A DNA stretch of 64,000 bases from Roseovarius sp. W115 (GTDB lineage: Bacteria > Pseudomonadota > Alphaproteobacteria > Rhodobacterales > Rhodobacteraceae), in NCBI RefSeq assembly GCF_032842945.2, contig NZ_CP146606.1, positions 2,112,501 to 2,176,500 of the forward strand. Direction: 5' to 3'. The position numbers and the translations under genes are program-made. The number at the start of each line of letters is the position of its first letter. The first letter of the stretch is position 1. This document shows positions 1-64,000 of the stretch, in pieces. The notes beneath the pieces were generated by a model. That model worked only from the letters and a program-made list of their open reading frames with translations, was not told the DNA's origin and ran no database searches.

Positions 1-51
1 CTGGCACTGGCCTGGGCGATTGGGGTCAGTTTTCCGCTCTTTGCGGCGTAA
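1..51 (+). CDS. 3' end of an unidentified protein
   Basis: The window opens inside a reading frame that ends with TAA at 49-51. The 16 visible residues (LALAWAIGVSFPLFAA) are hydrophobic, as in a C-terminal membrane helix. Its stop lies 9 bases before acpS, so it is probably co-transcribed with it. In related genomes pdxJ or a small membrane protein can precede acpS, but too little is present to name the gene. Confidence 0.5.
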   Translation: MALAWAIGVSFPLFAA

Positions 52-60
52 GGGGAAGAG

Positions 61-474
61 ATGATTTTAGGTGTGGGCACGGACCTGGCGAATATCGAGC
101 GTATCACCGGCACGCTGGAGCGTTTTGGTGACCGATTTCGCAACCGTGTGTTTACGGATACTGAACAGGCCAAAGCCGAACGGCGCAAGGATGTGGCAGG
201 CACCTATGCCAAGCGTTGGGCCGCGAAGGAGGCATGCTCGAAGGCATTGGGCACAGGGCTTCGCATGGGGATTTCCTGGAAAGATATGTCGGTTGAAAAC
301 CTTGAGACAGGGCAGCCAGTGATGAGTGTCACAGGCTGGGCGGCCGAACGATTGGCGCAGATGACGCCACCGGGGCACGAAGCGACCATTCATGTGAGCC
401 TGACCGATGATCACCCTTGGGCGCAGGCTTTTGTTGTGATCGAATCAAAACCTAAGAACATTGAACAGCCATAA
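61..474 (+). CDS. acpS: holo-[acyl-carrier-protein] synthase
   Basis: AcpS transfers 4'-phosphopantetheine from CoA to the serine of apo-ACP, switching on fatty acid synthesis in the cytosol. The 137-residue protein has the family length. It begins [15 protein letters not shown], with the Mg-binding Asp at position 8, and carries the second signature [14 protein letters not shown] with Glu57. The ATG at 61 follows a purine-rich GGGGAAGAG site. It is followed by lepB after about 100 bases, the usual alphaproteobacterial order acpS-lepB-rnc. Identification by family motifs is firm. Confidence 0.95.
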
Positions 475-580
475 GACAGGTGCAGAAAACGCAGGATTGT
501 GAAGCGACAAACCCGTGCTCTGCGCCTTGACACCCCCGCGTCCGCCCCGCATGTAGCCCAAAGAGGCATTGGAGACAGGC

Positions 581-1411
581 ATGGCCAGTGAAGCCAAGAA
601 ATCGAGCGCGATCTGGGAAACCGTCAAGACCGTTTTTTGGGCGCTGGTGGTTGCGGGGATATTCCGCACGATCTTCTTTCAGCCGTTCTGGATTCCGTCA
701 GGATCGATGAAAGACACGCTGCTGATCGGCGACTTCCTTTTCGTAAACAAGATGGCCTATGGGTACTCTTACGCCTCTTGCCCAAATATCCGCCTGGGTG
801 CGATCAACGTTGATGCGCAAAAACTATGCGCGTTTCTGGACGGGGACAACACCAGGCTCTGGGGTGACGAGCCAGAACGCGGTGATATCATTGTGTTCCG
901 CCATTCGGTGCATGGCACGGATTTCATCAAGCGTGTGGTCGGGCTTCCGGGTGACAAGATCCAGATGAAAGACGGGCGGCTGATCATTAATGATGAGGTT
1001 CTACCGATTGAGGATGCCGGCGTTTTCCAGGAGGTGATGGAGCGTCAGGGGCCACTTCGCCGGACGCCGCAATGTGCCAATGGAGCTGTCGGGTTTGGGG
1101 CGATATGCGATAAACCGCGGTTCGTTGAAACCCTGCCAAACGGGCACAAGCACAACATTTTGAACATCGCCAACCAGCGGTACGACAATACGGGTGTCTT
1201 TGTTGTGCCCGAGGGTCACTATTTCTTCATGGGTGACAATCGTGACAACTCCACAGACTCGCGCGCACCGCTGACAGCGCAGGGTGTGGGGTACGTGCCA
1301 TTTGAAAACCTGATCGGGCGTGCAGACCGGGTGATTTTCTCGTCGGCAGGACGCTCGATGCTGTTTTTCTGGACCTGGCGTGGAGATCGTTTTTTCGAGA
1401 AGCTGGAATGA
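581..1411 (+). CDS. lepB: signal peptidase I
   Basis: Type I signal peptidase (S26) cleaves Sec and Tat signal peptides on the periplasmic face of the inner membrane. One N-terminal membrane segment (about residues 15-33) is followed by the box with the catalytic serine, [10 protein letters not shown] (Ser42), and by [11 protein letters not shown] with the general-base Lys117. The late [11 protein letters not shown] motif is also present. I start at ATG 581, 276 residues, because GGAGA lies 5 bases upstream; a TTG at 569 would add four residues without a better ribosome site. The stop overlaps the rnc start by ATGA, indicating translational coupling. Confidence 0.95.
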
Positions 1412-2091
1412 AACTCTCTGCCGAGCTGAAAGCGTTTCAGGCGCGGCTTGGTCATGAATTTCAACGCCCCGAGCTTTTGGTGCGTGCGGTAACGCATGGG
1501 TCCATGACGACAGCCAATCGCGAAGATAATCAACGACTGGAATTCCTGGGTGATCGGGTTCTGGGACTTGTGATGGCCGAGGCGCTTCTTGATGATGATC
1601 GTGAGGCGTCAGAGGGACAACTTGCCCCGCGCTATAACGCTTTGGTGCGCAAAGAGGCCTGTGCCGATGTGGCCAAGGAGATTGACCTTGGCGCGGTGTT
1701 AAAACTGGGGCGGTCCGAGATGCTCTCAGGCGGGCGGCGCAAACAAGCTTTGCTCGGTGATGCGATGGAAGCCGTGATCGCCGCCGTGTACCGCGATGCC
1801 GGGTTTGAAGCAGCCAAGGCGCTGGTGCTGCGGCTTTGGGGCGCGCGGATCAAGACCGTTGAGGCGGATGCGCGTGATGCCAAAACCGCGCTTCAGGAAT
1901 GGGCTCAGGCGCGGGGATTCGCGCCACCTGACTACGTTGAACAGGCGCGCAGCGGTCCCGACCATGCGCCGCAGTTCACCATCGAAGCGCGGCTGGATAA
2001 TGGCAAAGCTGAGCGCGCAACCGCGGGGTCTAAACGTCAGGCAGAGCAAGCTGCGGCCAAGGCATTGTTGGCGCGGCTGGAGAAATCCTAA
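1408..2091 (+). CDS. rnc: ribonuclease III
   Basis: RNase III cuts double-stranded RNA, including the rRNA precursor and regulatory duplexes. The 227-residue protein has the RNase III signature [20 protein letters not shown] with catalytic Glu45 and Asp49, and a C-terminal double-stranded RNA-binding domain from about residue 155 ending in an alanine-rich [13 protein letters not shown] helix. The start codon overlaps the lepB stop. era normally follows rnc directly in this lineage; here it lies 12 kb further on at 14214. Confidence 0.95.
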
Positions 2092-2291
2092 TTGCTTTCG
2101 GTGGGGCCGCGTTTGGTGTGACACCAACGCATATGGTGGTGTACCGTTCTTTTCGGTATAGCTTCGCGCAAATTGCGGGGGGGCAATGGGATACGATCCT
2201 GTTTGTTGATAGGGCGACTTCCATATGGCGCATATTGGCGCGATGACCGCCTCGCATTCTGATACGGCTATGACGAGAAGAGGAGTGGCTC

Positions 2292-4187
2292 ATGGCAAGC
2301 TATGCAGATGTGTATGGGAACTGGCAAACGGACCCTTTGGCATTTTGGGCAAAAGAAGCGCAGGCGGTGGACTGGATCAAGCCGCCGGAGCAGATCCTCG
2401 ACGATAGTGAAGCGCCATTTTACCGCTGGTTTCCCGATGCGGAATGCAACACTTGTTACAACGCGGTCGACCGTCACGTAGAGGCCGGGCGCGGAGATCA
2501 ACCGGCGATTATTCATGACAGCCCAGTTACGAACTCCAAAACGATTATCACCTATTCCGAACTGCAGGATCGCGTATCCAAAGTGGCGTCGGTGCTTAGC
2601 CAGCGTGGCGTGAGCAAAGGCGACCGCGTCATCATCTACATGCCGATGATCCCAGAAGCGCTTGTGGCGATGCTGGCATGTGCGCGGGTTGGAGCGGTGC
2701 ATTCGGTGGTGTTTGGCGGCTTTGCCGCGCATGAACTGGCGGTGCGGATCACCGATGCCACCCCCAAGGCCATTCTAAGTGCGTCTTGCGGCATCGAAGG
2801 GTCGCGGATCATCGAATACAAACCGCTTCTGGATGAGGCAATTGAACAGGCTGAAACCAAGCCGGAGTTCACCCTGATCCTTCAGCGCCCGCAATGCCAG
2901 GCCAGCATGGTTGAGGGACGTGATATGGATTGGGCGACCGAGGAGGCCGCAGCCGAACCTATTGGCTGCACCCCGGTGGCGGCGACCGATCCGCTCTACA
3001 TCCTCTACACCTCTGGCACCACCGGACAGCCTAAGGGCGTTGTGCGCGACAATGGCGGTCACATGGTGGCGCTGATCTGGACCATGCAGAACATTTACAA
3101 CGTCAAACCGGGAGAAGTGTTCTGGGCGGCCTCAGACGTGGGCTGGGTCGTGGGGCATAGTTACATCTGCTATGCGCCTCTGCTGACCGGCTGCACGACT
3201 GTTGTGTTTGAAGGCAAGCCGGTGGGCACGCCAGATGCCGGGACGTTCTGGCGCGTGATTGAAGAGCATAAAGTTCGCGTGCTTTTCACTGCGCCAACCG
3301 CGCTACGGGCTATCAAGCGGGAAGATGCGGATGGGGATTTCATTAAGAAATATGACTTGAGCTCAATGCATACGCTCTTTCTGGCGGGTGAACGGGCCGA
3401 TCCGCCGACGATTGAATGGGCGCAAAAGCACCTTGGCAAGCCGGTGATTGATCACTGGTGGCAGACTGAAACCGGCTGGGCGATTGCGGCCAACCCGATG
3501 GGGATTGAGCATTTGCCGGTGAAACTTGGCTCACCGACTGTCGGGATGCCTGGCTATCAGATTGATGTGCTGGACGAAGGCGGGCATCCGGTTGAGGCCG
3601 ATACGCTGGGGGCGATTGCTGTGAAATTGCCGCTGCCGCCGGGCACGTTGCCGACGTTGTGGAACGCTGCGGAGCGGTTTCAGAAAAGCTATCTGAACAC
3701 GTTCCCCGGTTACTATGAGACCGGCGATGCGGGGATGAAGGATGCAGATGGCTATGTCTATATCATGGCGCGCACCGATGATGTGATCAACGTGGCAGGG
3801 CATCGCCTTTCGACCGGCGCGATGGAAGAAGTGCTGGCCGCGCATCCGGATGTGGCGGAATGTGCTGTGATCGGAATCTCGGATAAGCTCAAGGGCCAGG
3901 CGCCTTTGGGTCTTGTGTGCCTGAGTTCCAACTCACAGCGCGATGAAGCGGATATCGAGAAGGAATGTGTCGCCCTGGTCCGGCAAGAGATCGGACCGGT
4001 TGCTGCGTTCAAGAAATGTATTGTGGTCAATGCGTTGCCCAAAACGCGGTCAGGTAAAATTCTGCGTGGTACGATGGTATGTATCGCTGACCAGACACCG
4101 TGGAAGATGCCCGCAACGATCGATGATCCGGCGTCGCTTGATCATATTGCAGAGCGGATTGCGGGCCTCGGCGAGGCCGTGGGCTAA
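2292..4187 (+). CDS. prpE: propionyl-CoA synthetase
   Basis: An acyl-CoA synthetase of the AMP-forming family that activates propionate (also acetate or related short acids) via an acyl-adenylate. At 631 residues it has PrpE length. It shows the adenylation motif YTSGTTGQPKG near residue 237, the core DHWWQTETGW, and the C-terminal KTRSGKILRG loop whose Lys is the usual acetylation-controlled residue. The N-terminus (YADVYGNWQTDPLAFWAKEA) is typical of the PrpE/ACS branch. An AGAAGAGGAG site precedes the ATG. It leads a tight run with the thiolase (26-base gap) and argE (21-base gap). Acetyl- versus propionyl-CoA preference is inferred from overall resemblance. Confidence 0.88.
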   Translation: MASYADVYGNWQTDPLAFWAKEAQAVDWIKPPEQILDDSEAPFYRWFPDAECNTCYNAVDRHVEAGRGDQPAIIHDSPVTNSKTIITYSELQDRVSKVASVLSQRGVSKGDRVIIYMPMIPEALVAMLACARVGAVHSVVFGGFAAHELAVRITDATPKAILSASCGIEGSRIIEYKPLLDEAIEQAETKPEFTLILQRPQCQASMVEGRDMDWATEEAAAEPIGCTPVAATDPLYILYTSGTTGQPKGVVRDNGGHMVALIWTMQNIYNVKPGEVFWAASDVGWVVGHSYICYAPLLTGCTTVVFEGKPVGTPDAGTFWRVIEEHKVRVLFTAPTALRAIKREDADGDFIKKYDLSSMHTLFLAGERADPPTIEWAQKHLGKPVIDHWWQTETGWAIAANPMGIEHLPVKLGSPTVGMPGYQIDVLDEGGHPVEADTLGAIAVKLPLPPGTLPTLWNAAERFQKSYLNTFPGYYETGDAGMKDADGYVYIMARTDDVINVAGHRLSTGAMEEVLAAHPDVAECAVIGISDKLKGQAPLGLVCLSSNSQRDEADIEKECVALVRQEIGPVAAFKKCIVVNALPKTRSGKILRGTMVCIADQTPWKMPATIDDPASLDHIAERIAGLGEAVG

Positions 4188-4213
4188 GCCGCAAAGAGCG
4201 AAAGGATGAGAAG

Positions 4214-5395
4214 ATGAAGGACGTAGTTATACTGGATGGCGCGAGAACAGCCATTGGCACTTTCGGGGGCTCTTTGGCGGGCGTGCCACCGACCGAATTG
4301 GCCACAGCCGTCTCGAAAGAGGCAATGTCTCGCAGCGGCATCGAGGCCGGGCAGATCGGACATGCCGTGTTTGGCCATGTGATCAATACCGAAGCCAAGG
4401 ATATGTACATGGCCCGCGTCGCGGCGGTTAATGCAGGTGTTTCCGAAGACGCGCCTTCGCTCACGGTCAACCGATTGTGCGGCTCTGGCGCGCAGGCGAT
4501 TGTGTCGGCGGCGCAGCATATCATGTTGGGCGATACCGATTATGCGCTGGCCGGTGGGTCGGAGAGCATGTCGCGCGCGCCACATTCGACACAGAGCATC
4601 CGTACAGGTGCCAAGATGGGCGATATCAGCATGACGGACATGATGATCGGTGGTCTCACGGACCCCTTCGGTGTTGGGCATATGGGCGTGACTGCGGAAA
4701 ACGTAGCGGCTGAGAACCAGATCACCCGTGAACAACAGGACGCCTTTGCGGTGGAAAGCCAGAGGCGTGCGACTGAGGCGATTGCCGATGGACGGTTTGC
4801 ATCACAGATCCTGCCCATCGAGGTAAAGGTGCGTCGGGATATGGTGTCGTTCGACACAGATGAGCACCCTAAGGCGAGCACAACGATGGAAAGCCTTGCT
4901 GGATTGCGTCCGGCCTTCAAAAAGGACGGGACCGTTACGGCGGGAAATGCCTCGGGTATCAATGATGGTGCGGCGGCGATGGTGCTGGCCTCGGCCGAGG
5001 CGGCGGAGAAAGCGGGTCTGAAACCACGTGCGCGGCTCCTGGGCTATGCGCATGCCGGTGTGCGGCACGAGGTGATGGGCATCGGGCCAATCCCGGCTGT
5101 GAGCAAGCTTTTGGAAAAGCTCGACATGAGCGCGGATCAGTTTGATGTCATCGAGTCGAATGAAGCTTTCGCGGCGCAGGCCTGTGCGGTGAATGCCGGG
5201 TTGGGGCTGAATACCGACAAGGTGAACCCCAACGGTGGCGCGATTGCTCTGGGCCATCCGGTCGGAGCGACGGGCGCGATCATCTCGATCAAGGCGCTTT
5301 ACGAGCTTGAGCGGACTGGCGGACAGTACGGACTTGTCACCATGTGTATTGGCGGCGGGCAGGGCATTGCCCTGGCCTTTGAACGCTTGAACTAA
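4214..5395 (+). CDS. bktB: acetyl-CoA acetyltransferase / beta-ketothiolase
   Basis: A thiolase II enzyme that condenses two acyl-CoA units or cleaves 3-ketoacyl-CoA. It feeds acetoacetyl-CoA into polyhydroxybutyrate or the ethylmalonyl-CoA pathway, or degrades ketoacyl-CoA. The 393 residues hold the nucleophilic Cys89 ([12 protein letters not shown]), the His in [15 protein letters not shown], and the second active Cys378 in CIGGGQG. It sits 26 bases after prpE, probably in one transcript. The sequence resembles BktB more than PhaA (my recollection of family sequences), so the symbol is a preference, not proof. Confidence 0.85.
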
Positions 5396-5416
5396 AGCCA
5401 AAGGAGCGCGCGGCAG

Positions 5417-6571
5417 ATGAATACCCTTAACCTGCTGCGCGATCTTATTGCCTTTCCAACGATCAGTGTCGATCCCAACCGGGCGTTGATTGACTATTGC
5501 GCCGACCGATTAGAGGCGGTCGGGGCGGATGTCACGATCATCGAGGATGAAACCGGTCTGAAGGCCAATCTCTATGCCACTATCGGTCTAAGGGACCGGC
5601 CTGGAGTCATGCTGTCCGGGCATACCGATGTGGTGCCGGTTGAAGGGCAGAACTGGACCGTGCCGGCTTTTGAGATGACCGAGGCAGATGGGCGCGTTTA
5701 CGGGCGCGGGACCACCGATATGAAGGGATTTGTCGCATCGTCCCTGCGAGCCGCGTTGAACGCCTCAAAGATGGAGCTGCAAACCCCACTTCACCTGGCC
5801 TTTTCCTATGATGAAGAGCTTGGCTGTCTCGGCGTGCATTCGATGATCGACATGCTGCGCAAAGCGCCGTTCCGACCGATGTTCTGCATCGTGGGCGAGC
5901 CGACCGAAATGGGTGTGGCCACAGGGCATAAGGGCAAGACGGCGTTTCGGGTAACCTGCCGTGGCAAAGAGGCGCATTCCGCGCTTGCGCCAACAGGGCT
6001 CAACGCGATCTATCTGGCGATGGATATGATTGCTGCGCTGCGTCGCCTTCAGGAGGAGATCAAGGAGACTTCCGTTCGTGATGACGCCTATGACGTGCCC
6101 TACACAACAGTGCATGTGGCCAAAATTGAAGCGGGTGGTGCGCTCAATATCGTGCCAAACCATGCGGAATTCCGGTTTGAAATCCGCAACTTGCCAGAGG
6201 ATGATCCGCAAGAGCTTTTGGCGCGCATTCGGGCTGAGGCGGACGCAATCATCGCCCCGGTCAAGGACGATTTTCCAGAGGCCTCCGTCGAGATTGAAAT
6301 CACCAACAGCTACCCACCGCTGGCCACGGGACCGGACGCGGAAGTGGTGCGGTTTGTGAAATCGCTCACGGGTGGCAACTCTACTCTCAAAGTCGCGTTC
6401 GGTACAGAAGGCGGGCTTTTTCATCGCGAGTTGGGCATTCCCACGGTGATTTGCGGGCCGGGATCCATGGCGCAGGGGCACAAGCCGGATGAGTATGTCG
6501 CACTGGACCAGCTAGAGAAATGCGATGCGATGCTGGCGGCACTCTTGGAGAGGCTGCGCGAAGGACTGTGA
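5417..6571 (+). CDS. argE: acetylornithine deacetylase (M20 family)
   Basis: A zinc-dependent M20 amidohydrolase predicted to remove acetyl from N-acetylornithine in arginine synthesis. The 384 residues show the metal-binding HTDVVPV motif near residue 70, GRGTTDMKGF, EELGCLGVH and GEPTEMGVATGHKG, in that order, matching the ArgE/DapE fold with its dimerisation domain (about 175-285). AAAGGAGCG precedes the ATG. Its place after prpE and the thiolase is odd for an arginine gene; many bacteria of this group make ornithine through ArgJ, so a related deacylase role remains possible. Confidence 0.82.
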   Translation: MNTLNLLRDLIAFPTISVDPNRALIDYCADRLEAVGADVTIIEDETGLKANLYATIGLRDRPGVMLSGHTDVVPVEGQNWTVPAFEMTEADGRVYGRGTTDMKGFVASSLRAALNASKMELQTPLHLAFSYDEELGCLGVHSMIDMLRKAPFRPMFCIVGEPTEMGVATGHKGKTAFRVTCRGKEAHSALAPTGLNAIYLAMDMIAALRRLQEEIKETSVRDDAYDVPYTTVHVAKIEAGGALNIVPNHAEFRFEIRNLPEDDPQELLARIRAEADAIIAPVKDDFPEASVEIEITNSYPPLATGPDAEVVRFVKSLTGGNSTLKVAFGTEGGLFHRELGIPTVICGPGSMAQGHKPDEYVALDQLEKCDAMLAALLERLREGL

Positions 6572-6591
6572 AGGTCGCCGTTTGATTTTGC

Positions 6592-7716
6592 TCAATGCGC
6601 GTTCTGAATGCGGCTGTTGATGTATTGGGCAAAGTCGTAGTTGGGCCTCTCTAGATGCGACAAATGCCCAGGCTTTGCTGCTTTGGAGCACAGCCCGCGA
6701 TAGACTTTTTCAGTGCATCCCTTGTCCTCGGCATTCACATCATCCAGCAGGCTTTTGAGATGCGCAAAGTGTTTCTGCGCGTCAGGGTCGTTGACATAAT
6801 CGGGTGACATACCACCGCCAAACCCGATCTGAACCTGACCTACGCCATGCGGGTGTAGGGAAAGATACCAAAAATACCCTGGTGTGAGCGTAATCAGCAG
6901 GCTGGGGTAAATGGCCAGCAGGAAGGTTGTGCGCCGTAGATCGCCCTTCAGCCGGGTGTTGTCAGGATGCGCGAGCGCGATCTTGAGCGTGTCGTCCTTG
7001 AGGATCGTGTGATAGTTGAACGCCGCCTCGCCGGGGGGACAAACCATCTCTTCAAGTTTGGAAAGCCCGCCGATTGTGCCTGCGTGACAGACCGGAAGAT
7101 GGTAGCTCTCCATGAAATTCTCAGCGAGCACCTTCCAGTTGGTGTCCCACAGATGGGTCTCGAAAAAGGTTTCGGTATAGGTCTCCATGCCAAAGTCGCC
7201 GATCAGGTTTTCGACGCTGCTCAGTTGTGACACGATGTCCGGCGCATCGGGATTAAGCGTAACAAACACCCAACCAAGCCATTCTTCGCATCGTACTTTG
7301 GGAAGCTGGTAGCTCTCCTTGCAAAACCCGTCATTGAGCGTCATGGCCGGAGCGCCGCGCAGGCTTCCGTCCAGATTGTAGGTCCAGGCGTGATAAGGGC
7401 AGACGATGCTGCGGGTGTTGCCCCGTCCTTCGAGCAGCGTGGACATACGGTGCAGACAGACATTGGACATCGCCTTAAGCTCGCCCTCGGCATCCCTCAG
7501 GACGATGATCGGCTGTTTGGCTAGCTCAAGTGTCACGTAATCACCGGGATTGCACAGAGCCGATGCGCGGCCGACGCAAAACCAGTCTTTTGAGAAAATC
7601 TGAGAAAGCTCCTGTTCCAGAAAGTCCTCAGACGTATAGACCGATGGCGGCATCGCGCGGGCCTGCTCAAATGGCACGGCAACGTTGTCTTTGAGTTCTC
7701 TGGCGGCGCCTTTCAT
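6592..7716 (-). CDS. Rieske non-heme iron oxygenase, alpha subunit
   Basis: A ring-hydroxylating-type oxygenase. The Rieske [2Fe-2S] ligands are visible as CLHR (Cys87, His89) and CPYHAW (Cys106, His109). The catalytic mononuclear iron site is recognisable in AENFMESYHLPVCHAG with His206 and His211. Length (374 aa) and motif spacing fit the homotrimeric group that includes choline or glycine-betaine monooxygenases as well as aromatic dioxygenases. No reductase, ferredoxin or beta subunit is adjacent, so electron-transfer partners must lie elsewhere and the substrate cannot be read here. It converges with argE. Confidence 0.85.
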   Translation of the reverse strand: MKGAARELKDNVAVPFEQARAMPPSVYTSEDFLEQELSQIFSKDWFCVGRASALCNPGDYVTLELAKQPIIVLRDAEGELKAMSNVCLHRMSTLLEGRGNTRSIVCPYHAWTYNLDGSLRGAPAMTLNDGFCKESYQLPKVRCEEWLGWVFVTLNPDAPDIVSQLSSVENLIGDFGMETYTETFFETHLWDTNWKVLAENFMESYHLPVCHAGTIGGLSKLEEMVCPPGEAAFNYHTILKDDTLKIALAHPDNTRLKGDLRRTTFLLAIYPSLLITLTPGYFWYLSLHPHGVGQVQIGFGGGMSPDYVNDPDAQKHFAHLKSLLDDVNAEDKGCTEKVYRGLCSKAAKPGHLSHLERPNYDFAQYINSRIQNAH

Positions 7717-7947
7717 GATCTACCCTGAAATTGGCAGCATTGCTTTGCGCTCAGCATACTATCGCGGAACACAGCCGTCACCGGTCTTTTGCGATGCGAA
7801 CTTCTTTGGTCGCGTTGGCTGAGCTATTTTGCGCAAAACCAACGGGACCAAGTGCTTATAGAGAATTCTCAAGACATTATGTGGGCTTGACCAAATCTTG
7901 TCACACCGCCATGAAACGCAGAACGGAAAATTTGCGAACAAGGTGAC

Positions 7948-9744
7948 ATGGTACGCAGGGCCGAGAATGGCGCGGATATGCTGGATCGGGAGAAGTCAAA
8001 GCAAATAGGCGCTTTGGCGGCGATCTGGCCGTTTATCAAACCGTATCGATTATTGCTCACAGCCGCGCTTCTTGCGCTTGTTGCGACGGCCAGCGTATCG
8101 CTTGTGCTGCCTTTGGCCGTGCGCCGCGTTGTGGATAATTTTTCGGTCGAAGATGGTACAATTCTCGACCAGTATTTCTTGGCAGCCGTGGGTATTGCCG
8201 GGCTATTGGCGATAGGGACGGGCCTGCGCTATTTGTTGGTCAGTCGCCTGGGAGAACGTGTTGTAGCGGACCTTCGCAAAGCGGTATTTGGTCGTGTGAT
8301 CGGCATGAGCCCCAGCTTTTTCGAGCGCAATCTGACGGGTGAAATTCTCAGCCGAGTGACCACGGACACCACGCTCATTCAATCCGTTATTGGCTCGTCA
8401 ATTTCGATTGCGCTGCGCAACCTGCTGATTTTCTTGGGTGGGTTGGTTTTCATGTTGGTCACATCGGCCAAGCTCACGGGAATGGTGCTTTTGCTGGTGC
8501 CATTGGTGATCGTCCCGATCCTTGTGCTAAGCCGAAAACTGCGCCGCCTGAGCAAGGAAAACCAGGATTGGATTGCGGCGAGCTCTGGCAACGCGTCCGA
8601 GGCTTTGTTGAACGTTCAAACGGTGCAGGCGTTCACCCATGAAGAGGCCAGCCGAGGCGCGTTCAATAGCGTAACCGAGAAGAGTTTTCATGTCGCCAAG
8701 CATCGCGTGAACGTCCGGGCACTTATGACGGTGATTGTCATTTTCCTGGTGTTTACCGGGATTGTCAGCGTTCTTTGGATCGGTGCGCGAGACGTTCGTG
8801 CTGATTTGATGAGCGCAGGCACGCTCATTCAGTTTGTGATCTACTCGGTCATGGTGGCCGGTGCTGTTGCGGCTTTGTCTGAAATATGGGGCGAATTGCA
8901 GCGGGCGGCTGGGGCTTCCGAGCGTCTGGTCGAACTTTTGCAGGCCGAGGATGAATTGGAGGATCCCGTTTCGCCGGTCGCGCTGCCCAAACCTGTAAAA
9001 GGGCGCATAGCCTTTGAGGACGTAAGCTTCACATACCCCGCAAGACCGGATGCGCCTGCTTTGGATCGGTTCAATCTTGTGATCGAGCCGGGTGAAACCA
9101 TAGCGCTTGTTGGACCGTCCGGCGCAGGAAAAACCACCGTGATCCAACTCATCCAGCGGTTTTATGATCCGCAAGCCGGGCAAGTGACTCTGGATGGTGT
9201 GGCTTTGCCTGATATGGCGCGCCCGGAATTTCGGGCTGCTTTGGCCCTTGTGCCACAGGAACCGGTGATCTTTGCCACCTCGGCGCGGGACAATATTCGA
9301 TTTGGTCGCACGGATGCCAGCGATGCCGAGGTTGAAGCCGCGGCGAAGACGGCTTGGGCCCATGACTTTGTCGCAGCCTTGCCCGAGGGGTACGACAGCT
9401 ACCTCGGAGAGCGCGGTGTGATGCTTTCAGGCGGGCAAAAGCAACGTGTCGCGATTGCACGAGCTATTTTGCGGGACGCGCCCGTACTGCTTTTGGATGA
9501 GGCCACATCAGCACTTGATGCTGAAAGCGAACGGGCGGTGCAAACGGCAGTGGACGCTCTTGCCAAGGAACGGACGACTGTGATCGTCGCCCACCGCCTG
9601 GCGACTGTAAAAAAAGCCGACCGGATCATTGTAATGGATGCCGGTCGGATCGTAGCACAAGGCACGCATGATAGTCTGGTTTCCGAAGGTGGACTTTATG
9701 CACGACTGGCGCGGCTGCAATTCACCGACGGCGAAGCGGCGTAA
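7948..9744 (+). CDS. ABC transporter, fused permease and ATPase (exporter half)
   Basis: A half-transporter of the ABC exporter class: about six membrane helices in residues 25-310 followed by one nucleotide-binding domain. Walker A is GPSGAGKTT at residues 389-397, then the Q-loop region LVPQEPVIFATSARDNIRFG, the signature LSGGQKQRVAIARA, Walker B VLLLDEATSALD and the H-loop IVAHRLATVKKAD. At 598 residues it probably works as a homodimer exporting a lipid, drug or peptide, as in the MsbA/LmrA-like group. ATG 7948 follows AGGTG at 7941. No substrate clue comes from the neighbours. Confidence 0.88.
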   Translation: MVRRAENGADMLDREKSKQIGALAAIWPFIKPYRLLLTAALLALVATASVSLVLPLAVRRVVDNFSVEDGTILDQYFLAAVGIAGLLAIGTGLRYLLVSRLGERVVADLRKAVFGRVIGMSPSFFERNLTGEILSRVTTDTTLIQSVIGSSISIALRNLLIFLGGLVFMLVTSAKLTGMVLLLVPLVIVPILVLSRKLRRLSKENQDWIAASSGNASEALLNVQTVQAFTHEEASRGAFNSVTEKSFHVAKHRVNVRALMTVIVIFLVFTGIVSVLWIGARDVRADLMSAGTLIQFVIYSVMVAGAVAALSEIWGELQRAAGASERLVELLQAEDELEDPVSPVALPKPVKGRIAFEDVSFTYPARPDAPALDRFNLVIEPGETIALVGPSGAGKTTVIQLIQRFYDPQAGQVTLDGVALPDMARPEFRAALALVPQEPVIFATSARDNIRFGRTDASDAEVEAAAKTAWAHDFVAALPEGYDSYLGERGVMLSGGQKQRVAIARAILRDAPVLLLDEATSALDAESERAVQTAVDALAKERTTVIVAHRLATVKKADRIIVMDAGRIVAQGTHDSLVSEGGLYARLARLQFTDGEAA

Positions 9745-9761
9745 GGCGCTTTACGCGCCTT
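9743..9761. terminator. convergent hairpin between ABC exporter and DMT gene
   Basis: AAGGCGC (9743-9749) and GCGCCTT (9755-9761) form a seven-pair stem over a five-base loop, placed exactly where two converging genes meet. Short T or A runs follow on each side only weakly, so termination is a guess from position. Confidence 0.45.
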
Positions 9762-10806
9762 TGAAGTTCAAGTGACCTTCGGCCTCCATCGACTTGTCCA
9801 TTTGCCGTTTCTGGCGCTCTGCTTCGGCGCGCTTCTCTTTGGTCTTTGCGCGCAGGCGTCCGTATTGCCCAATCGCGATGGCCGAGAGGATGATCAGACC
9901 GCCGGGGATAAGACCCGGGCCCGGGTCTTCGCCCAGGATCAGCATGGCAAGCACCAGCGCCGCAATAGGAGAGAAAGACGTGGCCAGAGACACATCGCCT
10001 GAGCGCGCGTGTTTCATGCCGAGGTTCCAGGCCAACTGCCCGCAGAGCACCACGATCACCGCATAGACCCAAACCCATTTCAGGACGATCGGTTCCAGAA
10101 GATCCTGGAAATGGTTGGGGCCGTAGAGGTAAAGACCGAGGAAATAGAAGATGATCGTACCCAGGACCGAACGGTAGATCGAGAAGATGCCAAGTGGGAT
10201 GCCTTGCAAACCAACCCGTGTGATCAAGGTGGATGCGATAAAGGACAAGGTCGCGAAAACCGTGGCGATCTCTCCTTTGCCGAGGGTGAAGCCCTCTTCG
10301 CCAGTGTTGAGCACGAAGATGACCACAGCGCCGCAAAGCGCGATCAATCCACCGGTCAGTGCCCACCAGTCCAGCTTTTCTTTCAACAAGATTGCCGAAG
10401 CGATCAGGAAAAGCGGCGGTTCGATCCGACCGACGAGAACGACATTCGTGACGGTTGTCGCGTCAAGCGCAATGAAGAAAAGATAAGGCGTCAGGGCAGA
10501 AGACAGCCCGGCAGAGATCGTCAGTATGATCCAGTCCTTGCGCCGCAGGGCGCGGACCTTTTCCCGCGTCCAGTCTTTGCGAAACATGAAGGTCATCGGC
10601 ACCAGCGATATCAGCGACCCCAGAAAAAGCAGGTTACAAAAGGAAATCGCATTGCGTCCTGCAATCTTGTTTTGCCAGCCGATCTCGGCCAAGGCGGACA
10701 CGATGGAATTGGATGACGCGTAGATGATCACCGCGGCCCAGACGAGCAGGGCGCCCATGATAACTTTGGATTGTTCTGGTTGCGTGTTTGTACTTGCGAG
10801 GCTCAC
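9751..10806 (-). CDS. DMT (EamA) family permease, paralogue 1
   Basis: A 351-residue inner-membrane protein with about ten helices in two EamA repeats, as in drug/metabolite transporters. It shares long blocks with the next gene and with a third copy at 59054: IYASSNSIV near the first helix, NLLFLGSLISL, TTVTNVVLVGRIEPPLFL, SFIASTLITRVGLQG, and YLYGPNHFQDL. All three end in an acidic stretch followed by NFKGA. The substrate is unknown. It lies 79 bases downstream of its tandem paralogue on the same strand and probably shares its transcript. Confidence 0.85.
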   Translation of the reverse strand: MSLASTNTQPEQSKVIMGALLVWAAVIIYASSNSIVSALAEIGWQNKIAGRNAISFCNLLFLGSLISLVPMTFMFRKDWTREKVRALRRKDWIILTISAGLSSALTPYLFFIALDATTVTNVVLVGRIEPPLFLIASAILLKEKLDWWALTGGLIALCGAVVIFVLNTGEEGFTLGKGEIATVFATLSFIASTLITRVGLQGIPLGIFSIYRSVLGTIIFYFLGLYLYGPNHFQDLLEPIVLKWVWVYAVIVVLCGQLAWNLGMKHARSGDVSLATSFSPIAALVLAMLILGEDPGPGLIPGGLIILSAIAIGQYGRLRAKTKEKRAEAERQKRQMDKSMEAEGHLNFKGA

Positions 10807-10885
10807 TGTATTTGTCCCGGTTTTTATTGGTTTCGGGAGCTATACGTGCAAACCTCGCTAGTTATTCTTTGGTTGAGAAGATTTT

Positions 10886-11935
10886 TTAGGCGCCTTTGAA
10901 ATTAACGCGACCTTCCGCTTCCATCGCTTTGTCCATATCGTGCTTGCGGCGTTCTTCCTCGGCACGCTTCTCGGCGGCTTTGGCGCGCAGGCGACCGAAC
11001 TGACCGATGGCAATAGCCGAAAGGATGACAAGCCCGCCGGGGACAAGACCGGGGCCCGGGTCTTCGCCCAAAAGCACCATCGCAATGATAAGGGCCGCAA
11101 CAGGCGAAAACGATGTAGCCAGTGACACATCACCAGAGCGGGCGTGTTTCAGGCCGATGTTCCAGGAAAACTGACCCACGATGATCACGATGATCGCGTA
11201 GACCCACACCCATTTCAGAACGATGGGCTGGAACAGGTCTTGGAAGTGGTTGGGGCCGTAGAGATAGAGCGCTAGAAAATAGTAGATAATCGTCCCGAGC
11301 ACCGTGCGATAGATTGAGAAGATGCCCAACGGCACGCCGCGCAGGCCCAGCCGCGTGACGATGGTTGAGGCAATAAACGACAACGTGGCAAAGATTGTTG
11401 CGATCTCGCCTTTGCCAAACTCAATCGCAGCACCGTTCATAACAAAAATGATCACAGCACCGAACAGCGCCACAATTCCGGCAGCCAAGGCCCATGGGTC
11501 GAGCCTTTCACCGAGGATCAATACAGTCGCCAGCAGGAAAAGCGGTGGTTCGATCCGCCCGATCAGCACCACATTGGTCACGGTGGTATAGTCCAGAGCG
11601 ATAAAGAAAAGTGCTGGTGTCAGCGCCGAGGACAGGATTGCGGAGAGCGTTAGCACGCCCCAATCTTTGCGCGACAGCTTGCGTAGGTTCTCCATCGTCC
11701 AATCTCGCCAGAACATAAAGACCATGGGCACCAGCGAGATGAGAGATCCCAGGAAGAGCAGGTTGCATAACGATACCGCATTGCGGCCCATGACCGGGTT
11801 TTCCCGTCCGATATTGGCCAGCAAAGAGACGATTGAGTTGGACGAGGCGTAAATGATGACCGCTGCCCAAACGAGCAAGGCGCCCATGACAACCTTAGAT
11901 GTGTCGGCTTGCGGATTTGTCGTGGCTTGTGCCAT
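10886..11935 (-). CDS. DMT (EamA) family permease, paralogue 2
   Basis: A ten-helix DMT permease of 349 residues, closely related to the gene at 9751. I start at the ATG at 11935 because GAGGGG lies seven bases upstream; the reading frame stays open further upstream but carries no family-like sequence. Conserved blocks are VWAAVIIYASSNSIV, RNAVSLCNLLFLGS, TVTNVVLIGRIEPPLFL and GDVSLATSFSPVAAL. The C-terminal tail is MEAEGRVNFKGA. Tandem duplication explains the pair; the function is unknown beyond metabolite transport. Confidence 0.85.
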   Translation of the reverse strand: MAQATTNPQADTSKVVMGALLVWAAVIIYASSNSIVSLLANIGRENPVMGRNAVSLCNLLFLGSLISLVPMVFMFWRDWTMENLRKLSRKDWGVLTLSAILSSALTPALFFIALDYTTVTNVVLIGRIEPPLFLLATVLILGERLDPWALAAGIVALFGAVIIFVMNGAAIEFGKGEIATIFATLSFIASTIVTRLGLRGVPLGIFSIYRTVLGTIIYYFLALYLYGPNHFQDLFQPIVLKWVWVYAIIVIIVGQFSWNIGLKHARSGDVSLATSFSPVAALIIAMVLLGEDPGPGLVPGGLVILSAIAIGQFGRLRAKAAEKRAEEERRKHDMDKAMEAEGRVNFKGA

Positions 11936-12205
11936 GGATCGTCCCCTCGCGGCGTGATTTAGAGGATACTGAGCCACAAAGGCCTGTTGTGGCAAGCGCA
12001 CGGCACGCACAATGAGTCACGAAGCGAGTATATCTCGAAACAATGTTTCAGGGTGAGGGATCTGGGTCACGCCTGCGTTTTCGAATGTAACACTCGGCTG
12101 TAGTTGCCGCATGTGGTCTTACGTAGGGCTGGCATAGATTCTTGTGCTCGCGCTCTCTGTGTGCGTAGGAAGCTGTGCGTTGGATAACGAGAAGCGACTG
12201 CAGAT

Positions 12206-13078
12206 ATGATTGAAAACAAAGGGGCCCCGGGCCAGAAGATTGTCACCATCTATGATGACATCTACGATTTGCCGGATTGCCGGTCGTATTACCGGGCGAT
12301 GCATAATGCGGGGTTTCGCACGGCGCATTATGCGTCGACCGCGTTTCGTGCGGTGTTGGCAGAGCTTAAGCACCTGCGGGGGTTGGACCAGGCCAATGTC
12401 ATGGATTTTGCGAGCGGTTACGGCATCGCACCTGCGCTGATGCGGCATGATGTGACGCTGGATGATGTGCTGTCGCGTTACATTGAACCCTGGTATGATG
12501 AGGCAACCATCGAGGACGTGATTGCCAAAGATCGCGAGTGGTTTCAAAACCGCCGTCGCGTGGGGCAAAATGATCGCTTTGCCGGGATCGACATCGCCGG
12601 ACGCGCGCTCGAGTATGGAAGGGCCGTTGGCATTTTTGATGCGGCATTCGCCGAAAACTTGCAGGATGATGCGCCGAGCGCGGAATTGCAGGCTTGGTTG
12701 GCCGAGACTGACTTGATCGTGGAATGCGGCAGCGTGGCGCATATGCTGCCCGGTGCATTGGACAAAATGCTTCAAGCCACGGCAAGCAAACGACCATGGA
12801 TAGCGACTGCGCCTATTCGGGGCAACGACACATCTCAGGCGCTCGAAATGATGCGTGAGCATCAGTATGACGTGGTGGCGCTTGACATGCCTCCCTTCCG
12901 CCATCGCCGTTTCTCCAGCCAGGATGAACAGAAGCGCGCGATCGCCAATGCCGAAGCGCGTGGACATGACACCAAAGGTTTTGAGGACGCAGGGTACTTT
13001 CACGCCCAGGTGTTCATCGCGCGACCTAAGGAGGAAGTCACACATGTGGTCGACTGGGCGCACTCGCCTGTGGCTTAG
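12206..13078 (+). CDS. methyltransferase-fold protein, function unknown
   Basis: A 290-residue soluble protein. VMDFASGYGIAPALM (about residues 65-79) resembles motif I of class I SAM-dependent methyltransferases, with FASGYG in place of the usual E/DxGxGxG. TDLIVECGSVAHMLPGALD then looks like the post-I acidic strand and motif IV region. The C-terminal part (EDAGYFHAQVFIARPKEE) resembles the last strands of that fold. The substrate is not evident. It stands 58 bases before bciA on the same strand, which could mean co-transcription but gives no functional proof. Confidence 0.5.
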   Translation: MIENKGAPGQKIVTIYDDIYDLPDCRSYYRAMHNAGFRTAHYASTAFRAVLAELKHLRGLDQANVMDFASGYGIAPALMRHDVTLDDVLSRYIEPWYDEATIEDVIAKDREWFQNRRRVGQNDRFAGIDIAGRALEYGRAVGIFDAAFAENLQDDAPSAELQAWLAETDLIVECGSVAHMLPGALDKMLQATASKRPWIATAPIRGNDTSQALEMMREHQYDVVALDMPPFRHRRFSSQDEQKRAIANAEARGHDTKGFEDAGYFHAQVFIARPKEEVTHVVDWAHSPVA

Positions 13079-13136
13079 GGTTGGTGCCCGGCATTGCGCA
13101 TGTGTAAGCTTGGGCTAACCAAGGAGTTTGCCCGCA

Positions 13137-14147
13137 ATGTCAAACGATCCTGCCTATGACCACAGCGTCGACCTTGTGGTGCCATCTGATACGCGCCGCG
13201 TCCTGCTGTTGGGTGCGACTGGCACGATTGGGCGTGCTGTCCTCAAGACGTTGCTCGAGGCGGGGTTTGATGTGACATGTGCGCTTCGCAGTCCATCCAG
13301 TTCCAAAGCGGAGTCGGATCACCCAGGTCTGACACTGCAGGTAGGTGATCTGACTTCCGATGGGTTTCTGCATGATATCTCAGACGGAGTGGATGCGGTT
13401 GTTTCCTGCCTCGCATCGCGAACCGGTGCGCCTTCGGATGCCTGGGCCGTGGATCATGGGATCAACAGCAGGCTTCTGACGGCGTGCAGGGCGCTGGGCA
13501 ATCCGCACTTTGTGCTTTTGTCTGCCATTTGCGTGCAAAAACCCAAACTGGCGTTTCAACACGCCAAGCTGGCCTTTGAAGAAGAACTGGTCGCGTCCGG
13601 CCTGACCTATTCGATCGTGCGGCCCACCGCGTTTTTCAAATCGCTTTCCGGACAATTGGGCAGGTTACGCGCAGGCAAGCCCTTTTTGGTGTTCGGAGAT
13701 GGGGCACACACCGCTTGTAAACCGATCAGCGACGCGGATCTGGCGCGTTTTGTGGTACGTTGCCTCACACACCCGGCTTGTCAAAATCGCATTCTGCCCG
13801 TCGGTGGACCAGGACCGGCACTTACACCAATTGAGCAGGGAAACCTACTTTTTCAGGCACTGAACGAAAAGCCGCAGTTCCGTCGCGTGCCGGTCGCCCT
13901 GATGAGCGCGATTATTTGGCTTTTGACAGCCGTTGGAATGTTCAGCCCGGCGGCACGGACGAAGGCTGAACTGGCCCGGATCGGACGCTACTATGCAACC
14001 GAATCAATGCTGCTCTGGGATGCGGACCGCCAAGGATACGACGCCGATGCCACCCCAGAGTTTGGCCAAGATACGCTGGCTGATCACTATCACGGCCTGA
14101 CACGTGGCGAAGTGGAAGTAGACCTCGGCGAACATGCGGTGTTCTAA
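13137..14147 (+). CDS. bciA: divinyl (bacterio)chlorophyllide 8-vinyl-reductase, BciA type
   Basis: Predicted to reduce the 8-vinyl group of divinyl chlorophyllide with NADPH during bacteriochlorophyll synthesis. The 336 residues start with a Rossmann GATGTIG (26-32). They carry blocks I know from plant DVR and bacterial BciA: VRPTAFFKSLSGQ, a GDG-TACKPISDADLA stretch, LPVGGPGPALTPIEQG, IGRYYATESMLLWD and a closing TPEFGQDTLADH. ATG 13137 has AAGGAG ten bases upstream; the TTG at 13128 is too close to that site. It is outside any photosynthesis gene cluster visible here. A generic NmrA-like reductase is the alternative. Confidence 0.82.
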   Translation: MSNDPAYDHSVDLVVPSDTRRVLLLGATGTIGRAVLKTLLEAGFDVTCALRSPSSSKAESDHPGLTLQVGDLTSDGFLHDISDGVDAVVSCLASRTGAPSDAWAVDHGINSRLLTACRALGNPHFVLLSAICVQKPKLAFQHAKLAFEEELVASGLTYSIVRPTAFFKSLSGQLGRLRAGKPFLVFGDGAHTACKPISDADLARFVVRCLTHPACQNRILPVGGPGPALTPIEQGNLLFQALNEKPQFRRVPVALMSAIIWLLTAVGMFSPAARTKAELARIGRYYATESMLLWDADRQGYDADATPEFGQDTLADHYHGLTRGEVEVDLGEHAVF

Positions 14148-14213
14148 GACGGTTCTGGCGCTTTGGCCGAGGATGCGCTAGGGCAGAGCGCACGCAAAAC
14201 TGAAAGCACACAT

Positions 14214-15122
14214 ATGTCCACGCGCGCTGGTTTCATTGCCCTGATCGGAGAGCCCAATGCGGGCAAATCCACGCTGCTCAACCGTATGGTTGGCGCAAAA
14301 GTCAGCATTGTGACCCACAAAGTGCAGACTACTCGAGCACGCATTCGGGGTGTGGCAATCGAAGGCGATGCGCAGCTTGTCTTCGTTGATACCCCAGGTC
14401 TTTTTGCGCCCAAACGCAGACTGGATCGTGCCATGGTCGCCGCGGCCTGGGGCGGTGCTGCAGATGCTGATTTGGTTGTGCTTTTGATCGAGGCGCATCG
14501 GGGCGTAACCGAAGGTGTTGAGCGCATTCTTGAGGGACTGGGTAACATCCCCAAGGGGCGTCGCGTGGCACTCGCGATCAACAAGATTGACAAGGTGAAA
14601 TCTGAAGTGCTCTTGGGACTGGCCCAAGACCTTAACGAGCGGTTCCGTTTTGCCGACACGTTCATGATATCCGCCGAAAAGGGACATGGGGTTGCCGACC
14701 TGCGCCTGTGGCTCGCCGCGGAGTTACCCGAGGGCCCTTGGCTTTATCCCGAGGATCAGATTGCTGATCTCCCCATGCGCATGATCGCGGCTGAGGTCAC
14801 GCGTGAAAAGCTCACCCTGCGCCTGCATCAGGAATTGCCCTATCAACTCACCGTCGAGACCGAAGCCTGGGAAGAACGCAAGGATGGCTCTGCCAAGATT
14901 GATCAAATCATCTATGTCACACGGGATGGTCACAAAGGCATCGTGTTGGGTAAGAAAGGCGAGACGATCAAGGCGGTCAGTCAGGCGGCGCGCGTCGAAC
15001 TGGAAGAGTTTCTGGGCCGCCGCGTGCATCTGTTCACCCAAGTCAAAGTGCGCCCTGGCTGGCTTGACGAGGCCGAGCGCTATTCCGAAATGGGGCTTGA
15101 TTTCAAGGACGGCAACGCGTGA
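14214..15122 (+). CDS. era: GTPase Era
   Basis: Era binds 16S rRNA and helps mature the 30S subunit. The protein of 302 residues (starting at ATG 14214, MSTRAGFIALIGEPNAGKST) has G1 GEPNAGKS at 12-19, the switch motif DTPGLFAPKR, the NKID specificity motif, and a C-terminal KH domain with GKKGETIKAVSQAARVEL. A TTG at 14163 would add 17 unconserved residues and is not preferred. Its stop overlaps the GTG of the next gene. It normally follows rnc; the pair is separated here. Confidence 0.95.
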   Translation: MSTRAGFIALIGEPNAGKSTLLNRMVGAKVSIVTHKVQTTRARIRGVAIEGDAQLVFVDTPGLFAPKRRLDRAMVAAAWGGAADADLVVLLIEAHRGVTEGVERILEGLGNIPKGRRVALAINKIDKVKSEVLLGLAQDLNERFRFADTFMISAEKGHGVADLRLWLAAELPEGPWLYPEDQIADLPMRMIAAEVTREKLTLRLHQELPYQLTVETEAWEERKDGSAKIDQIIYVTRDGHKGIVLGKKGETIKAVSQAARVELEEFLGRRVHLFTQVKVRPGWLDEAERYSEMGLDFKDGNA

Positions 15123-15451
15123 GCCGGCTGACAGCAGAGTTCTGGGTGCATGCCTACTTGCGGCGCTTGAAACTGTTGGACATTCCCGGGTTTGTGGTCA
15201 AACACGGGGATGATACTGCGGGTGCTGTCGTCGTGAAGCTGAATACTCTGGATGGCAACGCCAAGGCATTTCAGCGCGGTTTTGATTTGATGAGTGGGGC
15301 GCGGCAATGGGATATGCTGACCGAAGGAGCAGAGACAGACGTGGACGAGGCGATCGACCGTCAAAAAAGCTTTGATCCTGACCTTTGGGTTTTGGAGATT
15401 GAGGATCGTCAGGGCCGACATCTACTGGATGAGCCGGGTCTGGCGGACTAG
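15119..15451 (+). CDS. DUF1491 family protein
   Basis: A 110-residue cytosolic protein of a small alphaproteobacterial family without assigned function, typically found between era and recO. It begins [14 protein letters not shown] and contains a conserved [12 protein letters not shown] strand, RQWDML and a C-terminal [18 protein letters not shown]. The GTG start overlaps the era stop (GTGA), so its translation is probably coupled. recO starts six bases after its stop. Confidence 0.85.
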
Positions 15452-15456
15452 GCGCT

Positions 15457-16194
15457 ATGGAGTGGCGCGATCAGGGCATCCTGCTGAGCAGCCGTCGCCA
15501 TGGCGAAAGCAGCGCGATCATCGAGGTTTTTACGCCTGAGCATGGGCGCCACGCAGGTGTGGTACGGGGCGGCGCATCACGCAAAATGTCTCCTGTCCTG
15601 CAACCGGGCGCGCAACTGGATGTCAGCTGGCGCGCGCGACTGGAGGATCACCTTGGCACATATCAAGCGGAACTGGTGCGGTCGCGCGCTGCCCTCGCGA
15701 TGGGTGACCGGCTCTCGCTTGCAGGGCTCAATGCGGTTGCATCGCTTTTGCTCTTTGCTCTGCCGGAGCGAGAGGTACACATATCACTCTATCAAAAAAC
15801 TGAACAGCTTCTGGATCTTTTAGGCCAAGCCGATGTGTGGCCCCTGGCCTATTTGAAATGGGAAATGGCGCTGCTGGAGGATATGGGATTTGGCCTTGAT
15901 CTCAGCACGTGCGCTGTCCTGGGAGGCACGGATCACAAACTGGCCTATGTCTCGCCGCGGACCGGGCGCGCGGTGTCACGTGAGGGGGCGGGAGAATGGG
16001 CTGAAAAGCTGCTTCCCTTACCGCCATGTCTTCTCGGGCAAAGCCCTTTGGATGATGCCGAGATTTTGCAGGCCCTGGAGGTGACGGGATATTTCCTGTC
16101 GCATTCCCTGGCACCGGAAATTGGGAATAAGCCTCTGCCGGAAGGGCGCGGACGTTTCATTTCACGCTACGCTGCACAAATCCGCGCGGAGTAA
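15457..16194 (+). CDS. recO: DNA repair protein RecO
   Basis: RecO loads RecA at gaps in single-stranded DNA together with RecR. The 245-residue protein opens with the OB-fold strand [32 protein letters not shown] start and continues [12 protein letters not shown], then a helical domain with [22 protein letters not shown]. The zinc-finger cysteines of some RecO proteins are not evident: only the single Cys in LSTCAVLG appears at that point. It ends the era-DUF1491-recO operon. Confidence 0.92.
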
Positions 16195-16212
16195 AATGTT
16201 TCGCGAAAAGCG

Positions 16213-16605
16213 TTAGCGCACCGCTTCGAAAACCATTTCACCGCCTGCATCATTGTTGAGAATGAGCGCGTTTGCTGACACTTCCGCCAAAGTCATCTTG
16301 TCCAAGCTTTGCAGCATCCACGTTTCGGCCTCCAGATCAGGGCACGCGCGACGCGTGCTGGCGAGGTTTTCGGTTTTGAACCATGGGTAGGGTTCTAATT
16401 GTGAGCCGAAAAACTGGTTGCATGGGCCTTCGCCGGTGATTTTGCCTTCTTCTGGGAATTTTATCGTGGCATTGGCGGGAAAGACTTGGCCATCTATTTC
16501 AACAAGCTTCCAAGTTGCATCCGACGCTCCATAGCCTGATAGCGTTTCATCGCCACTGCACTGAAACAGAGCAACAAGTAAAGGGAAGGTGAACGCAAAC
16601 CGCAT
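16213..16605 (-). CDS. META domain protein (HslJ-like), exported
   Basis: A 130-residue protein with an N-terminal hydrophobic segment ending LLVALFQCSGDE and a META domain (ATWKLVEIDGQVFPANATIKF, then GPCNQFFGSQ and ALILNNDAGGEMVFE). The Cys after the segment suggests a lipoprotein, but Gln at -1 departs from the usual small residue, so secretion type is uncertain. META-domain proteins are linked to envelope stress or heat-inducible HslJ. Its start lies two bases from the stop of the TetR gene on the same strand, so both are probably one transcript. Confidence 0.75.
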   Translation of the reverse strand: MRFAFTFPLLVALFQCSGDETLSGYGASDATWKLVEIDGQVFPANATIKFPEEGKITGEGPCNQFFGSQLEPYPWFKTENLASTRRACPDLEAETWMLQSLDKMTLAEVSANALILNNDAGGEMVFEAVR

Positions 16606-16607
16606 AT

Positions 16608-17144
16608 CTATCGCAGGGCAAGCACCAGATCGACCAGCGATCCAATGGCCGCGGCGTTGTCGCTTGGGGCCTGCTTCCCGATCCCGTTCATCCCGATCGC
16701 TGCCGCGTAGATGATACGTGCCATTTCTGGGTTGGCGATGCCAATTTCAGTCAGCGCATTCTGTAAAAACCCAAGACGTGAAGCATCGATGCGTTCCACG
16801 GACCTGCGTGCGCCTTTGTGGGCTTGCGCCCAGCTTCGAACTGCTATTTCCAGCTTATCGAGTGTGGCAAAGGCCTGCGCCAGAGATCTTAACTGCGCAA
16901 CTGGAGCGTCATCTGCATCCCTGACGTCTTCGCTGTGCGTCAACGCGTTGACTTCCCACTCCTGCAACAACGACTTTTGAAAGGCTGGAACGTCGCGAAA
17001 ATGCCAGTAAAAAGAGCCTTTCGAGACCTTCAGCCGGACAGCAAGTGGCTCAGCTTTCAGCGCGTCTGGCCCTGCACTTGCCAAGGCTTTCGCGCCGGCT
17101 TTTAGCCAGTCGCCGGGTCCCAGACGTGAGGAAATGCGAGCCAT
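16608..17144 (-). CDS. TetR/AcrR family regulator
   Basis: A repressor-type regulator of 178 residues from ATG 17144. The N-terminal helix-turn-helix reads LAVRLKVSKGSFYWHFRD, the classical TetR recognition helix; the C-terminal ligand domain is all helical and shows no recognised pocket. The frame is open to a TTG at 17174, but an 18-bp palindrome (17152-17169) lies between the two starts, which fits an operator just upstream of the ATG. Gene and META neighbour are likely autoregulated together. Confidence 0.8.
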   Translation of the reverse strand: MARISSRLGPGDWLKAGAKALASAGPDALKAEPLAVRLKVSKGSFYWHFRDVPAFQKSLLQEWEVNALTHSEDVRDADDAPVAQLRSLAQAFATLDKLEIAVRSWAQAHKGARRSVERIDASRLGFLQNALTEIGIANPEMARIIYAAAIGMNGIGKQAPSDNAAAIGSLVDLVLALR

Positions 17145-17151
17145 GCGTTCG

Positions 17152-17169
17152 ACATACTTTTGCGTATGT
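17152..17169. promoter_or_regulatory. palindromic operator of the TetR gene
   Basis: ACATAC and GTATGT form a perfect inverted repeat with a six-base spacer, eight bases upstream of the TetR ATG. Similar ACATAC/GTATGT palindromes are bound by AcrR/RamR-type repressors. Autorepression is inferred from position and symmetry. Confidence 0.6.
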
Positions 17170-17250
17170 GCCAATTCAAGACGATCGACGTGATGGGGTC
17201 AATTGGTCACGCCCGCGCACCTGGATTTTGGAGCCAAATCGAGGGCAGAC

Positions 17251-17279
17251 GAAAAAGAGCGGCCATAAGAGGCCGCTCT
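17251..17279 (-). terminator. rho-independent terminator on the minus strand
   Basis: A nine-pair perfect stem AGAGCGGCC/GGCCGCTCT with a six-base loop, followed on the minus strand by TTTTTC. It would end a minus-strand transcript arriving from about 17290 or further upstream, possibly that of the 47-aa gene at 17686-17829. Confidence 0.7.
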
Positions 17280-17685
17280 GTTTGGTACTCAAATAACTTG
17301 AAAAAAGCTGGGGACTTTTAACAAACTCACATTCAGAAAAGAACGCGACATCGCCATGAACATGTTGTGAAAAACCTGTGACAGTTCAAAGGTTATTCCT
17401 CGGCACGCCCATTCCTGTTTAAAGCGCTACGCGATAAACCTTACTCACAGATGACCGCGAAATGCAGCGCGAGACTCAATCGTTGCGCGCGTTTCGCCTT
17501 TTGCTGATGTCGCAGGTTAAAGGCAAAGCACTTTAGGCTCGCATCAAGAAAAATCTGGATTGATTTGAACTGGCTCGATGCACTCAAAGGCACCGAATGT
17601 CCTGCGGCTAACGCACACGTTTGGGTCTCATGCTGACAGCAGCTTTGCGATTTGCGCTACATCATCAGAAGCGCAAGGTCGCACA
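17280..17685. other. about 400 bases without a recognised gene
   Basis: No gene of recognisable family is seen on either strand. The minus strand ends in a strong terminator at 17251-17279, so a transcribed but non-coding segment (long 3' UTR or small RNA) is possible. A 24-codon minus-strand frame at 17289-17363 (begins MFMAMSRSFLNV) ends just before that terminator but lacks a convincing ribosome site. I found no tRNA, tmRNA, RNase P or SRP RNA signature. Confidence 0.35.
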
Positions 17686-17829
17686 TTATTCTGCAGGCGT
17701 GTCTTTGGCTTCGCGCTTTTTGGAGGCGCCAAACAAGGTGCCGGGAAAGATATCCTTGAGCATTTTGCCCATCAGCGCTGCGCCGAACAAAACCATCAAC
17801 CCGATGGCAACCATCACAAACGTATCCAT
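17686..17829 (-). CDS. 47-residue membrane protein
   Basis: A very short gene with an ATG preceded by GAGGG (AGAGGGATACATTC then ATG) and a TAA stop. Residues 4-20 (FVMVAIGLMVLFGAALM) form one membrane helix, followed by GKMLKDIFPGTLFG and a charged tail SKKREAKDTPAE. The ribosome site, the clean hydrophobic-then-charged design and the codon use support a real gene. The function is unknown. It stands alone between the TetR unit and the DUF1045 gene. Confidence 0.6.
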   Translation of the reverse strand: MDTFVMVAIGLMVLFGAALMGKMLKDIFPGTLFGASKKREAKDTPAE

Positions 17830-17996
17830 GAATGTATCCCTCTATTCGTAGAATTCCGACAGGCTGCGTAGTTAAGGAAAAGGGCGAGAAAATGACCAAA
17901 TTGGCGCGTTTGTGGTCATAGCTGGAGGGTACAAGCCTTCAGATAGCGGTGGAGTGCACGCCCGAAAGTCAGATAAACATCTGAAATCATTATACC

Positions 17997-18683
17997 TTAG
18001 CCTTGCAAAGCCAGCCGTTGGATCAGATGAAACCGTCCTTGGGTGTCCTCGCCAACAAGGCTGAGCGCATCGACATCAAAGGGGCGGGGTACATGCGGCA
18101 TGACATGCGACTCAAGGATGTCTTGCACAGATTTAGCCTGCGTTTTGGGCATTTTTTCGGTCAGCGTCATATGAAACCGAAAGGCATCCATCACATACGG
18201 ATACCCCCATCGCGGCAAGAGCGCGTCCTGTTCGGCGTTCAGGTTATTTGCCCGACGTTTCGCGATCTCGGCGTCTGTCAGCGGGGCGCGAAAGGGATCA
18301 AGGTCGCGTACAGCATGCGATGCGAGTGCACCAAGAGCAGATGTGTCTCCTTCTGGCACAAGCGCCAGAAATCGCCCTAAGCGCGCAAGCGCAAGGCCCT
18401 TCAACTTCACCGGTTTCAAGCCTGCACACAGCGCCTCAAACCCGGCGCAGAGATCTGCCTCGGATTGCCCTTGGGCCAGTCGGAAGGGCGGTTTGATCGT
18501 TGCATGAAAGCCGTATCTGCCTGGGGTTCGAGTGATGTTTTGCCTGATATTGGCCAGTTCCGGGATACTTGGCGGCCGTGGTATCTGTCTTGTCAAAATG
18601 TCCCAGCCAAGCCAACCGGCGCCAAACGTTGCCAAGGGGCCTGGGGCGGGGGTGAAATAAATGGCATAGCGGATAAAATTCAT
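17997..18683 (-). CDS. DUF1045 2H phosphoesterase-like protein
   Basis: A 228-residue protein of the DUF1045 family, often encoded beside phosphonate-degradation genes. The start MNFIRYAIYFTPAPGPL is family-like, so I begin at ATG 18683 although the frame stays open upstream. Two HxT/S motifs of the 2H phosphoesterase fold are visible: YGFHATIKPPFRL and FRFHMTLTEKM. The second half includes FDVDALSLVGED. No phn genes are nearby, so the substrate (probably a cyclic phosphodiester) is open. Confidence 0.82.
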   Translation of the reverse strand: MNFIRYAIYFTPAPGPLATFGAGWLGWDILTRQIPRPPSIPELANIRQNITRTPGRYGFHATIKPPFRLAQGQSEADLCAGFEALCAGLKPVKLKGLALARLGRFLALVPEGDTSALGALASHAVRDLDPFRAPLTDAEIAKRRANNLNAEQDALLPRWGYPYVMDAFRFHMTLTEKMPKTQAKSVQDILESHVMPHVPRPFDVDALSLVGEDTQGRFHLIQRLALQG

Positions 18684-18854
18684 GCGGGCCGAGCCTATCT
18701 GGGCACTTTGCTTTGTCCTGCAACGACGCAATAGCAAAGTTTGTTCTACCGGCACATGCCATGGCTTCTGTGTCGCGCGCAAGATTGCGCATCTTGTCAG
18801 TTGCAGCCTTGTGTCAGACCTGCGCATATCTTCTGAACAAAGGGAGACCCGTCG

Positions 18855-19550
18855 ATGCCCACAAAAACGTTGTTCGAGCCGCCTCAAAACCCAATGTTGC
18901 CTGTAACTGGACAGGATGCTCAGTTCCCCATCCGCCGTATCTTTTGTGTGGGGCGCAACTATGCCGCTCATGCCGCTGAAATGGGCAACGAGGTGGACCG
19001 TGAAGCGCCGTGGTACTTCAATAAATCTGCGCATGCCTATTGTGCCAGTGGCACGCAAATCCCAATGCCACCAGAGACAGAGAATTGCCACTTTGAGATG
19101 GAATTCGTCGTGGCCCTTGATGGTGAGGCGGCCAATGTAAATGTCGAGCATGCTATGGACGCGGTTTTCGGATATTGCTGCGGTATAGATCTGACGCGGC
19201 GCGACCTGCAGGCACAAGCCAAGGAAAAGCGTCGCCCCTGGGATATCGGGAAGGATTTTGAAAATGCCGCCATTCTTGGCCGCGTATCACCCAGATCGGA
19301 GTTCGGAGAGATCGGTGACCAAACAATTTGGCTCGATCACAATGGTGTGCGTGTTCAGGAGGCCCCGCTGAGTGACATGGTTTGGTCCGTGCCGGAAATC
19401 ATTGCGCATCTGTCGCGGTTTTACCGTCTTATGCCCGGAGATCTTATTATGACCGGAACACCAGCCGGTGTTGGACCGGTTGGTCCGGGAAGCCACCTTA
19501 AAGGCCAGGTAGAGGGCTTGAGCGAAGTTGAAGTTTCGTTTTCGGGATGA
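18855..19550 (+). CDS. fumarylacetoacetate hydrolase family protein
   Basis: A 231-residue FAH-superfamily enzyme, expected to cleave or decarboxylate an oxo-acid using a divalent metal. It shows the entry strand IFCVGRNYAAHAAEMG, metal ligands in HFEMEFVVALDG (two Glu) and an Asp in GYCCGIDLTRRD, the hallmark KDFENAAILG, and the late MTGTPAGVGPV loop. Length suits the single-domain bacterial type (acylpyruvase-like). AAAGGGAGA precedes the ATG. A TRAP transporter starts about 100 bases later on the same strand and may import its substrate. Confidence 0.88.
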   Translation: MPTKTLFEPPQNPMLPVTGQDAQFPIRRIFCVGRNYAAHAAEMGNEVDREAPWYFNKSAHAYCASGTQIPMPPETENCHFEMEFVVALDGEAANVNVEHAMDAVFGYCCGIDLTRRDLQAQAKEKRRPWDIGKDFENAAILGRVSPRSEFGEIGDQTIWLDHNGVRVQEAPLSDMVWSVPEIIAHLSRFYRLMPGDLIMTGTPAGVGPVGPGSHLKGQVEGLSEVEVSFSG

Positions 19551-19654
19551 CACGCGGCTTGATGGTTGCAAACAGCAGAACAATAATGCCATCGTTTTGG
19601 TCTAATTCGGCGGATTGAACAAAGGGGCGATCCGATTTTTGGGAGGATGAATTC

Positions 19655-20677
19655 ATGAAATGTCTCAAGCTGACGGCGAGCGTTGCCATCGCCGCGATGT
19701 TGGCGACAGGTGCACTGGCGGCGGATGTTACGCTCAAAATGCATCAGTTTTTGCCACCTCAGGCGAACGTGCCCAAACTGATCCTTGAACCTTGGGCGGA
19801 GCGCGTCGAAGAAGCGTCCGACGGCAAGATCCAGATTGATCATTTTCCTTCAATGCAACTTGGCGGCAAGCCGCCGGAACTGATCAGTCAGGTTCAGGAC
19901 GGCGTGGCCGATATCATCTGGGTGGTTGCCGGATATACACCGGGCCGCTTCCCGCAGGCCGAAGTTTTTGAACTGCCGTTCATGATGACCAATGCCGAGG
20001 ACACGTCGCGCGCCTATTGGGAATTTGCCGAAGCCAACATGATGGACAAGGACTTTAAGGATCTTAAAATCCTGGGCGTTTGGGTGCATGGTCCGGGTGT
20101 GATCCATTCAGCGGAGCCCGTGGATGAGATTAGCGATCTCAACGGCATGACGGTGCGCGGCCCAACCCGGATCATCACCGGAATGCTTGGGGAATTGGGT
20201 GCAACACCCAAAGGCATGCCGGTACCTGCAATGCCAGAGGCCCTTTCAAAAGGCGTGATCGACGCTGGTGTTATCCCGTGGGAGGTCACAGCAGCTCTGA
20301 AAGTGCCGGAGTTGGTGGAAAACCATACGACATTTGGGGACGAGTCGCTTTACACGGCCGCCTTCATCTTTGCGATGAACAAGGAAAAGTACGAAAGCCT
20401 TCCGGACGACTTGAAAGCGGCTATCGACAGCCAGTCAGGCGCGGATTTCTCGGCCCTTGCAGGCAAGATCATGCAAGAGTCTGACGCGCCTGCGCGGGCT
20501 CTGGCCGAAGAGCGTGGCAACAACATCATCGATCTCACACCTGAACAGGTGGCCGAGTGGAAAGAGGCCGCAAGTGATGTTGAAGCCAAATGGATTGCCG
20601 AGATGAACGACAAAGGTTTTGACGGGCAGGCACTTGTTGATCAGGCGCGCGGGCTGATCGCGGAAAAAAGCGAGTAA
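19655..20677 (+). CDS. dctP: TRAP transporter substrate-binding protein
   Basis: Periplasmic binding protein of a tripartite ATP-independent transporter. Signal peptide at residues 1-22 (MKCLKLTASVAIAAMLATGALA), then the mature start ADVTLKMHQFLPPQ. The 340-residue length and the block LNGMTVRGPTRIITGMLGELGA, with the Arg that salt-bridges an organic-acid carboxylate, fit DctP. GGGAGGA precedes the ATG. It is followed by the small and large membrane subunits, giving the full P-Q-M set for sodium-driven uptake of an organic acid. Confidence 0.92.
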   Translation: MKCLKLTASVAIAAMLATGALAADVTLKMHQFLPPQANVPKLILEPWAERVEEASDGKIQIDHFPSMQLGGKPPELISQVQDGVADIIWVVAGYTPGRFPQAEVFELPFMMTNAEDTSRAYWEFAEANMMDKDFKDLKILGVWVHGPGVIHSAEPVDEISDLNGMTVRGPTRIITGMLGELGATPKGMPVPAMPEALSKGVIDAGVIPWEVTAALKVPELVENHTTFGDESLYTAAFIFAMNKEKYESLPDDLKAAIDSQSGADFSALAGKIMQESDAPARALAEERGNNIIDLTPEQVAEWKEAASDVEAKWIAEMNDKGFDGQALVDQARGLIAEKSE

Positions 20678-20731
20678 GCAATGTGAACCGCGCTGCTGAT
20701 GGTGCGGCGCGGTGCTTTCAGGGGGCAAGGC

Positions 20732-21316
20732 ATGCCGCGATTGGTTCTGGCACTGGCACGCGGTATGGCGGTTTTGGGCGGTCTGGTTCTGACCGGTTTG
20801 ATCCTGATCACCTGCGTGTCGGTTCTCGGCGGACTTGGAAACAGCTTTTTTCACAGTGCCTTTGCCGAGAGCGTGTTTCCCGAATTTGCACAAGGCGCAC
20901 TTGATCTCGGCGTCGGCCCACTATTTGGCGACACCGAGATGGTCGAGGTCGGCATGGCTTTTGTCATCTTCTGTTTCCTGCCGCTGTGTCAAATCTCGGG
21001 TAGCCACGCGTCTGTTGATATCTTCAGCTCAAGGCTGCCGTTGCAGGTGAATCGTGCGTTGCAGGTGCTGATTGACCTGATCTTTGCGGTCATTCTGATC
21101 CTGATCGCGCTGCGGCTCTTTGCCGGGCTGCAGGAAAAGATGCAGTACAACGAGACCACCTATGATCTGCAATTCCCGATCTGGTGGAGCTATGGGGCCA
21201 GCCTTGCAGCGTCCGGGATTGCGGCGCTGGTCGGGGTCTATGTCGCGGGCGCCCGGGTTGTTGAGGCGACCAGCGGGCGCGTGATCCTGCCCAGCCGTCA
21301 GGGGATGGACGGGTGA
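20732..21316 (+). CDS. dctQ: TRAP transporter small permease
   Basis: A 194-residue four-helix membrane protein that joins the DctM channel subunit. Conserved features are FVIFCFLPLCQISGSHASVDIF and a final helix with WWSYGASLAASGIAALVGVYV. I prefer ATG 20732, with GGGGG six bases upstream, over ATG 20699, which has no ribosome site. The stop overlaps the GTG start of dctM, so translation is coupled. Confidence 0.85.
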   Translation: MPRLVLALARGMAVLGGLVLTGLILITCVSVLGGLGNSFFHSAFAESVFPEFAQGALDLGVGPLFGDTEMVEVGMAFVIFCFLPLCQISGSHASVDIFSSRLPLQVNRALQVLIDLIFAVILILIALRLFAGLQEKMQYNETTYDLQFPIWWSYGASLAASGIAALVGVYVAGARVVEATSGRVILPSRQGMDG

Positions 21317-22818
21317 GCAACCTAGAGATTGGCATTGCCTCATTTCCGATTTTGATGGGGTTGATCTTCCTGCGGGTGCCCATCGGGTTGGCGATGTTCC
21401 TAGTGGCGCTGGGTGGTCTTTTTGCCATCACCGATGGTTGGACCGTGGCGCTTGCCCGGCTCAAGCATGAAACCTACTCGACCTTTTCCAATTACTCTTT
21501 GTCGATTGTTCCGATGTTCTTGCTCATGGGCCATTTCGCGACATTGGGCGGCATGTCTACCGCGCTCTTCAAAGCGGCAGAGGCGTGGCTCGGCCATCGC
21601 AAAGGCGGGGTGGCCATGGCCTCAGTTGGGGCCTGCGCAGGGTTTGGCGCAATCTGTGGCTCATCTCTGGCCACCGCCGCCACCATGAGCCAGGTCGCGT
21701 TGCCTGAGCTACGCCGCTATGGCTACTCTGGCGGTTTTTCTACCGCGACGCTGGCTGCGGGCGGCACGTTGGGTATTCTCATCCCGCCATCTGTCGTGCT
21801 GGTCATCTACGCCATCCTGACCGACCAGAACATCGCCAAACTGTTCCTAGCCGCGTTTGTACCCGGAATTTTGGCGGCGATCGGGTATATGATCACGATC
21901 AACATCTATGCCCGCCTTCATCCCGAGGCCGCGGGCGCGCGTGATCCTGTGCCTATGCGCGAACGGGTGCGTGCATTGATTGACGTCTGGCCGGTTCTGG
22001 CGGTTTTCTCGCTTGTCGTCGGGGGCATCTATCTTGGCTGGTTCACACCCACAGCCGGGGCAGCGGTTGGAGCGGCGGGGACCGGGCTGATTGCGTTGTG
22101 CAAAGGTGGGATGGGCTGGAAAGCTCTGGAAGGCGCTTTCCACGCCACAGCACGCAATACCGCGATGATCTTTTTCATCATTCTGGGTGCCGCGTTCTAC
22201 AACGGGTTTCTCGCACTCAGCCAAGCGCCTCAGGCCTTGTCAGAGTGGGTCATCGGCCTGGGCCTCAGCCCTTGGTCGGTCTTGATCTGCATCCTACTGC
22301 TGTACCTCGTCTTTGGTTGCCTGATGGACAGCCTGTCGATGATCCTGCTGACAATCCCGATCTTCTTTCCCATCATCAGCCAGCTTGATTTCAACTTTGT
22401 CTCCCTCGCCGCATTGCAAGCCGACGCTGCACGCGAGGTGCTCGCCAGTGGCATACCAGACGGCATGACCGCCGAAATGCTTGGCTCGATAGAGACCGCT
22501 ATCGCGTCGGGGCAGGAACTCTCACGGGATATGATGCGCGCGCTGGATATCAACATCACCCAAGGCCGCGCCAACCGCATCGAGGCTGAAGAAGTGGCGA
22601 TCTGGTTCGGCATTCTGGTTCTGATCGTGGTCGAAGTCGGCCTGATCACACCGCCTGTGGGAATGAATCTCTTTGTAATCAACGCTATGGACCCGCGCAC
22701 AAGGATGTCCGAGACCTATCGCGCGGTGCTCTACTTTGTAGGCTCGGACGTGGTGCGCGTGGCCGTTCTGGTTGCGTTTCCGGGGATTACCTTGTTCCTG
22801 CTGCGATGGCTTCATTAG
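21313..22818 (+). CDS. dctM: TRAP transporter large permease
   Basis: The channel subunit of the TRAP system, 501 residues with about twelve or more helices. Family blocks include FLLMGHFATLGGMS, GFGAICGSSLATAATMSQVALPELRRYGY, GGTLGILIPPSVVLVIYAI and a late GLITPPVGMNLFVINAM. It is longer than the usual 425-450 residues because of an inserted stretch (about 365-420), which has no hydrophobic run and may be a periplasmic loop. The GTG start overlaps the dctQ stop. Confidence 0.92.
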   Translation: MSNLEIGIASFPILMGLIFLRVPIGLAMFLVALGGLFAITDGWTVALARLKHETYSTFSNYSLSIVPMFLLMGHFATLGGMSTALFKAAEAWLGHRKGGVAMASVGACAGFGAICGSSLATAATMSQVALPELRRYGYSGGFSTATLAAGGTLGILIPPSVVLVIYAILTDQNIAKLFLAAFVPGILAAIGYMITINIYARLHPEAAGARDPVPMRERVRALIDVWPVLAVFSLVVGGIYLGWFTPTAGAAVGAAGTGLIALCKGGMGWKALEGAFHATARNTAMIFFIILGAAFYNGFLALSQAPQALSEWVIGLGLSPWSVLICILLLYLVFGCLMDSLSMILLTIPIFFPIISQLDFNFVSLAALQADAAREVLASGIPDGMTAEMLGSIETAIASGQELSRDMMRALDINITQGRANRIEAEEVAIWFGILVLIVVEVGLITPPVGMNLFVINAMDPRTRMSETYRAVLYFVGSDVVRVAVLVAFPGITLFLLRWLH

Positions 22819-22824
22819 GAGTGA

Positions 22825-23781
22825 ATGATGGTTGAAGACACCTCTCCCTGGCTGGCCCGCTTCCCAGTGACGCTTTTTACAACGGTGATGGGACTGAGCG
22901 GGTTGACACTGGCACTGGCCGAAGGAGAACGCGTGTTGAGCTTGGCTCACGGCATGTCGATACTCAGCGCGCTCATCACAGTTGTCGTCTTTATGCTGGT
23001 GACCGCCGCCTATGCTCTGAAGGCTCTACGATACACAGGTGCCGTGCAGGCCGAGTGGAACCACCCCGTCAGTCTGGCATTTTTCCCGGCGATCTCTATT
23101 TCCCTTCTGCTGCTCGCGGCTGTGGCTCTACCTTGGTCAGAACCAATCTCGCGCGGGATATGGATCATAGGGGCTGCGCTTCAGCTTGTTTTGACCTTGG
23201 CTGTCATCTCAAGTTGGATCGGTTCGCGCGCCTTTGTACATGGCCATCTAACCCCGGCCTGGTTCGTTCCTGCGGTCGGCAATGTCATAGCACCTCTGGC
23301 CGGGGCACAGCTCGGCTACATCGAAATCAGCTGGTTTTTCCTCTCCATTGGACTGCTCTTTTGGATCGTGCTGCTCGCCATGGTGATCAACCGGCTGGTG
23401 TTTCACGACCCTCTGCCGGAACGGCTTCAACCGACGTTGGTGATCTTGATTGCCCCACCGGCCATTGGATTTCTGGGCTGGACCAGTCTGAACCCCGGAC
23501 TTGATCCTATGGCGCGCATCTTGATGAATTCTGCGCTGTTTTTCTTAATCGTCGTGATGGTGCAGCTCCCAACCATCCTCCGGTTGCCGTTTTCGCTGTC
23601 CTTCTGGGCGCTTAGCTTCCCCTTGGCTGCCGCGACGACAGCATCCTTGCGGTTTTCGACTCTATCCGGGTCAATGTTCCACCATTGGCTGGGCTTGGTT
23701 TTGTTGGGTATCCTTACGCTCACCTTGCTGGTTTTATTATATAAAACGCTCAAGTCGCTCGCTTCAGGACATGCCTTTTGA
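22825..23781 (+). CDS. TDT (TehA/SLAC1-like) family permease
   Basis: A 318-residue membrane protein with about ten helices, matching the tellurite-resistance/dicarboxylate transporter family. Typical blocks are RFPVTLFTTVMGLSGLTLAL at the start, NHPVSLAFFPAISIS, and HLTPAWFVPAVGNVIAPLAG. It starts six bases after dctM (two adjacent ATGs, AGGAGTG upstream) and is probably co-expressed with the TRAP system. The substrate may be a small anion or dicarboxylate. Confidence 0.82.
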   Translation: MMVEDTSPWLARFPVTLFTTVMGLSGLTLALAEGERVLSLAHGMSILSALITVVVFMLVTAAYALKALRYTGAVQAEWNHPVSLAFFPAISISLLLLAAVALPWSEPISRGIWIIGAALQLVLTLAVISSWIGSRAFVHGHLTPAWFVPAVGNVIAPLAGAQLGYIEISWFFLSIGLLFWIVLLAMVINRLVFHDPLPERLQPTLVILIAPPAIGFLGWTSLNPGLDPMARILMNSALFFLIVVMVQLPTILRLPFSLSFWALSFPLAAATTASLRFSTLSGSMFHHWLGLVLLGILTLTLLVLLYKTLKSLASGHAF

Positions 23782-23855
23782 GGCCCCAATACCTTCATGG
23801 GAAAGCCAAATTGGTTTCCTTCATTTGACACAAACTGGTGGCAAACCCTTGGGGC

Positions 23856-24455
23856 ATGAGCAGGGAAAACCAAAGCAAGCACCTCAAAGCCGCGTTACTT
23901 GGCGTGGCCGTGTGTGCAATTATCGTCTCTTTCCGCCTGTTTGGTGGAGGGCCAGAACGGCTTGTTCCCTACTTGTCTGAGCCGGTCATCAGCGTGACCG
24001 GTGACGCGCCGCTCTCAGGCAGCGCTGCGGAAGACTATGAGAGCCTTGTCGAGAACGCTGACTACTATGCGGCCTTCGCCATGGGCGAGGCAGGTGGTCA
24101 TGGGTGGTCGGATAATCATTCCACCCAAGACATGGCTGATGCGTCCGCTTTGGCGTGGTGTGAAGAGTATGACGCCGAATGCCGTGTCATCCTGCGGATC
24201 GCTCCGGCCGCGCCTCTTACGCTCGATGACTTGCCCTTGTCAAAAACCTCCGCACTCGCGCTCAGCGAATACAAAAGCCGTCCTTCGACAAAAGCGATTG
24301 CCTTGTCAGAAACCGGGGTATGGGGGATGTCCTGGGGTCAGGACACCAAAAAAAGCGCGGTGACAGTCGCGGTCAAAAAATGCCAGGAGCGCCTGAACAT
24401 GGGATTTCCTGACCGCCGCACCTACGGCACATGCCGTCTGGTCTGGTTCGACTGA
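23856..24455 (+). CDS. membrane-anchored or exported protein of unknown function
   Basis: About 199 residues from ATG 23856; a GTG at 23838 would add six. A single N-terminal hydrophobic segment (KAALLGVAVCAIIVSFRLF) serves as anchor or signal. Two weakly similar modules follow, each with an alanine-rich start, Trp and paired Cys: AFAMGEAGGHGWSD...WCEEYDAECRVI and ALSETGVWGMSWGQ...KKCQERLN...GTCRLVWFD. This recalls DUF4189-like extracytoplasmic repeats. No function is assigned. It converges with mcd, with only four bases between them. Confidence 0.6.
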   Translation: MSRENQSKHLKAALLGVAVCAIIVSFRLFGGGPERLVPYLSEPVISVTGDAPLSGSAAEDYESLVENADYYAAFAMGEAGGHGWSDNHSTQDMADASALAWCEEYDAECRVILRIAPAAPLTLDDLPLSKTSALALSEYKSRPSTKAIALSETGVWGMSWGQDTKKSAVTVAVKKCQERLNMGFPDRRTYGTCRLVWFD

Positions 24456-24459
24456 ACGG

Positions 24460-26148
24460 CTAGCCTAGAATCCGGCGCGCAATCACCTGTGCCTGAATTT
24501 CCGCGGCACCCTCAAAGATGTTGAGAATTCGCGCGTCACACAGCACGCGGCTGATGGCGTACTCAAGCGCAAAGCCGTTGCCGCCATGGATCTGCAGGGC
24601 ATTGTCCGCCGCCGACCAGGCAACACGTGCACCCAAGAGCTTGGCCATACCCGCCTCGACATCACAACGTCGCCCCTCATCCTTCTCAAAGGCCGAGAAA
24701 TAGGTGAGCTGCCGGGCGATCATGATCTCAACCGCCATCATCGCCAGTTTGTTGGCCACGCGCGGGAATTCAATCAGGGATTTGCCGAACTGCTTGCGGT
24801 CCTGAGCATATTGCATGCCTAGATCAAGCGCCGAGGCGGCAACACCAACCGCTCGCGCGGCTGTTTGGATACGCGCGCTCTCGAAGGTTTCCATAAGCTG
24901 CTTGAAGCCTTTGCCCTCTTCGCCGCCCAAGAGGTTCTCGCCCTTCACTTTGAAATCATCAAAGTTGAGCGTGTATTCCTTCATGCCGCGATAGCCCAAG
25001 ACCTCGATCTCGCCGCCAGAGATGCCAGGATCCTGCCAAGGCTCTGCGTCGGTGCCGGGGGTTTTTTCGGCCAGGAACATGCTGAGGCCCTTGTAGTCCT
25101 CTGTGCCGGGCACGGTGCGTGCCAGCACCGTCATCACATGGGTACGCGCGGCATGCGTGATCCAGGTCTTGTTGCCATTCAGGATCCAGTCGCCGTTTTC
25201 ATCCTGCTTGGCGCGGGTCTTGAGCGACCCAAGGTCAGAGCCTGTGTTTGGCTCCGTAAAGACAGCCGTTGGGAGTGTTTCACCAGAGGCGAGGCGCGGC
25301 AGCCATTTTTCCTTTTGTTCGTCCGTGCCGCCAGCGATGATCAACTCGGCGGCAATCTCGGAGCGTGTGCCGAGAGACCCCACACCAATATAGCCGCGGC
25401 TCAGCTCTTCGGAGACGACACACATGGACGCTTTGGACAGGCCAAAGCCGCCAAACTCCTCGGGGATAGTCAGGCCAAACACGCCCATTTCGGCCAGTTC
25501 GTTGATCACCTCCATCGGGATCAATTCGTCCTTGAGGTGCCATTCATGTGCCTCAGGCAACACACGGTCGACGGTGTAGCGGCGGAATTGCTCGCGGATC
25601 ATTTCCAGCTCGTCATCAAGACCGCTGGCGCCCACGGTGATCTCGGCGGCACGCTCCTGCATCAGCTCCACAAGGCGCACGCGGGCCGCTTGTGTGTTTC
25701 CTGACTGCGTGAGCGTCATGACCTCGGGCGTCATAAGAACGCGCATATCGTCCTGGCTCAGGCCAATATCCTGCAGGCGCAGCACCTCGCCCTGGTTCAT
25801 CGGAATGCCGCCATAGATCTGCCAGAGATACTCGCCAAACGCGATCTGGTGGATGAGCTGCTCTACTTCGCCAAACTTTCCATCGGAGTGTAGCCGAGAG
25901 GCCCAGTTTTGCATCTGACGTAGGGATTCGACATAGGTGGCCAGCCAGGCAAGCCCGTGCGTCGCGGTCTGATTTTCTTCCACGGCGCGGGATGAGACAC
26001 GGCCATCGACCGCAACAAGCTCCTTCAGAGCCGACTTGGCCTTTTCCAGAATGGCCTCTGCCGGAGCGACGGCGGCACCGGTTAAAGTCAGAAGATCGTC
26101 AATGAGTATTGCTTTGGATGCCATTACGTCTTGTCCATCATGCGCCAT
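24460..26148 (-). CDS. mcd: (2S)-methylsuccinyl-CoA dehydrogenase
   Basis: A flavoprotein oxidising methylsuccinyl-CoA to mesaconyl-CoA in the ethylmalonyl-CoA pathway of acetyl-CoA assimilation, passing electrons to ETF. At 562 residues it is longer than ordinary acyl-CoA dehydrogenases (about 380) because of an N-terminal helical extension of roughly 150 residues, a Mcd hallmark. The catalytic core has TEPNTGSDLGSLKTRA, YAQDRKQFGKSLIEF, and QIHGGNGFALEYAISRVLCDARILNIFEGAAEIQ-type ending. AAGGGAG sits seven bases before the ATG. The alternative, another long ACAD, is less likely. Confidence 0.85.
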   Translation of the reverse strand: MAHDGQDVMASKAILIDDLLTLTGAAVAPAEAILEKAKSALKELVAVDGRVSSRAVEENQTATHGLAWLATYVESLRQMQNWASRLHSDGKFGEVEQLIHQIAFGEYLWQIYGGIPMNQGEVLRLQDIGLSQDDMRVLMTPEVMTLTQSGNTQAARVRLVELMQERAAEITVGASGLDDELEMIREQFRRYTVDRVLPEAHEWHLKDELIPMEVINELAEMGVFGLTIPEEFGGFGLSKASMCVVSEELSRGYIGVGSLGTRSEIAAELIIAGGTDEQKEKWLPRLASGETLPTAVFTEPNTGSDLGSLKTRAKQDENGDWILNGNKTWITHAARTHVMTVLARTVPGTEDYKGLSMFLAEKTPGTDAEPWQDPGISGGEIEVLGYRGMKEYTLNFDDFKVKGENLLGGEEGKGFKQLMETFESARIQTAARAVGVAASALDLGMQYAQDRKQFGKSLIEFPRVANKLAMMAVEIMIARQLTYFSAFEKDEGRRCDVEAGMAKLLGARVAWSAADNALQIHGGNGFALEYAISRVLCDARILNIFEGAAEIQAQVIARRILG

Positions 26149-26345
26149 GAATCACACTCCCTTTACTCGGTCGGACTGTCCTAGCTATTTCGCAGGTGCA
26201 GCGCAACTATTTTGCTTATGCGGCACAGCAAATGGTTTAATATTGCGCCAACCTGTCGCGGCTATGGGGTCGCCGGGCCCGAGTCGACGTATAATATCAT
26301 GAAACTAACCCGTGCGGAGGCTGGGAAAAGTGATACCAACGGCCT

Positions 26346-27119
26346 ATGGAGATTTTGCTCGGCCCGGATTGGGCGTTCCTGCTTGTCTTTGCTTTTTGCA
26401 TTGCCGTTTTGGGCGGCATCGTGAAAGGCGTGGTGGGATTTGCCATGCCGATGGTGGTGATCTCGGGGCTTAGCACCTTCATTTCACCTGAAATAGCGCT
26501 GGCCGCCCTGATCCTGCCAACACTGGTGTCCAACGGATGGCAGGCCCTGCGCAATGGCGTGGTCGCGGCCTTGGGGTCTGTGTGGAAGTTCCGGGTTTTT
26601 CTTCTGGCAGGGGTGTTTTTTATGCTCGGCTCAGCCCAGCTTGTCCCTGTGATCCCCGAGGCGGCGATGCTCCTGATTATTGGCGTGCCGGTCGTGATAT
26701 ATTCCGCTTTCGCGCTTGTGGGCCGCCCCCTGGCGTTGCCACCCAATCCCGGCAAACGGATCGAGGCGGGGATCGGGGCCATTGCAGGGTTCTTTGGTGG
26801 CATCTCCGGCGTGTGGGGGCCGCCCACGGCCATCATGCTGACGGCGATGAACACCGAAAAGACCGAGCAGATGCGTGTTCAGGGTGTCATCTATGGTGTC
26901 GGCGCGGTGCTATTGGTGGTAGCGCACCTGTTTTCCGGGGTGTTGAATGCGCAAACGGTGCCCTTTTCGCTTATGCTCATTCCACCGGCGTTGCTGGGTT
27001 TATGGATCGGGTTTTCCATTCAGGACCGCATTGACCAGGCGCTCTTTCGCAAGCTGACGCTGGCGGTGTTGGTGATAGGTGGTCTAAACCTCGTGCGCCG
27101 CGGGGTGATGGGCGTTTGA
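26346..27119 (+). CDS. TauE/SafE family sulfite or anion exporter
   Basis: A 257-residue protein with about eight helices. TauE/SafE features are GGIVKGVVGFAMPMVV in the first repeat and GFFGGISGVWGPPTAIML in the second, the paired glycine-rich loops of this family. It is a predicted exporter of sulfite or sulfoacetate-like anions, but no sulfonate genes are adjacent. It is transcribed away from mcd across a 197-base gap. Confidence 0.85.
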   Translation: MEILLGPDWAFLLVFAFCIAVLGGIVKGVVGFAMPMVVISGLSTFISPEIALAALILPTLVSNGWQALRNGVVAALGSVWKFRVFLLAGVFFMLGSAQLVPVIPEAAMLLIIGVPVVIYSAFALVGRPLALPPNPGKRIEAGIGAIAGFFGGISGVWGPPTAIMLTAMNTEKTEQMRVQGVIYGVGAVLLVVAHLFSGVLNAQTVPFSLMLIPPALLGLWIGFSIQDRIDQALFRKLTLAVLVIGGLNLVRRGVMGV

Positions 27120-27230
27120 ATTTGGGTATTTTTGACAAGAAAGAAGCCCAAGACCCTTAGCCCTCTTTTATGCGCAGCGCTAATCCGGTAAAGCGCGCGG
27201 GACGTGACTGAAATTTATGGATAAGAGCCA

Positions 27231-29629
27231 ATGAAGTTCACCCTGTCCTGGCTGAAAGACCATCTTGAGACCGATGCAAGCGTGGCGGAGATTTCCGACG
27301 CGCTGACCGATCTTGGGCTGGAAGTCGAAGAGATCATCAATCCGGGCGAGCGGCTGAAGGACTTTACCATTGGCAAGGTGCTCAAGGCCGAGCAACATCC
27401 GGATGCAGATCGTTTGCGCGTGTGTCAGGTGATGACGGATGAGGGCGAGACGCAAATCATTTGTGGAGCACCCAATGCGCGGACCGGCATCACAGTGGTG
27501 ATTGCCAAGCCGGGGGTTTATGTGCCGGGCATTGATACCACCATCGGCGTCGGCAAAATCCGCGGCATCGAGAGCTATGGCATGATGTGCTCAGAGCGCG
27601 AGATGGAGCTTTCGGATGAGCATGATGGGATCATTGAGCTGCCAAGCGGTGAGGTTGGGGAACGCTTCATTGACTGGTTGGCGGAACATGATCCGGTAAA
27701 GGTGGATCCGGTGATCGACATCGCCATCACGCCCAATCGGCCTGATGCGCTGGGTGTGCGGGGGATTGCGCTTGATCTTGCAGCGCGGGGTCTGGGCACG
27801 ATGAAAGAGGCGCCCTCCGCCAAGGTAGAAGGCCAATTCCCGAGCCCGATTACCGTGACGATCGATGAGGATACGCGCGACGGTGGTTGCCACGTCTTTG
27901 CCGGACGTCTCATTCGCAACGTCAAGAACGGCCCCAGCCCGGAGTGGCTGCAGGACCGCTTGCGCGCCATCGGACTGCGGCCCATCTCGGCGCTTGTCGA
28001 TATCACCAACTTCTTCACCTATGACCGCAACCGCCCGCTGCACGTTTTTGATGCCGACAAGGTCAAAGGCAATCTGCGGGTGCACCGCGCTCAGGGCGGT
28101 GAGACGCTCGTTGGGCTGGACGAAAAGGAATACACGTTCAGCGCGGGGCAAGTGGTGATTTCCGATGACGACGGCATTGAAAGCATCGGCGGCATCATGG
28201 GCGGTCTGGAGACGGGCTGTACCGAAGAGACCACCAATGTGTTTCTCGAAGCCGCCGTATGGGACCATATTCAGATCGCCCATACCGGTCGCGCGCTCAA
28301 GATCAATTCTGATGCGCGCTATCGCAATGAGCGCGGCATTGATCCTGCGTTCAACATGGAAGGCCACGAGCTTGCCACGCAGATGATCCTTGATCTCTGT
28401 GGCGGTGAGCCGTCGAATGTCGTTGTGGCCGGTGACGTACCGGATGTCAGCCGAGCTTATCGCCTTGATGCGGCGCGGGTCCAGTCGCTCGTAGGTATGG
28501 ACATCCCCGAAGCGGAACAGCGTCAGACGCTCACAAGTCTTGGCTTCAAGCTGGAAGGTAATATGGCGCATGTGCCCAGCTGGCGGCCTGATATTCTGGG
28601 TGAGGCCGATCTTGTGGAAGAGGTGGCGCGCATTGCCTCGCTGACCAAGCTGCAGGGTAAGCCGATGTCGCGCGCGCAGGCTGGCGTGCCGAAAGCCATT
28701 CTAAGCCCTGCGCAAAGAGAGAGCGCACCGCGCGTCGCACAGCGGCGGCTCTGGGTTACAATGAATGCGTCACCTACAGCTTTATTGATCAGGCCAGCGC
28801 GACGCTCTTTGGCGGCGGGTCTGATGCCACTATGCTCGCCAATCCAATCAGTTCCGAGATGAGCCATATGCGCCCGGCGCTCCTTCCCGGCCTGTTGCAG
28901 GCAGCGGCGCGCAATCAGGCGCGTGGTGCGATGGATCTTGCGCTTTTTGAAGTGGGTCATGCGTTCCATGGTGGAGAGCCCGAAGAACAGCATTTGCAGG
29001 TCTGTGGTCTTCTTGTCGGTCGAACTGGACCCAAAGATGTGCACGGCGCGTCCCGTCCTGTTGACCTTTATGATGCGAAGGCAGATGCCGAAGCCGTGCT
29101 GTCTGCGCTGGGCGCACCGGCCAAGGTACAAATCCTGCGCGGCGCGCGTGAATGGTGGCATCCGGGTCGGCACGGCATGATCTGTCTTGGGCCAAAGAAG
29201 GTCTTGGGTGTCTTTGGCGAGTTGCACCCCAAAGTGCTGCGCGAGATGGATGTCAAAGGTCCTGCCGTGGGTTTCACCCTCTGGCCACAGGAAATTCCCA
29301 TGCCGCGCAATGCAGGCGCAAGCCGTGGGGCCATGCAAATCAGCGACCTGCAAGCGGTGGAACGTGACTTTGCCTTTGTCGTGGACACGGATGTTGAGGC
29401 GCTGACGCTGGTCAACGCCGCCGCAGGTGCGGACAAAGCCCTGATTGAGGATGTGCGTGTCTTTGATGAGTTCATCGGTGGCAGCCTTGGCGACGGCAAG
29501 AAGAGCCTGGCCATCACCGTGCGCCTGCAGCCGTCTGAGACGACGTTGAAAGACGCCGATATCGAGGCGGTTTCGGCCAAGATTATTGAGAAGGTGGTGA
29601 AAGCCACGGGCGGGGTGCTCAGGGGGTGA
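27231..29629 (+). pseudogene. pheT: phenylalanyl-tRNA synthetase beta subunit, frame broken at about 28713-28725
   Basis: PheT forms the alpha2-beta2 enzyme that charges tRNA-Phe. The frame from 27231 runs through the tRNA-binding EMAP-like domain (ICGAPNARTGITVVIAKPG), B3/B4 and the B5 domain (RPDILGEADLVEEVARI). It leaves the family sequence after AILSPAQR and stops at 28862. The next frame resumes exactly with ERTARRTAAALGYNECVTYS and continues to the FDX-ACB domain and TGA 29629. One base appears missing in the AG-rich run near 28713-28725. Restoring it gives about 799 residues, normal for PheT. The gene is essential, so a sequencing error or a very recent mutation is more likely than an old pseudogene. 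pheS is not in the window. Confidence 0.88.
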
Positions 29630-29666
29630 CGTGCCCTTTGGGTCACAGACCCAATCTCTAAATCTC

Positions 29667-29698
29667 AAAAGGGCTTGAGGCGACTCAGGCCTTTTTTT
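29667..29698 (+). terminator. rho-independent terminator after pheT
   Basis: AAAAGGGCTTGAG pairs with CTCAGGCCTTTTT around a four-base GCGA loop, 13 pairs including G-U, and runs into a T tract. It lies about 40 bases after the pheT stop. Confidence 0.85.
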
Positions 29699-29740
29699 AT
29701 TCACGGCATTTCGCAACTGAATCTGAAAGAGGACACACCA

Positions 29741-29788
29741 ATGCGTGTTCAACAGACCCCTATCGGACCCGTCGGAGGACGGATGTAA
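29741..29788 (+). CDS. possible 15-codon peptide
   Basis: An ATG preceded by AGAGGAC reads MRVQQTPIGPVGGRM and stops at TAA 29788, between the pheT terminator and the next gene. The ribosome site is good, but the frame is very short and no family is known. It could be a leader peptide of the gene at 29842, or chance. Confidence 0.25.
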   Translation: MRVQQTPIGPVGGRM

Positions 29789-29841
29789 GTTGCCTGTGGA
29801 CCCATCCGCAGGCGCGTTGTTAACGCTTGTGGAGATGGTCC

Positions 29842-30840
29842 ATGACCCCTCAAGACGTAGAATTGATCGGGCAGCGTTTGCCCAAAGAAATGGTGTTTCC
29901 CTATTTCGCCGACCGTGAAAGCGCGTGGGTACTGGCGGCCTGCATGCCTGCGTCCGCGCGTATCGGTGACTTGCGCAAAACCCCGGTTGGCAAGCTTTTG
30001 GACCGGCCCGCGTTGCTTGCGTTGGTCGCGCGGTGTGGCGGTGTGCTGCACCGCGATGATGTGCTGGCGGTGGCTTATGCCGACCAGGCCATGGGGCGCG
30101 TCACACTCGGGCCCGTCGCTACGGCCGGGGTCGAGGCGGTGTTTGGCGAAACCTGGCATGATTTTTATCTCAGCTTCGATATCTGGGGCGACAGGCGGCG
30201 TTGGTACGACCAGACCACGCGCCAGAACGCCAACCTGGTGGTTCAAATGGGCTTTCCCAGTGATCATGCCGCTCTCATGGGGCGCTATCTGCAGGAGGGC
30301 GCGCGCAAGGATTTTGAATGGGATGGTCATCCCATCCGCACCTCAGGCCGACCGACGCTGGCCTGGGCACGGCTGGATATTGACCTTGAGGCGCGTGAAG
30401 CGCTGATCGATGAGGTGCAAACCGATTGGTTGCGCAACGCAGGGGATGAGGTCGCGGCCTTGCGCGACAGCGCCCCGCGCAGCCGTGCTCTGGCGCAGAT
30501 GGAGCGGTATGAAAGCGGGCTTGTGGATCGTTACGGCAAGATCTGGAGCCGCGCGATGCTTCTGGCGGCGCTCATGTTGTTGCGCGATGGGCTTGGGGTA
30601 GAACGGGTGTGGATGCATCAGCCAACGCCAGGAAAACTCCTCAAACGCATCAATGGCGTTGCGCCACCTCGGTCGCTTTACACCAGTTTGCCACGATCCT
30701 TCTGTTTCGCACCCACCCGTGTGCGTCCGGGTTTCCTGCGGCATCTGCCCAAGAAGCTGACCAAGACACTGCCGAAAGATGCGCCGCTCTTTTGGCAAAT
30801 GGAATTCGGCCAAAGAGGTGGTCGAATTGACACGGTTTAG
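29842..30840 (+). CDS. uncharacterised protein
   Basis: A 332-residue soluble protein that I cannot assign to a named family. It starts at ATG 29842 with GGAGATGG upstream rather than at TTG 29827. Visible features are RLPKEMVFPYFADRESAWVL near the N-terminus, an aromatic-rich middle (TWHDFYLSFDIWGDRRRWYD), LDIDLEAREALIDEVQTDWL, and a basic C-terminus (RHLPKKLTKTLPKDAPLFWQ). No signal peptide or membrane helix is evident. The last bases overlap the converging LysR gene. Confidence 0.65.
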   Translation: MTPQDVELIGQRLPKEMVFPYFADRESAWVLAACMPASARIGDLRKTPVGKLLDRPALLALVARCGGVLHRDDVLAVAYADQAMGRVTLGPVATAGVEAVFGETWHDFYLSFDIWGDRRRWYDQTTRQNANLVVQMGFPSDHAALMGRYLQEGARKDFEWDGHPIRTSGRPTLAWARLDIDLEAREALIDEVQTDWLRNAGDEVAALRDSAPRSRALAQMERYESGLVDRYGKIWSRAMLLAALMLLRDGLGVERVWMHQPTPGKLLKRINGVAPPRSLYTSLPRSFCFAPTRVRPGFLRHLPKKLTKTLPKDAPLFWQMEFGQRGGRIDTV

Positions 30841-31736
30841 ACCATGCGCTCTTTCAGCATATCGGCCAACAAATCAAACACCAGCCGGATTCTCCGGCTG
30901 GTGTGTAAATCGCGATGCGTCACCAACCAAACCGGAAAGGTGATGTCTGCCGCCCCGTCCAGCAGGCGCACCATGTCGGGAAAATCGCGAGCGATATCAT
31001 CTGACATCGGGACAATTCCGAACCCCTTGCGTGCCAGTGCCCAGGCAGTGCTGCCATTGGCTGAACTTGTTGTAAACTGGGCCGCATCAATCGAGATGCC
31101 CCATTCTTGCAACGCTGCGATAAGACGCTCGTCATCACCCATACCGACAAAGTCATGCGTGCTCAGGTCATCGGCCTTCATGGGTGTGCCGCGTGCGTTC
31201 AGATAGTCTCTGGAGGCATAGAGATGCGCAGGCGCATCGGCGATCAGCCGGGCAATCAGGTCCGGCTCGGTTGGTCTCACATGCCGGATGGCGATATCCG
31301 CCTCGCGCGCCAGAATATCGCGGATGTCGTTCGCGGCGATCACATCCACCCGCAGGCGCGGTGCCATGCTCCGCAACCGCACAAGGATATCGGGCAAGAC
31401 ATAAGTGCTGCTCATATCCGAGGCTGTGACGCGCACCACCCCCTCCAGGGAATGTGCCCGTCCTTCGGCAATAAGGGCAATACGATTGGCCGCATCCCCC
31501 ATGGCCTTTGCATCAGCCAAAAGATCCTGTCCGGCGTCCGTGAGACGCAAGGCACGGCCACTGCGCTCAAACAGGGTCAGGCCAAGCTCTTCTTCCAGGG
31601 CGCTGACCTGACGGCCAAGCGTGGGTTGGGTCAATCCAAGCGATCGGGCGGCCGCAGAGAGAGATCCGGTCTGCGCCGTGGCCAGAAATGCCCGAAGCCG
31701 CGACCAGTCAAACGGCTGTTCTATACGTTTTTGCAT
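30837..31736 (-). CDS. LysR family transcriptional regulator
   Basis: A 299-residue LTTR with the N-terminal winged helix-turn-helix FLATAQTGSLSAAARSLGLTQPTLGRQVSALEEELGLTLFER-type sequence (about residues 14-56) and a periplasmic-binding-like effector domain. It is divergent from the methyltransferase at 31810 with 73 bases between, the normal arrangement for a LysR and its target. The inducer is unknown. Confidence 0.9.
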   Translation of the reverse strand: MQKRIEQPFDWSRLRAFLATAQTGSLSAAARSLGLTQPTLGRQVSALEEELGLTLFERSGRALRLTDAGQDLLADAKAMGDAANRIALIAEGRAHSLEGVVRVTASDMSSTYVLPDILVRLRSMAPRLRVDVIAANDIRDILAREADIAIRHVRPTEPDLIARLIADAPAHLYASRDYLNARGTPMKADDLSTHDFVGMGDDERLIAALQEWGISIDAAQFTTSSANGSTAWALARKGFGIVPMSDDIARDFPDMVRLLDGAADITFPVWLVTHRDLHTSRRIRLVFDLLADMLKERMV

Positions 31737-31809
31737 GACAATCCTGCAATTTTCGCCAATTCAGTCTGAATTCATGCGGATTTATAGGGCATGGCAAAGG
31801 AGAGATGCA

Positions 31810-32439
31810 ATGCACCCTGATTCCAAATTCTGGACAAAACTCGCTGAGAAATACGCCGCCCGACCAATCTCGGACATGGCGGCCTATGAGCAAACGCTGA
31901 GCCGCATTCGGGCACAACTGCCGCCTAATGCGCGCGTGTTGGAAATCGGCTGCGGCACAGGTGGGACAGCCGAGCGGCTGGCGACTGATGTCAAAACCTA
32001 CATCGCAACAGACTTTTCCGAAGGCATGATCGCGCAGGCGCATTTGCGAGATGTGCCGAACAATGTGGAGTTCCACGTGGCCGATGTCTTTGACCCTGCA
32101 TTTGAAACCAGCAGCTTCGATGCGGTGATTGCGCTCAACCTTCTGCACTTGGTGCCGGACACGCAACCGGTCTATGCGCGGGTGCAAAACCTGCTGAAAC
32201 CAGGCGGTGTCTTTATCTCCAAAACGCCCTGCATTGGCGAACGTGATCTGGGGTTCAAATTTGGCCTTTTGAAATGTGCCATTCCGATCATGCAATGGTT
32301 GGGCAAAGCCCCGTTCGTGCGGTTTCTCAGCCGTAATGACATGGACCAGGAAATCACCACCGCGGGCTTTCGCATTGTCGAGACCGGCAACTACCCGGTG
32401 CGACCGCCCAACCATTTTGTCGTCGCACACCTGGCCTGA
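31810..32439 (+). CDS. class I SAM-dependent methyltransferase
   Basis: A 209-residue methyltransferase. Motif I is VLEIGCGTGGTAE (about 40-52), motif II region YIATDFSEGMIAQA, then FDAVIALNLLHLVPD and LLKPGGVFISKTPCIGE. The ATG at 31810 follows AAGGAGAG. It is divergent from and probably controlled by the LysR gene at 30837. The target could be a small molecule or lipid, and nothing nearby decides it. Confidence 0.85.
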   Translation: MHPDSKFWTKLAEKYAARPISDMAAYEQTLSRIRAQLPPNARVLEIGCGTGGTAERLATDVKTYIATDFSEGMIAQAHLRDVPNNVEFHVADVFDPAFETSSFDAVIALNLLHLVPDTQPVYARVQNLLKPGGVFISKTPCIGERDLGFKFGLLKCAIPIMQWLGKAPFVRFLSRNDMDQEITTAGFRIVETGNYPVRPPNHFVVAHLA

Positions 32440-32497
32440 CTTGCTTTTCTTTGCCGCCGCCGCAGGTTAAGCGCTAGAAAACGGAGGAGACCGCCCC

Positions 32498-32944
32498 ATG
32501 CTGAACGTTTATTTGTCAGGTGAAATTCACACCGATTGGCGCGAACAGATCATCGCAGGCGCCAAGGGGCTGGATGTGGTGTTCAGCGCGCCCGTCACGG
32601 ATCACGCGGCCTCTGACGATTGCGGTGTGGCCATCCTGGGTGCGGAAGAAAACAAGTACTGGCATGACCACAAGGGGGCGATGGTCAACGCCATTCGCAC
32701 CCGTAAGGGGATTGCCGATGCCGACGTGGTCGTGGTGCGCTTTGGCGACAAGTACAAACAATGGAACGCGGCCTTTGATGCAGGCTATGCCAGCGCCTTG
32801 GGCAAGTCGCTCATCATCCTGCAACCGCCCGAGCATGACCACGCCTTGAAAGAGGTCGACGCGGCGGCTCTGGCTGTGACGCGCGAGCCGGGGCAGGTGG
32901 TGGAGATATTGCGTTACGTGCTGGATGGGTCGCTGCCGGGGTGA
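32498..32944 (+). CDS. ytoQ: YtoQ family protein
   Basis: A 148-residue protein of the YtoQ family, related to nucleoside 2-deoxyribosyltransferase-like folds. It begins LNVYLSGEIHTDWREQI and contains SAPVTDHAASDDCG, GAEENKYWHDHKGA and DADVVVVRFGDKYKQWNAAFDAGYA. The biochemical role is not established. ACGGAGGAG precedes the ATG. Confidence 0.85.
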   Translation: MLNVYLSGEIHTDWREQIIAGAKGLDVVFSAPVTDHAASDDCGVAILGAEENKYWHDHKGAMVNAIRTRKGIADADVVVVRFGDKYKQWNAAFDAGYASALGKSLIILQPPEHDHALKEVDAAALAVTREPGQVVEILRYVLDGSLPG

Positions 32945-32983
32945 ATTAGGCTTATTGGCGACTTTGAGCCCAAGACGACTCCC

Positions 32984-33122
32984 ATCGCGCGGAATCAAGG
33001 CCGGAGGCCGCCGCGCGATCGCCAGACCGCCCCCGGGCTGGCGATAGGTCTACGTAAGTGCTTCGATCAAAGAACAGGCGGGTTTGGCTGGCATAAAGCG
33101 ACCTGAACCAATGGCAGGTCGC
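32984..33122. other. cluster of three inverted repeats in a gene-free gap
   Basis: In the 565-base gap between ytoQ and pckA, three perfect inverted repeats follow one another. ATCGCGCGG (32984-32992) pairs with CCGCGCGAT (33011-33019); ATCGCCAG (33018-33025) with CTGGCGAT (33038-33045); GCGACCTG (33098-33105) with CAGGTCGC (33115-33122). None ends in a T run, so they do not look like simple terminators. A structured RNA or protein-binding region is possible. No reading frame here resembles a gene. Confidence 0.45.
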
Positions 33123-33320
33123 CACCCCGCGGTCTGGCCATCACACGTCTTCACACTCCAATTGGCGATGTCAGCAACGTCCGCACACAGGCCAATCTTG
33201 TTTTTTCGATTCGACGCAAATCCTCCGCGCTATTTTGATTGCTCGACACATTGCGGACATTACACGACACAAATCATCAACTTGAATCCTTAATAAGTGC
33301 CAAACCCACTGTGCGCACGG

Positions 33321-33416
33321 TTAACCTGCGCCCTTTACTGACCCCGCACCGACGCAATACCGACGTGATACCGATGCAATACCGACATCCAAAATCCTGC
33401 AAAACAAAGCCATTAA
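33321..33416 (-). repeat. 96-bp element with five 11-bp-phased ACCGAC hexamers, copy 1
   Basis: Hexamers ACTGAC, ACCGAC, ACCGAC, ACCGAT and ACCGAC start at 33337, 33348, 33359, 33370 and 33381, exactly 11 bases apart. TTAA boxes at 33321 and 33413 bound the element. Read on the minus strand (GTCGGT form) it aligns without gaps to the copy at 62674-62769, 71 of 96 bases identical by hand count. It lies between the 3' ends of two converging genes. The even helical spacing suggests a protein array bound on one face of DNA; the function is unknown. Confidence 0.7.
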
Positions 33417-33448
33417 CCTTTTTCGGCCGGAATACGCCTCAAACCATG

Positions 33449-33481
33449 AAAAAGCCCGCGCTCCGTTGGGATGCGCGGGCT
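33449..33481 (-). terminator. pckA terminator
   Basis: AGCCCGCGC and GCGCGGGCT form a nine-pair stem. On the minus strand it is followed by TTTTT, 29 bases after the pckA stop. Confidence 0.85.
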
Positions 33482-33509
33482 CGTGCTGCATATTCAGTTT
33501 GGGTGTAGT

Positions 33510-35108
33510 TTACCCGATCGCCGCAGCTTTCACATCGTCATCGATATGCGGCAGGTATTGCTCAAAGTTGTCGGCAAACATCTTCACCAGCTTTTCGGCC
33601 TGTGCGTCATAGCCTTCGGTGTCCCCCCAGGTGCGGCGCGGGTCGAGCAGAACCTCGGGCACGCCGGGCACGTCCACGGGGACGTCAAAGCCAAAGTTTG
33701 GATCCTTGCGGAACTCCACCTTGCTCAAAGAGCCATCCAGAGCGGCGGTCAGCAGGGCACGTGTCGCCTTGATCGGCATCCGCTGGCCTGTACCATAAGC
33801 GCCACCAGTCCAGCCTGTGTTCACCAGCCAGCAGGTCGCGCCATGCTTGGCGATCTTCTCGCGCAGCAGGTTGCCATAGACCTCGGGGCGACGTGGCATA
33901 AAGGGCGCGCCAAAGCAGGTCGAGAATGTCGGCTCTGGCTCGGTCAGGCCCCGCTCGGTTCCGGCCACCTTGGCGGTGAAGCCGCTGAGGAAGTGATACA
34001 TCGCCTGCGCCGGGGTCAGCCGCGCGATGGGAGGCAGCACACCAAAGGCATCACAGGTCAGCATGATGATGTTCTTGGGATGCCCGCCAAGTGCGGTTTC
34101 CGAGGCGTTTGAGATGTAGTGCATCGGATAGGCGCAGCGCATGTTGGCGGTCAGGCTGTCATCGGCAAAGTCGAGGTCCAACGTTTCCTCGTCATAGACC
34201 ATGTTCTCGATTACGGTCCCGAATTTCTCGGTTGTGGCGTAAATCTCGGGTTCTGCCTCGGGATCAAGATTGATCGTTTTGGCATAGCAGCCGCCTTCGA
34301 AATTGAATGTGCCGCGATCTGACCAGCCGTGCTCATCGTCGCCGATCAGCGTGCGGTTTGGATCGGCAGAAAGGGTTGTCTTGCCTGTGCCGGAGAGGCC
34401 AAAGAAGATGGCGGTATCCACGGGGTTGCCCTTGGCATGATTGGCCGAGCAGTGCATCGGCATGATGCCTTTTTCGGGCAACAGGTAGTTCAGCAGGGTA
34501 AAGACGGATTTCTTGTTTTCGCCCGCATATTCGGTGTTGCCGATCAGGATGAGTTTGCGGTCGAAATTCATTGCAATGACCGTGTCGGAGCGGCAGCCGT
34601 GTTTTTCAGGGTCAGCCTTGAAGCTGGGGCAGTTGATCACTGTGAAATCTGCCACGAACCGGTCCAAAGCCTCGCGCTCAGGACGACGCAGCATGTGACG
34701 GATGAAAAGACCGTGCCAGGCAAGCTCGGTCACCATCCGCATGTTAATCGAATGCGATGGGTCCGCGCCACCGACGAGATCCTGCACATAGTAATCACGG
34801 CCCTTCATATGTGCGATCATATCGTCATAGAGCCGGTCAAACGCCGCAGGGTCCATCGCCGCGTTGTTGTCCCACCAGATGCTGTCTGCGACGCTATCGG
34901 TTTTGACGACATGTTTGTCTTTGGGGGACCGGCCGGTGAACTTGCCCGTTGAAACAAGGAAGGTTCCGCCACGACCCAAGCGGCCTTCGCCATTGCGCAG
35001 GGCCAGCTCAATCAAGGCGGGCTCAATGAGGTTGTAGTGAACGTCCCCCAATCCCTCGATGCCTTGGTCTTCAAGCCGGAATTTCGGGTTCACCCGTCCT
35101 ATTGTCAT
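33510..35108 (-). CDS. pckA: phosphoenolpyruvate carboxykinase (ATP)
   Basis: Converts oxaloacetate and ATP to phosphoenolpyruvate, the entry to gluconeogenesis. The 532-residue protein has the ATP-type signature: [36 protein letters not shown] kinase loop (GLSGTGKTT), a metal-binding [21 protein letters not shown], and [20 protein letters not shown] near the C-terminus. Divergence from chvI-chvG is the conserved alphaproteobacterial arrangement, in which ChvI-type regulators are known to affect pckA. The terminator lies directly downstream. Confidence 0.96.
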
Positions 35109-35257
35109 TGTGCGCTCCTACTTTGTCGCATGGCCTCAGGTGGGGCCGGAAAATACATCTTTTGCGCGGCTCTGTCGCGCCGGTCTGTTTGGCAATACCG
35201 ATGAATGCCGGGGTCATAACACGCCGGTTTCTGGAATGAACAGGACGCAATTGCATC

Positions 35258-35293
35258 GTTAGCGCAACCAATGTGATGCGTTAGCGCAACCAA
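35258..35293. promoter_or_regulatory. paired 14-bp direct repeats between pckA and chvI
   Basis: GTTAGCGCAACCAA occurs at 35258-35271 and again at 35280-35293, a 22-bp period or two helical turns, upstream of pckA. The core GTTAGCGCAACC is imperfectly palindromic and recalls LacI-family operators. A regulator of pckA is inferred. The rest of the 403-base gap holds no recognised gene. Confidence 0.5.
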
Positions 35294-35511
35294 GGCCTTG
35301 CCCGCGAAACTTTGCCGTCAAATTGCTGGAACTGTTGCCTATTTGAAGGTGAATGCCTGCGAAAAAGTGAGGCAATTTAGCCATTCATAAGACATTTTGA
35401 TGCCAAATGGCCGCAATCCCAGTGCTGATTCGCAGTTTAGCATTGATTGTAAAGGCCAAAACGGCTCTTATTGCGAAAAACAAAAGAACGAGAGCAGTAT
35501 AAGGAAACGTT

Positions 35512-36213
35512 ATGTCTAAGATCGCCCTTGTGGACGATGACAGAAATATTCTGACGTCGGTATCTATGACCCTTGAGGCTGAAGGCTTCGAGGTTGAAAC
35601 CTACAATGATGGCCAACAGGCGCTTGATGCGTTTAGCAAAAAGCTCCCTGACATGGCTGTTCTGGATATTAAGATGCCGCGCATGGATGGCATGGATCTG
35701 TTGCAGCGGTTGCGTCAAAAAACGTCGATGCCAGTAATCTTTCTAACATCCAAAGACGATGAAATTGACGAGGTTCTGGGCCTGCGCATGGGTGCTGATG
35801 ACTACGTCAAGAAACCTTTCTCGCAGCGCCTTTTGGTGGAACGCATTCGCGCTCTTTTGCGCCGTCAGGATGCCATGGATGGCAATGTGGTGGCTGATAC
35901 CGAAGATACCAAGGTGATCGAGCGCGGCGACCTGCGGATGGACCCTCTGCGTCACGCGGTAACTTGGAAGGGGCAGGATGTGTCTCTTACAGTCACCGAG
36001 TTCCTGCTTCTGCAGGCATTGGCGCAACGCCCCGGTTTCGTCAAAAGCCGTGATCAGCTGATGGATGTGGCGTATGATGATCAGGTCTATGTCGATGACC
36101 GGACAATCGATAGCCATATCAAGCGTCTGCGCAAGAAGCTGCGTATGGTTGATCCGGAGTTTTCGGCCATCGAAACGCTGTACGGGATCGGGTATCGGTA
36201 TAACGAAGAGTAA
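35512..36213 (+). CDS. chvI: two-component response regulator ChvI
   Basis: An OmpR-class regulator of 233 residues: receiver domain with acidic pocket Asp8-10, phospho-acceptor Asp52 ([11 protein letters not shown]) and Lys in DYVKKPF, then a winged-helix DNA-binding domain ending in [17 protein letters not shown] and [11 protein letters not shown]. Together with chvG it controls envelope, acid and carbon responses in alphaproteobacteria. ATG 35512 has AAGGAAA upstream. It heads the chvI-chvG-hprK-rapZ-EIIA-ptsH cluster. Confidence 0.93.
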
Positions 36214-36236
36214 GTCCTTTGACCGGGGGCGTTTAG

Positions 36237-37934
36237 GTGCGAGATCATTCGATCAGCGATAATGATGACGTCGTCCTCGGCGATGACTTTGTTGCGCCCG
36301 AAAACACCGTTGAAGAAGAGGTGCGCATCAGGCGTGCGCGCCGCAGCTTTCTTCGAAATGGCAGCGGCGGGTCTCTGACGCGGAAAATCATCACGTTCAA
36401 CCTTATTGCGTTGAACGTGCTGGTGGCAGGCATTCTTTACCTGAATTCCTCTCGTGACGGTTTGGCGCAAACACGCGCGGACAGCCTTTTGGGCGATGTG
36501 GAACTCATTGCTGATGTGTTTGAGGCCAAACTACCAGCGCCAGAGATATCTCTCCTCACCTCTTCAGGTGACGCGAATGCGCAAGACACGCTTGCACAGC
36601 TGGACATTCAGCAGGGCATGGAGGTGTTTGTCTACGACACCCAGCAGAATCTGCTTGCTTCGATTGCAGGATCGATGCCCCGGCCAAACCGCATTACAGA
36701 CCTTGATCACCCCACTGTCATAACGGACGCAATTGACAGTGGGTGGGCCTTTGTGTCGAAACCTTTTGAGTTTCTGCTCAATCCGGATGCGCCTGAAACA
36801 ATCGAAGATCAAGCGCGCTTGATTGTTGGCCCGTCTCTTGAGGCGGGTGTCCAAACCATTCAAGGCGAAGTTGACGGTACGACTGTCTACATTGTGGCGA
36901 CGCCTGTGATGCAAGGCGAAAGGGCCGTTGGCGCAGTCGCTTTGGCCAGCGCGTCAGGCGAGATTGAAAAGCTGTTAAAGGTAGAACGAGAGCGCGTTTT
37001 GCAGATGTTCATTGTCGCAACGCTCGTCTCTGTGGCACTGAGTTTGATCCTCGCTTCAACGATTTCCAATCCGCTTGCAGAATTGGCCGCTGCTGCTGAA
37101 GTGGGGGGTGCGCGCAATCGTAGCAAAGGACAAGATGGCGGGCGTATTCGTATTCCTGATCTGACTGCGCGACCTGATGAGATCGGTCGTTTGTCTGGGG
37201 CTCTGCGCGGCATGGTGGGGGCGCTCTACAATCGCATAGATGGTAACGAACAATTTGCGGCGGACGTCGCACATGAGATCAAAAACCCGCTGGCCAGCCT
37301 ACGGTCCGCCGTCGGCACAATGCGAGTGGCAAAGCGTGATGACCAGCGTGAGAAACTACTGGAAGTGATCGAGCACGACGTGCGCCGACTTGACCGGTTG
37401 GTCAGCGACATCTCGAATGCTTCACGGCTTGACAGCGAACTGGTCAAGGAAGATCAGGAGTTTTTTGATCTGGTGGGCATGCTCGACAATCTGGCTCGCT
37501 ACCTAGGGGAAGAGGCAGATAAAAAAGGCATTGAATTTATTACGGATTTTCCGCCTGATCCGATAGAAGTCACAGGTCTGGAAGGGCGATTGGCGCAGGT
37601 TTTTGTGAACCTGATCAGCAACGCGATTTCCTTCTGCGAAGAAGGTGACGCTATTCGCGTTTGGACGCGTAAGCGCGAAAATCGCGTTGTGGTCGTCGTC
37701 GAAGACACTGGCCCAGGAATCCCTGAACAGGCGCTGACCAAGATCTTTCAAAGGTTCTATTCAGAGCGCGCTGAAAACGATTTTGGCAACAATTCCGGCC
37801 TTGGCCTTTCGATTTCCAAACAGATCGTCGAGGCACATGATGGTGTGATCTGGGCCGAAAACATCCGCCCGACGGACTCTGATATTACGTCTGACCCTCT
37901 GGGCGCGCGTTTCGTGGTCGGCCTGCCGGTCTGA
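36237..37934 (+). CDS. chvG: two-component sensor histidine kinase ChvG
   Basis: Membrane sensor kinase of 565 residues, GTG start. It has an N-terminal cytosolic stretch, a first helix (about 50-65, IITFNLIALNVLVAGILYL), a periplasmic sensor domain of about 180 residues, a second helix (MFIVATLVSVALSLILAST), and HAMP. The H-box is FAADVAHEIKNPLASLRSA, and the ATPase domain includes FVNLISNAISF, EDTGPGIPE and NNSGLGLSISKQIVEAH. It phosphorylates ChvI, encoded 23 bases upstream. Confidence 0.93.
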   Translation: MRDHSISDNDDVVLGDDFVAPENTVEEEVRIRRARRSFLRNGSGGSLTRKIITFNLIALNVLVAGILYLNSSRDGLAQTRADSLLGDVELIADVFEAKLPAPEISLLTSSGDANAQDTLAQLDIQQGMEVFVYDTQQNLLASIAGSMPRPNRITDLDHPTVITDAIDSGWAFVSKPFEFLLNPDAPETIEDQARLIVGPSLEAGVQTIQGEVDGTTVYIVATPVMQGERAVGAVALASASGEIEKLLKVERERVLQMFIVATLVSVALSLILASTISNPLAELAAAAEVGGARNRSKGQDGGRIRIPDLTARPDEIGRLSGALRGMVGALYNRIDGNEQFAADVAHEIKNPLASLRSAVGTMRVAKRDDQREKLLEVIEHDVRRLDRLVSDISNASRLDSELVKEDQEFFDLVGMLDNLARYLGEEADKKGIEFITDFPPDPIEVTGLEGRLAQVFVNLISNAISFCEEGDAIRVWTRKRENRVVVVVEDTGPGIPEQALTKIFQRFYSERAENDFGNNSGLGLSISKQIVEAHDGVIWAENIRPTDSDITSDPLGARFVVGLPV

Positions 37935-37941
37935 TACCGGG

Positions 37942-38382
37942 ATGCCGTCTCACCCTGATCTGTCCAAGTTAACACTGCTGCACGCCACGACGATTGCCTT
38001 GGATGACCGTGCGGTTCTGATCCGCGGCGCGTCGGGTAGCGGTAAGTCTGGATTGGCGCTCCAACTGTTGGCGTATGGAGCGGGCCTTGTGGCGGATGAC
38101 CGAACCCATGTTTGGGTGCAGGATGGGCATGTCATGGCGGATGTGCCCCAAACGATTTCGGGCCAAATTGAAGCACGCGGCGTTGGTGTTCTCAAAGCTC
38201 CGCCAACGGGCCCAAGACGCGTGAAACTTGTCGTTGATCTTGACTTGACAGAAACCGAGCGCCTGCCGCCTATGCGAGAAACACATTTGCTTGATGTTGC
38301 CGTTCCCCTAGTTGGAAAAACGGGTTTTGCCCATTTTCCTGCAGCAATCTTGCTATATCTAAGGCATGGACGATTGGCTTAG
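37942..38382 (+). CDS. hprK: HPr kinase/phosphorylase, short alphaproteobacterial form
   Basis: Phosphorylates HPr on a serine to signal nutrient state. At 146 residues it lacks the N-terminal domain of Firmicutes HprK (about 310 aa), as usual in alphaproteobacteria. Walker A is GASGSGKSG at residues 29-37, then [10 protein letters not shown] and the [15 protein letters not shown] signature. It begins seven bases after chvG. Its likely target, HPr Ser49, is encoded at 39806. Confidence 0.9.
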
Positions 38383-38393
38383 AAAGGGTTGGA

Positions 38394-39341
38394 ATGCCGG
38401 ATAAGGGACCGGATCAGACAATGCGCCAAAGATCGGTTCTGGTAACCGGACCCTCAGGCGCGGGGCGCAGCACGGCGATCCGGGCGCTGGAAGACATGGG
38501 GTACGAGGCCATCGACAACTTGCCCTTGTCGCTGTTGCCGCGCCTTATGGATGATGGTGGGCCCGAAAAACCTCTGGCACTTGGCATAGATGTGCGTAAC
38601 CGCGACTTTTCCACCAACGCGCTCATCGAGGCCATTGACCTGAGCACGCATGGCAGAAGTTCTCCGCTTCAGGTGCTTTATCTGGATTGTCGCGCCGAGG
38701 TGCTGCAACGCCGGTTTTCCGAAACGCGGCGGCGTCATCCGCTGGCCCCGGCCGAGAGCCCTGATGAAGGTATTGCGCGTGAGTTTGACTTGTTGGGGCC
38801 GATCCGGGCGCGTGCTGACATCCTGATCGATACATCCGAGATGTCGCCTCACGAGTTGCGTGCAGAGCTTGAGCCCTGGTTTGCGGCCAAAGCCGAAGGT
38901 GAGTTGGCCGTTACTGTGCAATCCTTTTCTTACAAACGAGGGTTGCCGCGTGGGCTCGATATGGTGCTAGATTGCCGGTTTCTGAGAAATCCCTACTGGG
39001 AGGCACGGTTACGGTCCCTTGATGGACGCGCGCCGGAGGTTGCCACCTACGTCAAAGATGATCCCCGGTTTGACGAGTTTTCCAACCGCGTGAGCGATCT
39101 GGTGCAGATGCTGCTGCCTGCCTACCTTGCCGAGGGAAAGGCGTATTTGTCGATCGGGTTTGGATGCACGGGCGGCCAGCACCGCAGCGTCACAATGGCA
39201 GAAACATTGTCCCAAGCCCTTGCAGAGAGTGGCTGGCAGGTGTCTATACGTCATCGCGAGCTGGAACGTCGTGGCATGCATGCTACACCTGTTTCTGGCT
39301 CACATGGGGACAATACAGAAGAAAAGGAAGCGCAGCGTTGA
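38394..39341 (+). CDS. rapZ: RNase adapter protein RapZ
   Basis: An ATP-binding protein of 315 residues. In enterobacteria RapZ guides RNase E to a small RNA; the alphaproteobacterial role is less known. It has Walker A GPSGAGRS at 19-26, [31 protein letters not shown], and the C-terminal signature [18 protein letters not shown]. The stop is overlapped by the TTG start of the EIIA gene. Confidence 0.9.
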
Positions 39342-39784
39342 TCGGTGTCGTTATCGTGGCGCATGGCAGCTTGGCGCAGGAGTATCTTCGTGCCATTGAA
39401 CATGTGTGCGGCACGCAAAAAGACATCAAAGCGATCTCGATCGAGGGCGATCATGACCGTGCGCAGAAACAGGCCGAAATTTGCGAAGCGGCTGATAGCG
39501 TGGATGTGGGGGATGGCGTTCTTATCGTAACAGATCTTTTCGGTGGCTCGCCTTCGAACCTGTCTCTCAAAGCGTGCCAGCCTGAGAACAGGCGGATCTT
39601 GTACGGAGCAAATCTCCCGATGCTGCTCAAGTTGTCCAAAAGCCGCCATCTGAGTGTCGCGGACGCGGCGCGTGCCGCCTTAACGGCGGGGCGAAAGTAC
39701 ATCGATAGTCATGCCGTGCTGCCAGCAGAACAAGATGCAGAAACTGACGTAGATGTCTCGGATGATCCTCACCAGGGCGCGTGA
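39338..39784 (+). CDS. PTS EIIA component, mannose/fructose type
   Basis: A 148-residue phosphocarrier of the ManX EIIA fold with the phospho-accepting His9 in [15 protein letters not shown] and the [17 protein letters not shown] motif. I place the start at TTG 39338, overlapping the rapZ stop, with AAGGAAG eight bases before it. The reading frame is open upstream, but those residues belong to a rapZ shadow. With no EIIB/C nearby it is probably regulatory, receiving phosphate from HPr. Confidence 0.85.
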
Positions 39785-39805
39785 ACAGGAAAGACCAAAA
39801 GTTCC

Positions 39806-40084
39806 ATGAATGACTCTCTCTCCCGGCAAATCAAAATCATCAACGTAAAAGGTTTGCATGCACGCGCGGCCGCAAAACTTGTGGAAACGGTAGAAGCGTT
39901 CGACGCCTCTGCAGAAGTGTCGCATGATGGGCAAACAACCGGTGCAGACAGCATTATGGGTCTTTTGATGTTGGCAGCCTCTAAAGGAAAGACTATTGAC
40001 GTGCGTGCTTGGGGGACCGATGCCGCAGAGTTGCTTGATGCAGTACAGGCCCTTGTCGCAGACAGGTTTGGTGAAAAGATGTAG
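39806..40084 (+). CDS. ptsH: phosphocarrier protein HPr
   Basis: HPr of 92 residues. The PEP-dependent phosphorylation site is His18 in VKGLHARAAAK, and the regulatory serine is Ser49 in GADSIMGLLML, the HprK target. It ends the chvI-to-HPr cluster. Enzyme I is not in the window. Start ATG 39806 is the first in the frame. Confidence 0.92.
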   Translation: MNDSLSRQIKIINVKGLHARAAAKLVETVEAFDASAEVSHDGQTTGADSIMGLLMLAASKGKTIDVRAWGTDAAELLDAVQALVADRFGEKM

Positions 40085-40118
40085 GCGCGCAGGGCGCAAC
40101 GGGACAGGATCAGACCAC

Positions 40119-40997
40119 GTGGTGGAACGCGCTCAGGATCAAATTGGCACTCAAGTGAGCACTCCGGTGTCGCCCACCAAGTATGACCGGCGGAGCCTGA
40201 CCTATGCCAATTCATTTGATGCGCCGCTGACGGCATTCACGATCCGAGCCGTCGAGTGGTTCACCGGTAAGTTAACGATCCTTCGGATGATCCGTGAGTT
40301 TGAACGCAAGGGTGCCCCGACAGGTCAGGCATTCTGGCGTGCGGCGCTTGGGACCATGGGTATCGACCTTTTGACTCCAAAAGAGCAGATTGATCAAATT
40401 CCCAAAACTGGTCCTGTGGTGATCGTGGCCAATCACCCCCACGGGTTGGTGGATGGCATGATTTTGGCTGATCTCATTGGTCAGCGACGCACCGACTACA
40501 AGATCCTGACACGGGCTTTGTTGACCGGGATTGATGAGGTTGCGGCGTCCTACATGATTTCGGTGCCCTTCCCGCATGAACCAGACGCTCAGCGTAAATC
40601 AGTGGAGATGCGCGCCAAGGCGATGGCGCATCTGAAAGAAGGCGGTGTGATCAGCGTCTTTCCTGCCGGTGTGGTGGCGTCAAGCGATACGATGTTCGGC
40701 CCTGCGATTGAACGTGAATGGGCCGTGTTCACAGCGCAGATGATCCGGCGTTCGGGCGCGCAAGTCGTGCCGATCTTTTTCCCGGGGGCCAACAGCCGCG
40801 TTTATCAGATGGCCAATCAGATATCCGCCACGCTGCGACAAAGCTTTTTGCTTCATGAAGTGGTCAAAAGCTGTAACAAGCCGCAGAATCCGGTTGTGGG
40901 CGCGCCGATTGACGAAGAGCGCATGAAGATGCTCCAAAGCGACCCAAGAGGTTTCATGGCCTGGTTGCGTGAGCATACACTCAGTCTTGAGAAATAA
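40119..40997 (+). CDS. lysophospholipid acyltransferase family protein
   Basis: A PlsC-type glycerolipid acyltransferase of about 292 residues. The catalytic HX4D motif is VIVANHPHGLVDGMIL, and the substrate-binding block is GGVISVFPAGVVASS. No ATG begins the conserved part, so I chose GTG 40119 (or 40122) after ACAGGATC; further upstream the frame only overlaps ptsH. It probably adds acyl chains to lyso-phospholipids or ornithine lipids at the inner membrane. It converges with hbd. Confidence 0.8.
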   Translation: MVERAQDQIGTQVSTPVSPTKYDRRSLTYANSFDAPLTAFTIRAVEWFTGKLTILRMIREFERKGAPTGQAFWRAALGTMGIDLLTPKEQIDQIPKTGPVVIVANHPHGLVDGMILADLIGQRRTDYKILTRALLTGIDEVAASYMISVPFPHEPDAQRKSVEMRAKAMAHLKEGGVISVFPAGVVASSDTMFGPAIEREWAVFTAQMIRRSGAQVVPIFFPGANSRVYQMANQISATLRQSFLLHEVVKSCNKPQNPVVGAPIDEERMKMLQSDPRGFMAWLREHTLSLEK

Positions 40998-41029
40998 GGG
41001 TTTTCTGGAGAACCTGAACTGAAGGTGGA

Positions 41030-41905
41030 TCAACGTGTCGGGACAGGTGTCTCGCCGCGATAGTCATAAAATCCACGTCCGGTTTTGCGGCCTAGCCAAC
41101 CGGCCTCGACATATTTGGTCAAAAGCGGGCAGGGGCGATATTTGGTGTCCGCCAGCCCATCATGCAGCACATTCATGATGGCAAGGCAGGTATCCAGCCC
41201 GATGAAATCAGCAAGCTCCAGCGGCCCCATCGGATGATTGGTGCCCAGCTTCATCGACGTGTCGATTGAGGTCACACTGCCCACGCCTTCGTAAAGTGTG
41301 TAAACGGCTTCGTTGATCATCGGCATCAAGATGCGGTTGACGATGAAGGCGGGGAAGTCTTCGGAACTGGCCGCAGTCTTGCCGAGTTTTTCGACCACCC
41401 CGAAACAGGCGTCATAGGTCGGTTGATCCGTGGCAATACCGCGAATGAGTTCGACCAATTGCATGATCGGCACGGGGTTCATGAAATGAAACCCCATAAA
41501 TTTTTCAGGTCGGTCCGTGCGGCTGGCCAGGCGGGTGATCGAGATCGAAGACGTATTTGATGTCAGGATCGTGTGCGGTTGCAAATGCGGCAAAAGATCT
41601 TCGAAAATGGCCTGCTTGACCGTCTCGCGTTCGGTGGCGGATTCGATGATCAGGTCTGCTTCGCCCAAGTCTGGCAAGGACAGCGTTGTCTGAATGCGCG
41701 CCAGGGCATCTGCCTTGGCGCTGGCCTCCATTTTGCCCTTGCCCACTTGACGTTCCATATTGCCATCAATGATCGAAACAGCCTTGTCGAGTGCATCCTG
41801 ACTGATGTCATTAAACAGCACATCATACCCTGCGACGGCCATGACATGCGCGATTCCATTGCCCATCTGTCCTGCGCCTACGATTCCGACTTTGCGGATT
41901 TCCAT
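41030..41905 (-). CDS. hbd: 3-hydroxybutyryl-CoA dehydrogenase
   Basis: NAD(P)-dependent enzyme of 291 residues interconverting acetoacetyl-CoA and 3-hydroxybutyryl-CoA. It has Rossmann VGIVGAGQMGNGIAHV at the start, then LTSNTSSISITRLA, catalytic GFHFMNPVPIMQLVELIRG, and the C-terminal domain FIVNRILMPMINEAVYTLYEGV and DYRGE. Near etfBA and the adenosyltransferase it fits acyl-CoA metabolism. Confidence 0.93.
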   Translation of the reverse strand: MEIRKVGIVGAGQMGNGIAHVMAVAGYDVLFNDISQDALDKAVSIIDGNMERQVGKGKMEASAKADALARIQTTLSLPDLGEADLIIESATERETVKQAIFEDLLPHLQPHTILTSNTSSISITRLASRTDRPEKFMGFHFMNPVPIMQLVELIRGIATDQPTYDACFGVVEKLGKTAASSEDFPAFIVNRILMPMINEAVYTLYEGVGSVTSIDTSMKLGTNHPMGPLELADFIGLDTCLAIMNVLHDGLADTKYRPCPLLTKYVEAGWLGRKTGRGFYDYRGETPVPTR

Positions 41906-42055
41906 CGACCTGCCCCTTTTGAAATGACCTGCTCAGGATACGCGGGGCGCATTGTGGGCTGCAAGGGTTGGTTCGACCCAAAATTACTACGAATTGTATG
42001 TTTAAGGGTTTCTCAAAACTTTTGACCTAAATCTGTCGCTTGGGTGAGTAAAAAT

Positions 42056-42913
42056 ATGGTGGGCGATATGAGTGTTCATTCCTTGGAACACCGTGGTGCG
42101 GCATATGAGATGTGTCAGTACCCCGGCTCAAAGTTAACGTTTCGCGGACCAGCAAAAAACCTCCGGCGGGATTTCATTGCGTGTTTAGGCGGCACAGAGA
42201 CCTTTGGCCGCTTTGTGTCCTATCCATTTCCGCATTTGCTTGAGAACAGTTTGGAAATGCCTTGTGTTAACCTGGGATGGCCGAATGCAGGGATTGATGT
42301 TCTCACGCATGACAAAGTTCTGAATGATGTCGCGCGGCGTGCACAGCTTGTTGTGTTGCAGGTTCCTTGCGCCGTGAACATGAGTAACCGGTACTATACG
42401 GTTCATCCGCGTCGCAATGACCGCTTTCTGAAGGCCAATGAACCTCTGCAAGAGTTGTTTCCGGAAGTGGATTTTACGGAATTTAGTTTTACGCGCCATA
42501 TGCTTGAAGACTTGCGTCTTGTATCCGCTGAGCGGTTTGTGCAGGTCCATGCAGAGCTGGCATCCTGTTGGATCAGTGGCATGAAGCGCTTTCTGAAACA
42601 AGTGGAGAGCCCTGTTGTTCTGTTCTGGTTTTCTGACCGTAAACCAGAAACTCATAGCAATGAGCCAGGTGTTCACTATGACCCAGCGCTGGTGACGCGC
42701 GCCATGCTGGATGCTGTGCGACCAGATGTGGCGGAAACTGTTGAATATGAGATTGCTGTGTCAGCCCATGCCGACAAGATAGACGCGGTTCGGGGGGACC
42801 CGGTGCTGACATCGGAAGATTTGCAAGTTGCGCGGGAATTGCCTGGGCAACGCGCACATGAAAAGGCGGCGCGTTTGTTGCGCCCGGTCGTGCATGCGGC
42901 CTTGAACACTTAG
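42056..42913 (+). CDS. DUF6473 family protein
   Basis: A 285-residue protein of a family common in Rhodobacteraceae with no proven role. Recognisable blocks are YPGSKLTFRGPAKNLRRDF, ACLGGTETFGRFVSYPFPHLLE, VNLGWPNAGIDVL, VLQVPCAVNMSNRYYTVHPRRNDRF and FTEFSFTRHMLEDL. I start at ATG 42056, with GGGTGAG seven bases upstream; GTG 42044 and ATG 42068 are alternatives. It stands between hbd and etfA but on the opposite strand. Confidence 0.78.
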   Translation: MVGDMSVHSLEHRGAAYEMCQYPGSKLTFRGPAKNLRRDFIACLGGTETFGRFVSYPFPHLLENSLEMPCVNLGWPNAGIDVLTHDKVLNDVARRAQLVVLQVPCAVNMSNRYYTVHPRRNDRFLKANEPLQELFPEVDFTEFSFTRHMLEDLRLVSAERFVQVHAELASCWISGMKRFLKQVESPVVLFWFSDRKPETHSNEPGVHYDPALVTRAMLDAVRPDVAETVEYEIAVSAHADKIDAVRGDPVLTSEDLQVARELPGQRAHEKAARLLRPVVHAALNT

Positions 42914-42923
42914 GTCCAAACGC

Positions 42924-42951
42924 AAAAAGGCCCGCTCGATGGCGGGCCTTT
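42924..42951. terminator. bidirectional terminator between DUF6473 and etfA
   Basis: GGCCCGC (42929-42935) pairs with GCGGGCC (42942-42948), flanked by an A run on one side and TTT on the other, between two converging stops. Confidence 0.8.
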
Positions 42952-42971
42952 CAATTCTGCTGGCCAAGGTC

Positions 42972-43901
42972 TTAGCCTAGCTTTTCGGTCAACTCCGGCA
43001 CAGCCTGAAACAAGTCGGCCACAAGGCCGTAATCGGCCACCTGGAAGATCGGTGCTTCTTCGTCTTTGTTGATTGCAACGATGATCTTGGAATCCTTCAT
43101 CCCGGCCAGGTGCTGAATGGCGCCTGAAATCCCAACGGCGATGTAGAGATCCGGTGCCACAACCTTGCCGGTCTGACCGACTTGCCAGTCGTTTGGCGCA
43201 AAGCCCGAGTCTACAGCGGCACGTGACGCGCCAACAGCAGCACCCAGCTTGTCCGCAAGACCTTCGATCAGAGCGAAGTCCTCTTCGGACCCAACACCAC
43301 GTCCACCGGAAACAACAATACCCGCAGAGGTAAGTTCGGGGCGATCGGATTCGGCAACCTTGTCCTCGACCCATTCTGACAGACCGGGATTGTCCGCTGC
43401 TGAGATGGATTCAACGGATGCTGATCCGCCTTCGCCGGCCGCGTCAAAGGTCGACGTCCGGAAAGTTACAACCTTTTTCGCATCAACAGATTTGACCGTC
43501 TGAATGGCGTTGCCCGCGTAGATTGGACGCTCAAAAGTGTTACCATCGACCACGCCGGATACGTCCGAGATCACCATTGCGTCGAGCAGGGCTGCGACGC
43601 GTGGCATGACGTTTTTTGCGTCAGTCGTGGCAGGCGCGACGATATGGTCATAGCCATCGGCCAGAGATACGATCAGAGCCGCGGTAGATTCCGCAAGACG
43701 ATGACCCAGCGAGGCATCCTCGGCCACGAGAACCTTGGACACGCCGTCGATCTTGGCGGCAGCTTCGCCTGCTGCGGCGGCAGATCCACCTGCGGCAAGA
43801 ACAGTCACGTCGCCCAGTGGCTTGGCAGCTGTCACGGCTTTGGCGGTGGCATCGAGTGCCAATTCGCCATCATTCACTTCGGCAAGAAGAAGTACAGACA
43901 T
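42972..43901 (-). CDS. etfA: electron transfer flavoprotein, alpha subunit
   Basis: FAD-binding subunit of the ETF that collects electrons from acyl-CoA dehydrogenases such as Mcd (24460-26148) and passes them to ETF-quinone oxidoreductase. The 309 residues have the N-terminal half (LLLAEVNDGELALDATAKAV) and the C-terminal FAD domain with GRGVGSEEDFALIEGLADKLGAAVGASRAAVDSG, GQTGKVVAPDLYIAVGISGAIQHLAGM and AINKDEEAPIFQVADYGLV segments. It starts immediately after the etfB stop. Confidence 0.95.
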   Translation of the reverse strand: MSVLLLAEVNDGELALDATAKAVTAAKPLGDVTVLAAGGSAAAAGEAAAKIDGVSKVLVAEDASLGHRLAESTAALIVSLADGYDHIVAPATTDAKNVMPRVAALLDAMVISDVSGVVDGNTFERPIYAGNAIQTVKSVDAKKVVTFRTSTFDAAGEGGSASVESISAADNPGLSEWVEDKVAESDRPELTSAGIVVSGGRGVGSEEDFALIEGLADKLGAAVGASRAAVDSGFAPNDWQVGQTGKVVAPDLYIAVGISGAIQHLAGMKDSKIIVAINKDEEAPIFQVADYGLVADLFQAVPELTEKLG

Positions 43902-44666
43902 TTACACAGCCCCCGCTTCTTTGAGTTTTGCAACAAGGTCATCCACAGAGCCCACGATTTCGCCTGCTTTGCGGGCCTCGGGTTCTTCGGTTTTGACGAC
44001 TTCAAGACGCGGCGAGACATCCACGCCATAGTCCGCGGCGGTTTTCTCATCCAGCGGCTTTTTCTTGGCCTTCATGATGTTCGGCAGCGACGCATAGCGC
44101 GGCTCGTTGAGGCGCAGGTCTACGGTCACGATGGTTGGCATCTTGACCTTGATGGTTTGCAAGCCGCCATCCACTTCACGTGTGACCACGGCGTTGTCGC
44201 CGTCTACATCAAGCTTGGAGGCAAATGTACCTTGGCTCCAGCCGAGCAGCGCAGAGAGCATCTGACCAGTGGCGTTCATGTCATTGTCGATGGCCTGCTT
44301 GCCTGCGATGACAAGGCCAGGCTGTTCTTCTTCGACCACCTTGGCGAGGATTTTGGCAACAGCCAGCGGTTCGATATCGGTGTGAACATCATCCGCAGCT
44401 TCAACCAGGATGGCGCGATCCGCACCCATGGCCAGCGCAGTGCGCAGCGTTTCCTGGGATTGCTTGACGCCGATCGATACGGCGATCACTTCTTCCGCCT
44501 TGCCCGCTTCCTTGAGGCGAATGGCCTCTTCCACGGCGATTTCGTCGAACGGGTTCATCGACATTTTGACATTGGCAAGATCGACACCCGATCCGTCCGC
44601 CTTGACGCGAACTTTCACGTTATAGTCGATCACGCGTTTGACAGGCACGAGCACCTTCATTTGCAT
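43902..44666 (-). CDS. etfB: electron transfer flavoprotein, beta subunit
   Basis: AMP-binding subunit of ETF, 254 residues. It begins [19 protein letters not shown] (after MQ or directly at the second ATG) and carries [48 protein letters not shown] and the ETF beta C-terminal [17 protein letters not shown] precedes the ATG. A hairpin-prone sequence (AGAGTCGCG/GCGCGGCTCT) lies in the presumed leader. It is co-transcribed with etfA. Confidence 0.95.
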
Positions 44667-44866
44667 GGTCTCCCTAAATCAACAAAGAGCCGCGCAACGC
44701 GACTCTGCAAATTCCTCTGAGGCGTTTGATACAGATTTGTTTAGCGCCACAACAGAGCAAAATCGTCACGTTTCCGTCTTGCGACGTCGCGTTTCCGATG
44801 TGTTGGGAGGATTTTTTCACCAAAATCGCGCTTGGCGCTGAATTCAAAAGAAGAGCGACACAAGTT

Positions 44867-45439
44867 TTACCGGTTCGCGCCGGGCACCCAAAGCACGTCG
44901 GATTTGCCTTCATCATTGGCCATGCGCCCGGCCACAAAAAACCAGTCGGACAGACGGTTGAGATATTTGACTGCGGCCGGATTGATCGCTTCCATCGTGG
45001 CCAGTTCCACCGCAAGCCGTTCTGCGCGGCGCGAAACCGTGCGGCACAGATGGAGATGCGCGGCAAGCGCCGATCCCCCCGGAAGGATGAAGCTGCGCAG
45101 AGGCTCCAGTGCTTCGTTCATGACGTCAATTTCCGCTTCCAGCCGTTCAACCTGACTATCGGCCATGCGCAGCGGCGGATACTCGGCTTCAGCGTCCATT
45201 TCCATGTCGGGGCGACACAAGTCGGCGCCGAGATCGAAAAGATCGTTCTGAATGCGGGCCAGAGCGGCATCGGTGTCACCGCCACTGTGAAGGCGCGCCA
45301 GACCCACGGTCGCGTTGACCTCATCCACGGTACCATAGGCGGTCACGCGCATTGAGTGTTTCGCCACACGTGTGCCATTGCCAAGTGCGGTTTCCCCGGC
45401 ATCCCCGGTCTTGGTGTAGATCTTGTTGAGTACAACCAT
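44867..45439 (-). CDS. cob(I)yrinic acid a,c-diamide adenosyltransferase (PduO type)
   Basis: Forms adenosylcobalamin from cob(I)alamin and ATP. The 190 residues show the PduO-type signature IYTKTGDAGETALGNG, YGTVDEVNATVGLA and the C-terminal FILPGGSALAAHLHLCRTVSRRAER. Adenosylcobalamin serves ethylmalonyl-CoA and methylmalonyl-CoA mutases, matching Mcd and propionyl-CoA genes in the window. The small HIG1-like gene ends one base upstream of its start, so the two form one transcript. Confidence 0.92.
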   Translation of the reverse strand: MVVLNKIYTKTGDAGETALGNGTRVAKHSMRVTAYGTVDEVNATVGLARLHSGGDTDAALARIQNDLFDLGADLCRPDMEMDAEAEYPPLRMADSQVERLEAEIDVMNEALEPLRSFILPGGSALAAHLHLCRTVSRRAERLAVELATMEAINPAAVKYLNRLSDWFFVAGRMANDEGKSDVLWVPGANR

Positions 45440-45652
45440 TTATTCGCCTCCTGCCTGCCGGCGCACATAGACAAAGAGCAAAATCAGAAGCACCGCAATG
45501 AACTGTGCGATGATCCGGTATTGCATGAACTTGTTTGCGCGTTTTGCGTTGTCCACGCCTTCCTTGCCAAAGGTGCTGATGCCCTTGATCAGGATCACGG
45601 CCACCACACCGCAGGCCAACGCGGCCACAATAAAAAGAGGGTCTTTGAGCAT
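45440..45652 (-). CDS. twin transmembrane helix (HIG1-like) small protein
   Basis: About 70 residues from ATG 45652: MLKDPLFIVAALACGVVAVILI (helix 1), a polar loop GISTFGKEGVDNAKRANKFMQYR, and a second helix IIAQFIAVLLILLFVYV. This two-helix plan with NKxMxxR matches the HIG1 domain, linked to respiratory oxidase assembly. A GTG at 45685 would add 11 residues not expected in the family. It is adjacent to the adenosyltransferase gene. Confidence 0.78.
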   Translation of the reverse strand: MLKDPLFIVAALACGVVAVILIKGISTFGKEGVDNAKRANKFMQYRIIAQFIAVLLILLFVYVRRQAGGE

Positions 45653-45739
45653 TCGAAATTTTCCACTTGTCCCTTGCTTGGCCACTTAGACCGTGTGTCT
45701 GAAAAAGCGAACTGGAAATGGTGACGCAGGCAAAGAAGT

Positions 45740-46567
45740 TCAGTTTTTAGACAAAATCCAATCAAGAGCGCGGGTCGAAAGAACACGCCTCAGTCCGCCC
45801 ATGAGGTAGGTTGGCGTGGTGACGTAGTATCGTGGTTTTGGACGTTTCGCCTCAATCGCATGAATAAGCTTCTTGGTCACAGCAGAGGCCGGAAGCTCAA
45901 AAGTGTCGCGTGATTTGGGGCCATAGAGGCGCTTGCGCAGGACCTCATAACTTTCCGCTCGCGCAGAATTTTCCCAGTCAATCCAGCTTTCGAAATGCGG
46001 AATTGCGTTTTGCCGGATTTTAGAGGTTACGGGACCTGGCTCAATGAGGGCCACGTGGATGCCGGTGCCGCGCATTTCGATGCGCATGGTGTCGGTAAGA
46101 CCCTCAAGTGCGTGTTTTGTGGCATTATAGGCGCCGCGCCAAGGCAGTGTAATAAAGCCGAGGATTGATGAATTCTGTACGATACGGCCGTGACCCTGAG
46201 CACGCATCACTGGGATGACATAGCGGGTAAGCTCATGCCAGCCAAAGAAATTGGCCTCGAAAATCGCGCGCAAGGCGTCTGTTGGTAGATCTTCGACAAG
46301 CCCTGGACAGGCAAATGCGCCGTTGTTGAATAGCGCATCCAAGCGCCCGTCTGTTGCTTCCAGTACTTCTGCTAGCCCGGTGGCTATGGTTTCGGGGCTT
46401 TGGTAGTCTATCAGCGGGCTCTCAAAGCCCTCGCTGCGCATACGTTCACAGTCTTCTGGTTTGCGGCAGGACGCGAAAACACGCCAGCCACGCTCACGCA
46501 GACCAATCGCGCCATCGTAGCCGATACCGGAAGAACAGCCCGTGATAAGAATGGTTCTTTCGCTCAT
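45740..46567 (-). CDS. short-chain dehydrogenase/reductase
   Basis: A 275-residue classical SDR. The nucleotide motif is TGCSSGIGYDGA near the N-terminus, then LFNNGAFACPG, NSSILGFITLP with the catalytic Ser, and YNATKHALEG with the Tyr and Lys. The C-terminal extension (KPRYYVTTPTYLMGGLRRVL) is typical of SDRs acting on sterol- or retinol-like substrates. I start at ATG 46567; the frame opens at a TTG 12 codons earlier. The substrate is unknown. Confidence 0.85.
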   Translation of the reverse strand: MSERTILITGCSSGIGYDGAIGLRERGWRVFASCRKPEDCERMRSEGFESPLIDYQSPETIATGLAEVLEATDGRLDALFNNGAFACPGLVEDLPTDALRAIFEANFFGWHELTRYVIPVMRAQGHGRIVQNSSILGFITLPWRGAYNATKHALEGLTDTMRIEMRGTGIHVALIEPGPVTSKIRQNAIPHFESWIDWENSARAESYEVLRKRLYGPKSRDTFELPASAVTKKLIHAIEAKRPKPRYYVTTPTYLMGGLRRVLSTRALDWILSKN

Positions 46568-46603
46568 GCGCTGCACACTGGACCGCGCGTGCGCTTGATG
46601 CAA

Positions 46604-47266
46604 TCAGTTTGCCGTACTCACAAGCCAGTCGGCCATCCAGCCTTCCTGCCCAGTTGTCATGACACGGAGCATGACCCAACCATTTCCTGGCGCATCCAAG
46701 ATCGCAACTTCGGTGCCTTGGGACAGCTTCCCAACTGCGGCAAATTCAGTGCCCGGGCCACCGCGCATGTTAACAATATTGCCGGTGACATATCGGATGT
46801 CTTGGTTTGCGGCCTGTTCGTCTTGCTTCAACGCTTTGATGGATTCAGTTTGCTGAACGCGTTTGGCTTCTTGAAGCTGGAACAGCTCAATCGCTCCGGG
46901 CCAAACTTCGCGGGCGTCTTCCTCTGCCGCTTCCAACGCCTGTTGCTCGGCCTCATCCAGAGTCGCGTCGCTTGCTGTCACACGCACTGTTTTGGCGTCA
47001 GGCTGAGATGGGTAGGCCGACGCATCAACTTTGACCGAAGCGAGGGTAATATCCAGGCGCCGCGCTGACTGCGCCTTTGGTGCAGGTTTTGCAAGATCGG
47101 CTATGGACGGAGTCTCAACGGGTTCCAGTTCAGCAACGCTGACTGGTTGAGTTTGACCTGCCCGGGCTTGAATTGAGTTCGCATGGGGTTCGTAATCCGC
47201 ACCACCACTTAGCTCATAAAAAGCAAATCCTAAAAACCCGAAGGTTATCATCATAAAGCGCCACAT
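46604..47266 (-). CDS. SH3 domain protein with N-terminal membrane anchor
   Basis: A 220-residue protein with an N-terminal hydrophobic segment (MMITFGFLGFAFYEL), a long polar alanine/glutamate-rich linker, and a C-terminal bacterial SH3 domain (YVTGNIVNMRGGPGTEFAAVGKLSQGTEVAIL, then GWVMLRVMTTGQEGWMADWL). Such domains commonly bind peptidoglycan or act in envelope processes. It is upstream of the SDR on the same strand, about 35 bases away. Confidence 0.8.
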   Translation of the reverse strand: MWRFMMITFGFLGFAFYELSGGADYEPHANSIQARAGQTQPVSVAELEPVETPSIADLAKPAPKAQSARRLDITLASVKVDASAYPSQPDAKTVRVTASDATLDEAEQQALEAAEEDAREVWPGAIELFQLQEAKRVQQTESIKALKQDEQAANQDIRYVTGNIVNMRGGPGTEFAAVGKLSQGTEVAILDAPGNGWVMLRVMTTGQEGWMADWLVSTAN

Positions 47267-47406
47267 AGCGCGAACCCCTGTACGATTGGCAGCAAACTTC
47301 CCTATTCCAACCTATACGATTCGCAAAATAGCATCATGGGAAAACCTTTCGGATTTTCCCGAACAGGTGCTTTACGCCCTGAACCCGCACGAGTATCACA
47401 TCATCT

Positions 47407-49728
47407 ATGAGTGATTTGGTCGACGACCCCAACATAAGCCCTGAGGGCGGATCAGAAGCTGTTGCAGAACCGCTACGCCGGGCCATTGGCGAGCGCTATC
47501 TGACCTATGCTCTGTCGACGATCATGCATCGCGCGCTGCCCGATGCGCGGGACGGCTTGAAGCCTGTGCATCGGCGGATTCTCTATGCGATGCGCGAACT
47601 CAGGCTGGCCGCGAATGGAGGATTCCGGAAGTCGGCCAAGATCTCTGGCGACGTGATGGGGAACTACCACCCCCATGGTGATGCCGCGATCTATGACGCC
47701 ATGGCGCGCCTCGCGCAGGATTTCAACGTGCGCTACCCGCTGGTCGATGGCCAGGGTAACTTTGGTAACATCGACGGGGACAACCCCGCCGCCAGCCGCT
47801 ACACAGAAGCGCGGTTGACCATCGTGGCCGAGGCTTTGCTGGAAGGCCTCAATGAAAACGCGGTCGATTTTCGCGACAATTACGATGGAACGCTGACCGA
47901 GCCGGTTGTTCTGCCTGCGCAATTCCCGAATCTCTTGGCCAACGGCTCCAGCGGCATTGCCGTGGGTATGGCCACCAACATCCCGCCGCACAATATCGCG
48001 GAGTTGATCGATGCGTGCCTGCATCTGATCAAAACGCCCGATGCGCGTGATGATACGTTGATGAAATATGTGCCCGGTCCGGACTTCCCGACCGGAGGCA
48101 TCATTGTTGAGCCGCCAGAGGCGATTGCCCAGGCGTATCGAACCGGCAAAGGTGGTTTCCGCCTACGCTGCAAATATGAGGTCGAGGATCTGGGCCGGGG
48201 CCAATGGCAGATCGTTGTCACTGAAATTCCTTATCAGGTGCAGAAATCCAAGCTGATCGAAAAGCTGGCGGAACTGATCCAGACCAAGAAAATTCCAATC
48301 CTTGCCGATGTTCGGGATGAGAGCGCCGATGACATCCGGGTCATCCTTGAACCGCGATCCAAGAATGTGGACCCTGAGGTTCTGATGGGCATGCTCTATC
48401 GCAACTCCGATCTGGAAGTGCGGTTCTCGCTCAACATGAACGTGCTGATTGACGGGCTGACGCCCAAGGTCTGTTCGATGAAGGAAGTGCTGCGCGCCTT
48501 CCTGGATTTCCGGCGTGAGGTTCTGATCCGGCGCTCGACGCACCGGATGGAAAAAATCGACCACCGGTTAGAGGTGCTCGAAGGCTTGATCGTGGCTTTC
48601 CTCAATCTCGACCGGGTGATCGACGTCATCCGCTATGACGAAGACCCTAAAGCCGCACTGATGCGTGAGGACTGGTCCAAGGATCACGTCCGGGCGAGCG
48701 ATGAGGCTGACTATGTTCCGCCTCCGCCGGGTGAAGGCGAGTTGAGCGATGTGCAGGCCGAAGCCATTCTCAATATGCGCCTGCGCAGCTTGCGGCGCCT
48801 TGAGGAAATGGAGTTGTTGCGCGAACAGGGCGAGTTGATGGAAGAACGCGCCGGTTTGGAAGACCTTCTGGAAAGCGAAAAACTTCAATGGTCGGCGATT
48901 TCGGATCAGCTCAGAGACGTCAAAACCAAGTTTGGCAAAGACTACGAAGGCGGCGCACGTCGCACACAGTTTGCCGAGGCCGGAGAGGTCGAAGAAGTGC
49001 CGCTTGAAGCGATGATCGACAAGGAGCCGATCACGGTTGTGTGCTCGAAAATGGGCTGGATCCGGGCGATGTCGGGCCATATCGATCTGAATCGCGAGTT
49101 GAAATTCAAAGACGGTGATGAAGGACGGTTTGTCTTTCATGCAGAGACCACCGACCGTCTACTGGTCTTTGGCACCAATGGCCGGTTCTACACGTTATCG
49201 GCGGCCAATCTGCCCGGTGGGCGCGGTATGGGAGAGCCGCTGCGCCTGATGGTTGATCTGCCAAACGAGGCCGATATCGTCGCCATCCTGATCCACAGCC
49301 CCGGACGCAAATTGCTGGTGGCGTCCAGTGCTGGCGACGGATTCCTGGTTCCCGAAGATGAGGTTGTGGCCCAAACCCGCAGTGGCAAACAGGTGCTCAA
49401 TGTCAAAAACGATGTGCGCGCGCAGGTGTGTCGCACTGTTGAGGGCGATCACGTGGCCTGTGTTGGCGAAAACCGTAAGGTACTGGTCTTCCCACTGGAC
49501 GAGTTGCCGGAAATGGGGCGCGGCAAGGGTGTGCGGCTTCAGAAATACAAGGATGGCGGTTTGAGCGACGCCATGACGTTCACTCTGGCGGAAGGGCTAA
49601 GCTGGCTTGATCCCGCGGGTCGGACGCGCACCGAGACGGAACTTGCCGAATGGATAGGCAAACGCGCCAGCGCAGGCCGCATGGCCCCGCGCGGTTTCCC
49701 TCGTGACAATCGATTTACGAAACTGTGA
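47407..49728 (+). CDS. parC: DNA topoisomerase IV subunit A
   Basis: Cleavage-religation subunit of the decatenase. The 773 residues have the type IIA breakage domain with [63 protein letters not shown] (active Tyr132), [18 protein letters not shown], and a coiled region near 440-500. C-terminal beta-propeller blades follow ([30 protein letters not shown]). parC length and blade number favour ParC over GyrA. parE is not in the window. Confidence 0.93.
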
Positions 49729-49740
49729 TTTGATCACAGT
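49722..49740. other. inverted repeat across the parC stop
   Basis: ACTGTGA and TCACAGT flank a five-base spacer, with the parC TGA inside the first arm. It lacks a T run, so it may be a weak hairpin or protein site rather than a terminator. It lies 45 bases before the YHS gene. Confidence 0.3.
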
Positions 49741-49784
49741 CGAATTGTGCTTACTTTTGCGGAGATCGCAGGAGGAGACCGCCC

Positions 49785-50246
49785 ATGACGCTTTCAAGAC
49801 GTGCCATCTTGATAGGGGCAACCGCGGTGCTGGTTGCACGACCCGCATTTGCCAAAGAGCCACGCTGGTATGACAGCGGCAGCGGCTATGCGGCTGACGG
49901 GGCGGATGTTGTGGCCTATTTCTCGCTTGATGAGACCGCCAGAGGCGTCAAAGGGTCATCTGAATATAGCACAGAGTGGAACGGCATGCGTTGGCGCTTT
50001 GCCAATGCCGAGAACCTCGCCGCATTTCAGGCAAATCCGGAAAAATACGCGCCTCAATTCGGCGGCTACTGCTCTTGGGCCGTGTCGCAGGGCTACACTG
50101 CCCATGGCGACAAAGATGCCTGGTCTGTCAAGAACGGTAAGCTTTACCTGAACTACAACAACCGCATCCGAAACCGTTGGCTTAAGGATGTGCCCGGATT
50201 TATCGCCAAGGGAGAAGCGAATTGGCCGGGTATCATCGGTTCTTGA
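49785..50246 (+). CDS. exported YHS domain protein
   Basis: A 153-residue protein with an N-terminal signal peptide (LSRRAILIGATAVLVARPAFA, twin Arg, possibly Tat). A YHS-like metal-binding domain follows: GYAADGADVVAYFSLDETARGV, WNGMRWRFANAENLAAFQANPEKYAPQFGGYCSWAVSQGY. The Cys and aromatic pattern suggests metal sensing or binding in the periplasm. GGAGGAG precedes the ATG. Confidence 0.82.
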   Translation: MTLSRRAILIGATAVLVARPAFAKEPRWYDSGSGYAADGADVVAYFSLDETARGVKGSSEYSTEWNGMRWRFANAENLAAFQANPEKYAPQFGGYCSWAVSQGYTAHGDKDAWSVKNGKLYLNYNNRIRNRWLKDVPGFIAKGEANWPGIIGS

Positions 50247-50265
50247 AGCTCTAGAGCGAGTGGGC

Positions 50266-50298
50266 AAAAAGCGACCGGTAACGCAGGTCGCTTTTTTT
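50266..50298. terminator. bidirectional terminator between YHS gene and P450
   Basis: GCGACC (50271-50276) pairs with GGTCGC (50286-50291) over a nine-base loop, with AAAAA before and TTTTTTT after. It serves the YHS gene on the plus strand and possibly the P450 on the minus strand. Confidence 0.8.
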
Positions 50299-51676
50299 AC
50301 GCCGCGTTTGCCGGGCGAAACGGCCCGAGCGATTTCGCCTCCAGCCAAACACCGCCCTCAGGGCGCAGCGTCAGGATCATGACCGGGTCAGGGTCGCGAC
50401 CCGCAACCGGCGTGAACTGGAACCGACTTAACAGCGTGCCGAGAATGATCACGGCCTCCTGAATGGCAAAGCTTGCCCCAATACAGATACGCGGCCCATC
50501 TCCGAAGGGCAGATAGGCGTAGCGTTCCATCGACTTGCGCTCCGCGAAGCGATCCGGGCGGAACGCATCCGGATCCTCCCAGAGCATATGATGCCGATGC
50601 AGGGCATAAATCGGGACAATAACCGTGTCGCCTTTGCGGATCTCGCGCCCGCAAAGCGTGTCATCGGCCATCGCCGTCCGCGACACCATGCCCGCAGGTG
50701 GATAAAGCCGCAGGGTCTCATCAATGATTTGCCGCACGAAAGGCAGGTTGGCGACATCGTCGCCCGTCACGGGCCTGTCGCCACAAACGCGATGCACTTC
50801 GGCACGCGCGCGCTTCTGGACCTCCTGGTCAAAGGCGCTGAGATACAGCGACCAACCCAATGTCAGCGCAGTTGTCTCATGGCCTGCCACGATGAAGGTG
50901 AGCAGGTTATCTCGAAGCTCGGCAGTATTCATCTGCCGCTTGGTTTCCGGGTCTTCGCCCTCCAGCAGCAGGTCCAGTAAGTCCGGCACGCCATCCGGGC
51001 CTCTTTTGCGCCGTGCTTCAATGGCTTGATCGGCCACGGTTTTCATCTCTGATACGGCCCCGCGTGAGAACAAAAGCCGCCCGGGTCTTGGCACCCAATC
51101 CGGCGCACCCAGAACGTCGAGCAGGGAAATCTTGCCTGCTTCCGCGATGTAGTTGTCGATGCCGCGATGCACGGCATCTGAGTCAAACATGCCATCGCCG
51201 GAAAAAGTAACCTCGGCGATCACGTCAAAGGTGGTGCGCACCATGTCTTCGGCCACATCCACCGCGCGGTCTCCGGCGGCGGCAATGCGTTCGGCGCTGC
51301 GTTCTGCGGCGGCGGTCATGATCGGTGCGAGGTTCATCACATTACGATGCGAAAACACCGGGGCCGCAGTGCGTCGCTGCCACCGCCAATGCGCGCCTTC
51401 GGCGATGAAAAGCGAGTCGCCGATGGCCGGTTTGAGCAGGTTTTTCGTGACCAGCGACTTGGGGTAGATTTCCAGACGTTCCAGAAGCATTTCCCGCAAC
51501 GCGCCGGGGTCCATAACCATGTGCCAGCGCTTGCCCGTACGGCCTGAAACCATGGGCTGACGAGTGGCAATATCCGGAATAATGCTCAGAACGTTTCGGC
51601 GCGCGGCGTTCAAACTGCCAAGGATGCCCAGTGGTTCTGTGACCAATGGTACTCTGACTGGGATCGTTGAGGACAT
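50297..51676 (-). CDS. cytochrome P450
   Basis: A soluble bacterial P450 monooxygenase of 459 residues. It has I-helix FIVAGHETTALTLGW, K-helix ETLRLYPPAG, the PERF-like region FRPDRFAERKSMERYAYLPFG, and heme ligand Cys398 in FGDGPRICIGASFA. I start at ATG 51676, which has AAAGGAGGTGG just upstream; the frame extends 74 codons further but without family sequence. No ferredoxin partner is adjacent and the substrate is unknown. Confidence 0.92.
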   Translation of the reverse strand: MSSTIPVRVPLVTEPLGILGSLNAARRNVLSIIPDIATRQPMVSGRTGKRWHMVMDPGALREMLLERLEIYPKSLVTKNLLKPAIGDSLFIAEGAHWRWQRRTAAPVFSHRNVMNLAPIMTAAAERSAERIAAAGDRAVDVAEDMVRTTFDVIAEVTFSGDGMFDSDAVHRGIDNYIAEAGKISLLDVLGAPDWVPRPGRLLFSRGAVSEMKTVADQAIEARRKRGPDGVPDLLDLLLEGEDPETKRQMNTAELRDNLLTFIVAGHETTALTLGWSLYLSAFDQEVQKRARAEVHRVCGDRPVTGDDVANLPFVRQIIDETLRLYPPAGMVSRTAMADDTLCGREIRKGDTVIVPIYALHRHHMLWEDPDAFRPDRFAERKSMERYAYLPFGDGPRICIGASFAIQEAVIILGTLLSRFQFTPVAGRDPDPVMILTLRPEGGVWLEAKSLGPFRPANAA

Positions 51677-51824
51677 TGGACCACCTCCTTTGTCTCGGAC
51701 ACAATATAGGCCGACCGTTGCATTCCGGCAATTCTGGGGACTGCGACGAAAGGCCCTCGATTGCGCGAAACCCGTCCCTGCGATAATCACTGAAAGGAAG
51801 ATTTTGTGGGAAGAGGACAACGCT

Positions 51825-52547
51825 ATGCTTGGCAGAGTGGTGCTGGTGCTTCTGTGCTTGGTGGTTGCGGCCTGCACAAACGTCAATGATTTGGACAAGG
51901 AACCTACCTACCTTGGCAACTTCCATTTGGGGCACAATGTTGTTGTCGCACCCAATCTAACCAAGGGTCCGGCATCGCGCGACGCGACGAAGGAAGAATG
52001 GACCGAAGGGATGAAGCTAGCCATTGACGAACGCTTTGGGCGCTATGAAGGCACAAGGCTTTATCATCTAGGCATCAGCGTCGAAGGCTATGTCCTTGCC
52101 ATCCCCGGCATCCCTTTGGTCGCGGCTCCAAAGTCGGCGCTTATCATCAGAGTGACAGCCTGGGACGATGAAAAAGAGGCCAAACTTAACGAAAAACCGG
52201 AAACCATCACGATTGTTGAGTCAATTTCCGGGCAGACCTTGATCAGCTCTGGGCTCACCCAGTCCAAAGAAACGCAGATGAAAAACCTCACACAGAACGC
52301 AGCCAAACTGATTCAGAACTGGTTGGTGAGGCAAAACAATCAGGAAGGTTGGTTTGAGGATGATGGTGTGCCCGCCAAAAACAAGCCACAAGGACGGGCA
52401 GCCCAGGCACAGCTTGAAGCGGAAGAGGCCGAGACAGCCGTTGCGACGGACACAGATGATACAGCCGTCGAGGCCGAGATCGAAAGTGACACTCCGGGCG
52501 AGGATGACACGGACGTGCCCTCCGAGGTGCCTGCACCTGTCTTATAA
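51825..52547 (+). CDS. predicted lipoprotein, paralogue A
   Basis: A 240-residue protein with a lipobox LVVAAC at Cys17 and a mature domain beginning TNVNDLDKEPTYLGNFHLG. The block NVVVAPNLTKGPASRDATKEEW resembles the block around KDVVTTTNLAKGVEGRPN in the next gene, so the two are distant paralogues. The tail after residue 190 is rich in Glu, Asp, Thr and Ala with no fold expected. ATG 51825 has GAGGA seven bases upstream; earlier codons in the frame are not conserved in type. Function unknown. Confidence 0.72.
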   Translation: MLGRVVLVLLCLVVAACTNVNDLDKEPTYLGNFHLGHNVVVAPNLTKGPASRDATKEEWTEGMKLAIDERFGRYEGTRLYHLGISVEGYVLAIPGIPLVAAPKSALIIRVTAWDDEKEAKLNEKPETITIVESISGQTLISSGLTQSKETQMKNLTQNAAKLIQNWLVRQNNQEGWFEDDGVPAKNKPQGRAAQAQLEAEEAETAVATDTDDTAVEAEIESDTPGEDDTDVPSEVPAPVL

Positions 52548-52655
52548 GTCATCCCACTCTGCCTCAGCGCCGAAAAGAGTGTTGACCTCACGCCGTGCGG
52601 TGCGCAACCTTATGGCGTAGATTGATGCGCTAAACACTCATAGGATTTTTCTGAC

Positions 52656-53234
52656 ATGCTGTCACGACGCAGCGTATTGGGCGTTCTGTTCGCGGTGCTT
52701 CTTGCAGGGTGTACAGAGCCACGCAAACCTGCGTTTGGAGAAAATGCAGTTGTGGATTTTGGGGTAAATAAGGATGTGGTCACAACGACCAACCTCGCTA
52801 AAGGAGTCGAGGGAAGACCCAATTCTATTTCGAAACAGCAAGTTGCACGCGATCTGTCCAGCGCCTTTGACTTCGTGTTCGCCAATCGCCGCTCTGGTGC
52901 GCGAAAGGTCAACATTGCTGTGGATGTGCGCAAAATTCGTCTGCCGCCCCGTCTGGAAACCGCAATAACTCCGGAAACGAGCCACCTTATCGCTGATGTG
53001 CGTGTCACCGATACACGAACAGGGCAGGATGTGATGCCACCGAGTTCTTTCGTGGGTGTGTCGGACTATGATGTCTCTCAGCCAGTCCATATCTTTTCTG
53101 CCCTGACGAAGCTCTCTGTGCAGGATGATTACCTTGACACCATCCAAATTTCTGCAGAGCAGTTGAATCAGGTCCTCTTTGGTCAGGATGGCACTCGCAA
53201 GTTCCCGGGTCCTTTGTCTGGTGCCTCGGGATGA
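52656..53234 (+). CDS. predicted lipoprotein, paralogue B
   Basis: A 192-residue protein with signal MLSRRSVLGVLFAVLLAG and lipobox Cys19 (LLAGC). The domain carries VTTTNLAKGVEGRPNSISKQQVARDLSSAFDFVF and VNIAVDVRKIRLPPR, paralleling the gene 108 bases upstream, but it lacks the acidic tail. The residues suggest a beta-rich outer-membrane or periplasmic face protein. No family is recognised. Confidence 0.7.
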   Translation: MLSRRSVLGVLFAVLLAGCTEPRKPAFGENAVVDFGVNKDVVTTTNLAKGVEGRPNSISKQQVARDLSSAFDFVFANRRSGARKVNIAVDVRKIRLPPRLETAITPETSHLIADVRVTDTRTGQDVMPPSSFVGVSDYDVSQPVHIFSALTKLSVQDDYLDTIQISAEQLNQVLFGQDGTRKFPGPLSGASG

Positions 53235-53345
53235 TACGGACAAAGCCACGAACTGCTTGATTTTCTCATCCCAACCCAATACATGCGCGCGGAGTAGAAA
53301 ACGGGCCGTGTCTGGCCCCCCAAACGGATAGGGCGCCTAAGAGAG

Positions 53346-54521
53346 ATGGCAAAGGAAAAGTTTGACCGCACGAAGCCACATGTGAACATTGGCACGATTG
53401 GCCATGTTGACCATGGTAAGACGACGCTGACAGCTGCGATCACGAAGCAGTTTGGCGATTTTAAAGCCTATGACGAGATTGACGGCGCGCCGGAAGAGAA
53501 GGCGCGGGGGATCACCATTTCGACGGCGCATGTTGAGTATGAGACGGAAAACCGTCACTACGCGCATGTCGACTGCCCCGGCCACGCGGACTACGTCAAG
53601 AACATGATCACCGGTGCGGCGCAGATGGACGGCGCGATCCTGGTTGTGAACGCGGCCGACGGCCCGATGCCCCAGACGCGCGAGCACATCCTTCTGGGCC
53701 GTCAGGTTGGCATTCCGTACATGGTTGTCTTCATGAACAAGGTGGACCAGGTCGACGACGAAGAGCTTCTGGAACTGGTGGAAATGGAAATCCGCGAGCT
53801 TCTGAGCTCGTATGAGTATCCTGGCGACGACATTCCGATCATCGCTGGTTCGGCTCTTGCCGCTCTGGAAGGTCGCGACGACAATATCGGGTCCGAAAAG
53901 ATCTCTGAGCTGATGGCGGCTGTGGATGAGTATATCCCGACACCTGCACGGGCTGTGGATCAGCCGTTCCTGATGCCGATTGAGGACGTGTTCTCGATCT
54001 CGGGCCGCGGCACGGTTGTGACCGGCCGTGTGGAGCGCGGTGTGATCAATGTGGGTGATGAGATTGAGATTGTCGGCATCCGCGACACCAGCAAAACGAC
54101 CTGCACGGGCGTTGAGATGTTCCGCAAGCTCTTGGACCGTGGTGAAGCGGGCGACAACATTGGCGCACTTCTGCGCGGTGTGGACCGTGAAGGTGTTGAG
54201 CGTGGTCAGGTTCTGTGTAAGCCGGGCTCGGTGACACCGCACACCAAGTTCGAGGCGGAAGCCTATATCCTGACCAAGGATGAGGGGGGCCGTCACACGC
54301 CGTTCTTCGCCAACTACCGTCCGCAGTTCTACTTCCGGACCACGGATGTAACCGGCACGGTTGAGCTTCCCAGCGGCACCGAGATGGTGATGCCGGGCGA
54401 CAACCTGAAGTTCAACGTGGAGCTGATCGCGCCGATCGCGATGGAAAACGGCCTGCGCTTTGCCATCCGCGAAGGCGGCCGTACCGTCGGCGCCGGCGTC
54501 GTGTCCAAAATCATCGAGTGA
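53346..54521 (+). CDS. tuf: elongation factor Tu
   Basis: EF-Tu delivers aminoacyl-tRNA to the ribosome. The 391 residues include G1 GHVDHGKT (19-26), [14 protein letters not shown] switch, [24 protein letters not shown], and the C-terminal [24 protein letters not shown]. Codon use here is markedly G/C-ending, as in highly expressed genes. In this lineage tuf is followed by tRNA-Trp, secE and nusG; two tuf copies per genome are usual. Confidence 0.97.
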
Positions 54522-54542
54522 GATAGACTCATGTGAGACCAG

Positions 54543-54569
54543 AAGGGTGCCCAATCGGGCGCCCTTTTT
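54543..54569 (+). terminator. tuf terminator
   Basis: GGGTGCCC (54545-54552) pairs with GGGCGCCC (54557-54564, one G-U) and runs into TTTTT about 24 bases after the stop. Confidence 0.85.
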
Positions 54570-54615
54570 GTTGAAGATGCGCGGTCCTAAGCGCCAAATG
54601 TGCCCGTTTGCGATG

Positions 54616-55404
54616 TCAAGAAAACATGGACGTGAGTTTGGTTTCTGTCACATCATCAAGCGGAACCATCAGCTCGATTTCAATCCGTTCAAGACGCACG
54701 TCCTGCAGCGTGGAAAGCGATCCGATAAAAGGCGTCATTCTGAGACGGGTGCCATCAGGGAGACCCATCTCTGCACAGCTCATCACAGGGTTTGCGCTGC
54801 CGCTTGTGATGTGGCGCGGAACATCGTCAAACAGGCCCGACGCACGCGCGGCTTCAAATGCAACACGGACCGTCCTATCGCGTTCCGCCGCTGCCATAAG
54901 ACGAAAGTAAAAGCCCGGACTGACCTCTTCCCAATTTAGAATAGCGGTCCGGAAACCCGGCGATAAAACCATGGTCAGCAGGCTTTGGTTTGCTTGCGAC
55001 AAATCGATCCCGAACATCGCAAACATCGCGGTCGCGCTTGGATTGGCCCGCAGGATTGTCCAATCTTTATCCAATGCAAAGGCCGGAAAGGGCCAGTTTT
55101 GCAGAATGCGTCGCTCAATCGTGTCCAGGGCTTGCGTGATCTCAGTATCTGTAAGCTGGCGTTCGGGAAATGGGTTACGCAAGCCCGAGGCCTCAAACAA
55201 CGCGCTGCGCTGTGCTGTTGAGAGGTTTAACTCAACGGCAACACGTTGCAAAAACTCTGATGTGGCGCGCGATCGGCCGGTTTCGAGAAATGAGATGTGT
55301 CGCTGGGTGCTGCCAAGGCGGTGTGCAAGTGCGAGTTGGCTCAGACTCAACGCATTTCGGATCCCTTTGAGCGTCAAACCGAATTCGTTTTGTATCGCCA
55401 TCAT
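54616..55404 (-). CDS. XRE-family regulator with MmyB-like ligand domain
   Basis: A 262-residue regulator. An N-terminal helix-turn-helix (LKGIRNALSLSQLALAHRLGSTQRHISFLETGRSRATSEF, about 13-52) is followed by a PAS-like MmyB ligand domain (PFPAFALDKDWTILRANPSATAMFAMFG). It is divergent from the MAPEG gene across 72 bases that hold a perfect palindrome. It probably represses or activates that membrane enzyme gene; the ligand is perhaps a lipid or fatty acid as in MmyB/MLTR relatives. Confidence 0.83.
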   Translation of the reverse strand: MMAIQNEFGLTLKGIRNALSLSQLALAHRLGSTQRHISFLETGRSRATSEFLQRVAVELNLSTAQRSALFEASGLRNPFPERQLTDTEITQALDTIERRILQNWPFPAFALDKDWTILRANPSATAMFAMFGIDLSQANQSLLTMVLSPGFRTAILNWEEVSPGFYFRLMAAAERDRTVRVAFEAARASGLFDDVPRHITSGSANPVMSCAEMGLPDGTRLRMTPFIGSLSTLQDVRLERIEIELMVPLDDVTETKLTSMFS

Positions 55405-55411
55405 TCCCTCC

Positions 55412-55434
55412 TAAGGAATTGTAGCTATTCCTTA
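55412..55434. promoter_or_regulatory. operator between XRE regulator and MAPEG gene
   Basis: TAAGGAAT (55412-55419) and ATTCCTTA (55427-55434) are a perfect inverted repeat over seven bases. A third half-site AAGGAAT starts at 55465, next to the MAPEG ribosome site. Binding by the adjacent XRE protein is inferred. Confidence 0.6.
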
Positions 55435-55476
55435 TTCTTCTTACCTCCAAATCGCACAATAAAGAAGGAATGGAAT

Positions 55477-55857
55477 ATGGTTTTCTGGATTTTGGCCGGA
55501 CTGGCCTTGTATCTGATGAACGTGTTTGGGGCAGGAAGTTTTCTGATGCTGCGTGTCGGGCCTACGGCGTATATGGAACCTCGGGACAGCCTGCCGGAGC
55601 CAGGAAAATTCCATGCGCGGGCTTTAAAGTCCGCTAAGAATTTCTCGGAATCGTTGCCGGTTTTCGTGGTTCTTGGCCTGCTTGCGCTGATCGTGGATGG
55701 CGTTGATCTTGAGCTTGCCGAACAGGGCGCGATGCTCTTTGTTCTGGCAAGGCTGGCATATATTGCGGCCTATGTGGCCGGCGTTCCTTATATTCGGTCC
55801 GTTATTTTTACGGCAGGGTTTGTAGGGCTTGGCATGATGGCCTACGCGGTCATCTGA
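55477..55857 (+). CDS. MAPEG family membrane protein
   Basis: A 126-residue four-helix protein: MVFWILAGLALYLMNVFGAGSFLM, a polar stretch with EPGKFHARALKSAKNFSESLPVFVVLGLLALI, then two more helices. The RALKSAKNFSESLPVF block matches MAPEG (glutathione/eicosanoid-type) proteins. AAGGA lies seven bases before the ATG. Expression probably depends on the divergent XRE regulator. The enzyme activity is not provable from sequence. Confidence 0.82.
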   Translation: MVFWILAGLALYLMNVFGAGSFLMLRVGPTAYMEPRDSLPEPGKFHARALKSAKNFSESLPVFVVLGLLALIVDGVDLELAEQGAMLFVLARLAYIAAYVAGVPYIRSVIFTAGFVGLGMMAYAVI

Positions 55858-55959
55858 CACGATCGGGTCGCGATTGAGGCAGCCAATGGTAAATTTCCGA
55901 TTGCGGGCCAATGTGACTTGATTCCCAGCCGTAGGTGACGTAATTCGAGCCTTGGCCTT

Positions 55960-56035
55960 AGGGGTATAGCTCAGCTGGTAGAGCGACGGTCTCCAAAACC
56001 GTAGGTCGCGGGTTCGAACCCTGCTGCCCCTGCCA
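55960..56035 (+). tRNA. tRNA-Trp (anticodon CCA)
   Basis: A complete 76-nt cloverleaf: acceptor AGGGGTA/TGCCCCT, D-arm AGCTCAGCTGGTAGAGC, anticodon CCA at 55993-55995, T-arm GCGGGTTCGAACCCTGC, and an encoded CCA end. It lies downstream of tuf as usual for this order and is the integration site of the element at 55990-58374. Confidence 0.95.
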
Positions 56036-56036
56036 A
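55990..56036. repeat. att repeat, left copy (3' part of tRNA-Trp)
   Basis: This 47-bp segment covers the anticodon loop through the CCA end plus one base. It recurs without mismatch at 58328-58374, as expected when an element recombines into the 3' half of a tRNA gene. Confidence 0.9.
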
Positions 56037-57281
56037 CTATCGTTCCAAATCAAACTCGACCCCGTAGTCTGTCAAATCGCTGACGTTCTTGGCGGGGTAA
56101 TTGTCGGCCCAGATTGGAAAATCCGAACTTGGTAGCATGATGGGTAAGTTGAACGGACTAGTACCAGTATCCCGAGCGAACGGAAGGTTGACCAAAAGCC
56201 CATGCGGGTGATCGTTTTCATCTTTGTGATAAAACGCTTTTGTAGCAAAGCCGGTAGCCGCTTCGAGCCTTGACGCAGCATCTTGTAATTCGATGTCGGC
56301 GTCGGTCTGCTCTCCCAAGAGCTGCTGAAGACGTCGAATTTCGCTGTAACGCATTGATTGAATCTGATCGTCCTGACCGCCATATTCCTCCAGACCTCGA
56401 CACCTTACCAGATAACCGCGCGCTAGCGACGGTTCCGCTCCGTAGACGGCGCGTAGATGCAGACAACACGCGGCTTCAATCGAATATCTCTCGTCATCGA
56501 TCTTTTTATAGAGCGTGAAAGGCATATCCTGTTTGGCTTCGACAACGAGCGTAGACATGCCGCCGTGAATACGGGATTGATCAACGGTCTGACCGTTTCG
56601 GCTGACGATCTGGCCTGATGCGAGGTACCGGTCTTCTATATTGTCGACCCAACCTTTTGCGCCAAGGTATCGGTTGTCACCGTGGTTTGCGTAAGATGCC
56701 AAAGACAACATCATGAAACGCGTGCCTTTGTTCTTGTGTGGAAAGAAACGCACGAAGTTCAGCGATATCTGGCTGGTCAAGTTATGCGGGGGGCGTTGTC
56801 CCAATGCACGACGCTGCTCGACACGGTACATAACGTAGTCGCCGTTGAGTCTTATTTCTCCTGTTGTGGAGATTGGTTCGACAATACCAGGTCTACGGTA
56901 GAGGTAATAGTCGTCGCCTGGGAGTGGGTCGAACTTTTCTCCGTAGTAAAATTCGTAGGCTTCGATCACGTATTGCAGATCTTTGGAATGAATCCGAACG
57001 TAGTGAAGCTCTTTCTTTATTCGCGCGCAAAGGTCGCTGCCTGCTGTAAACCTACTGTAATCGGTCAAATTGATGTTTTTGAATTTAGCGCTGGTGTATT
57101 TCGGTTGGTCAGGTGGGCACCCTTCGACCTCGTTCAGGCGCTCCAGAAGTGTACCGTCAAAGGCAGTCGCGATGCCATCAACAATGCCGTTGGCTTTCAG
57201 CGCGTTAAAAAATTTGAATAGCTTTAATTGTTCCGTGACTTTTTCGTCATCTGAATATGGTTCAAACTCGAAGTGCCCCAC
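56037..57281 (-). CDS. unknown 414-residue island protein
   Basis: No known family is recognised. The protein is soluble, 414 residues, GTG start with GAGGG upstream. It has a charged N-terminus (FEFEPYSDDEKVTEQLKLFKFF), aromatic-rich strands (AYEFYYGEKF, DDYYLYRRPGIVEPISTTGEIRL, DYVMYRVEQRR), ISLNFVRFFPHKNKGTRFMMLSLASYA in the middle, CCLHLRAVYG, and a helical stretch RYSEIRRLQQLLGEQTDADIELQDAASRLEAATG near 310-345. The TAG stop touches the left att repeat, so the element boundary fixes the protein's end. It is divergent from the 92-aa gene over 424 bases. Confidence 0.7.
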   Translation of the reverse strand: MGHFEFEPYSDDEKVTEQLKLFKFFNALKANGIVDGIATAFDGTLLERLNEVEGCPPDQPKYTSAKFKNINLTDYSRFTAGSDLCARIKKELHYVRIHSKDLQYVIEAYEFYYGEKFDPLPGDDYYLYRRPGIVEPISTTGEIRLNGDYVMYRVEQRRALGQRPPHNLTSQISLNFVRFFPHKNKGTRFMMLSLASYANHGDNRYLGAKGWVDNIEDRYLASGQIVSRNGQTVDQSRIHGGMSTLVVEAKQDMPFTLYKKIDDERYSIEAACCLHLRAVYGAEPSLARGYLVRCRGLEEYGGQDDQIQSMRYSEIRRLQQLLGEQTDADIELQDAASRLEAATGFATKAFYHKDENDHPHGLLVNLPFARDTGTSPFNLPIMLPSSDFPIWADNYPAKNVSDLTDYGVEFDLER

Positions 57282-57705
57282 TTTACCCTCAAACAGTCGT
57301 CAACCGAATCATTGCAACATTAGGTGGAGCTACCTGATCTGCCAACCTTTTAGGGTGACCACCCTAGTAGTGTCTCAAAAATCTTAAGAGGCGTAGAAGC
57401 CACCTTGCTTTTGCCTTCCGTGCTCAAGCCAGAGGTGCGGACTTAGGAAAGTGCTCCTAACGCGAGAACAATTCAGGGTGATTTGAATTTATTGTTTCTC
57501 ATCAAGGAGTAATCTCGCGTTTTGGGACAGGCGGGTGGTTTGGTCCGAAAGTTTTCTTGCGAGAAGAAGAGGTGCCGCGCAATATCAATACGTCATCAAT
57601 TGTTCGGCACCCCTCCAAGGAGTTAGCGCTCCTTGTACAAAGGTAACCTTGGTGTGGCGCTGGGACAAGTGGTGATGAACGCAACGCTCAAATGGGAGAA
57701 GTCCA
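57282..57705. other. divergent control region of the island with stem-loops
   Basis: No gene is seen in this 424-base gap between the two divergent island genes. Two adjacent stem-loops lie at 57569-57635 on the plus strand. GAGGTGCCG pairs with CGGCA-CC-CCCTC (two bulged C) and encloses about 27 bases; then CAAGGAG/CTCCTTG encloses TTAGCG. They end 70 bases before the 92-aa gene and could be its leader or a separate small RNA. Confidence 0.45.
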
Positions 57706-57984
57706 ATGGGTAACATCACTAACCTTGAAACCGTGGAACTGGCGTTCCGCTATCTGGGACTGGGGTCTCTGCTTGGTAAAGCTTGGGGACTGTTTCGCAT
57801 CTTTCTGCAATTTGTCATCGACTTCATGATCATGACTTTCCTCAGCGACACTGAGGAAGACGGTGATGGCGGCGAGGGGGCGGACGAGCCGGAGTTTTGG
57901 GTCAGCACGACGAGACCCTCTTACGAGCGGGACGAAGCCCCGCAGTCGAACATATACAACTGCAACGACTACGCCATGGGCTAA
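57706..57984 (+). CDS. 92-residue island protein with hydrophobic segment
   Basis: A short gene with GGGAGAAG upstream of its ATG. Residues about 12-46 (AFRYLGLGSLLGKAWGLFRIFLQFVIDFMIMTFL) are hydrophobic or amphipathic and may insert in a membrane. The second half is acidic and polar (SDTEEDGDGGEGADEPEFW) and ends QSNIYNCNDYAMG. This design recalls small membrane-active toxins or holin-like proteins, but no family is recognised and the role is inference only. A terminator follows 24 bases after the stop. Confidence 0.6.
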   Translation: MGNITNLETVELAFRYLGLGSLLGKAWGLFRIFLQFVIDFMIMTFLSDTEEDGDGGEGADEPEFWVSTTRPSYERDEAPQSNIYNCNDYAMG

Positions 57985-58007
57985 GCCCAGTAGCCGAACG
58001 AGACTTC

Positions 58008-58033
58008 AAGGGGCGTCCTGCCGGGCGCCCTTT
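58008..58033 (+). terminator. terminator of the 92-aa island gene
   Basis: AAGGGGCGTCC pairs with GGGCGCCCTTT (11 pairs including G-U) around a TGCC loop. Confidence 0.75.
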
Positions 58034-58327
58034 ATGCGTTTGATATCTCATCAGTTCCCTAGCCGCTCATATACCGAACCTCGGGCACCGGCCTTGTCTG
58101 TATCCGACCTCAGGTCGATGACATGATATTGAGCAGTTCCATTGGAAGCAGCAGGCAACAATGTGCAAAGCAAGTGATTGCATACTCTTAAGTGTCTGAA
58201 ATGAATAAAATTCCAAGGAAACCTTGCTGCTGAATATAAGGTGCTAGAAGTTACACAAATTCTTACACATTTTAGAAAAAGAAAAAAATAATTATATAAA
58301 TCAATAAATTAAAGAATATGCCACCTA
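58034..58327. other. AT-rich right end of the island
   Basis: No gene is recognised in these 294 bases. The last 130 are exceptionally AT-rich, unlike the rest of the window, with runs of A around 58273-58290. This is the composition of foreign DNA or of a decayed integrase promoter/attachment region. Confidence 0.4.
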
Positions 58328-58374
58328 TCTCCAAAACCGTAGGTCGCGGGTTCGAACCCTGCTGCCCCTGCCAA
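58328..58374. repeat. att repeat, right copy
   Basis: Exact 47-bp copy of 55990-56036. It contains the tRNA anticodon loop, variable and T arms and the acceptor 3' strand with CCA, but no 5' half, so it cannot be a second tRNA gene. Confidence 0.9.
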
Positions 58375-58548
58375 ACACTTCCTCGATTTCAGACACTGCT
58401 GGTTTGCCTCGGTATTGTCGCGCCTTTCCCGGCGCTTGGCGTTCTGCGGTTTGAAGCGGGACGCGCTCCAGAGCGCTTTCAAGGCCGTTTTCGAGCCCAA
58501 GTCTCTGTTTGCGATTCCGGCGGTACGAGTTTGGGGAGGGTGTGGGTG

Positions 58549-58944
58549 TCAGAGCGCGGCGAATTGCGCGCGCTGCTCTGACCAGACAGCGGAGAAGCTG
58601 GTTTTGATCAGGTAATCGGTGGTCAGGCCGCTGGGTTGTTCGCCAAGCGTGATGGCGTCCAGAATGTCAGGAGCGATCAGTGCGAGACCGGCGACGTCCT
58701 GGACGCGGCGCGTTGATACGTTCTCGATGTCTGCGATTTCCGAAACCGGTTTGCCATCAATAATCATCGCCAACCAGCGGCGTCCCTTGGCAATATTCTG
58801 CACCAGCGTTTTGTCGATCTCCGGCGGGGGATCGCCAAGATGCAGTTTCAACTCGACACCTCGCCTGCGCATCTGGAATGGTGCTTCTATTGACAGTTCC
58901 GATGCGTTGATATTTCCCGGCAGGCACCTGCAAACGCGTTTCAT
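58549..58944 (-). pseudogene. C-terminal remnant of a serine recombinase
   Basis: A frame of 131 codons. Its second half (GRRWLAMIIDGKPVSEIADIENVSTRRVQDVAGLALIAPDILDAI, GEQPSGLTTDYL, WSEQRAQF) matches the C-terminal helix-turn-helix end of large serine recombinases common in alphaproteobacteria, where LAFLAPDIVEAI-like and WxEQR blocks are typical. The catalytic N-terminal resolvase domain is missing and the DMT gene begins 110 bases beyond its start. It lies outside the right att repeat and is probably what remains of an older element. Confidence 0.68.
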
Positions 58945-59053
58945 TTGTTCACAGAAAGGTTCGTTGGCTTGATTTGAGAATTTTCAGGATTGGTGGTGAA
59001 CTCAAATAAGCCGCCTATTCACCTTGTTCGGCGACAAAACAGTGGAACGTCCT

Positions 59054-60082
59054 ATGGCAAGTCAAAGTGAAAAGATTGTCGTCATGTCAAGCGCCCGCTT
59101 TGGCGTCGTTTTGGCTTGGGTTGCTGTTCTTATCTACGCGTCATCCAATTCCATTGTGACTCTTCTCACGAATATTGGCGCAGAAAACCTGGTATATGGA
59201 CGCAATGCGATCACGTTTTGCAATCTGCTTTTTCTTGGCTCGCTTATCTCGCTCATTCCTATGGTATTTTTCTTTTGGAGAGATTGGACGCGTGAGAATC
59301 TGCGCAAATTGACTAAGTCAGATTGGGTTTTTCTGACCACCTCCGCCTTTTTGTCCTCGGCTTTGACGCCTGGCCTGTTCTTCTTTGCCTTGGAGCATAC
59401 GACGGTTACAAACGTCGTTCTCATTGGCCGAATTGATCCCCCCTTGTTTCTACTGGCGGCAACGTTCTTGTTGAAGGAAGAACTGGACCCTTGGGCGTTC
59501 GCGGGTGGCATCATCGCTCTGGTGGGCGCGGTCGTGATGATTGCGCTGAAGGAGGACAGCACCAGTTTCTCGTTTGGCAAAGGTGAAATTGCAGCGGTTC
59601 TTGCGACACTTTCTTTCATCGCGTCCACACTTGTGACACGCATTGGTCTCAAGGGGGTGCCGCTCGGAATATTCACAATCTATCGAACAGCGCTTGGAAC
59701 CGTGGTTTACTTCACTTGGGCCATGTATCTATTTGGTCCGCATCATTTTCAGGATCTGTTCCAGCCAGTGGTTCTGAAGTGGATATGGGTTTACGCAGTT
59801 ATCGTAATCATAGTTGGACAATTCGCCTGGAACCTCGGCCTAAAATACGCCAAGTCCGGGGATGTGGCGCTGGCAACATCATTCTCGCCACTGGCCGCCA
59901 TTCTCATTGCAATGCTTCTTCTAGGCGAAGACCCCGGCGCCGGGCTCATTCCTGGTGCACTGGTCATTCTGCTGGGTATAGGTGTTGCTCAATACGGCCG
60001 TTGGAAACGCGATATGGCCGAAAAACAGGCGTCGCAAAAATCGCTCGAACTTGAAGGCAGCGTTAACTTTAAAGGGGCCTAG
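59054..60082 (+). CDS. DMT (EamA) family permease, paralogue 3
   Basis: A 342-residue ten-helix permease and third member of the set at 9751 and 10886, here alone. It shares VLIYASSNSIV, NLLFLGSLISLIPM, TTVTNVVLIGRIDPPLFL, SFIASTLVTRIGLKG, YLFGPHHFQDLFQPVVLKW and the C-terminal SVNFKGA. I start at ATG 59054; a TTG at 59024 is in frame. It is followed after one base by a small membrane protein gene, presumably co-transcribed. Confidence 0.85.
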   Translation: MASQSEKIVVMSSARFGVVLAWVAVLIYASSNSIVTLLTNIGAENLVYGRNAITFCNLLFLGSLISLIPMVFFFWRDWTRENLRKLTKSDWVFLTTSAFLSSALTPGLFFFALEHTTVTNVVLIGRIDPPLFLLAATFLLKEELDPWAFAGGIIALVGAVVMIALKEDSTSFSFGKGEIAAVLATLSFIASTLVTRIGLKGVPLGIFTIYRTALGTVVYFTWAMYLFGPHHFQDLFQPVVLKWIWVYAVIVIIVGQFAWNLGLKYAKSGDVALATSFSPLAAILIAMLLLGEDPGAGLIPGALVILLGIGVAQYGRWKRDMAEKQASQKSLELEGSVNFKGA

Positions 60083-60083
60083 A

Positions 60084-60359
60084 ATGTTTCAATTTATCTT
60101 TTTTCACGTGTTTGAAATCTTTGTCGTGTCGGCAAGTTTAGCGATCATTGGCGTTTTGATTTTTGCGATAAGGTACAGGATGAAAGAGAATGAGAAAGAA
60201 CAAACCAATTTTGCCGACGAGGCAGCGACCAGAGAAATGATGAAGGTGCGTGAGGTCGGGATGGCGTCGGCAGGAATTGCTCAGACCTACACAACTGATG
60301 AAAAGCCGGCCGCGACAGATGACACCGAAAAAAAGCAGATAACTGAAGATTGCAAATGA
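60084..60359 (+). CDS. 91-residue single-helix membrane protein
   Basis: Starts at ATG 60084, one base after the DMT stop, with AAAGGGG upstream. Residues 4-28 (FIFFHVFEIFVVSASLAIIGVLIFA) form one or two short helices; the rest is charged and soluble (RMKENEKEQTNFADEAATREM, then TDEKPAATDDTEKKQ). No family is recognised. The tight spacing suggests a partner of the DMT permease. Confidence 0.65.
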   Translation: MFQFIFFHVFEIFVVSASLAIIGVLIFAIRYRMKENEKEQTNFADEAATREMMKVREVGMASAGIAQTYTTDEKPAATDDTEKKQITEDCK

Positions 60360-60598
60360 ACCTCTGCGCCTGACCTGCCTTTTACCGTCGCAATCGTTTC
60401 GGTGTAGTTGAGTGCGCTTCGGGCTCTCGTAAGTGCAATTTGATTTGCGCCCTTTCGCCACAATTCTGCCCGCCTGTAGACATCTTTTTGCCAGTTTTCG
60501 CCCATAGCGTGCCTTAGTCTGACGACTCGCATGCGAGGCGTTGGGTTTTTGCGTGGGGGCGTGAAACAGACACCGTGGGTGGTGAGGGTAGTGCTGCT

Positions 60599-61519
60599 AT
60601 GACGGATACCGCAGGTTCCATGCCTTTGGGTCATCCGCGCGCCGCAAATCGGCGGCCGTCGCGGGACAAGATGCTCATGGAAACACCGACAATTGAAGAT
60701 CCAAACTCCCCGCAGATGACGGCGATGATCAAGTCGATGTTGCTTGATCAGAAACGCGAAGAGCGTCAGCGCCGCCTGCCGGAACTTTCCCCGCCCGAGG
60801 TGACGCCAAGCCCGGCACAACCTGACGAGGCTACAGATGGCAAGCTGACAAAGCTGGACGTGTCCAAGCTTGTGCCGAGCATGCCGGCCTTGCGGCCGAA
60901 GCGCACTACGATGTTCGATGACGATGTGCCTGTACAGCAGCCAATTGAGTTGGATGAGGAAGATCCCCTTTTGTCACAAGACCAATTGATGGCTGAACCA
61001 GAAGATATCATCACACCTGAAGACATTGCCGAAGTTGTCGAAGAAGATAAAAAAGCGCTGGCCAAGCCTAAGAATACCCATGGCCCTAGGGTCAAGGCGC
61101 ATGTCGCTGCGCTCAAGTCTCACGCCAATAAGATCTGGATCCATGCTCGCAAGGTCAAGGCAAAGCACGTCTTCCTGGCTTTTACAGCGCTGATTGTGAT
61201 TTTACGCCCGTGGCTCGTTATGGGTGTGACACTTACACTTCTGATGGTGCTTTTGATCACCTACCTTTCGCTCGGGCACGAGCGGTTTGCCGAAGTTCTT
61301 TTGGCGCGCTGGTTGCGGTTCAAAAAGCGCAAACCCCAGAAAGCGGAACAGTATTTCAAGAAGGCAACGCAGCTTGTCGAGCAGTACAATGCCAAAGTGG
61401 CGCGATTGCCGAAAGCTTTGGCCGAGCGGGTGATTCTGCCGGACCTGGCAGAGTTGGAAAAGGAAGACGATCGGCCCGATCCGTTTGACCGTTTGGCCGA
61501 GCAGGCGCAGGACGTCTAA
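60599..61519 (+). CDS. membrane protein of unknown function upstream of secE
   Basis: A 306-residue protein. The first 180 residues are polar and proline/glutamate-rich (MLLDQKREERQRRLPELSPPE, EPEDIITPEDIAEVVEEDKKAL). A helical hairpin follows at about 187-225 (VFLAFTALIVILRPWLVMGVTLTLLMVLLITYLSL), then a basic C-terminal helix domain (ARWLRFKKRKPQKAEQYFKKATQLVEQYNAKVARLPKAL). I start at ATG 60599 rather than GTG 60575. Homologues occur in Rhodobacteraceae as uncharacterised proteins; the function is unknown. Confidence 0.65.
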   Translation: MTDTAGSMPLGHPRAANRRPSRDKMLMETPTIEDPNSPQMTAMIKSMLLDQKREERQRRLPELSPPEVTPSPAQPDEATDGKLTKLDVSKLVPSMPALRPKRTTMFDDDVPVQQPIELDEEDPLLSQDQLMAEPEDIITPEDIAEVVEEDKKALAKPKNTHGPRVKAHVAALKSHANKIWIHARKVKAKHVFLAFTALIVILRPWLVMGVTLTLLMVLLITYLSLGHERFAEVLLARWLRFKKRKPQKAEQYFKKATQLVEQYNAKVARLPKALAERVILPDLAELEKEDDRPDPFDRLAEQAQDV

Positions 61520-61641
61520 GCTCGGCATATAGGCAACAGGGCTGCTCTGGTGAAAAACCGGGGCGGCTCTCAGCTCTTGAATTCAGTCTGCTTGCGACGT
61601 ATGTCCCGAATTGACTTCGACCCTTTCACACGGTGGATTCC

Positions 61642-61839
61642 ATGGCCGTCACCAACCCGCTTCAGTTTATCCAGCAAGTTCGCGCAGAAGTTGCCAAAGT
61701 TGTTTGGCCAACCCGGCGCGAGGTTTTGCTAACCACGATCATGGTGTTCATCATGGCGGCCCTGACGGCCGTGTTTTTTGCCTTGGTGGATCTCTTGATC
61801 CGTAGCGGGCTTGAGGGGCTTTTGGGGCTCTTCGGCTAA
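61642..61839 (+). CDS. secE: preprotein translocase subunit SecE
   Basis: Small essential subunit of the SecYEG channel, 65 residues: NPLQFIQQVRAEVAKVVWPTRREVLLTTIMVFIMAALTAVFFALVDLLI, with the conserved amphipathic VAKVVWPTRRE segment and a single helix. I start at ATG 61642, five bases after GGTGG; GTG 61633 would add three residues. It is followed by nusG, the usual order. Confidence 0.95.
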   Translation: MAVTNPLQFIQQVRAEVAKVVWPTRREVLLTTIMVFIMAALTAVFFALVDLLIRSGLEGLLGLFG

Positions 61840-62029
61840 AGCGCAAAAATCCCTGTCTGCGGCCTTGAAAAGAAGGACGAAGAGGGGTAATCCAGCCATC
61901 ATTCCGATACAGCGCGCGGCGATTCGAGCCCGCGCGCTGATTTGTTTCATCGGGGTGGTTTGGGCCAAAAGCCTGAATGAAATAGAGAATTCCGGCCAGG
62001 TGCCGATAACAGCAGATGTGGGGTCCAGC

Positions 62030-62563
62030 ATGGCAAAACGGTGGTACTCAGTGAGCGTTCTCTCGAATTTCGAGAAGAAAATCGCAGAGCAAATCCGTCA
62101 ATCCGTGGCCGATCAGGGCCTTGAGGACGAGATCGACGAAGTGCTTGTGCCGACCGAAGAGGTGATCGAGGTGCGGCGCGGCAAGAAGGTCACGACCGAG
62201 CGGCGGTTCATGCCGGGCTATGTGCTGGTGCATATGGAAATGTCGGACCAGGGCTATCACCTGGTGAACTCAATCAACAAAGTCACCGGGTTCCTTGGAC
62301 CACAAGGCCGTCCGATGCCGATGCGCGATGCGGAAGTGCAGGGGATCCTGGGCCGTGTGGAAGAGGGGGCCGAGGCGCCGAAGCTGCTGATCAGTTTCGA
62401 GGTTGGTGAGAAGGTCAAGGTCAACGATGGTCCGTTCGAGGATTTCGATGGCATGGTCGAGGAAGTCGACGAGGACAATCAGCGTCTGAAGGTGACGGTC
62501 TCGATCTTTGGTCGTGAGACGCCGGTAGAGCTGGAATACACGCAGGTGACGAAGCAAACCTGA
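62030..62563 (+). CDS. nusG: transcription termination/antitermination protein NusG
   Basis: NusG binds RNA polymerase and links it to Rho or the ribosome. The 177 residues contain the NGN domain (KRWYSVSVLSNFEKKIAEQI, RRFMPGYVLVHMEMSDQGYHLVNSINKVTGFLG) and a C-terminal KOW domain (FEVGEKVKVNDGPFEDFDGMVEEVDEDN). I start at ATG 62030; the upstream frame is not family-like. The gap of 190 bases after secE is larger than usual. rplK, expected next, is not in the following 1.4 kb. Confidence 0.95.
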   Translation: MAKRWYSVSVLSNFEKKIAEQIRQSVADQGLEDEIDEVLVPTEEVIEVRRGKKVTTERRFMPGYVLVHMEMSDQGYHLVNSINKVTGFLGPQGRPMPMRDAEVQGILGRVEEGAEAPKLLISFEVGEKVKVNDGPFEDFDGMVEEVDEDNQRLKVTVSIFGRETPVELEYTQVTKQT

Positions 62564-62599
62564 CCCGAGGATTAGCTCTCAGTTCTGGACGAAAATTGG

Positions 62600-62630
62600 A
62601 ACCCTGGCTTTTGGCCGGGGTTTTCTTTTG
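62600..62630 (+). terminator. nusG terminator
   Basis: AACCCTGGC pairs with GCCGGGGTT (one G-U) over a five-base loop and continues TTCTTTTG. It lies 37 bases after the nusG stop, so nusG is not co-transcribed with a ribosomal operon here. Confidence 0.75.
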
Positions 62631-62673
62631 CCCCACTCCAGTGAAGACTCCTGCATGTTTGGCGGCTCAAAGA

Positions 62674-62769
62674 TTAACGCTCTTAATTTGCGGGGATTTG
62701 AGCGTCGGTACTACATTGGTATCATGTCGGTATTGCGTCGGTGCGATATCGGTAAAGCTTGTAGATTAA
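62674..62769 (+). repeat. 96-bp element with five 11-bp-phased GTCGGT hexamers, copy 2
   Basis: Hexamers GTCGGT, ATTGGT, GTCGGT, GTCGGT and ATCGGT start at 62704, 62715, 62726, 62737 and 62748, each exactly 11 bases apart. TTAA boxes at 62674 and 62766 bound it, at the same distances as in copy 1 (33321-33416, opposite strand): 30 bases from TTAA to the first hexamer and 18 from the start of the last hexamer to TTAA. The rest of the 422-base gap (62564-62985) holds the nusG terminator and three ACGGTG motifs near 62791, 62843 and 62875, but no gene that I recognise. Confidence 0.7.
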
Positions 62770-62985
62770 TGCACCGTGGCGTCTGCTGCACGGTGTGTGC
62801 AACAGGTTCCCAAAATTTGAGCTTGCCGCAGAAGGTGGACGCACGGTGTTGCACAGTTCGGCGAATGTTCGTGAACGGTGTGTTCAGGACCTGTTCACTA
62901 AGTGCTGATGCAATCGTGATTAGCCATCTTGCCCGGAACCGTCATCTTTGGGTGCACTTGAAATGTGCACATGAAAGGTCCTTTG

Positions 62986-64000
62986 ATGGCAACTACATTT
63001 GGCTCAACGCCGCGTCTCTTGATCCTTGCGTCGCTGATGATGCTCTTCGCTCTCTGGTCCACAGCGGTGCGTGCCGAACAGCCAGCCGCGCTGCCGGACT
63101 ATGTGGTTGAGCAGTTTGGTCAGCCGCCTGCCATTCCGGATGGTGACTTGTCAGCGGACTTGAAGGCCGCCGCGAAGATGGCGTTTGTCGACAGTATCGA
63201 AGGGTCGACATGGGGTACGGATCAGGAAGTGGCCTTGCGCACGTTGGCTGCTTCAAAAGACCCGCGCCTTGCCTGGCCCATCAGCGACCTGATGCGCTTT
63301 GCCCCCGGACAAGCGCTCAATGTGCAGCTTGCAAATGCAGCAGCGACATTGCTTGAAATTGATATGCCCACTGAAAACCATTGGGGCGTTATAACCGATC
63401 ACCTGATTGCGTGGGATGTGCCTGCGCCGCCGGATTACCTGAGTGCAAAACGGGCCATTTTCACCGGGATTATTCCCGGCTGGGACAAGATTTTTGTCGA
63501 AGGTGACATTGACTGGCGGATGGTGTCCTGGGGCGGCGTGCTGATTGATGACCGCGCCTATGACGCCACCGATGAGCAGTGCAACTGCATTCCGGCGGCG
63601 GATAACCCAGAGGTCAGCAGCGCGGCAGAGGCCACCTGGCTCAAGGATAGCGACATTGTCTTTGGCGTGGTCGTGAACGGTGAGGCGCGGGCCTATCCGC
63701 GTCGCATCATGGAAGTGCGCGAAATGGTCAACGATACCCTGGGCGGTCGTGATCTTGGTATTCCCTACTGCACTTTGTGCGGCGCGGCTCAGGCGTACTT
63801 TACCGATGACGTGCCTGTCGGTGTAGAGCGCCCGGTTTTGCGGACATCGGGGCTTTTGATCCGGTCCAATAAGGTCATGTATGACGTGCGTACGCATTCG
63901 GTGTTTGACACGTTCCTGGGTCACGCTGTGACAGGGCCCTTGGCCAAGAAGGGTGTGAAATTGGAACAAGCAGGTGTCGTGACCACTGACTGGGGCACGT
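62986..64000 (+). CDS. DUF3179 domain protein, cut by the window end
   Basis: An exported protein of which 338 codons are visible. ATG 62986 has GAAAGGT six bases upstream; an in-frame ATG at 62971 is less likely. The signal peptide is LLILASLMMLFALWSTAVRA. The rest matches DUF3179: GEARAYPRRIM, LGIPYCTLCGAAQAYFTDD, RTSGLLIRSNKVMYDVRTHSVFDTFLG, with Cys pairs QCNC and CTLC. The family role is unknown. It lies downstream of the phased-repeat element, which might be its control region. Confidence 0.85.
   Translation, partial: MATTFGSTPRLLILASLMMLFALWSTAVRAEQPAALPDYVVEQFGQPPAIPDGDLSADLKAAAKMAFVDSIEGSTWGTDQEVALRTLAASKDPRLAWPISDLMRFAPGQALNVQLANAAATLLEIDMPTENHWGVITDHLIAWDVPAPPDYLSAKRAIFTGIIPGWDKIFVEGDIDWRMVSWGGVLIDDRAYDATDEQCNCIPAADNPEVSSAAEATWLKDSDIVFGVVVNGEARAYPRRIMEVREMVNDTLGGRDLGIPYCTLCGAAQAYFTDDVPVGVERPVLRTSGLLIRSNKVMYDVRTHSVFDTFLGHAVTGPLAKKGVKLEQAGVVTTDWGT

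Follow-up and report, generated by a model that had tools for sequence, protein, structure and literature searches.

How does a stretch of DNA that encodes no integrase come to lie between two copies of the 3' half of a tRNA gene, and which enzyme put it there? Islands of this kind often stand as orphans, with no mover to which they can be assigned. The island described here was found in Roseovarius sp. W115, whose 3.72-Mb genome is assembled in 2 contigs, within a stretch of 64,000 nucleotides (2,112,501-2,176,500 of contig 1) that we call the window. It lies in the interval between tuf (53346-54521) and secE (61633-61839), both identified by eye from their translations without a family search, and its target, tRNA-Trp (CCA), is the sole tRNA gene that ARAGORN finds in the 64-kb window (Table 1). 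The original prediction that 2.3 kb at this place lie between two perfect 47-bp copies of the tRNA-Trp 3' half was confirmed: the copies are 100% identical at a spacing of 2338, and by our own arithmetic chance alone would not be expected to give such a pair in 64 kb.

Table 1. Features of the island and its target gene, in window coordinates.
Feature	Position	Strand	Basis
tRNA-Trp (CCA), target gene, still intact	55960..56035	+	ARAGORN; Rfam RF00005
Left core copy (attL core)	55990..56036	+	47-bp perfect direct repeat
414-aa protein, GTG start, no assigned function	56037..57281	-	ORF; homologues P0002 80%, P0003 47%
Divergent intergenic region (424 bp), moderately structured leader of the 92-aa gene	57282..57705	.	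Fold z -2.3, -2.1
92-aa protein, no assigned function	57706..57984	+	ORF; homologue P0005 78%, same length; hydropathy
Probable terminator (92-aa gene), GC-rich inverted repeat with a short T run	58010..58033	+	By eye; absent from terminator scan
Right arm-like doublet TTACACA-N5-TTACACA, 77 bp before core	58251..58269	+	
AT-rich spacer, right arm to core, 83% A+T	58274..58327	.	
Right core copy (attR core), displaced tRNA-Trp 3' half	58328..58374	+	47-bp perfect direct repeat

The tRNA-Trp region was matched in 84 of 84 genomes of the genus, the match in G048, G118 and G119 being weak and perhaps to another tRNA. Among the matches listed, only the W115 genome and G014 have the 3' half twice at 98% identity or more. 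An empty site in the tuf-secE interval of relatives had been proposed as a check, and we found it in G008 and G003, where the right flank directly follows a single core. The DNA after this core matches 58375-58491 (90%) and then 58926-60300 (97%) in G008, and in G003 the match reaches 58926 (88%). The site of G032, with a left flank 97% identical and 56036-60438 unmatched, is empty but not a clean test. No relative among the genomes searched carried the same DNA without the right repeat. The repeat and the empty site in relatives support the predicted insertion into the tRNA-Trp 3' half, and indicate that in W115 this is the site of a precise, site-specific insertion. At the same tRNA-Trp, G014 contains a 16-kb element (L036 1065-16822) with its own tyrosine integrase (PF13356 arm domain) and several genes of no known function, and a large serine recombinase of 553 aa, with Resolvase and Recombinase domains, is encoded past its right core (L036 17043-18704, minus strand); the site has therefore been used repeatedly. 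The window ORF at 58549-58944 (minus strand), compared by eye, matches the C-terminal end of this recombinase and is read as a remnant of such an enzyme, which is full length in G014.

Between the cores there are, as predicted, only two genes and no integrase, and neither the 414-aa nor the 92-aa protein matched an integrase family in the Pfam, PADLOC and PHROG comparisons. GAGGG stands upstream of the GTG of the 414-aa gene and GGGAG upstream of the ATG of the 92-aa gene, whose product has a hydrophobic stretch near residues 28-46 and an acidic C-terminal half. The GC content is 49.0% in 56037-58327 versus 56.1% in the window, and the very AT-rich tail that had been noticed was borne out by a value of 25.0% in 58200-58327. 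The leader of the 92-aa gene, previously described as structured, is indeed more so than its shuffles but only moderately, both as a 436-nt fold (z -2.34, 2 of 100 shuffles equally good) and as a 266-nt fold (z -2.06, 7 of 200 equally good). In a sliding scan with 30 shuffles each, the best 300-nt value of the island was -3.2 at 57451-57750, and Rfam gave nothing above the gathering score except tRNA.

Both genes are close to orphans, as had been expected. A search of about 5.8 billion proteins with the 414-aa protein returned itself and two relatives, P0002 (80% identity, on a 2,001-bp contig, with coinciding C-termini) and P0003 (47%, Antarctobacter, on a contig of 256,641 bp), and a profile search with this family gave no relative beyond these two; the 92-aa protein returned itself and P0005 (78%, same length, on a contig of 6,422 bp). 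The 414-aa length is conserved almost throughout, down to 47% identity, which favours a real gene. At the level of genomes, a search for the 414-aa gene hit 1 of 100 and the P0005 query 1 of 388, in both cases our own. The P0003 query matched 3 of 394 family genomes, our own and two weak relatives in G502 and G441 (E 5.4e-4 and 7.9e-4) that we judged as chance, their frames looking ordinary by eye (a sugar-nucleotide enzyme; EAL-type and other genes). Searched as DNA, the right half of the island (1,046 bp) matched 4 of 83 genus genomes and reached full length only in its own; the partial matches are 31 bp in G052 and 26-27 bp at the terminator-like stretch in G027 and G016, the 27-bp match of G027 standing after a different gene. 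A second copy of the whole unit was not found in another genome. Neither protein had a match in plasmid or phage records or a confirmed one in viral contigs, and a scan of genome contigs with A1 gave 20 stretches that fit a pattern, none of them confirmed. Nor did the two genes appear as conserved housekeeping genes elsewhere in the genomes searched.

The original prediction had also suggested a defence or toxin role. Its interpretation stood as regards the tRNA-Trp insertion, the empty site, the lack of an integrase and the near-orphan genes, but this role found no support, as the HMM searches gave only short, weak matches. For anti-phage defence families, PADLOC aligned PDC-S05 with 17 residues of the 414-aa protein (E 0.0053) and had no match for the 92-aa protein. 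The PDC-S05 match, PHROG 8120 and 905 and the Pfam hits on both proteins, all short or weak, were rejected as chance. An AlphaFold2 model of the 414-aa protein, built from 3 sequences, was unusable (mean pLDDT 38.9), and a comparison with PDB sequences gave no match up to E 1; the middle of this protein may resemble the sensor half of some HTH regulators. By analogy, we read both genes as accessory cargo, placed where a sister element in tRNA-fMet (see below) carries a YaaC-family gene, and a role of this cargo in phage conflict or defence is a guess that we hold as rather doubtful.

The right end of the island carries a signal that recurs at the ends of other elements. TTACACA doublets with N5 spacing are located 77 bp before the core in the window, 78 bp before a displaced tRNA-Phe 3' half at the right end of an element in G052, and 80 bp before the core of the tRNA-fMet element of the W115 genome, where one base is changed and the second unit reads CTACACA. 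The similarity of the window right arm extends over 31 bp (94%) with the displaced tRNA-Phe end of G052, a match that contains TTACACAAATTCTTACACATTTTA, and over 25 bp (88%, E 0.004), a short match, with the tRNA-fMet element of its own genome; beyond these right-arm matches the window has no DNA in common with the other elements. Left doublets, with N4 spacing, are found past the tRNA 3' end at +62 in tRNA-fMet, tRNA-Arg and tRNA-Trp (the latter in G100) and at +64 bp in tRNA-Phe. Of the two features of this family, the island has the first, a right doublet 77-80 bp before a tRNA 3' core, and lacks the second, a left doublet 62-64 bp after the tRNA followed by an integrase gene: near the left core, the best candidate has 5 mismatches in 14, the same as shuffles.

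With up to 3 mismatches, the 24 bases of the right arm were found in 2 of 83 genus genomes (reversed control, 0) and in 2 of 374 family genomes, our own and G371, the latter with no tRNA within the 3 kb examined. The exact 22-mer occurs in 1 stretch of a genome contig collection that may omit our own genome and in 0 of the viral contigs. A looser right arm with 1 mismatch gave 3 hits in 2 of 285 family genomes, namely both right ends of W115 and one in G240, and in viral contigs 2 stretches, neither with a tRNA. The stretch in G240 (L113, about 1495-1640) shows tandem TACACATTTTGC repeats before an apparent tRNA-Ser 3' end (by eye; no gene by ARAGORN), and is perhaps the right end of an element of another integrase family. 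The bare doublet gave 9 hits in 5 of 83 genus genomes, 6 of them at the ends described here, with 5 for the reversed control. Being so near to the control frequency it is weak alone, and the argument is carried by position and extended sequence. The three unexplained hits lie in G001 and, twice, in G037; that of G001 (C38 195021-195108) lies about 40 bp from a tRNA-Phe 3' fragment of 29 bp, and its orientation is the reverse of the expected one.

The integrase that accompanies these doublets can be recognized in G052. No tRNA was found in the 39.8 kb examined around its orphan tRNA-Phe end, mostly to the left of it; the intact tRNA-Phe, at a distance of 1.7 Mb, precedes TTACACATACCTTACACA, after which comes the gene of a 380-aa tyrosine integrase, IntPhe. 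Both places have in common a 49-bp identical core, and we therefore infer that one tRNA-Phe element was split by a rearrangement. A pelG-like frame left of the orphan end, apparently truncated by eye, would fit such an event. IntPhe scores 14.9 bits with PF00589, below the cut-off of 27.1, and matches a PHROG integrase family at E 1.8e-28. Its relatives occur in 9 of 83 genus genomes. The W115 genome contains 14 other PF00589 matches, 13 of them above the cut-off, and a single IntPhe match, 71% over residues 3-278, immediately behind tRNA-fMet, where an IS truncates it; the rest of this integrase was not found in 19.9 kb (tblastn up to E 10). A second relative in G052 (72%) follows tRNA-Arg and has one in-frame stop, and for the attR of that element there was merely a 14-base partial match within 20 kb. 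In G100, broken N-terminal pieces of IntPhe type lie right after tRNA-Trp (L084) with the doublet present, which shows that the family reached tRNA-Trp.

We looked for the doublet at 12 of 17 loci with IntPhe relatives. It is present at three loci with close, long integrases (L085, L086, L094) and absent at the ~30% relatives (L087, L088, L090-L092, L095) and at two short fragments of 63-65% identity (L089, L100), while L101 has one TTACACA, not a doublet. At E 1e-10, 24 of 72,556 plasmid records contain a relative of IntPhe, and none of 50,697 phage records does. At the end of a viral contig of 47.8 kb (L118, about 7850-8010), a 65% relative follows an apparent tRNA-Lys 3' end, with a CTCACACA/CTCGCACA pair, seen by eye, between the tRNA 3' end and the gene. 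The similar left doublets at the four genus loci with an integrase of this type or its remnant indicate that a TTACACA-arm integrase family uses tRNA-Phe, -Arg, -fMet and -Trp in the genus. No description of such an element family was found in the literature searched, mostly outside subscription journals.

The sister element in the W115 genome spans about 6.6 kb between tRNA-fMet and a 48-bp repeat (contig 1, about 1,169,076-1,175,663, IS included; L111, L086). It encodes the IS-truncated integrase, a YaaC-family protein (PF14175, E 4.2e-31), a 356-aa DnaG-type primase (CHC2 finger, E 3.4e-16) and two small proteins without a Pfam family, and also has a structured region and the right arm. Its four scanned proteins gave no relaxase, conjugation gene or AlpA match. 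The primase matches PADLOC models of the DRT class (RT_UG29, E 2.6e-26; RTasDnaG-like, E 1.8e-15), which we take as the shared primase domain and not as a defence system, and no paper linking YaaC with phage defense was found in the literature searched. As for structure, 451 nt of the fMet element chosen by eye for inverted repeats fold with z -8.7 against shuffles, and 421 nt at the G052 orphan end (L063, about 17500-19210), also chosen by eye and with a very long inverted repeat, fold with z -7.3. A sliding scan of the fMet element (30 shuffles each) reached values down to -6.5 in coding parts too, so structure is not confined to the structured region. The fMet and G052 elements have a 51-bp stretch (84%) in common.

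The explanation that we consider probable is that the island is a non-autonomous, CIME-like tRNA island of a small satellite-like family, inserted via a TTACACA-arm tyrosine integrase. Recombination by this enzyme between the circularized island and the core in tRNA-Trp would account for the tRNA gene having stayed intact and for the second, displaced 47-bp copy. The right arm and the core are kept, the integrase and the left arm doublet are missing; since the island has neither of these, the enzyme would have come from another element or from a left end lost since. At the level of sequence, the locus itself displays a precise insertion, no integrase and a right-end signal at the spacing of its relatives, and in the genus four tRNA genes, tRNA-Trp included, show the matching left-end signals together with one integrase family. 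We infer that the doublets bind the integrase and that the TTACACA-arm family made the insertion in the window. The island is probably stranded now, because the sole integrase of the family detected in its genome is truncated. Its satellite character is suggested indirectly, by the integrase and primase of the sister.

It could also be that the island is not a remnant and evolved as a one-armed hitchhiker, still mobilized in trans each time the cell acquires an element with a TTACACA-arm integrase. In the 414-aa gene the stop codon begins at the first base past the left core, and the protein ends where P0002 ends, so that random deletion is not the simplest origin, and both genes are intact and have full-length homologues elsewhere. 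Nevertheless we consider this origin unlikely: the island has no left arm, no intact helper integrase of the family was detected in its genome, and no other genome was found to hold a second copy. Between the two origins, the abutting stop codon and the C-terminus of P0002 lean to the one-armed form, and the missing left arm together with the broken or split doublet-bearing relatives leans to the loss of a left end. We would give as little credit to a fuller version, an integrase-free satellite, near the lower size limit of such elements, whose one-armed attachment site is recognized by an integrase family of several tRNA targets and in which the 414-aa protein, the membrane-prone 92-aa protein and the structured leader form a two-gene module of a new defence or phage-interference type. 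An insertion by an Arm-DNA-bind_3 (PF13356) tyrosine integrase, in which the TTACACA doublet would be irrelevant, is suggested by the 16-kb element of G014, which sits in tRNA-Trp with the same core and right flank as in the window; this element differs in the type of its integrase, the compared ends have only the core in common, and it ends with TTTTTGTGCG-type repeats instead of the TTACACA doublet, which makes such a mover highly improbable. Least credible of all is a coincidence, an old duplication or a decayed prophage piece with a chance TTACACA doublet, since bare doublets do occur at background frequency but the extended 24-base identity to the displaced tRNA-Phe end at a matching distance and the empty site with one core speak against it.

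The unit resembles several known systems. The cis-mobilizable elements (CIMEs) are defined as decayed ICEs or IMEs (PMC5704250), and like them the island lies between att cores at a tRNA 3' end and has no integration or transfer genes, none being found in its two proteins. Both cores are perfect and the right arm is kept, whereas the left end is without an arm doublet; moreover, the class implies descent from an ICE or IME, and we call the island CIME-like for its features. As regards descent, its relatives by end signals carry integrase and primase, and an ICE origin is not supported, since a scan of four sister proteins matched neither a relaxase nor a conjugation gene. By analogy, the island would work like a CIME in the sense of PMC5704250. 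PICMIs, as described in PMC10803314, are marine phage satellites with int, alpA and prim together. The fMet sister is similar in being small and in having an integrase, a primase, small unknown genes and non-coding stretches; the differences are that the island has none of the three genes and so falls outside the PICMI definition, that in the sister int is truncated and prim is of the DnaG type, with no AlpA match, that the insertion site is another one and that no helper phage is known. The tmRNA-targeted genomic islands moved by a jumbo phage (PMC12595487) likewise occupy the 3' end of a tRNA-type gene, with direct repeats, variable cargo and no autonomous transfer genes, but keep IntY, described there as required for excision, while our island encodes no integrase. 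Dependent elements of such kind have been called hitchers (PMC11389934).

End signals at fixed distances from the core may thus point to the mover of an island that has no integrase, and suggest a search route by DNA only for other integrase-less members of the family. In this sense, an integrase-less and an integrase-truncated element in one and the same genome offer a concrete case in which supply of the enzyme in trans can be tested, and the two nearly unique genes of the island are candidates for functional screening.
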